NCBI RefSeq assembly: GCF_028583425.1
Contig: NC_072805.1
Location: 15,572,001-15,636,000 of the forward strand
Reading direction: 5' to 3'
DNA length: 64,000 nucleotides
Origin: Eublepharis macularius
Taxonomy: Eukaryota > Chordata > Lepidosauria > Squamata > Eublepharidae
This document shows positions 1 to 64,000 of this stretch, one piece after another. The notes beneath the pieces were generated by a model. That model had not been told where the DNA came from. It made no database searches and was given only the letters and a program-made list of their open reading frames with translations. Positions within the stretch are counted from its first letter, which is position 1. Each line of letters begins with the position of its first letter. The translations under genes and the position numbers were made by a program.

Positions 1-1135
1 ACCACATCAAGCAATCCATTATGTATAGCCAAGCCCTACACTATAATCGCATCTGCTCCAACCCCTCAGACAGGGATACTCACTTGAAGGATCTGCAGCA
101 GGTATTTTTGTAAATATACTATCCCCCTAACATGGTGAGAAGGATGACTGAAAAGGCCAGAATGTTACCCAGGGACAGCTGGCTACAAGATAAGCCCAAA
201 GAAAATAACAACAGAACACTGCTAGTGGTCACCTACAGCTCACAACTCAAACCAGTTCAACACATTATTAATGACCTACAACCCATGCTGGCTTCTGACA
301 CTTCCCTCACACAGGCACTGGCGGGGGCGGGGGGCGGGCAACAATGTCTTGCTTACAGACAGCCTACTAACCTGAAACAACGACTCACCTGCAATGTTAA
401 ACTACTTAACAGTAACATAGACTCCGATACCAAAGCCTGCAATAAACCAAGATGCCAACTTTGCTCTCATATAGATCCCAGCAACACCATCAGTGGACCC
501 AACAACATCAGCCGTACCATCTCAGGTTCCTACTCCTGCTCCTCCTCCAATGTGATTTATGCCATCACGTGGCAGCAATGCCCTTCCACCCTCTGTGTTG
601 GACAGACTGGCCAGTCCCTTCAACAAAGAATTAATGGACATAAGTCTGACATCAGAAAACACACATTCAGAAACCAGTGCGGGAACATTTTAACCTTCCA
701 GGACATTCAGTTGCTGGCCTAAAAATATTAGTGATCCTGCAGAGGAATTTCAAAGGGAGATTAGAAAGATAGACTGCTGAATTGCAACTGATGATAAAGC
801 TCAAGACAATGCATCCACCTGGATTGAATCGAGACCTAGGCTTCCTGATTCATTACCAATGCTGATTTCTCCACACCCACCACCCCTCTGCATACCCCAC
901 CCTATCCAATCACGCCTGCTATTGTCATTCACCTGCTTTGGTCATTCAGCATCTGAAACCCTCATCAAGATATAAGGACAGATGGACTCACATTCTAGCT
1001 TTATCTGAGAAAGTGACCTGTGACTCAGGAAAAGTCGTACCCTACCCCAAATTTTGCTAGTCTTATAGGTGCTATTGGACTCCTGCTCTTTTCTACTGTT
1101 ACAGACAGACTGACATAGCTACCCATTTTGATCTA
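1..1135 (+). mobile_element. Penelope-like element (PLE), 3' part with GIY-YIG endonuclease
   Basis: A frame open from 132 to 722 reads as the C-terminal part of a PLE polyprotein. Its end has the GIY-YIG-type stretch CVGQTGQSLQQRINGHKSDI preceded by a cysteine-rich segment (CNKPRCQLC), as in vertebrate PLEs. The bases before 132 also look like PLE reverse-transcriptase C-terminus (YSQALHYNRIC) but contain a stop before the open frame. After the coding part comes a 3' tail that recurs at 40885-41330 and 52560-52945, ending in a motif shared by many shorter copies (GTGACTCA, then TCTTATAGGTGCTATTGGACTC, then ACAGACAGACTGACATAGCTACC). It is truncated by the window edge and lies in a GARRE1 intron. 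The family name comes from the GIY-YIG and RT-like wording; no database search was possible. Confidence 0.75.
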
Positions 1136-2606
1136 AGACTTTTCAGACATGGTGATCTTAAGGCCAAGCTAGGTAGGACTTGAGGAGATCAGTCACTGGA
1201 ACTTCTGTGGGTTTGGTGTTCTGGTATGTGGAAGGGTAACCTTTTCCCTAATGTAAATCTCCCATCTCCCCTTTCGAGCTGGCCAAAGTTCAGTCCCTGG
1301 CATCTTCAGTGAAAAGGATTAGGTGTGTGAAAACTTGAGATTCTGGAGAGCTGCAGCCCCTCAGAGTAAACAATACTATCCTTGATAGACCGATGATCTG
1401 ACTTGGTAGAAGGTAGCCTTATTGCTCACGTGTTCCCTGTAGGGCTAATAGCAACTGAGGGTGGAGTGGATTTGTATTAGGAAAACAGCAGCTATGGGGG
1501 AAAGGTTAGCTCCTCTCCCCACTACTACATCCTCATTCTGAATTGGGTGACTCAGTGGCTGTTTTTAAGAGTTTTTAAAATGTCAGTTTCAATGACACTT
1601 CCCCTAGTACCTCATCTCCTTTTGCCCTTGTTTGATACCGTATCCACTGTAGATTACATAGTTTTAATAGCTTATTATTTGGGTAAAAGCTTGTTAGCTT
1701 GCAATGGTTTGTTAATACACATCACACCTATAGTTAACAATCTGCAAAACATTCTAATCTTTTTGTTCACAAATAGTGTGTGTAGTATTACTACACATAT
1801 TAACTTGGATGTTAACGCAAGCAGAGCAGTACAGGAACGCAAGTTCCTTGGCCCTGCCTCCATTGTAGCCATCTCTGTCCCCTGAAATCGTGGTTGCATG
1901 TGTCCGTGGACCTTCAGGAATAGTGTGGGAAGTGGGAGGGGGAAATGGGCAGAAATCACTGCCCCTTCATCCACCAACAGAAGTGCAGTTCTATCACCGA
2001 AATAGGTGTTATGCTGCTAGAAAAGCAATTTGGGGCCCAAGCCATCCAGTTCAGTGAATATCTCTCCCATTTGCCTGTCATCACTGTCCAAGATTTTTCC
2101 TTGCTGCTTCCCATAGCCCATGACACTCCAGCTAGACACTCCAGTTAGAGAAGTTAGAGGTTCACCAACCCACACCTCCACCGTTTTCTTCCCTTGTGTA
2201 TGGTGGGCAGGGGAAGGGGGAAGGGTGCACTACCTGGAATGTTGAAATCCATGTTGGTACTGATTTTACTGGTTTTATTTGTTGTAATTTATCTATGATT
2301 GTAACCCACCCCGAGCCTGCTTGCGGGGAGGGCGGGCTAGAAATCCAGTCAATCAGTTCTTGTTGCTGTTATACCGTGCCTATGCACATCAGAGTTTTTA
2401 TATATAATCTTGACAGCTTTACTGGCTATGAAGCTGAGCTGTCATAATTAGAGGAACATTGATTGAAATCTGCAGTCCTCAAAAGTGGGAGGCTTATGTC
2501 CATTTTAGCCATTGTGTGTGTTCATGCCAGTGCATACATGTGATCTACTGTTTTGTTTGTTTCATGGTCAGCAGTTCATTTTTAAAATTTTGGGTTTATT
2601 TCGCAG
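1136..2606 (+). other. GARRE1 intron, mostly unassigned, with a LINE tail
   Basis: No coding exon is supported here. About 2255-2350 holds a decayed LINE 3' tail (AACCCACCCCGAGCCTGC, then a GGGAGGGCGGGCT box), a type seen again at 32745, 33960 and 63150. The rest shows no structure I can name. Confidence 0.5.
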
Positions 2607-2765
2607 CACACTATGATACAGCTGATCAAAGAAACTGGCTGCCATAATGGAGTGACCCCAAGGGATGACTCTCCTGTGACTGAAATACTGAACCAGGTTT
2701 GTCCTTCCACATGGCGAGGAGCGTGTAAAACTGCAGTACAGTTGCTCTTTGGCCAAGCTGGGCTG
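2607..2765 (+). CDS. GARRE1: GARRE1 coding exon (1st in window)
   Basis: Follows a TTTCGCAG acceptor and ends at a GTAAGT donor. 53 codons in phase 0 from HTMIQLIKETGCHNG to LLFGQAGL. It lies in the conserved N-terminal half of the protein. Confidence 0.95.
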
Positions 2766-4935
2766 GTAAGTACCTGTATGTTTTGACCTATGGAACAACT
2801 AATAGCTGTTGCGGGGGGGGGGGGGGGGAGGTAAATGTAGAAAAGCAATGGGAGTGCAGTTTCAGTTTGTTTCAGGTTTCCCTGGAACTTTTAAAAGTTT
2901 TACTAAATTGACATTCGGGGCAGATGAGGATGTTCGAGCAACTGTGGCCTGCTGTGAAACAAGTGGTCACTGTGGTTGTGGCAGTTCTGCAAGTCCACTT
3001 GTTTCAGTCTGCTGTGGCTGCTGGGAGCCCTCCAAGGCAGTGGCCCTGCAGAAGCTTCCACAGTAGGTCGAAGGGAAAGTCCACATCTCATCCTTTTCAA
3101 TCACTGCCTATGCAAAACGGCAAGTAACCTGCCCTCTGTTCTTTCCTTCGACCTTTTGATATCCAGTGTTTTCCTTTAGGGTCAAACTAGATGCAGCAGT
3201 GGACCCATGCATGTCTGCCCATTCACACACAAAATGGGGGATTGGAACGGAATGAGTTTGATATTGTGTGTGCAAGAAGGGGACTGCTGGAACTGTTCCT
3301 CATGTGCTTTGTATTGCAGTGGTCCACAGTTTTGCAGCAGAGTTCTCCACATCTGACTCTTGCTTCCAGCCCCAGTTCGCTACTGATGCTAATGTTTCAT
3401 ACAGTGAAATGCAGCAGTGCAAAACAGGGATGGGATAAGGGGACAGGGTTTAGCATATACTTGGATCCTCTAATCGCATCTTGTTTGGTCCTCCTCAGTT
3501 CTTCTGTATGCAATGTTACGGTATGCTAGAGTGAGGTAGTGGTTAGAGTGTTGGACTAGAACGGGGGAAATCCAGGTTCAAATCTCCCAGCTCACTATGA
3601 ATTTAACTGGGTGACCTCAGGCTATTCATTCTCCTTCAGCCTAACTTGCCTCAGAAGTTTTTCTCAGGGTGGGATAAAAATGTTATAAATTGCAATCTGG
3701 TCAGAGCAGGGGCTTTATTATTTGGGCAGAAACTGCCTTGGTCTCTTCATGCTGGTTAGAAACGGTTTCATCTGTGTGTTTAAATTCTACTTGCGTTGCA
3801 TCCTAGAGAGAGCCTCTTCCGCTGTTTAGATTGTTCCGTGGGTGGGAGCGTTGGGAGGAAACATCTGCGAGGTAAGAACAATGGCTATCAGGAGCCATTT
3901 CCTAGGCTGGGTGTGAGAAAGGTTCACTGCCTGTATTTTGAGTTCAGTTCGCTCAGATAAAATGAAACCTAAGTTGGCAAAGCACCTCTGCTTCCACGCA
4001 AATGTTGCTGGCCTATACCATTGAAATGTTGCCTTCCCCATGATGTTTCAGTGAGTTGCAAAACTTAGAAGCTCCCACTCTAAATTTAGCAACAACTGAA
4101 AATTCTCTAGCCAGAGTGTAGAATGATAATCCTATAAAGGAGGGTTTTCGTAATCTTGTGCAGCAAATTTCAGGGGTGAGTAGGACATAAACGTTTTCCA
4201 AGAAATTGGAAGTAGATTTGGTTTCCTAAAAGAAGTACAAAAGGAAAAGCTGCTTAGCTTGTTGATGGCTAAAGAACCTTTAACAGTGTCCTTTTTCAAA
4301 CATTAAAACTTGTGGATTCATTACAGGGAATAGAGGTAGACTTTTTTCCTCTCAAACTGAAATTCCCTGCCTGTGCCCCTTAGTTAGCTAGTGCTAACTA
4401 TTTATTTATTTACTTTGTTTTTTTATCCCACCTTTCTCCCACTGGGAACCCAGATTAGCTTACACCATTCTCCTCTCCATTTTGTCCTCAGAACAACCCT
4501 ATGAGGTAGGTTACCTGAGGGTGTGTAGCTGGTCCAAGGTCACTCAGCAAGCTTCCATGGCAGAGCAGGGATTCAAACCTGGGTCTTCCAAATTCTAGTC
4601 AACACTCTAACCACTACGCCACACTGACTAGCTACCCCACACATGTCATGTCAAGCTCCTGGGGGGGGTATTGTTGCCAGGAGGCTGGTGCTGTTGTTTC
4701 CCTTAATAGCTTGGGAAGATTTTTTTTATTCTAGGTTGGAAAACAGAGTTCATCATTGAGATACTGAATGCTTACTCTTTTCCCTCTCAACTTTGCTAGG
4801 TGGTTGTGGACACAGCACAGATTGAAAACAAAGAGGCCTATGCACCACAGATCAGTTTAGAAGGTTCCAAAATCGTGGTTCAAGTACCATCAACTTGGTA
4901 ATTTCTTTGAAAAATGCAGGCGTGAGTGAGTGAGT

Positions 4936-4973
<38 letters not shown>

Positions 4974-7900
4974 ACGTGTGCATTAAATGCTGAAATTAAA
5001 TATTTGCTTGAGTGTGCGATCAGTATCTACAGGAGTCTGTATTAAATCCTGTGTTCTTTAGGTGCCTAAAAGAAGATCCTGCAACAATGTCTCTGCTACA
5101 GAGAAGCCTGGATCCGGAGAAGACTTTGGGGCTGGTAGACGTTCTCTATACCGCAGTGTTTGACCTAAGTCGGTGGAAGGAAGGAAGGTGGGCAGGCTTT
5201 TGGTTTGTACTGCACCTTTCCCAAATAGAAATGATCCTGGCTAGCATGATCCTGTTAGTACTTGGATGGGAGACCACCAAGAAAGTCCAGGGTCCCTACG
5301 AAGAGGCAGGCCATGGCAAACACCTGTGTTCGTCTCTTGCCTTGAAAACCCCATTTAGTTGCCATATGTTAGCTGCCACTTGACGCCACTTTACACACAC
5401 GAGAGTTACGTAGAGGTCATTCATTGCATGGCAGAATGTGAATTAAGAAGCTGGGGACAGGATCTGTCAGCAAGCAGCAAAAATATGCCAAGTGTAGCTT
5501 GTGGGTAGAAAGCTTTGGTGCAAAGGTGCTACGAAACTCTGTAATAGAGAAGCGCTTCTTTCCATTCACATACTGAAATGGCTCTGATTGGGCCTAGACT
5601 TCATCCTGAGAGATGTATACATCTGTTGTCAGAGAGAGGGCGATAAAGAAGAGCCAACACAGTAGAGGTCATTCCTTTCCTTAGAAGAAAGCAAATGAGA
5701 CTTGACCAACAATCTTGTGCATCTGGAAACAAATTGCATCAGATTGCTGAATTTGTAAGCACAACAAGAAAATGTGGTCTTTATTACATCAATGGGTTAA
5801 GTCCAAATTTGTGCCAAGTTGCCTTTTATTTGCTGCATTGAGAAGGTAGATGAATGTCCTGACCATAAGAGTTTAGTATAATTTCAGCAGAGTTTGGGTC
5901 TGGTTCTAACATGGCATCCTGCTGCATATACATGTCTGAAAAATGTGGATTGGAAAGTAGTCTTCATAAGCTGGATATGTGCTTGAAAAATGATGTTCAG
6001 TCATGGAGGTGCTGCAGCCTGGAAAGCGTCAGTAATAAATGTCTCCCTTAATTATTTGGGCAAAATGGAAACTGTACAGGTAGGAAAATGTTGGTTTTTA
6101 GATGACCTGCTGGCCACTTTCAATGGGCTATCAGTCCCACACATTCTACATCAGGTTTGTTAAGACACTGAGTACATTCTTTCAGCCGAGATCTTTAGAG
6201 ATTCCAGTTGCTCTGTTCAACAGGGACCAATTCTTAAGTATCCATTCAGTACAAGATGATTAGAAACAGACCCAGCCAGGTGTCAGTAAGGCAGGGAAGA
6301 TGGGATGCCTGAATAATGATTCACTCCCCCACATTGTAAGCATTGAAGAACAGCAATAAAATAATGTAAATACCACTGGGACTGGTGGCGCAGGATAATG
6401 GGACTGTCCCCGTTTTCTTAACTCTCCGAGCTTCAAATGAGTTTAGCCACCACCCTGTGTGCATGGAGAGGGCTTCCCTGTATGCAGTCGCAAGATTTTG
6501 CTTCTTCTGGCTGCTTCATCCAAGGTTGTTTCTAGCAGTCTCTAACTTATATTCTTTCCTGTTGGAGGTTGTGTGTACTCCAGGCAGGGAAATACTTGCC
6601 CACCTAATGAAATAATCCCTATATGTTCCATTTCCCCCAGAAACATTCCTCCTTTATTTCAGAGTTTCTCCCCAAATCCCCACGTTCCCTGTCCTCACCC
6701 AAAAAGATAAAGCTTGGGGGTCCTGTGACATTATTCCCTTTTTGCTTTTCTGTGGCTCCTGGGGAGGCTTTCCTGCACTGCAGCTCCTGATGTCCTCTGC
6801 TGTTTGCATTTCTGTGTGCACAAGATCAAAGTTTGTCAAGGAGCCTTAAGTCATGGAGAAATGCCAGCGGAAAGGAGGTAAGCACTACATTGGAGGAAGC
6901 CTCCCCACTGACCAGAGAAAAGCGTGAAGGGAACAATCTTACAGGGCCCTAGTCTTATTGGACCCTTTTCTTTCAATAGAGAGGCACATGAGGATTTGGG
7001 GGGGAAATGGAGCTCAACATCATTTGTTGCAGCGTTTTTGTAGCTTAAACATCTCTGTTCAGAAGTTCAGTGTTGTTCATTCTAATTGATATTGGAGCTT
7101 TTCAAGGCAACCTCTTGCTCTCTGCCTGAGGAAATTATGAACTAGCATCTATGCTGGCTAACCCAGTGCTTTACATCGTGCTTCTTATTTTTTATCAGCC
7201 CTTGATTTTTTTAATGCACTATCATACATTACTGAGAATCCCAAATTGCATGTCTCATACCTGATTTGTATAAAAACATCAGCTTGTGCAATGATGTCTG
7301 GTTATTTTTGGTTAAAACAGGGAGCAAGCTTTGCCCTGCATTCAGATCCAGCTCCAGCGTGAGATCTGTGACTTTGGGAGCCACATTGACTTGCCACCTG
7401 GAAATGGAAGCAAATCAACAGGTGGCTTGCAAAAGACTTTCTCCAAGCTGACGTCACGGTTTACAAAGAAAACCTCTTGTGCAAGTTCAAGCAACAGTGG
7501 GAGCTACTCCATTCCTAGTACTCCTTCCAAAAACCTTTTTATAGCGAACAACTCGGAGGACAAAGCAAAAATGCCCAACAACACGGACACACGGCTGCAA
7601 AGCATTCTGAACATCGGTAACTTCCCCAGGGCAGTAGAGTCAGCGCAGCCAGGGCAGAGCCCAAGCAAGCAGGCTGTCAATGGGTTCCTTCTTGACAGAC
7701 GGGACATCGGCAAAGCTGACAGTGGCAAGGACGCCAAAGGCATGAATTTACCAACTGACCAGGAAATGCAGGAGGTCATAGATTTCCTCTCCGGTTTCAA
7801 TATGGGCAAATCTCAGCAGACCTCCCCACTGGTAAAAAGAAGAAACTCCGTTGCATCATCTTCGGCCGTAGCAGAGCAGAAGCCCGCAGCCATGCAGCAG

Positions 7901-10900
7901 CAGTCTTCATCTCACACACCTTTGCACCATCTTCAGCCAGGGCTGTCGCAACAGCCACAAAAGCAGCAGCAACAAATGCAATTTTATCAGCATCTGCTTC
8001 AACCCATTGGGCCCCAGCAGCCGCAGCAGCAGCAGCCGCCACCGCGTCCCCCTGGCAAGTGGCCAACTGGTTCCAGCCAGCAGCCAGCCCAGACTGTCAG
8101 TCCGGGATTATCTCACATGCCTCAGTGGAGCAGTCATGCCTTTTCTGATCTAAGCTCCGATTTGTATAGTTTGGGCCTGGTGAACAGTTACATGGACAAC
8201 ATGATGTCAGAGATGTTGGGACAGAAGCCGCCAGGACCTCGAAACAACACGTGGCCGAATCGTGACCAAAACGATGGAATCTTCGGGATGCTGGGAGAGT
8301 TCCTGCCTTTCGACCCCGCGGGTGTGTGCGCATTCCGGTGGCTTCTGCATGTGTATTGGGAAGTGGGCTTGAGCATGTTCAGTGGCAGTAGTCGCTCTGA
8401 GTCCTCCGTCTGGAGGCGATGGGAAAGAAAAGATACAAACTGGCTCGCTTTTAGAACTATAAAGTGCTTAGATACCATTTAAAATTTCCCCGTACTTAAT
8501 GTGAGATTTTTTCTGGCACTTCGATTTTGAACACTAGATGATGATGTAATGAACACCATTACTGTGCATTGTGAGTTAGAAACGACTGTCTGGAACGGGG
8601 GAGAGAGGAATGACTCCTGGGCTGCTTCCCAGTTCTGTTCGTAAGGCTCTTCGTAAAGCAGAAGTGGGCAGAGAAGGTAGACTGTCGTCTGCCAGTGGAT
8701 TCGCTGCACCTTCCGGGTGGTTGGGATCCTTACAACAAGCATAGGTAGTTCACATTCCTCTTCCCCCAGTGCGTTGCTGCCATTCGGTAATGGGGCACTT
8801 AACCTGAGTGGGCTGGTCTCCCATCCATACCCTACTTTTTAGAAGTGATAGAAAGCAGAAGAAACCTGTGGCAAATGGGAAATGTGTGTGCCAGTCCTGC
8901 AATGGATTCGAAAAAATAATTCAACACATTTGGGGAAGAAAGTCTCTGTGGCGGATGATGACCTAAAATGAAACACTCATTCTTGGAGACAGCATACCAC
9001 TAGTTACCCAGATACTACTACGGAGCAGGTCTCCCCTAACAATACCTTTAGCAGAACAGCTGATCTGAGTCCACTCAGCTTGTCCCCTCCCCTGATTCTG
9101 TGACTGGGAAATAGTGTAGTCCGCCATGCTCTTCCTCTGCGCTCAGGTGCAGAAGCTCCCCATTTGTCCCAGCTGCATCCTTAAACCAAAGGCAGGTCTT
9201 CCAGTGACAGCCCTTGCCCTTGCTCTTTACCTTCTTCTCTGGAGAAGAGGAGCACCCATTGTGCGGTTCCAGCAGGGAAAATAACTAAAATTTTCTGGCA
9301 CAGTTTGAAAGGCACTCTCTTTCACCCCTCCCGCCCTGCACACAGGCCAAACTGTGATTGTTTGGCATATCAGTCTCCAGCTTTTTAAAAACCTACAAGG
9401 AGCAGATGCCCTATTCTGATGCCTGGGGGTGTCGGTGGTTTTAAAACACCTGGCATCAGGAGAGAAGGCTTAACCCCCCCACCAAAAAAACAGATTCTTA
9501 TCAGAATTGGGTCCATTTGTGTCTGCTCATTACAGTTTTTTTGAAAAACTGGGAGCTCCAATCATGTAACTCCCAGTATTGCATTTGGTATGAATCTAGT
9601 AGGGTAAAGGCTGGAGAGGGGCAGAGAAGAGGAGGCTGCCCAGTTTCCAGGGAGAACAGAGGAGTAGGAGAACAGAAGTTCTCATGCTGTGCCTACTTTA
9701 CTCTGGGCAGAATGTGCTGCGTAAAGAGAATGAGGTTGAGGGAAGAGGCCAAAAAGTGGTGTCTGGCCATCGTTATGTCCACCTGCAGAGGTAACAATGC
9801 CATTCAGCCAATCAAAAACAGTTCTCAGAGGCACAGGAGGCCCCTTGGTGAGCTTTCTGTTCATATGTCCATTCATGCCTTTCCCCACCCAGATACTCTC
9901 ACAGTCTCTCCTAGTGTGTCTGTATGTGTGGAGGAGGATTAGATGTGAGGAGTTGCCTCTGTGGGCCTGTAAGAATGGGAGGGGGCCATGTGTGGAAGAC
10001 CCTTTTATTCCATGCAAAGGGTCTTCCATATTGTGTCCTGCGTTGGCACTGGCTGAGCTCAGACATATTTTGGAAAGCGGTCTGTTGCTAGAGTGGGCCT
10101 CCTGGGCAGCTGTCATTACACGTGTGTGTATGGAAGGAGGGGGTGCATTGAAATGTAAACAATCCTGCCTTGTGGCACCAGTTTGGACAAGCTGGCATTC
10201 CTCTCCACTCCCCATTTGCAGAAACTTCGACAAAAGTGTGTTTTGTAGTAGGATTTTTTCTATATTTCTGCCTTGCCGCTGCACTGAAGAGATACAATTT
10301 TAGATTTAAAAGTGGTTGAAATCATAAATCCCCTCCATCCTGCTACATGCTTAATCCAGAGCACTGCTCCTTCCTTTCTCTTTCTCATGGGCCATTTCCT
10401 TGATGCCTTGAGAAGAGGAGGTAATAAGAAGGGGAAGCCTGCTTTGCGTGTATCTCCATCCAGGCACGCTGGGGACTGCAGCTGCTTTTGGTGTGTTCTA
10501 TTGGACTCTCTTAAATAATCCTGGTTGCCCTGTGAAAGGACGTCCTGCTCGTAAAGCACAATGCAACCTCCCCTGTTCCTCGCATGTGTTCTCCTCGTTA
10601 GTATTTGGCTTTACTTAGCTAGGCAGAATTGAACATGTTTTGTCTTCTTTAGATTCCTTAAGGCGAGTTAGTTGAGGGAAGGACTGTTGAAGGAATGCTT
10701 GCATGCCTTTTGCTTTCTTGGACATGCTCCCTTCAGATACTCTTCAGTCCAGTCTCACTTTACTGAGAAGAGTAATCTCCGTTAGCCACAAGAATGTACT
10801 TTTAAAACAGTTTTTCTGCCTGTAAGCTTGAAGCACTGCAAAGCTGTCAAGCAGGGGGACACACAGAAGGAGATTTGCAAGTGATCTCTGTCTCTTGAAT

Positions 10901-13900
10901 GGATGTGGACACTGTTCTGGCTCCGGTTGGGGAGGAGGGGGCTCTGGAACAGCCACACTAGGAGAGACTGTGAGGGTATCTGGGTGGGTGGGGAAAGGCA
11001 TGAATGGACATACGAACAGAAAGCTCACCAAGGGGCCTCCTGTGCCTCTGAGAACTGTTTTTGATTGGCTGAATGGCATTGTTACCTCTGCAGGTGGACA
11101 TAACGATGGCCAGACACCACTTTTTGGCCTCTTCCCTCAACCTCATTCTCTTTACGCAGCACATTCTGCTTCCCTGCCCATAAGTCACTTTCTGGCTAAG
11201 TGCTTAATATGCAGCACTTGAACAAACATGCCTGATTGCTGACTAGTTTACATTGTGGGGTATGTGTGTGATGTGTCTGTCTTTTCTTTTTGAGGGGTAG
11301 AGAACTGAGTTCAGAGGATTAGATGAGGGGATAATTGTAGTAGGAATAGCCAAATGTGTCAACTGTCAGTATTCTGTTTTTACATCCAGTTGGATCTGAT
11401 CCAGAGTTTGCCCGCTATGTGGCTGGGGTCAGCCAGGCCATGCAACAGAAAAGGCAAGCACAGCACTTCCGTCGCCCCAGCAATGCACGTAGCAACTGGC
11501 CTCATCCTGATGACCCGCACAGAACCTGGCCCTTCCCTGAGTACTTTACAGAAGGGTAAGGAGCCACCTGTAGTGATCTTTCATTACAGTCAACTTTGCA
11601 AACAAATGTACAACTTTACTAATTTATTCTTTGCTTAACAAGGGTTTTCTGTAGCACTAGGTAAAAGGTGCAAGCACCGACCCATAGGGGGAGCCTTTTT
11701 GTTACAGGGTGGTTTGCCATCGCCTTCCCCAGTCATCTACACTTTACCCTCAGGAAACTGGGTACTCATTTTACTGACCTCAGAAGGATGGAAGGCTGAG
11801 TCAACCTTGAGCTGGTTACCTGAACCCGGCTTCTGCCAGGATCGAACTCAGGTTGTGAGCAGAGCTTGGACTGCAGTACTGCAGTTTACCACTCTGCGCT
11901 ACAGGGCCTGTAGCACTAGATGAAGTAATTTTATTGATTGGTGGACTTCCAAATGGAATGCTGCAGTGATGTGTGGGTGCTCTGCTTTTGTTATTGAGGC
12001 TGTTAACATTGCTTCTAAAGAGCTTTGGTGTGAATATGGTCAGGATTGGAATGGATATGAATACCAGAAGCAAAAGCCACAAGATAAATATTTTAAGACC
12101 CTATTATGAAGAGACTGGGTTGTTCAGTTTGGCCTTTTTAATTAAGAACATGTTTTAAGGTTTTCCTTCTTGCCCAAAGAAGTTTGAGTGTCAGACAGGG
12201 ACTCCTGAATCATAATAAAATGTTAATTTCGCCTCTGAGCACTTGTATCCCTACACATATTCTGACTGCTCCTTTGTTGCCTTCTCTTAGTGAGATGACC
12301 AGCAGCTGGTCGGGTACTCAGGGCGATTCTGCCAGCTCCAGCGATGAGACCTCCTCTGCCAATGGAGACAGTTTGTTTTCCATGTTCTCAGGGCCAGACA
12401 TCATTGCTGCAGTCAAGCAAAGAAGGTGAGCAGAGGATCCCTTTGACTTGTTGTCGATGCAGAATCTCTGGTGCTACATGATCTCTCTGCAAATATGTAC
12501 ATTACCTGTACAGAGCATAACCAGTAACCTTCTAGAGCTAAATAGCCTAAAGTTGATGCTGAAAGCCCATCCCCTTGAGGATGTGTTGAGAGGTTGCGTG
12601 GTGGTTTTTGAAGCACCAGGCAGAGTGTACTGCTTGCTGCCTTAACATTTAAGACTAACCAACTTTATTGTAGCATAAGCTTTCGAGAGCCACAGCTCTC
12701 TTTGTCAGATGCAGAGAGCTGTGATTTCCGAAAGCTTATGCTACAATAAAGTTGGTTAGTCTTAGAGGTGCTACTGGACTCTTTGCTATTTTGCTACTGC
12801 AGACTAACACAGCTAACTCCTCTGGATCTATGCCTTAACATTTTGACTGTTTTGAGTCACAAAGCAAACTAGATGTGGAAGACGGGAGTTTTTCAGAGCG
12901 TGTCTGTGAATTGCTTTATTTAGTTATTTGAAATTAGGAAGGGCAGTAACTCAGAGACAGGAAGTTTGAGGCACCATCTCTGATTCATCAGGGTTTTTTT
13001 TTAATCTAAGGTTTCATCTGTGTCTTACTGCTCTTGGTCCTTAGTATGCATTAGAGAGTTAGGAAATGCAGTATGGGGCGAGGTCTTTTTCTGTTGCAGA
13101 TGCAAGCCTGTTCCTATACTCTGTTCTAGATCATGGGGAAGGAGGCACATATATTTGTGTCAAACATACGTTTGAAGATGCAGGCCTGATCTTGTTATAC
13201 ACGTAGGCTCAGTTCCCAGTTGCATGCACACGCTGCTGTGAAACACCAGTCAGAAAATCAACTTTTGAGTCTCTAATGCTACTCAATGGCTACACCAGTG
13301 ACTCTCCTGAGTGCTGTTTCCTGTAACATCCGCTCTGTTCTAGGAAGGTGGGCAACTTCTTGAGATGTTGGAATAATTTCATCATTGCCACAGGCCAAAG
13401 ATAAAGTAGTTTTGTTTTTGAAACACAACACAACTTCTCCATGGTATTTCTATCAACGTTTTGGAGATGAAGGGCTTCTTTGTGTGAGTTTCGGGCAGCA
13501 TATGCCGGTGCAAAAGCTTGAAGCTAGGGAGCACACCAAGGCCCGGTCTTTCTGCATTTCTTTTGAGAAGAATACAGCATTAAATATTGGGGTGTTGTGG
13601 ATGCGCAAAACTTGACTGTTAATGACTCCCAGTCCTTGAGTGCTGTGATCAAGAGTGTGTTTTAGCCCATGACCTCTCATAGCTGCGAGAGCACTGTGTC
13701 AGCATTGTATGTCGTGTCAGAATCATCCTTAGCTCTCAGTTATTTGGGGGGAATTACCATCACCCTTCCCTCTTCCTTGTGTATTATAAAGATATTTCGA
13801 CATACTGAATACAGTATTTTTCCTACCTTGGTTGTCCTAAAACTCTGTCTTTTAGCTGATCGGGTTAACAAACCATATTTTCTCATTGAATAAATATCCC

Positions 13901-16900
13901 CACAGAAAACACAGCAGTGGCGAGCAAGATCCCACCACGCTTCCATCCCCACCACTCCTTTCTACAGTGGATGATCATAATCAGGTAAGTAACAAGCTGT
14001 TCATCTTCGTTCTTCTGTGCCTCCACACATGGGACTGCGCAGGCGCAGGCCAGCCGCCGGAGAATTTTCTAGAGCTTCCATGGCTCCGAAGGGGCCGTTT
14101 GTCGCGCGCCTCAGCGACCGTTTTCCCGCCCAAACGGTCACGTGATCCTCCAGCGACCAACGGCCCCTTCCCTCAGTTCTCTTCTTGCCGCCGCTTGGAG
14201 AGAACGTGAGCTTCGTTGCTCTGTGCTTTTTTGTGCTTCGTGCTTTATTCTGACTGATTGCTTGGCTTTTGACTTCGGACTTCGTGACCTCGACTATTCT
14301 TCGGATCTCGTTTTGGACATTGTTGTGGACTCGGTAATTTGACTCGGACTGTTTTTGACCTTCCTTTCGCGTGCCCCTGAAGATGGCCTCAAAGGCTCTC
14401 TTCAAGCATTGCCTCCAATGCCACACGAAAATGGCCAAAACCGATGGCCATGAACTGTGCCTGTTCTGTTTGGGAGAGACCCATAATGTGACGGCCTGTA
14501 AAATTTGCCAGGGCTTCACCAGCAAGGCCCGGCAGGAGCGCAAGGCCCGATTGAATTCCTCCCTGTGGCAGAAGGTCATGTCCGGAGGCGCTCCGTTGCC
14601 CTCCTCCAAGGCCGGCCCAAGCCCCTCTGCCGAACGGCATTCCAGAGCTGGCTCAGTGGCCTCCGCGAGGTCGGGGTCGAAACCGCGTCCCCCGAGTACC
14701 TCGGCGTCGAGAGCGGCCTCTCCAGCGCAGGGACCGGTGCGGCCGCCCCGTAGCGCTTCATCTACCAGGTCGGATCCGAGACCAGCTTCGGAACCGAGGA
14801 TCCTGGTACCGAGTCCCCGGTCGGAACCGACGGCCGGATCGGTTCCGACGAAGCCTAAGAGGTCGAAGCCGAGGTCCCCTTCGAAGGCGAGGAGCGCGTC
14901 GGTTCCGAGTTCTTCTTCGGAACCACCGAAGAAGAAGAAAAAGACCAAGCACCATCGGTCGCCGCGTCCCGCTCCTCAGGAGGAGGTCATCGTGCTTCCT
15001 CACACGCCTTCCCCTCATCTGGGCTCCCCGGAGCCAGAGGACATCTCCGTGCAGGTGCCGGATCCGATGGCCTTCGAGACGGTGCCCGCGGAATTCTCGT
15101 CGGGGCCGGAGCCGAGCCCGCACCGTCGGAGCCGACCATCGCTTGCCCTTCGGTCGCCGAGGCTGGAACCGAGCCCATCTCCTCGTCGGAGCCGTCCGTC
15201 GCCTGTCCGTCCGTCTCCACCTCTGGTCGGTCGTGAGCGGCATGGTTCCGGGGACAGTGTCCGATCAGTCCGGTCCACTGCGTCCCGGCATCGGCAAGCT
15301 TCCTACCTCCCCTCGCCATACCGTTGCCAATGGGAGGGGGCACCTGCGGGCTTCTCCGTGTCGGAACCGAGGCCTTCGACGTCGAGGTCGGCGTGGGCTC
15401 CCCCTCCGCTCCAGGTTCCGGAATCCCAGCTCGGTTCCGATGAGGAGGATGTCGAGAGCTTTGGCGGCTACCAGTCGGAGTCCTGGTCCGAACCATCGCC
15501 GGCTGAGGAGCTAGTGGCATCTGCGGACTCGCCATTCGAGGACCTCCGCATCTACGCCGATCAGATGGCAAGGATGGCCAAGGCTCTCGAGATGGACATC
15601 TCTTCGGCACTTCCCCAGACCAAGGACAAGCTCCTCAAACGTATCTATGGAGATAATCCGGCGTACGTAGGCTTCCCCATGCTCGAGGGTATTGAGGAGA
15701 TTGTGGAGAAGGTGTGGCAGGTGCCCTGTGATCAACCTCCAACGTCCAAGCGCATCGAGCAGCTTTACAAGATCAAGCAGGGCACCTGGCCGGCGTTGGT
15801 GAAACACCCTCCACCTTCCTCCTTGGTCACAGAGGAGTTCAACCCCCGACGATCGGGTCACTCCTCGGTGCCTGCCGATAAAGAGGGCAAGAAGCTTGAT
15901 GCCATGGGCAGGCGCCAATACATCGTCGCTTCGCTGGGTCTGAGGATTGCCAACTACCAGACCATCATGGCAGGGTACCAGCTGTACCTCTGGGAGAAGT
16001 TGGCATCCTATACCCGGGACCTCCCTCCTGAGCAGAAGGCTGTGGTGTCCCTGCTACAGACGGAGGCTGTGAGGCTGTCTAAGCAGCAGATGAACGCTGG
16101 GAGCCACGCTGCTGACACTGCTGCTAGAGGGATGGCGTCGGCGGTGGTCCTCAGGCGCCACTCCTGGTTGCGGTCTACGGCCCTGTCCCAGGAGGTGCGT
16201 TCCAGGGTGGAGAGCATGCCCTTTGAAGGGGACTCGCTGTTCTCCAAATCGACCGACGAGACCCTGAAAAAGAAAAAAGAGGACAGGCAGACGGCGCGGT
16301 CCTTGGGTCTGGCTCCAGCGGACAAGCCCTCCTCCAGGTCACGGTACGCTCCCCGGTCCGGCCCTTACCACTACCAGGGCAGATACCAACAGCAGCGGCC
16401 GGGCTATCATCAGTATCCTGCCTACCAGCAGCGGCCCTACCCTCCCGCACAACAGCAGAGGAGGCGTCGGCCCTTCAAACCTCGTCAGGCACAGCAACCG
16501 GCCCTGCAGAAAGAACAGCAGGGCGCCGGGAGGCAGTACTGACAGGTCACGCCAGCCGTATCCCTGAACTTTTCGGACAGACTTAGTCCACTCCTCTCTG
16601 AGTGGGAGTCAATAACATCTGACTCATGGGTCTTAACTATTGTTGAACTGGGGTACGGGCTGGAGTTTGTTGAGCTGCCTAGATGCAGTTCACCCCTGAC
16701 AGCTGTCAATAACACTATGGCCGAGCTGGATGCGGAGATCGTGTCGCTCTTGGCCAAGGGTGCTGTGGAAGAATTGCCCTATGACGACTCTGTAAAGGGT
16801 TTCTTCTCTAGGTTCTTCCTGGTCCCTAAGAAGGGTGGGGGCTTACGTCCCATCTTAGATCTGAGGGGCCTTAATGCCTTCCTCAAGGTGACCAAATTCA

Positions 16901-19900
16901 AAATGGTAACGTTGGCGGCGGTGATCGCCTTGCTGAAACAGGGGGATTGGTTTGCGGTTCTTGACTTAAAAGACGCATACTTTCACGTGGGCATACGGAA
17001 GGAGCACAGGAAATACCTGAGCTTTGTTTACCGGCAAAGGGTTTTCCGGTATAAGGTGCTCCCCTTTGGCCTGTCCACTGCCCCACGAGTGTTCACTAAA
17101 TGTGTGGCCCCTGTGGTTTCCTTCCTACGGGAAGAAGGTTGTACTATCTTTCCGTACCTCGATGACTGGCTCATCGTGGCTGACTCAGTGTCTAGGCTGG
17201 TGCAGGACATTGGCTTGGTACTTAGCACGTGCCAACGCCTGGGGCTCCTGGTGAACTTGGAGAAATCCAAACTGGTGCCCAACTGCAAGGTGTCCTACAT
17301 TGGTGCACTTTTGGACTCTGTGGAGGGTAAGGCCCTGCTCCCCTTGGAGAGGGCTCGGTCCCTAAGGGGTCTAGTGTCCATGTTTAAAAGGAACCGGTTC
17401 CAGTCTGTGCGCACTATCCAGTGCTTACTAGGGCATATGGCAGCGGCCACCTCTGTGGTGCCTTTCGCTAGGCTGCGTATGCGCCCTCTCCAGAACTGGT
17501 TTGTGCGGAGGTACGATGCTCTACTGCACCCTCCGTCCCTCAAATTCTCTATCCCGAGGGTCATCCTCTCCTCCTTGGACTGGTGGCTGTCTGATGACAA
17601 CTTGTTTAGAGGGACCCCTTTTGGGTATCAACACCATGACATCACGGTTACCACTGATGCCTCTCTGATGGGATGGGGTGCTTACTGTGGTGATGTGGCT
17701 GTGCAAGATGTCTGGTCTGACAGGGAAAAGACCCTCCATATCAATGTGCTTGAACTAAGGGCCATTCGTTTCGCACTTGTGTCTCTTACAGCACTGCTGA
17801 GAAATCGTCAGGTGTTGGTGCAGACGGACAACACGACTGCCATGTACTACGTGAATCAGCAGGGGGGCACAGTGTCCATGGCCCTGTGCCGGGAAGCCAC
17901 ACTCACTTGGCAGTGGGCTATCAAGAACGGCGTGTCGCTCCGTGCTATACACGTGGCTGGGTCAGACAATGCCCGGGCAGATGCCCTCAGCAGGGTCCCT
18001 TTACTGGAACACGAGTGGGAACTGAACGTAGAGTACGTTGGGCCGATCTTCCAGATGTGGGGTCATCCAGTGATAGATGTGTTCGCCACTGCGGCGACCA
18101 CCAAGGCCCACACGTTCTGTTCCAGGGCAGGGAGCGACCCCCTCTCTATTGGGGATGCCTTCCAGTTTACGTGGACGCAGGGCTTGCACTACATGTTTCC
18201 TCCGTTCCCCTTGATTCCCAGGGTCCTGTGCAAGATAGAGGAGGACGGGACGGACTGCATCCTAGTGGCCCCCTTCTGGCCACGGCAGGTTTGGTTCCCG
18301 AAGCTCCTGCGGATGTCCAAACGGACGTATGTGAGTCTGCCTCCTCGGCAAGACCTTCTCCTAAACGGGAGCCTAGTCCACCACGATCCCAAGCAGCTGC
18401 ACCTAACGGCTTGGCGGATCGTTCCTCCCCGATAGGCTTTACTGACGAGGTACAGAGGGTCCTCCTGAATGCTCGTCGGCCATCCACTAGGCGCGCTTAT
18501 GCGGCCAAGTGGCGCAGGTTTGAGCTCTGGGCACTTGCCAGAGGGGTGGTGCCTGACAGCAGTCCCTTGGGGGTTGTATTCGAGTATTTGTGCCACTTGC
18601 GTGGTATGGGCTTGAAGGTTTCCTCCCTCAAGGTCCACCTGGCAGCGATATCAGCTGCTCACACCCGAATTGAGGGTGCTACGGTGTTTTCTCACCCACA
18701 ATCCCGCCAGTTCCTTAAGGGCATGTACAATCTTTACCCACCTGTGTCTGCGCCAGTGCCTCGGTGGTCACTGTCCTTGGTGCTCTCACATCTCATGTTG
18801 CCTCCATTTGAACCTATGGCTACATGCCCCTTGGATATGCTATCCTACAAGGTAGCATTCTTGGTGGCCGTCACGTCGGCCAGAAGGGTCAGTGAACTGT
18901 CTGCACTGCGGTCTGACCCTCCCTTTCTTGTGTTTCATCCCAACAAGGTGGTCCTGCGTCCCTGCCTTGAGTTCCTGCCCAAGGTGGTGTCCGCCTTCCA
19001 CCTCTCGCAGGATATCTCACTGCCTGCATTCTTTCCTCAACCCTCCTCTAAGGGGGAAAAGGCCCTCCATACCCTAGACTTGAAGAGGGCCCTAGCCTAT
19101 TACCTGGATAGGACGAAGGGATTCCGCTCCAGTCCTCACCTGTTTGTATGTTTTGGGGCCAAGGACAAGGGTAACAGGGCTTCCTCACAGACCCTGTCTA
19201 GGTGGATTGTGACGGCCATTAGCAAGGCCTATTCCCTAGCAGGGGTGGCTTGCCCGCTTCATGTCAGAGCCCACTCCACGCGGTCCCAAGCATCCTCTTC
19301 GGCACTCCTCAGGGGGGTGCCCCTGGTTAACATTTGTAAAGCAGCCACATGGTCCTCTGCAGACACCTTTGTCAGGCATTACGCCGTTGATGTCAATGCG
19401 GAGCAGGATGTATCTGTGGCCAAGGCTGTCTTACACTCCCTCTTTTCCTGAGGGAGTTTTGGTATGACTTTCTTGACGTACCTGTTGGGTACCCTTGAGT
19501 GAAAGTGTGTATATATGTACCTGGGGGTGTGTATATATGTAAATATTGAGTATTTATGTGTCCTTACACAGTATTTTTACATAGATGTATATATGCATAT
19601 CTATTTATTGTTGATCTTGTTTGCTTAATAAAATTGTGTTGGACTTCACCCCCGCCTTCCTTATTGTGTGAAGCTTGGTACACTCCCATGTGTGGAGGCA
19701 CAGAAGAACGAAGATGAAAACAGGGTTAACATACCTGTAACTTATGTTCATCGAGTTCTTCTGTGCTGACACACAACCCTCCCTCCTACCCCGCTGTGAA
19801 CTCCAATGCACAATACTGTGTTGGCTGTAACGGAAATTGGTGTTTTTAAGGTGTTATGGCTGAAGTGTGTTGGTCAAGCGGCGGCAAGGGAGAACTGAGG

Positions 19901-21508
19901 GAAGGGGCCGTTGGTCGCTGGAGGATCACGTGACCGTTTGGGCGGGAAAACGGTCGCTGAGGCGCGCGACAAACGGCCCCTTCGGAGCCATGGAAGCTCT
20001 AGAAAATTCTCCGGCGGCTGGCCTGCGCCTGCGCAGTCCCATGTGTGTCAGCACAGAAGAACTCGATGAACATAAGTTACAGGTATGTTAACCCTGTTTT
20101 CCGTGCCGTTAGGACAATTACCAATTACAAAGGGCAATGGTAGGCTTGGTGATGGGCTTCTGTGGCCATGTTTGAAAAACGGTGATCTGAATTCACCTCC
20201 AGTCTTAATTGTGCTTTAACTTGAAAGTGGTAAACTTAATTTTAGTTCATTTATTGATTGATTGAGTTCATTTATTTAGATCATTTTTACCCTACCTTTC
20301 TATCAATAATGGCATGCAATGGCGTACAAAGCTATAAAAATATAAAGAAATTGGGCTGCTTGGAGCCCAGACTGCTGCTCTTCTTCCCCCTTGGTTGCAC
20401 TGTAGAGGTTTTAAGACAGAAGAATTCTTGCTAGTTTCTTAAATGTTTAATTCTTTGGAGTGAAGGGAATGAAAGTTACTGAAGCTGCTTGTTTGTTTCC
20501 AGAAGACTGCATATTCTAGTTAAATTTGCAATCATTACTTTAGGGGGTGTAAGGTTGACTGGGCTTTCTCCCTACTGCCAGTGTTGGTATGGGACCTGCC
20601 TGGGTAGGTGGTCTTGTTCACCTGCAAGTGGCAGCATAGTGGAGGGCATATGGAAGAGGGATTGATTGTATCAGGTTATTCTGTGGCTTGGATGGGTATG
20701 TTCTTCTCTGAAAGTGCTTGTGAGCACTGGGGAAGCAGAAAGGTGATGGTGGTAACAATAACAGTAAAAGATCCCATAGGTGAAGGCGGAGCTGTGAGGA
20801 GGGTGGCAAGCAGGAGCTGGTCCGTTTCTTTCTGCTCCTTTCCCCTTAAGTACTACCTGTGAAACAGTCTCTGGAATCTATGACTTCGTGTTCTAATGCA
20901 ATCCCAAAAAAGGTGAGGTATGCAGGTAGGCTCCCACTGTAATGTGGGAGAAAGCAGGAATGTCCTGCAGTCTAAGACGTGTTCAGTGACATGGGACTAA
21001 ACAGATTGCACCAATGAGGAAAGAGTGCTGGGAGGATCATCAAGGCTGAGCCTCCTCCCATCCAGACATCAACCCACTGCCGTTCCTCCTATGAGGAAAA
21101 AGCCATAACCTGCCCTTGGAGATAAACTGGGCCCTGACAGAGGGTGAGCTGCAAGGAAGCTCAGATGTCCACCTTTGTCTCTTTCAGGACAATAAAACCA
21201 AAACCTGGCCTCCTAAAGCCCCTTGGCAGCACGCACTGCCGAGTCAAAGCATGTCTTTGTACCAGATGAGTAACCCTGCCAGCCAGTGGGATGACACCAT
21301 GCAGATTCTGCAGTCACCGGTTTGGTCAACAGCCAACGATTGCACTCCATCGACAGGGATTTCCTCCACTTTTGCCTATGCGCAGCAGCAGCAGCAATCA
21401 CCGCAGCAGCCGCCGCCGCCGCCGTCTCAGCACAAACCGATGAATAAGGGCTTTAAACCTTTCCCAGTCAAGCACGAACGTAGACCATCCTATATGCATC
21501 AGTACTGA
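2607..21508 (+). CDS. GARRE1: GARRE1 (KIAA0355), C-terminal eight coding exons
   Basis: Granule-associated Rac and RHOG effector 1, a cytoplasmic protein reported to bind active Rac and to associate with the CCR4-NOT complex and P-bodies (family knowledge). Exons: 2607-2765, 4800-4897, 5062-5187, 7321-8321, 11390-11555, 12291-12425, 13906-13984, 21188-21508; together 2085 nt, 694 codons plus TGA. Recognised by near-identity to the human protein as I remember it: TMIQLIKETGCHNGVTPRDD, VVVDTAQIENKEAYAPQIS, DLSRWKEGREQALPCIQIQL, PTDQEMQEVIDFLSGFNMGK, GDSASSSDETSSANGDSLFS. Human GARRE1 is about 1070 aa, so roughly 375 N-terminal residues lie upstream of the window. Every junction is AG..GT and phases close. 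The middle and last exons are rich in Gln and Pro. A DIRS retrotransposon occupies most of the last intron. No break in the coding frame was seen. Confidence 0.96.
3530..3690 (+). repeat. tRNA-derived SINE
   Basis: Begins with a degenerate pol III promoter-like head (GTGGTTAGAGTGTTGGACTA ... GGTTCAAATCTC, resembling A and B boxes), followed by a body (GGGTGACCTCAGGC ... CTCAGCC-like ... GGGTGGGATAAAA) that recurs in this window at 4410-4635 in reverse and at 50685-50885. Confidence 0.6.
4410..4635 (-). repeat. tRNA-derived SINE, reverse orientation
   Basis: Reverse complement reads as the same family: head TAGTGGTTAGAGTGTTGACT, B-box-like GGTTTGAATCCC, then CTTGGACCAG and a tail AGGTGGGATAAAAAAAC. 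Lies in a GARRE1 intron. Confidence 0.65.
4800..4897 (+). CDS. GARRE1: GARRE1 coding exon (2nd in window)
   Basis: Acceptor TTGCTAG, donor GTAATT. Starts VVVDTAQIENKEAYAP and ends with TG, the first two bases of a Trp codon completed by the next exon (PSTW-CLKEDPATM). Confidence 0.95.
4921..4976 (+). repeat. Compound microsatellite (GTGA)n-(TG)n-(AG)n
   Basis: Pure short tandem runs just downstream of an exon; slippage-prone, no function implied. Confidence 0.95.
5062..5187 (+). CDS. GARRE1: GARRE1 coding exon (3rd in window)
   Basis: Acceptor TTCTTTAG, donor GTGGGC. Encodes CLKEDPATMSLLQRSLDPEK to DLSRWKEG, ending with AG, the first two bases of an Arg codon finished by the first base of the 7321 exon. 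Confidence 0.95.
5225..5390 (+). repeat. 5S-rRNA-derived SINE (5'-truncated)
   Basis: Carries GTTAGTACTTGGATGGGAGA, which is the 3' half of 5S rRNA, followed by the family body GGCAATGGCAAAC-like, CTCTTGCC, GAAAACCCC, CATA..TCAGCTG-like and the terminal CACTTTAC. Four other copies in this window share this order. Confidence 0.7.
5391..7320 (+). other. GARRE1 intron, nothing recognised
   Basis: About 1.9 kb with no exon, RNA gene or clear repeat that I can name. The short frames here have no supporting signals. Confidence 0.5.
7321..8321 (+). CDS. GARRE1: GARRE1 coding exon (4th in window), large Gln/Pro-rich exon
   Basis: Acceptor GTTAAAACAG, donor GTGTGT. 1001 nt. The first base completes Arg, then EQALPCIQIQLQREICDFGS; the Ser-rich middle includes SKLTSRFTKK and the conserved PTDQEMQEVIDFLSGFNMGK; then a Gln-rich tract (about 7900-8090) and DLYSLGLVNSYMDNMMSEML. 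The exon ends with GCG G, so the next codon is split. The frame stays open for about 53 codons past the donor, but the human-like continuation (VGSDPEFARY) begins at 11390, so the donor at 8322 is the used boundary. Confidence 0.95.
9707..9919 (+). repeat. Left arm of a long inverted repeat
   Basis: Reverse complement of 10953-11169 with only a few differences (the right arm has a 4-base GGGT duplication). The arms are about 1.0 kb apart. No target duplication is visible at the outer ends, so I cannot call it a transposon. Confidence 0.85.
10953..11169 (-). repeat. Right arm of a long inverted repeat
   Basis: Partner of 9707-9919. In GARRE1 pre-mRNA the two arms could pair as a ~210 bp duplex. 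Confidence 0.85.
11390..11555 (+). CDS. GARRE1: GARRE1 coding exon (5th in window)
   Basis: Acceptor TACATCCAG, donor GTAAGG. Encodes (V)GSDPEFARYVAGVSQAMQ ... PFPEYFTEG and ends with the first two bases of a Gly codon. Confidence 0.95.
11640..11915 (-). repeat. tRNA-derived SINE, reverse orientation
   Basis: Reverse complement begins with a tRNA-like head (GGCCCTGTAGCGCAGAGTGG ... GAGTTCGATCCTGGC), then a body with GGTTGACTCAGCCTTCCATC and a 3' end rich in AAAAAGG. This is a different tRNA-SINE type from the one at 3530. Confidence 0.6.
12291..12425 (+). CDS. GARRE1: GARRE1 coding exon (6th in window)
   Basis: Acceptor TTCTCTTAG, donor GTGAGC. Encodes EMTSSWSGTQGDSASSSDET ... SLFSMFSGPDIIAAVKQR; the first residues (EMTSSW) differ from human (DGLHGGW) while the rest is highly conserved. 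Confidence 0.95.
12651..12830. mobile_element. PLE 3' end inserted as a head-to-head foldback
   Basis: A reverse-strand PLE 3' fragment (12651-12712) abuts a forward copy (12713-12830) that keeps the terminal CTAACTCCTCTGGATCT. Both carry the shared CGAAAGCTTATGCTACAATA. The whole unit is flanked by a 13 bp direct repeat TGCCTTAACATTT (12638-12650 and 12831-12843), so it entered as one insertion. Confidence 0.8.
12844..13905 (+). other. GARRE1 intron, nothing recognised
   Basis: Roughly 1 kb without a gene or a repeat that I can name. Confidence 0.5.
13906..13984 (+). CDS. GARRE1: GARRE1 coding exon (7th in window)
   Basis: Acceptor TCCCCACAG, donor GTAAGT. Encodes (R)KHSSGEQDPTTLPSPPLLST to DDHNQ and ends in phase 0. 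The donor lies 16 bases from the left end of a DIRS element. Confidence 0.95.
14005..14200 (+). repeat. DIRS left inverted terminal repeat
   Basis: Near-identical reverse complement of about 19870-20058, sharing the ACTGCGCAGGCGCAGG and CAAACGGTCACGTGATCC segments. Confidence 0.9.
14371..16542 (+). CDS. DIRS gag-like frame
   Basis: 723-codon open frame with an N-terminal Cys-rich segment (two CxxC-type pairs), a long Ser/Pro/Arg-rich middle and a conserved C-terminal half. It is part of the DIRS element and is named by position and general resemblance to vertebrate DIRS first frames. Confidence 0.8.
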   Translation: MPLKMASKALFKHCLQCHTKMAKTDGHELCLFCLGETHNVTACKICQGFTSKARQERKARLNSSLWQKVMSGGAPLPSSKAGPSPSAERHSRAGSVASARSGSKPRPPSTSASRAASPAQGPVRPPRSASSTRSDPRPASEPRILVPSPRSEPTAGSVPTKPKRSKPRSPSKARSASVPSSSSEPPKKKKKTKHHRSPRPAPQEEVIVLPHTPSPHLGSPEPEDISVQVPDPMAFETVPAEFSSGPEPSPHRRSRPSLALRSPRLEPSPSPRRSRPSPVRPSPPLVGRERHGSGDSVRSVRSTASRHRQASYLPSPYRCQWEGAPAGFSVSEPRPSTSRSAWAPPPLQVPESQLGSDEEDVESFGGYQSESWSEPSPAEELVASADSPFEDLRIYADQMARMAKALEMDISSALPQTKDKLLKRIYGDNPAYVGFPMLEGIEEIVEKVWQVPCDQPPTSKRIEQLYKIKQGTWPALVKHPPPSSLVTEEFNPRRSGHSSVPADKEGKKLDAMGRRQYIVASLGLRIANYQTIMAGYQLYLWEKLASYTRDLPPEQKAVVSLLQTEAVRLSKQQMNAGSHAADTAARGMASAVVLRRHSWLRSTALSQEVRSRVESMPFEGDSLFSKSTDETLKKKKEDRQTARSLGLAPADKPSSRSRYAPRSGPYHYQGRYQQQRPGYHQYPAYQQRPYPPAQQQRRRRPFKPRQAQQPALQKEQQGAGRQY
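16717..18435 (+). CDS. DIRS reverse transcriptase / RNase H frame
   Basis: 572-codon open frame. It has the RT signatures LDLKDAYFHV and PYLDDWLI, and an RNase H-like start (TTDASLMGWGAYCG). Family-typical order after the gag-like frame. Confidence 0.92.
   Translation: MAELDAEIVSLLAKGAVEELPYDDSVKGFFSRFFLVPKKGGGLRPILDLRGLNAFLKVTKFKMVTLAAVIALLKQGDWFAVLDLKDAYFHVGIRKEHRKYLSFVYRQRVFRYKVLPFGLSTAPRVFTKCVAPVVSFLREEGCTIFPYLDDWLIVADSVSRLVQDIGLVLSTCQRLGLLVNLEKSKLVPNCKVSYIGALLDSVEGKALLPLERARSLRGLVSMFKRNRFQSVRTIQCLLGHMAAATSVVPFARLRMRPLQNWFVRRYDALLHPPSLKFSIPRVILSSLDWWLSDDNLFRGTPFGYQHHDITVTTDASLMGWGAYCGDVAVQDVWSDREKTLHINVLELRAIRFALVSLTALLRNRQVLVQTDNTTAMYYVNQQGGTVSMALCREATLTWQWAIKNGVSLRAIHVAGSDNARADALSRVPLLEHEWELNVEYVGPIFQMWGHPVIDVFATAATTKAHTFCSRAGSDPLSIGDAFQFTWTQGLHYMFPPFPLIPRVLCKIEEDGTDCILVAPFWPRQVWFPKLLRMSKRTYVSLPPRQDLLLNGSLVHHDPKQLHLTAWRIVPPR
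17886..19451 (+). CDS. DIRS tyrosine recombinase frame
   Basis: Open frame whose second half (from about 18430) resembles the DIRS tyrosine recombinase, with an HSTRSQASS-type C-terminal motif. It overlaps the RT frame in another phase, as usual for DIRS elements; this enzyme replaces the integrase of LTR elements. Confidence 0.88.
   Translation: MPGSHTHLAVGYQERRVAPCYTRGWVRQCPGRCPQQGPFTGTRVGTERRVRWADLPDVGSSSDRCVRHCGDHQGPHVLFQGRERPPLYWGCLPVYVDAGLALHVSSVPLDSQGPVQDRGGRDGLHPSGPLLATAGLVPEAPADVQTDVCESASSARPSPKREPSPPRSQAAAPNGLADRSSPIGFTDEVQRVLLNARRPSTRRAYAAKWRRFELWALARGVVPDSSPLGVVFEYLCHLRGMGLKVSSLKVHLAAISAAHTRIEGATVFSHPQSRQFLKGMYNLYPPVSAPVPRWSLSLVLSHLMLPPFEPMATCPLDMLSYKVAFLVAVTSARRVSELSALRSDPPFLVFHPNKVVLRPCLEFLPKVVSAFHLSQDISLPAFFPQPSSKGEKALHTLDLKRALAYYLDRTKGFRSSPHLFVCFGAKDKGNRASSQTLSRWIVTAISKAYSLAGVACPLHVRAHSTRSQASSSALLRGVPLVNICKAATWSSADTFVRHYAVDVNAEQDVSVAKAVLHSLFS
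19680..19790. repeat. DIRS internal complementary region
   Basis: Its left half matches the reverse of the element's left outer end (near 14001-14035) and its right half matches the reverse of the right outer end (near 20043-20100), joined at CTGTTTTCATC. It is the template region that DIRS elements use to complete their ends (family knowledge). Confidence 0.85.
19870..20058 (-). repeat. DIRS right inverted terminal repeat
   Basis: Partner of 14005-14200, differing by essentially one short gap. Confidence 0.9.
20102..21187 (+). other. End of the last GARRE1 intron
   Basis: About 20240-20345 looks like a decayed LINE tail in reverse (TTTATTTAG, then TACCCTACCTTTCTATC). The remainder is unassigned up to the acceptor at 21187. 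Confidence 0.45.
21188..21508 (+). CDS. GARRE1: GARRE1 last coding exon
   Basis: Acceptor TCTCTTTCAG. Encodes DNKTKTWPPKAPWQH ... SPVWSTANDCT, a run of Gln then Pro (CAG then CCG codons, 21382-21420), and ends KHERRPSYMHQY-TGA, matching the conserved GARRE1 C-terminus. Confidence 0.96.
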   Translation, partial: DNKTKTWPPKAPWQHALPSQSMSLYQMSNPASQWDDTMQILQSPVWSTANDCTPSTGISSTFAYAQQQQQSPQQPPPPPSQHKPMNKGFKPFPVKHERRPSYMHQY

Positions 21509-21640
21509 CTGTTTTGTTTTCCAGGCAAGACACAGCAGCGGAGGACCAAAGTCTTCAACGTGATGAACATTTGTTTGTTTTACAGTTGTGCGGTGGTGGC
21601 TGTCTTCTGGTTGTTCTGTGGAGTGACAGCTTCTAGTGGT

Positions 21641-21679
<39 letters not shown>

Positions 21680-23670
21680 GCTGAGCATATGGTGCCAAGG
21701 TATTAGGTGTACACACAACAGCCCTAAACTGTGATGCTTTCAAAGCGTGTGGACTTAACTTTTACCCTGCTAAAAGAAAACCTGCTACAATATTACCACA
21801 GAAAACACTGTATTTTATAGCTATTTTTTCATATAGATTTATAGTTACCATTTCTTGCTAAAATGAATTCTGAGTACTTTAAAGCAAATCTTGCAGTCAG
21901 TTTTGCTCAACACTCATCTTTAGATTTTTAACTGACAAAAGATTAAAAGGAAGGCTTCGTGCAGGTTACTTAGGCTGCTGAAGCTTTTTAAAAAACTGCA
22001 TTGGTTGTTAATGTGCCACATGAGCTCTTTGTGACAGCAGTGGTTCAAAGGCAACTGTAAAACTGATCTTTCCAGTTACTTTATTCATGCAAAAAACAAA
22101 ACAGCTGGAACTGTTCCAGTTAGGTTGCATGTGACCTGACCTGGCCAATCAGTGGGCCCAATCCACCTGTAACCTATGTTTGAGCCCCACAAAGGTGTTC
22201 TTGGTGGATTGTATTCATCTGTGGGTTCTCACCGTGTTTGAAATACACAATTTGATACTTTTACATTTGGCCAAAGGCATTATCCATACAGTGCTCCTTA
22301 AATGTATGAAAGAATAGTTAAGACTACTTGGAAATATTTAAAGTCTTATTTCAGTGCTAGACTTAGTGTGTAAACATGAGCTGGCTCAGAAGAGAGAGAA
22401 CTTAATAACACTATTTTTTGTAGTGCTAAGAATTAAAGTTAACTACTTTCAGTCAATATGTGCCATTAAATAAGTGAACCTGTGGAATTAGGAACGACCT
22501 TCCAACCAAAGTGGATCTGGGGGAGTGACTGGTGCTTAAATTGAAAAAGGTAAATATGTATAGTTATCCCATTGTATATTAATTGAGACAAGAGAAGTCT
22601 TTATAAAAAACCTATTTAAATTTTCATATTTCATCTTTGGAAGAGTAATTATAAACCACAATATTTTCTGGTATAAAGGTTTTTGACAGTATTAATATTA
22701 TTTTTATATTTTCTTAAGTCATATCATTCTAATACATTGACAAGTAAAATGGGTTATTAGTTATAAATGCATATAGTTTTTGATGAAGAAAAAGCACATT
22801 TATGTTCCCATTTTCTACAAACTAAGTACATGTGTATATTACAGATACCAAATTATATATAAATGGAAAATACACAACACTAACCGTTTGGGTGGGGAGG
22901 GTCAAAGCCCCCCTCTCCTTCTGCTTGTGTAGCGGTGGGCCACCTTGGCAGGCCTCGAATGTTACTATTTGTGCTGGTTGAAGATGCCAATGTTGCCTGT
23001 ATTTATGATATTGTCACTATGTTCCCTCCAACCCCCCCCCCTTACCATGTTTACAGTTGTTTGCTGTGCATAACTTTGCAGTCATGTGCTTTGCACAGTC
23101 TGTGTGGCTTCCGTCTGTAAATTGTTAATGTTCTGTACCTTCTGCTAAAACATTGGTGAATTTAACAAGTGGTTTTGAGTTTCCTCAAGTATGGCATTGA
23201 AAACTTATATTGGACCCTGAAGGCTACTGCAGTTGTTTACCACCAATCAGAGTACAAATACTTGGTTTTTTGTTTTGTTTTTTGAAGTTCCCTAAAAAGC
23301 ATTTGGACTGCTTTTGCAATTTAGTGGTAAATGCAAGCACTGGCAGTTTCTAAAATTAGAGTGAAAAGTGGAAATACAGGTTAATCTGTTTGTCTCATAG
23401 GTGCTACATCATCCTCTGCTTCCAACTATGCTGAACGCTGGTAATTGTTCCACGTTCGTGTGCACTTGGCACCCCAAAAATTGCCATATGTTTCACACTG
23501 CCAAGTGCGGAAGGGTTTGGTGCTCAGTCAACTTGCCCTTGTTGCAGCACTCCTGTGAATAGCTCGTGCTTCGGAACTGGAATTGTATATTTTGTATTTT
23601 AATTATAAAGCGCCTGTAAGTAAAAACAAAAAACCTATTTGCTTTAATAAAGATATACCTTTAATAATAG
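21509..23670 (+). other. GARRE1: GARRE1 3'UTR
   Basis: AT-rich and repeat-poor sequence after the stop, ending near an AATAAA at 23646-23651 (a second ATAATA-rich stretch follows). It contains a (CT)n microsatellite at about 21643-21677. The long unbroken AT-rich tract with no mobile element fits a conserved long 3'UTR; the end point is inferred from the hexamer. Confidence 0.7.
23646..23651 (+). promoter_or_regulatory. Likely GARRE1 poly(A) signal
   Basis: Canonical AATAAA 2.1 kb after the GARRE1 stop, followed by AT/T-rich sequence. Other hexamers upstream cannot be excluded. Confidence 0.55.
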
Positions 23671-23975
23671 GTTATATCTTGTTAAAATAACGTTTCTGCT
23701 GAAGATAACTTGCGACTTTTGACAGGTATTCATTATCTTCAGTAGACGTGTTTTTCTTTTAATCACAAATAGTGTTCAAAAATTCAAAATGGCGCATCTT
23801 CTAAGATGAAAGTTGTGGCCCCTTCCCTTTTAAATCTACCAATGAGAGATGACTGAAAAGAGGCTGCAGTAGTACAGTGAGGTAAAAGCTTATACTGTGG
23901 GCCATGATTGGAGAAATAGCATCCGTAGCTACGGCAATCCAAGAAAGTCTTGTATGAGAGCATACTAAGCGATAT

Positions 23976-24143
23976 AGATCCAGAGGAGTTACCCGTATTC
24001 GTCTGTAGTAGCAAAATAAAAAAGAGTCCAGTAGCACCTTTAAGACTAACCATAATGCATCTGACGGAGAGAACTGTGGCTCTCGAAAGCTTATGCTACA
24101 GTAAAGTTGGTTAGTCTTAAAGGTGCTAATGGACTGTTTTCTA
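23976..24143. mobile_element. PLE 3' end foldback
   Basis: Reverse copy starting with AGATCCAGAGGAGTTA (complement of the PLE terminus) and running through TAAGACTAACC, then a forward copy from about 24057 with CTCTCGAAAGCTTATGCTAC and TTGGTTAGTCTTAAAGGTGC. Same family and head-to-head arrangement as 12651-12830. Confidence 0.7.
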
Positions 24144-24149
24144 CTAAGC

Positions 24150-25300
24150 CATGTAGTCTCCTTTCCAAGGGAAAAATTTCAACTCTTCCTTGGCTACTCA
24201 CAGGCCTGTAAAAGTACTTCTTTGGATCCTAGCTTTACAAAAGATAAATCCTTTAAAGTTCATTTTTAGTAATTATTCAAGCCTGTAGCTACGATTTTCA
24301 AGCATTACATCCTAGCCATTCTGCAGTTCTCATCCAGCTCTGAATGTAGTGGTTGTGGAGGAATAGAATTAGTTTCTAATGCAAGACTCCCTTTTACACT
24401 ATAATGCATAGACAGAGGTGGCTTGTTTAAACATCTGAGGAAGGGCTCCTTTCCGCCAGCAGGGTCTTTTTCCAGAGAAGCACCAGTAGTGATTGCTTTC
24501 CTGAACCACGCTGGCATTTTTAGCAACTGTGCTTTTTACTAGGGAGTAGTTGCTCTAGAAGGTGCTGCCAAAGGTACCATTTTGCAGCTTTAAAATAACT
24601 GGGAATGAAACACACCACTGTAGGAAGAGTGTGTTTCCCCATTAGGAGAGCCACAACCAACTAGTAGCATAATGTTATGACCTCTGAATTAGGGATGTTC
24701 CAGCTCCTTCCTAGCCACAGAACATGGCTACGCTAAATTGGTTCATTGCCATCTTCTAAGAAAGATGCTGTCACTTAAATTAGGGGGTATCTTAGTTCAC
24801 AAAGTCATTGCTGAGCCCCCTGGGCCTGCTGCTTGAAAGAAATTACAATGAGAAATCAGGTTTGCAGAAGGGTTTATTATTTACTACACTGGCTAGATTA
24901 AGTACATAAAAAACCATTACTGTTTCTGTAAGAGGAAACATATTAAAAGATTAGTGATGCCCTCTACTGGTAGCACAGCATAATTTATTCCACTGAAGAA
25001 ACAGGCCAATACAAGAGTTGTCAATAAGAACAGGCCTGCTTTTAGTCTATTTCATGACTCCCTGTACTGAATGTCTGCAGTGCAGTCTTATCCTTCAAAC
25101 AGTAGCAAGTTATTACATCACAACATTTTCTGCTTCTCAATGATTACGGAGTAGCCTAAATACTTCTGAGTACCATTCTGTCCATTCAACAGGCACGCTT
25201 AGTAAACTTTCATCATGTTCTTTTAGACATCATACCGTGCCTGGTGCAACTGAGTAAATTCTGTGTACTCTGCCACTTCTTTCCGGTGTGGGGGTGGGGG
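24150..25300. other. Spacer between convergent GARRE1 and SS18L2-like genes
   Basis: No gene recognised. It probably includes part of the SS18L2-like 3'UTR near its right end. Confidence 0.45.
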
Positions 25301-25311
25301 GGAGATACAAG

Positions 25312-25317
25312 TTTATT
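25312..25317 (-). promoter_or_regulatory. Possible SS18L2-like poly(A) signal
   Basis: TTTATT on the + strand is AATAAA on the - strand, 105 bases past the SS18L2-like stop. It is the nearest canonical hexamer; others exist further on (near 24870). Confidence 0.5.
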
Positions 25318-25421
25318 TACAGACAAAGCCGCACGATTCAGCTGGTCAGCACCAATGGCATGGTATTGCTTAGACCCCCCCCCCTGGCTCTTCCAGACAG
25401 ACTTCCTTCTTCATACTTTCT

Positions 25422-25536
25422 CTAGGCAGGCATTTGTGCTCCGAGACCGTCTGCTGTCTTCTCTGTGATGGGCAAAGGAGATGCCTCAGCAATAGTAGCC
25501 AAGTAAATCAGATTTCTGTGCAGAGTGTGTTGGTGC
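25422..25536 (-). CDS. SS18L2: SS18L2-like exon 3
   Basis: The acceptor ATAG precedes G-CAC-CAA-CAC, completing the split Gln codon. 37 residues to TAG. The last ~17 residues after EASP differ from human and make the protein longer. Confidence 0.9.
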
Positions 25537-28500
25537 CTATTTTGAAAAAAGCCAAAGGACACAGTTTGTGGTGGGGAAGATTCCCTGTGGTAAACGTAAG
25601 TGTGGCTCCTCTAGCCAGTGTGTAACTGCCACTATAGAATATAGGTCTTTTAAGGCTCATTCAAGACCTATGAAAGTCAAGAAAAAATGTTAACAGATTT
25701 TCTGGCTTTACATCAAAGACAGGTGATTCGGTAACAAAACGGCAAATGAGACTCAAGGGAAGTATAATACAACGAACAACAGAACAACAGAAATCCTGCC
25801 TCTAGCTGTGAGTTCCGTCTACCCCAAAGAAATGTTATATAAAACTATGGAGTCGCACATATCAAAGAGCTAGGGAGTGCAATTAAAGTAGTGGAAAACC
25901 TTCCATAGGACAGATAAATAATGATGAGCTTTTTAATTTAGGGGAAAATGGGAGAGTGGGAAGCCCTGACAGGTTTCTCACCAGGTAGCGTTTGAGGTTA
26001 GATTGATGGGGGGGGCAGGACGGATGGAAGGAAGTTCTTCCCTCAACAGAACATTAACATGGAGCTTTCCGCAAGATGTGGTTGTGGCCAATAGCACGAT
26101 GAGTCGCTAAAGGTGCAAGCAGTTTAGCACAGGTAGCAGCTCTCTTTAAACCACACACAGTGAGTGCAGAGTCTGATGAGAGAGCTTTTGGCTTAGCTGT
26201 AGCGTTAAAAACAAAAGATTAGACAAATTCAATGAGAATACCCTCGACAGTTATTGGTCAGAACAGTTAAATGGACTATCCATAGTGAGATGCAGCAAGC
26301 TTCAAAATATCAGGGCCAAACGAAACACAATGCTAGCATTTTTTTTCCTTTTCACACAGCAGGCATGTGAGGCCAAGTCAGATTAGAACTGCCATATAGG
26401 GGGTGGGGGTGGTTTAAACATGCACTGTGTTCCCAACATGAGGTGGCCTTGCAAAGCTGATTTTTCCCTATTGGGGGTAAACATTTAACCCCCAGTAGAG
26501 TTAACAACAGCTTCATGGGACGATTTCTGGTGAAAGGCAGAGTTAACCCCACCCCATCACCCTAATCTGAACCAAACCCCCACTCAGCTATTTTAAGAGT
26601 AGGAAATGGGAGCTCCAATCCCAGCCCTCCTAGTGTTGCATGTGGTCTGCCCTCAAACGTGGGGGATAGACGAGAAGATGGTGGCCTTTGAGGCCTGCTT
26701 GCAAGTTTCCCAGAGGTGAGTGACTGGTCACTGCTGAAAGAGCTATTGCATCTATGGTAAACGCTTCCAAACATCCTCCCCAACACAAAAGCTGAACGGA
26801 CAGAGGTCCTGGGCAAACAAGCCACTTCCCTTCCAGATGAGGTGGGAGTCAAGAGGTACTGTGGGGAACAATTTTGCAATTCTCCCCAGCTCAAAATCCC
26901 CCACACACATCCCCTGCCCTTTAACTGACAATGTTCCTCCCAACATTTCACATCTTTGGGAACAGCAAGTTTTCCTCAGGCCATCTTTAAACACTCTGGG
27001 AATCCCAGTAAGTTGAGAAGGTTGACTCCTGCCTTGTTTGTGGGTGGTTCATCCACACGGGCCAGACTATATTTTATCTCCTGATTTCAGTGCAACTGCT
27101 CAAGTCTAGTAAGTTATTCTTGCATGTGTCATGCAACTACTACGGTTGGTAGTGTGAATAAAACAAATTCAAAGGAACAAAGCCGTAATGGGTGAATCAA
27201 ATAAGGTACTTACTGCACGCATTCCGCAGCTCTTCCTTTATCTTGATACTCGACAATACACCGAATCAACTGATCATTTTCTTCCAGCAGCTAAAAGCCA
27301 TGAGAGTCCTTGGTCACATTGTGTGCTACTGAGGTTCATTTTAAGGTTATCTAGGTGGAGGACTCTGACCTGGATAGCCCAGGTGAGCCTGATCTCATCA
27401 GATCTCAGAAGCTAAGCAAGGTTGGCCTTGGTTAGTAATTGGATGGGAGACTGCCAACAAAGATCGGGGTGGCAGAGACAGGTAATGGCAAACCACCTCC
27501 GTTGGTCTCTTGCCATGAAAACCCCACTAGGGGTCACCATACGTCAGCTATGACATGAGGGCGCACTCTACCACCATCAACTAGGTGGGGGAAGTTCTTT
27601 ATAAAGGACACACACTACATTAGGTAACACTACAGGTTACAAAAATTATATCCCACCTATTCTTGACGCTTTGTTGTGGCACCCAGGAATCTTAAGGCCT
27701 GCACATCGTTGACCATGTGAATCACTGACCATGGCATATCCTTCCTCATGATATAGTGAGCTTTTCAAGCATTTTAGGGGTCTTGGATTTTAAAAACAAA
27801 TATCTTGGCTATATACACATCAAGACCTTTTCAAAGGACTAACTGTAGAAATAATATATAAACTAAAGTTCTCCAGAACTCTTATTCAGGCTGGATGTTC
27901 AACAATGTGAATATTTCAATGTGTTAAGGAAAATGAACACACATGAAGCTGCGTTTTATTGAGTCAGACTACTGTTCACTCTGGCAACAATGCTCCGGGT
28001 AGGGTCTCAGGTAGAAATCTCTCACCGCACATGTAGTCCAGGATCCTTTGAATGCTGGGGACTAAACATGGGACCATCTGTTATCAAAACAAATACTCTA
28101 ATACTGAGTCATTGCCCTCCCTAAAATATCCAAAATATGTGCTTTTTTTTGGCAAAGTGGAGTACAGCTGCAGTTATTCAAACCACCAGCTGCAAAATGG
28201 ATTTCAGGTTGCCCCAAGGGCAGCTTAGGACAGATAAGCAGTAAGTGGTGGCTCTCGCTCTGAACAAATAAGTCAGTACTAGTTGAGCGCTACCTCTAGC
28301 ACTGATATGTCCTTTGTAAGGCAGAAAAGACCATGGCTCACCTAGAAACATTTCCTATCCCACCCTTGTTTGTATTGGTTAAATATTCATTCTGAAGTGG
28401 AGCCCTAAGGAAGTCAAAAGCTTGTGCACTTATTTGCAATGTTTTTGAACCTAAAGGATGCATTGTGCACAGTTACTGCTTTTTGAGTTGTTAGAAAATA

Positions 28501-29682
28501 ATCCTCAAAACCTTGAAGGAATTTAAACGTCCTAAAGAGGCATTCACAGGGCTATGCAATAAAGTTGCTGCAGGCTATAAATGATATTTAGTGATCTCCC
28601 TGCCCCCCTGCTCCCCCCCCCAAAATAATCCAAAGCCCATGGAATGAGAGATGAAGTAGACAGGAGCCTTGGAGGAGAGGAAGTGCCAGACGCTGGATCC
28701 AGGGCTCCCCCCTTAGACCCTTTGGAGCAAGACCCAACAAAAGTAGGCCAAGCAAGTAGGCTTTAGACCTTCCATCTCCATCAAGCTGTGCCCGGTTGTT
28801 ACCGCCCCATAAGTGTCTCTTCCTTGCAGTGCTACAACAGTCGCCACAAGCATGAGATTATGGTACTTGCTCTTCTGGTTCCCAACCGAATACTCCAGAG
28901 CAACCAATGCAGGCGCAGAGGGCAGCGAAGGGAGGCAGACTGTCTACCGCTGTGGAGGAGTGTTAAAATAAGGCCGGGAACTAGAGCCTGCTTACTCACC
29001 CAAACCTATTTGAATTTGCAAATGCTCTTAATACTGAGTAATTTGCCCATCACAAGCACCTAACGGGCACCTAGTTCCAAGAGGAAGACAAGCAAAGCCT
29101 CGCTGGAGACAGCCTCGCACCAGCTTCCTCGTGCCAGAAGCAGAACTTCAGACTGCCCAGGGCTCGGTCTGGCGCTACAAGCCATTTAGTATGAGTTTTC
29201 TTACAACTGCATAAGCGTGGTCTAGTGCTCAGCGTGTCAGAGCCAAAACGGGGAGGCCTTTACTTCGCCATGAAGCTCCTTGGGAAGAAACAGGGCGAGG
29301 CGCAAGGGGTCGACGAGGCCGGGGTTCGAATCCCTGCTCTCCATGAAACGGGCTGGGGGGCTCTGGGCCAGTCAGACTCACGGCCTCACCCTTTCTCGGA
29401 GAGGAGGGAGACTCCCTACTCCGCCCTTCAGTCAACGGAATACTGGTCCAGCCCTTCTCCTTCAGCCTGTCCTACCTCGCAAGGCTGTTGTGAGGGTAAA
29501 CACGTCGCCCTGAACTTCGGGGAGAAAGAGCCGGCCTGACGCTGACGCAACTTCCCCGCTCACCCCGCCCCCCCCCAGGCCAGCCCAGCCCAGCCCAGCC
29601 CGCCCTCGCTCACCCGCTGCAGCGTCTCCTGGGTCACCTCCACTTTTCTCCGCAGCTTCTCCGGCACAAACACCACCGACAT
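25422..29682 (-). CDS. SS18L2: SS18L2-like protein, three coding exons
   Basis: Exons in coding order: 29682-29614, 27290-27214, 25536-25422 (86 aa). The product starts MSVVFVPEKLRRKVEVTQET, continues LLEENDQLIRCIVEYQ and KGRAAECVQ, and ends with HRNLIYLATIAEASP and a short tail. Human SS18L2 (77 aa, from memory) starts MSVAFVPDWLRGKAEVNQET and has the same LLEENDQLIRCIVEYQ and HRNLIYLATIADASP blocks. This is the SNH (SSXT) domain of the SS18 family; SS18 and SS18L1 are BAF chromatin-remodelling subunits that contact SMARCA4/A2, while the role of SS18L2 is poorly known. All junctions are GT..AG and phases close (0, then 2), so it is a real spliced gene rather than a retrocopy. The start sits in a CpG-rich promoter. 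None of the individual exons is long enough to stand out alone. Confidence 0.92.
25537..27213 (-). other. SS18L2-like intron 2
   Basis: About 1.7 kb. Around 26460-26550 short inverted GGGGTTAA/TTAACCCC-type repeats occur; 26606-26720 resembles 9549-9680. No other feature recognised. Confidence 0.5.
27214..27290 (-). CDS. SS18L2: SS18L2-like exon 2
   Basis: Acceptor TTTTAG, donor GTAAGT. 77 nt: LLEENDQLIRCIVEYQDKGR then AAECV and CA of a split Gln codon. It is the most conserved part of the SNH domain. Confidence 0.95.
27365..27580 (+). repeat. 5S-rRNA-derived SINE, near full length
   Basis: Head CTGACCTGGATAGCCCAGG, then a 5S-like core (GATCTCATCAGATCTCAGAA, GCTAAGCAAGGTTGGCC, GGATGGGAGAC), then a body GGTAATGGCAAACCACC and tail CCATACGTCAGC. 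Lies in intron 1 of the SS18L2-like gene. Confidence 0.85.
27945..28110 (-). repeat. tRNA-derived SINE, reverse orientation
   Basis: Its complement shares the body GAGTCAGACTAC-type and the GGGACTAAACATGGGACC head with the family at 43285 (forward copy). Partial and decayed. Confidence 0.5.
28111..29290 (-). other. SS18L2-like intron 1, rest
   Basis: No gene or clear repeat. A 64-codon reverse frame at 28713-28907 has no recognisable family. Confidence 0.45.
29300..29535 (+). repeat. tRNA-derived SINE in GC-rich DNA
   Basis: B-box-like GGGGTTCGAATCCCTGCTCT, then CTCTGGGCCAGTCAGACTCA and CTCGCAAGGCTGTTGTGAGG, matching the 3530/50685 SINE family but GC-rich. Lies just inside the SS18L2-like intron 1. 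Confidence 0.6.
29614..29682 (-). CDS. SS18L2: SS18L2-like exon 1
   Basis: 23 codons from ATG at 29682, donor GTGAGC. The start is supported by identity of the first residues to the human protein and by the CpG-rich context. Confidence 0.92.
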
Positions 29683-29722
29683 GGCGGCGGCGCGCAAAGG
29701 ACGCTGGAAGCTACCCGCCTGG

Positions 29723-29766
29723 ATTGGTCGCTACTTCTGACGTCAGGCGCCAGTACTGCTTCCGGG
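29723..29766 (-). promoter_or_regulatory. SS18L2-like promoter with CCAAT, CRE and ETS-type sites
   Basis: Upstream of the ATG on the - strand lie an inverted CCAAT box (ATTGG, 29723-29727), a palindromic TGACGTCA (29738-29745) and CTTCCGGG (29759-29766, ETS/GABP type), within a CpG-rich stretch (about 29560-29900). This is a typical TATA-less housekeeping promoter. Factor binding is inferred from motifs only. Confidence 0.6.
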
Positions 29767-30104
29767 TTAAGGGCCGGGCGTTGACATCGCCTCTTTAAGC
29801 TTCGCCGCGGCTTGTCTGCATCCGGGTATTTAGAAGGTTTAACAAGACCCGGATAGAGCGTGACGTGCGCTTTGCCGAGGCTTCGGTCATCCGGGGCCTT
29901 CTTCGCACGCGTCCGAGGTTATGTTGTTCACACGCACGCACATCTTAAAAACGTAGTACAACGTGGAGAGAAGTTTTTTCTGAGCTGTTTCTTTTTTGTT
30001 TGTATGAAGGCAAAAAAAGACACGCATGTCCCTTCATCTGAAGTGGCACAGACCATGAGGAAGGGAGCTGAGTTCCAACAGACAAAAGCACGTACTGGAA
30101 CTAG

Positions 30105-30345
30105 GATTGCCATCCTTCATGGGGCCTGGAGATCTCCTGGAATCGCAACTGATCTCAAGATGACAGAGATCCCTTCGCCTGGAAAAACTGGCTGCTTCGG
30201 AGGGTGCAGTCTATGGCTCTATACCCTGCTGAGGCTCCTCTCCTCCCCAAACCCCACCCTTCCCAGTCTGCACCCCCCCCAAAAAAAACTCCAGGTATTT
30301 TACAACCCAGAGTTGGCAACCCTAACTGGAACAAATATTATTAAT
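30105..30345. mobile_element. MITE-like element with GGTTGCCA-type ends
   Basis: Left end AGGATTGCCATCC and right end AGTTGGCAACCCTAA are imperfect inverted repeats; the inside has CCTGGAGATCTCCTGGAAT and GGGTGGGG-type stretches in reverse. 60160-60310 resembles its other strand. The superfamily is not certain (hAT is likely). Confidence 0.45.
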
Positions 30346-30411
30346 CTTTAAGGTGCCGCTGGGTTTCTGTTTTATTTTGCTGTGACAAGACTTTACTGGA
30401 ACAATCTCTTC

Positions 30412-30610
30412 TGTCATGGCTTAGTGGCGAAGTATCTGTTCGGCATTCAGAAGGTCCAGCATTCAACCCCCATCATCTCCAGTTAAAAGGATCAGGTAGA
30501 AGTGATGAGGAAAGGCCCTTGAGAGCTGCTGACCTTGAGCAAGCAATGGCGTGACTCAAGATGGGCAGCTTTGTACCTTTGGAGGAAGTGAGCTGTGACT
30601 CACCAAAGCT
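30412..30610 (+). repeat. tRNA-derived SINE
   Basis: Head CATGGCTTAGTGGCGAAGTA with B-box-like CAGCATTCAACCCC, then AGTTAAAAGGATCAGGTAG and GGAAAGGCCCTTGAGAGC. Same family as 43285-43490. Confidence 0.65.
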
Positions 30611-31385
30611 CAATAAATAATTAATCAAGCAAATATTGCACCAGTCCCTTTTGGTATGGAAGATCCACAAGCAGCTCTGTGTGTATGATACAATTATGAA
30701 ATGGCGGTTAAATGGCAATAAGCACTAGCACTTTATCGGTATGATACTCCATAGGATATATATGCTATAGGCATGATATATGATAGAATGATTGTATTAT
30801 TAATGTGGTTTGCAGGTTGCCATATTCTAGTATGTCTGTGAACTAATGTAATATACAAGAGAGAGAATCGTTGCTTTGATATATAAATATCATTAAATGG
30901 GTATTGAATCCAGGTTGACCGAAATTGCTTTTTAGTAGGTTTTCACGATTTGTATTTTTGTTGAGCTAGAAGCAGGCTAACATGGCAGTCATCATGTGCT
31001 GGTATGATGACTTGATGCTATCTCTCTCCGCTCCCACTCCAAGGATCAGCATTCACACACTGCGCTTTCGATCACCCAAACTCACTGCCACAAATCCAGC
31101 CTCTGCTACAATTCCAAGTCTTGTTCCTGCCGCTCCAGTTCTGCCAAAAGCAAAATGTGCACACCAACATCCCACGCGGCCCCTCTTGTCTCTTTCCTGA
31201 GGAAAAGCTACAGTATCTTCAATTCACCCTCAGAACAAATACAACATTATTCCAGTCGTTTTATTCTCTCTCCTCACCCCACCTTCCTCCAATCCTCTGC
31301 AAGTTAACATAAAGCCCCCTCAGGAATATTTTATTGAGAGAATAGGGAATAAAAATTAGCCTGGAAGATAACCCCCTACCTTCAC
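30611..31385. other. Spacer, nothing recognised
   Basis: AT-rich stretch without a gene. The short forward frame at 30982-31200 has no family resemblance. Confidence 0.4.
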
Positions 31386-31885
31386 TTGGCCGATCTGGTC
31401 ACCTGGATCCATGCCATGGTAACATTGAGACTTGACTACTGTGACGCAATAGGCATTGGAGACTGGTTAGTGCAGAATGCTGCAGCTCTGTTATTATCAG
31501 GAACTAGGTGGTGCATGCATATTACACTGATTCTGCAGTCATTCTATTGGCTGCCTCTTAGTTACCAGGTTCAGTTCAACTACTCTTCATTGCCTTTGAC
31601 CCTCATACCTAGAAAGCTGCTTCTCTTCCTATGCCCTGCCGTGACCACTTACCCGAACAGGATCTTCTACTGGCGCCACCTTGCAAATGGGCAAGATCAC
31701 CAACTGCTGGTGTAGGTAGATTCTCTGTAATGGCCCACACCCTATGGAATGGCATAAAGAGTCCTATTAATTGTTTTTTAGGTGTCTCCTCATCCTACTG
31801 CTTCTACTGGGTTACATTATGTAACCTTCCTTAAGTCTCGGTGGAAAAGGTGGACTATAAATAACATACATAAACAAACAAATGG
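31386..31885 (+). mobile_element. L2-type LINE, 3' end
   Basis: An interrupted frame shows TLRLDYCDAIGIG, then LVQNAAALLLSGTRW and YWLPLSYQVQF, the reverse-transcriptase C-terminus of L2/CR1-clade LINEs. It ends with AAGTCTCGGTGGAAAAGGTGGACTATAAATAAC, split by decay. Old and truncated. Confidence 0.75.
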
Positions 31886-32234
31886 TCTGTTTACAGGGGA
31901 TCCTGTCTTCATGCAGAAATATACATCCAAAGTTAACCTTGTATGTTGTGTGCCTGATTAAAAAGGAATTGCAGTTTTATCTGGTCTTGTTAAGGTGTGG
32001 GAACAGAAACAGGCCCTGAGGCAAAATATGCTTTCTGGCTTCAGTGCAGTCTGCATCCATCTTTCCCCATCTTGAGCTGTTCAAGTGAAATGACATGGAA
32101 CCTCTCATCTCGTGCAGTTGGAAGTGCCTGCTATTATTTATTTATTAATGTATTATTCACTTCACAGATATAAATCTATATGAGGCATGACAATATTGGC
32201 CATCTTATTTTCAATCCCTTTCCAAATAATCCCT

Positions 32235-32385
32235 GTGGATATTGTCAAAGGCTTTCATGGCCGGAGAACGTTAGTTGTTGTAGCACCTCTGAAGATGCCA
32301 GCCACAGCTGCTGGCGAAACGTCAGGAACTACAATGCCAAGACCACGGCCATACAGCCCGGAAAATCTACAACAACCAAAAATCC
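32235..32385 (+). mobile_element. PLE-related repeat with hammerhead motif (family A)
   Basis: Starts with a reverse-oriented terminus (TGTCAAAGGCTTTCATGGCC) joined at about 32280 to a forward copy: CTGAAGATGCCAGCCACAG, then GCGAAACGTCAGGAACTAC, then ACAGCCCGGAAAATCTACAA. The terminus-to-head joint is again an inverted arrangement. Related copies: 34485-34735 and 56700-56825. Assignment to PLEs rests on the shared ribozyme layout and on memory of reptile repeats. Confidence 0.6.
32278..32334 (+). ncRNA. Candidate hammerhead ribozyme (family A)
   Basis: Core CTGAAGA (32289-32295), one extra base, helix II GCCAGC/GCTGGC (32297-32302 with 32310-32315), GAA (32316-32318), a two-pair loopless helix III ACGT (32319-32322), and cleavage-site base C (32323). 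Helix I: CCT/AGG, a 2x2 internal loop, then GTAG/CTAC, extendable by two A-T pairs. All three helices can be drawn. Activity is untested. Confidence 0.65.
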
Positions 32386-32454
32386 CTGTGGAGTTTGCCT
32401 TTTTCTCTGGTGCTGCACACAGTATCGATATTTTCATCTAGGAATTTGACACAA

Positions 32455-32560
32455 CTCCAAGATCTTTATTTATTGTCCACCTTTTTCACTGAGACTCAAT
32501 GCAGATTACACAGCATAATTCAGCACAATCAACAGCAGACTCATCGAGTAAATAAGTATT
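32455..32560 (-). repeat. L2-type LINE tail, reverse
   Basis: Complement of the tail seen at 54830-54890: TTTATTGTCCACC, then TTTCACTGAGACTCAATGC and GATTACACAGCATAATTCAG. Confidence 0.6.
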
Positions 32561-32744
32561 TCCTTTTGTCTATCAAAAATATATCACCCGTCAACTTCAT
32601 TGGATTCCCCTCTAATATTATGGGAGAGGGAGGAAAACTTTAGGTCCATTTTCGCTACTCATTGCATAATTAATGCTTGCCTGTTTAAAAAGGATTCAGT
32701 ATCTTCATTCTTACTAATTCCATTGGGTTGTTTATTCCAATATT

Positions 32745-32905
32745 CATTTATTTATTTGATTTGATTTATACCCTGCCCTCCCCACAAATGGGCTCAGGGC
32801 GGCTAACAACATTCATAAACCACAGTGAATTAATCACAAAAGCATAAAATCAATAATAATCTTTAAAAAGTAATTAAAATAGTCCAGGCGCAGGCTATTT
32901 AAATA
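32745..32905 (-). repeat. LINE tail, reverse (GGCGGGCTCAGGGCGGC type)
   Basis: TTTATTTGATTTGATTTATA, CCTGCCCTCCCC, GGGCTCAGGGCGGCTAACAA, CATTCATAAACCACAGT. This tail type is shared with 33958-34330 and 63080-63235. Confidence 0.65.
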
Positions 32906-32999
32906 AATATTTGGAAGTCCATAGATGGGCATAGTAGATGGGCACAGTAGATATCATGAATGGAGGCCATATTTGAATAAAATGTCTTTGTGAAGAACT

Positions 33000-33608
33000 C
33001 CTCAAATCGAGGATGCATAAATTGCTGTACATGGCAGAAATGGATAAAATGACAAGCTGAGAGATCAGAATCCAGCAGAATTTTTTACTGACTGGGGAAG
33101 ATTGAAAACATATTTAGAAAAGAAGTGGGACATAAAGGGGGAATTATGGCAATTTGAAAATTATTAGAATGGATTTGTTATTAGAAGAGATAGAGTCTTT
33201 ACCATATGAAGTGAAGTATTGGCTAATTGTTAGCCCAAATGTAAGTGGACTTAGAGTTAATAGATATTGTTAGAATTACTAAAGTAGATATTTTATCCGA
33301 CAGTTAGTTTAAATTTAAATATATGTGGAGCTAATATAAAGTAATAGATAATAGATTTTAAGTTTATAACAATATTTTTGAAGTTAATAGATAGGGCTTA
33401 GTTGAATAAAAGAGTAAGTAAACATGAGATAAAGAGTTACAGAAAAGGGACAGATTGGGAATAGATTAGGCTATAGGGTTGGAAAGCTGTTGGAAGTCTT
33501 GGGAAAGGAAGGGAGGGAAAGGGTGGGGGAAAGGATAATGAGATGCTATTTGAAAGTTGTATATTAAGATTCTCACCTAATAAAAATTTTCTAAAAAAAA
33601 AATAAAAA
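33000..33608 (+). mobile_element. L1-like non-LTR retrotransposon, 3' end with poly(A)
   Basis: A short reading stretch FTDWGRLKTYLEKKWDIKGE ends at a stop near 33168, as in L1 ORF2 C-termini of squamates. It is followed by a purine-rich 3'UTR and an A-rich tail (33590-33608). 5'-truncated; upstream frames are broken. Confidence 0.55.
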
Positions 33609-33957
33609 TCTTATATAAGCAGATATTTTCCCCATACGCCTCATAAACCAAAATTTCCTCACCCATTTTTTCAGTAACAGGTACCTTCTCTTGTTTTCAT
33701 GTTCATTCTTAGCAAGACATGTTTACCCCCCACTGTCTCTATTGTCTCTAGAGCTAGGTGCAGCTCTGCAAAAACGTTCAATTTGTGTTCTACGTGGGCC
33801 TGTCCTTGAAGTCGACTTGGAGACTCCAGTTGGTGCAGAATGTCACATCTTGGTTATTATCAGGAACCACACCCGTTCTGTAGTCGCTCCATTGGCTGCC
33901 TATTAGTGATTGGCTTCAGTTTAAGGTACTATAAAACCCTTCCGGGCCTTGGACTCA

Positions 33958-34330
33958 CATATTTATTTATTTATTTATTTAATCACATTTCTAGACCACC
34001 CTTCCCGTCAGACGGGCTCAGGGCAGTTTAACAACAGCTTAAAACAGTAAAAACGTTATAAAAACATTAAAACATCATATCAAAACAATTTAAAATTGGC
34101 GGGTATAAAATATTAAAATATAGCATTGTCCTGCATGGGTGGTGGAAGGTCTTCAGTGGTATGGCCGGCGAGAGGACAGCCCAGCCCCCACCAAATGCCT
34201 GGCAGAACATCTCCGTCTTGCAGGCCCGGCAGAAAGATAACAAATCCTGCCGGGCTCGCAGGGCCACCTCTCCTCCTATGCTCTCCCACAGCTCCACTCA
34301 TTTGAGCCGAGCCTTCTACAGGTGACACCC
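33958..34330 (-). repeat. LINE tail, reverse, nested in the L2 copy
   Basis: ATTTATTTATTTATTTATTT, then CACCCTTCCCGTCAGACGGG and CTCAGGGCAGTTTAACAACA; continues through a GC-rich part to about 34330. Confidence 0.6.
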
Positions 34331-34527
34331 TGCAGCTGGGCAAAATACATCACTGCTTAAGCATGTGCATTCTCTGTTGTGGCCCCCATCTTATGAAATG
34401 GCCTGCCTGATGAGATCTGGAAGGCTTTCATGCCATTTTCTGCATTGTTTAACATACATCTAATATTGCATGCTTTGGTTGTTGTGGATTTTCCGGGCTG
34501 TATCGCCACGGTCTTGGCACTGTAGTT

Positions 34528-34568
34528 CCTGACGTTTCGCCAGCAGCTGTGACTGGCATCTTCAGAGG
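34528..34568 (-). ncRNA. Hammerhead core (family A), reverse arm
   Basis: On the - strand: CCT, CTGAAGA, T, GCCAGT/GCTGGC hairpin, GAA, ACGT, C, AGG. Inner helix I has three pairs; outer helix I is unclear. Confidence 0.5.
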
Positions 34569-34606
34569 TGTAGCACCGAAAGACAGAGATCTCTCAGTGT
34601 CAAACA

Positions 34607-34647
34607 CCTCTGAAGATGCCAGTCACAGCTGCTGGCGAAACGTCAGG
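34607..34647 (+). ncRNA. Hammerhead core (family A), forward arm
   Basis: CCT (34607-34609), CTGAAGA (34610-34616), helix II, GAAACGTC and AGG, as in the 32278 copy; outer helix I is lost at the inverted joint. Confidence 0.5.
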
Positions 34648-34909
34648 AACTACAGTGCCAAGACCACGGCTATACAGCCCGGAAAATCCACAACAACCAT
34701 CGTTCTCCGGCTGTGAAAGCCTTCGACAATATATTTATTGTATGGCCCGGAAAACCCCCAACAACCATATTTATTGTATGCTTTGTCGCAGATTTCTGTA
34801 AGTCCTTTTTCTATTGCATTGTTTATTAGAAGTCTTGTCCTATTGCTTGCATTGACTTACACTATTAAATCCACCTTGAGTCTCTGTGAGAAAGGCAGAC
34901 TGTATGGCG

Positions 34910-35410
34910 CAGAGTTGTTTTCCATTGCCCCAGAAGGTTGGACCGGAACCAACGGGATGAAATTAAATCAAAACAGTTTTCAGATAAACATTAGGAAGAA
35001 CTTCCTGACAGTTAGAGCGGTCCCTCAGTGGAACAGGCTTCCTCGGGAGGTGGTGGGCTCTCCTTCTTTGGAGGTTTTTAAGCAGAGGCTAGATGGCCAT
35101 CTGATAGCAATGCTTATTCCGTGAACCTGGGCAGATCATGAGAGGGAGGGCAGGAAGGGTTACATCAGTGCTCGGTTCTCGTGGCCCCTTCTTACATGCC
35201 CAGGGTGATGCCAATCGCCACTTTGGGGTCAGGTAGCAATTTCCCCCAGGCCAGTTTGACTAAAGATTCTGATGGTGTTTTGCCATCTGGGCATGGAGCA
35301 GGGGTCACTGGGGGTTTGGGGAGGGGGAGGTTGTTCTGAATTTCCTGCATAGTGCAGAGGGTTGGACTAGATGACCCCGGAGTTCCCTCTCAACCCTATG
35401 ATTCTAATGT
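34910..35410 (+). mobile_element. CR1 LINE 3' end
   Basis: The first part reads NIRKNFLTVRAVPQWNRLPR and EVVGSPSLEVFKQRLDGHL, a CR1 ORF2 C-terminus. It is followed by the CR1 3'UTR ending GGTTGGACTAGATGACCCC and CAACCCTATGATTCTAATG. 5'-truncated, moderately decayed. Confidence 0.85.
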
Positions 35411-36135
35411 AAATCAAACAGTGAAATGGGAATGGGTATGATTTGAGGGGGGGGGGCGCCATTCCTATTTCTATAGAATAATGCTCTTCATTCTGTGCAG
35501 TGGGATCCTGGACCCTAGAGAGCGGCTACCAGTCAAGGACAGACAAGAGTGACAGTGAGTCACCAACGGTCTGACTTAGTATCACTAAGCTTCACATGTG
35601 ATAAGTCAGACAGAACTGCAAAAGCCAGTCTCTTTGATAATCTTTGGCAGGCTAAACAGAGAGACTCATGCAGAGTTTCTCATTGATTTCAGCTCTAAGT
35701 CGGGTTTGCACAGTACACTAAGCTTTTTTTCTGACAGCAGTTGGCCTCCAGTTTTAATCCAGAATTAAGTGTCCTTCACCTGCCAGAAGACTGGAAAATG
35801 CTAGTCCAGGGTACCCTGACCCTGTCAGATGTGTGCGGATGATCCATGTGCAAGTCTCCTAGTACTGGGGCAAATATCCCTCAAAAGCATTTCAGGACAG
35901 AAGGGATTTTTTAAAATCTCCTGGGCCTTTCAACTGGAGATAACGGAAATTGAATCTGGGATCTTCTGCAGGCCAAGGAAACGCTCCGCCTCCCGCATGA
36001 AAGCTCCGAGCAGCCCCGCCTGCAGATCTAGAAGTCCGCCTCCTCTGCAGAGGTAGATCACGGCTGTGAAGCAGCCCCAGGTCCAAGCGCGCTCGACACA
36101 ATTAGTACTCACACCGCCAAAAACAAAATCCAGGA
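35411..36135. other. Spacer with a SINE remnant
   Basis: About 35920-36000 is a reverse tRNA-SINE remnant (TTCAACTGGAGATAACGG, GAATCTGGGATCTTCTGCAG). The rest is unassigned. Confidence 0.45.
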
Positions 36136-36139
36136 CTGG

Positions 36140-36320
36140 CTATGAATTTATTTACACTATTTTATAATCCGCCCTTCTCACTGAGACTCGAGGCGGATTA
36201 CACAGCGAGAAATCAACACAATCAATAGGATGCAATCCTAAATAAGAGTTACTCCAGTCTAAGCCCATCGATTTCATTGGGCTTAGACCGGAGTAACTCG
36301 GCTTAGAATTGCACTGAGAG
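36140..36320. repeat. L2 tail (reverse) followed by a palindromic MITE
   Basis: 36140-36225 is a reverse L2 tail (TTTCTCACTGAGACTCGAGG in pieces). 36228-36318 is a near-palindrome: GAGTTACTCCAGTCTAAGCCC facing GGGCTTAGACCGGAGTAACTC, split here around CATCGATTTCATT, with GCAATCC and GAATTGC-like ends. Similar elements lie at 39795-39890 and 46985-47062. Confidence 0.65.
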
Positions 36321-36613
36321 CCTTACAGAAATCCGAGGTTCAACCATGCAGAAATTGCACCGCCGCGCTTAAGAAAGTGGCGGCCGAATGCTCTGCGCCT
36401 GGGATGAAAGGTCCGAGCAGCGACTCCTGCAGAGACCCCGCCGGAACCCTCCGCCGCGCTGCGCGTCCAGACGCCTCTGCGCGGCTGGCGGTCAGCCTGG
36501 AAGGGGCGGGCCGGGGAGGAGCTCGCCCGCCCGCCTGCTCAAAAGCGCCTGGCCCGCCGCGCCTCGCCTCTCCTCTCCGCATCTCGCTCGGCTTCTCGCT
36601 GCTGCTGCCCGGC

Positions 36614-63851
<27,238 letters not shown>

Positions 63852-64000
63852 GTTAGTATCCAATCTCATGGCAGTAAGAGAGGTGGGCTATCTACACAGT
63901 TAAAAGTGTCAGCGGTGAAGAAAAACGTACACACGCACACCCCTTGTATGGCTTTTGGAGATTGGTTGACACCTGTTTTGCACCTCCCGCACTGTGTGCT
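63852..64000 (+). other. Start of GPI intron 11
   Basis: 149 bases after the donor; nothing recognised. Confidence 0.6.

Follow-up and report, generated by a model that had tools for sequence, protein, structure and literature searches.

Minimal hammerheads in PLEs are reportedly the subject of work by Cervera and de la Pena in 2014 and by Lunse, Weinberg and Breaker in 2017. In the reviews that treat them, PLE hammerheads are of type I, have a helix III that is nearly absent and are proposed to act as dimers (PMC7761336 among others). In its available sections this 2020 review gives the role of PLE hammerheads as unknown, and it mentions that small units of the retrozyme type with type I hammerheads occur in animals (PMC7761336).

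PAc is the Poseidon PLE of Anolis carolinensis. According to the available text of its description, the hammerhead of PAc overlaps the start of the ORF, with the ATG at the start of stem II and the cut 26 nt after the ATG codon, and two start sites of reverse transcription, one of them near +111-118, give rise to tailed and tailless ends (PMC11167929). The PAc protein cuts and extends both DNA strands, and the PAc RNA is cut solely in the presence of its protein; this cut is abolished by the mutations C3G or G8C and is partly restored in the double mutant (PMC11167929, same sections). It should be noted that the hammerhead is dispensable for insertion in vitro, where mutations in it are without effect, and that, as far as the available text goes, the authors found no RNA-seq reads starting or ending at the presumed cut site (PMC11167929). 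A second element to be considered is the Penelope of Adineta vaga, for which the available part of the publication describes a pLTR that includes the first codons, an optional 31-bp tail and duplications of 8-10 bp. Head-to-head is the commonest inverted arrangement of these elements, and the inversion is attributed by the authors to self-priming on an antisense template (PMC3846280). In the limited set of literature searched, no report of a ribozyme in a squamate Penelope was found.

The window, i.e., the whole stretch of 64,000 nucleotides that was analysed, contains at 32240-32380 what is very probably a short, truncated and dead insertion of a Poseidon-type PLE with a layout very close to that of PAc. 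This insert is flanked by a 12-bp duplication and is a head-to-head mosaic of two arms:

32228-32239, no strand: target-site duplication, left copy AATCCCTGTGGA; the right copy is at 32381-32392
32240-32283, minus strand: left arm, ORF from about +75 to +116 reversed (tail region), from which the outer "helix I" strand derives
32284-32380, plus strand: right arm, running from -11 to +83/84 (AC-rich site) and including the hammerhead and the ORF start
32286-32326, plus strand: minimal hammerhead motif, helix I from CCT to AGG, predicted cut after 32323
32295-32378, plus strand: start of the PLE ORF, 28 residues, its ATG overlapping the hammerhead

Read directly, the plus strand at 32289-32323 has the order CTGAAGA-T-GCCAGC(7)GCTGGC-GAA-ACGT-C. 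Core, helix II, GAA, ACGT and C are thereby as given in the preliminary description, which had proposed a candidate hammerhead at 32278, and the start of the 3' product that it had placed at 32324 agrees with the predicted cut. Within the window, BLAST gave copies at 32230-32380, 34570-34474 (minus strand), 34605-34699 and 56728-56823 (family A); where they overlap with 32230-32380, the others are 93.8-95.8% identical to it. Shorter matches were at 34690-34732, which is the tail, and at 34745-34767. The three further copies that had been said to keep the core are all there, but that listed at 34528 lies on the minus strand. The additional family A features are as follows:

34464-34477 and 34772-34785: duplication TATTGYATGCTTTG, 14 bp with one mismatch, flanking the pair at 34478-34732
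34478-34602, minus strand: family A copy forming the left arm of a head-to-head insertion and reaching into the pLTR; core 34565-34534
34605-34732, plus strand: tailed family A copy running to about +117, with its core at 34610 and a frame open for 39 codons
34745-34766, plus strand: 22-bp PLE insertion, ORF from about +62 to +83, a BLAST match
56696-56823, plus strand: family A copy, core at 56733, pLTR upstream, TATAAA at 56663

The loose core CTGANGA...GAAAC has four matches in the window, which are exactly the four family A copies (32289, 34610 and 56733 on the plus strand, 34565-34534 on the minus strand). Taken alone this number is not significant, the mean by chance being 1.42 and four matches being reached by 6 of 100 shuffles. 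A stricter scan of both strands, which required CTGANGA, no more than 2 extra bases, a helix II with 4 or more pairs in its stem and GAA, gave six sites, namely the four family A copies plus 62858 (plus strand) and 62825 (minus strand), all six with one extra base after CTGANGA. On 200 first-order Markov sequences the stricter scan yielded a mean of 0.525 sites and a maximum of 4, and the full descriptor, with the ending GAAASSTH added, yielded a mean of 0.015 per window and a maximum of 1 on the same 200 sequences. In all four family A copies helix II is paired 6/6 (with a T-G pair at the loop end in two copies and a G-T pair at the core end in one) and the CCT/AGG part of helix I is paired 3/3. 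A single extra T follows CTGAAGA in every copy, and helix III is ACGT throughout, i.e., two pairs without a loop, which is not a stable helix; both the extra base between core and helix II and the tiny helix III had been correctly recorded before.

The Rfam hammerhead models, which the preliminary description had proposed as a check, did not recognise these sequences: one locus each of families A and C, scanned over 101 bases, and the stretch 31000-36000 gave no hammerhead match up to E=10, and the window as a whole gave none at the gathering threshold. Matches below threshold to MIR1883 and mir-22 at 34533-34644 are probably caused by the head-to-head palindrome at this place and were discarded. 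A DNA pattern scan of viral and prokaryote contigs gave no relatives. The hammerhead sequence in the 32278 copy is real, and the retroelement copy that holds it is dead and of a known kind. Its description as a minimal hammerhead of type I, borne by a PLE-related repeat, was right, the class being already published; the earlier interpretation as a whole is partly supported.

Helix I had been described as CCT/AGG followed by an outer stem GTAG/CTAC. CCT/AGG is common to the four copies, but the outer stem is present in one of the four, the other three having different bases there; it is a by-product of rearrangement and was rejected as a feature of the family. The left 44 bases of the insertion are the reverse complement of the ORF from about +75 to +116 (42 nt of them align to the 34616 copy at 88% identity). 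The GTAG strand is therefore derived from inverted ORF sequence, and the outer stem is confined to the 32278 copy because the left arm of this insertion is inverted.

In all four family A motifs the fold of minimum energy has CUGA of the core paired across the cut site with UCAG. In energies that leave out the tertiary contacts of the core, this predicted fold comes to -16.2 (32289), -13.3 (34565), -13.3 (34610) and -12.5 kcal/mol (56733), versus -15.2 (with the outer stem), -10.2, -10.2 and -10.3 kcal/mol, respectively, for the hammerhead fold. The probability of the C3-G pair in the CUGA:UCAG fold is 0.63, 0.96, 0.97 and 0.96 in the same order, and the folding energies of five stretches are not exceptional when compared with shuffles (z from -1.87 to +0.09). 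Because CUGA:UCAG is preferred in all four motifs, self-cleavage of the 32278 copy as a bare monomer is unlikely according to these calculations, and the predicted fold fits the protein-dependent cutting reported for PAc RNA. It could be argued that the 32278 copy is nevertheless an active monomeric self-cleaving ribozyme stabilised by its long helix I, since here the hammerhead fold falls behind the best fold by less than the 2.2-3.1 kcal/mol of the other copies. We regard this as improbable: the best fold of this copy still pairs CUGA with UCAG, the stabilising outer stem occurs in this copy alone and takes its 5' strand from the inverted arm, helix III has no loop, and the PAc RNA is, in the available text, uncut without its protein (PMC11167929).

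In family A the ATG begins at core base A9 and overlaps the hammerhead bases A9-U-G10.1, so that the U of the PLE's AUG start codon supplies the extra base. What looked like an "extra" hammerhead base in family A is accounted for in this way. This does not mean that the base is imposed by the AUG purely, which holds only in part: families B and C (see below) carry an A at this position and have no ATG. From the ATG inside CTGAAGATG the frame is open in all four family A copies, the longest frame, that from 34616, having 39 codons and being open to +117. A full PLE ORF was not found in the window, the family A part being at most 39 codons long. The predicted cut falls after ORF nt 29, i.e., 26 nt past the ATG codon. 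A PDB search with the ORF start as a composite peptide gave no PLE and one RNase III domain protein at E=0.48, which was taken as chance.

The ends of the copies are of the Poseidon type, lying in the pLTR and ORF start with an optional tail of 30-40 bp. In tailless family A copies the end lies at ACAACAACC (+83/84), and in the tailed copy it lies 34 nt further on, at about +117. Short target duplications, too, are as in Poseidon-type elements. For example, the head-to-head pair at 34478-34732 lies within a 14-bp duplication with one mismatch, and the insertion at 34745-34766 has by eye an exact 14-bp duplication, ATATTTATTGTATG, at 34731-34744 and 34767-34780. Around the 56728 copy there is only one repeated 8-mer, explicable by chance. 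The insertion at 34745-34766 lies beside the head-to-head pair and contains nothing but the end of the copied region.

The repeats are small, dispersed and equipped with type I hammerheads, as are units known in animals (PMC7761336, available sections), and they could accordingly be retrozymes, non-autonomous units that spread via circular RNAs formed by hammerhead cleavage. For the repeats of this window such an origin is extremely unlikely. The insertions carry PLE coding sequence and end where reverse transcription of PAc starts (PMC11167929, available text). Among the four family A copies there is no head-to-tail hammerhead dimer, and of the five family A arms with a placed 5' end (two at 32240-32380, two at 34478-34732 and one at 34745) none starts at +30, the cut site; for these two reasons the retrozyme reading was disfavoured.

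Two further families in the window, B and C, have the layout CTGANGA, extra A, 5-bp helix II, GAA, AGCT and then C or T. Family C resembles family B (about 74-78% over 66-117 nt). Their main features are:

114-722, plus strand: 3' part of an ORF, GIY-YIG-like by eye, followed by a family B pLTR
996-1048, plus strand: family B motif, decayed
12666-12712, minus strand: family C motif, core decayed (CTGACAA), helices I and II fully paired
24057-24103, plus strand: family C motif, core decayed (CTGACGG)
62784-62829, minus strand: family C motif, core intact, on the opposite arm of the palindromic insertion 62704-62938
62854-62899, plus strand: family C motif, core intact, helix I GCAT/ATGC, from the stricter scan

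That families B and C are PLEs is suggested by the neighbouring GIY-YIG-like ORF, a likeness seen by eye; the fragment 114-719 gave no Pfam match at E up to 0.001. The family B pLTR at 720-1145, which is joined to this ORF part, has a TATA-like box. More family B copies are found at 40953-41324, 52084-52952 and 37559-37765, and there is a weak match at 30572. Families B and C share the architecture of family A and are more decayed than it, the layout being decayed in most of their motifs. The CUGANGA...GAA core with an NUH cut site is present in 4/4 family A, 2/4 family C and 0/5 family B motifs. Helix II is fully paired in five of the nine family B and C motifs, helix I is paired 4/4 in the four C motifs and in 0-3 of 4 pairs in the five B motifs, and helix III is AGCT with the exception of B1 (AAGT) and B2 (AGCC). 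Inverted pairs also occur, in family C at 62704-62938, 12651-12830 and 23971-24141 with duplications of 14, 13 and 8 bp, and in family B at 37553-37764 with a 12-bp duplication having one mismatch. At 62704-62938, a palindromic head-to-head insertion, the 14-bp duplication is exact and both arms have an intact core. No target duplications were found at the 39950 and 52084 loci, and the candidates at 40953 are uncertain because the left boundary of this locus is not known.

Thirteen motifs were considered in total, sequences without a recognisable core (37675 on the minus strand, 39950, 12705 on the plus strand and 24052 on the minus strand) having been left out earlier. MAFFT misaligned helix II of family A against the others, and pairs were therefore counted on 8 of the 13 motifs (families C and B, the four A motifs and B2 being omitted). 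In these eight, 85.2% of the helix cells are paired, versus 78.6% after shuffling and 23.8-45.0% when slid by 1-3 columns. Two-sided changes occur in three pairs, a number reached by 248 of 500 shuffles, and such changes are common to related sequences. As read from sequence, pairing and covariation across families B and C give at most moderate support to the hammerhead layout. It could be objected that a region conserved for the start codon and for protein binding resembles a hammerhead by coincidence, without catalysis at any stage, since the motif is coding in family A, and since in PAc hammerhead mutations leave insertion in vitro unaffected and reads ending at the cut site were not found (PMC11167929, available text). 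Yet families B and C keep the layout without an ATG and with some helix pairs changed, and cleavage of PAc needs C3 and G8 and is partly regained in the double mutant (PMC11167929, same sections). Coincidence is thus very unlikely.

The insertion of a Poseidon-type PLE into this site can be pictured after PAc. The PLE protein would cut both DNA strands, and each DNA end would prime the synthesis of a cDNA from within the AC-rich part of the RNA; head-to-head joining of the two cDNAs would follow. In the parent RNA, cleavage by the hammerhead would take place after ORF nt 29, in codon 10; since the fold favoured by the bare RNA buries the core, this would probably require a dimer or binding of the PLE protein. 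The hammerhead in the 32278 copy is very probably a passenger. Conceivable, if rather doubtful, is a switch in which the bare RNA traps the core in CUGA:UCAG and serves translation or as template until protein bound near the start of reverse transcription frees the core. If this were true, cleavage in codon 10 would remove the AUG and shorten the template, and the protein would limit its own synthesis and transposition.

The window has a reptilian look in its repeats only. A coding exon within 36287-37000, given as the first, matches glucose-6-phosphate isomerase (GPI) at E=6.4e-10 and has three of the four family A copies upstream of it. Downstream of the 56728 copy is an 18-codon stretch with splice signals, which we take to be a GPI exon; this copy may therefore be transcribed in sense inside an intron. 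The window also harbours at 14359-19451 a retroelement that by eye is DIRS-like, with a reverse transcriptase (PF00078, E=6.4e-24) and after it a stretch resembling phage integrases (PF00589, a match below the curated cut-off), and two matches to the 5S rRNA family at 27361-27480 and 55773-55901, which perhaps are 5S-derived SINEs.

The 32278 copy is an ordinary example of a known retroelement with a known minimal hammerhead at the ORF start. The copies described here add to the genomic examples of the PLE layout with bases common to ribozyme and start codon; by themselves they do not demonstrate a new ribozyme. The unequal head-to-head insertions bear on the mode of PLE integration. Like the published minimal PLE hammerheads, that of family A is of type I with an almost absent helix III (PMC7761336, available sections). 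With PAc, as far as the available text describes it, family A has in common the overlap of hammerhead and ORF start, the position of the ATG where stem II begins, the cut 26 nt after the ATG codon and the occurrence of tailed and tailless ends, one of them near +111-118, a likeness that is an agreement of positions and not an alignment; unlike PAc, the copies in the window are truncated and rearranged (PMC11167929). The window copies are also like Adineta vaga Penelope, as described in the available part of the publication, in having the first codons in the pLTR, an optional tail, head-to-head pairs and short duplications (PMC3846280). When the self-priming model put forward for Adineta is compared with two-strand priming, the 62704 insertion with its long palindromic junction fits either, whereas the arms of the 32240 insertion are unequal and would therefore fit two-strand priming better.
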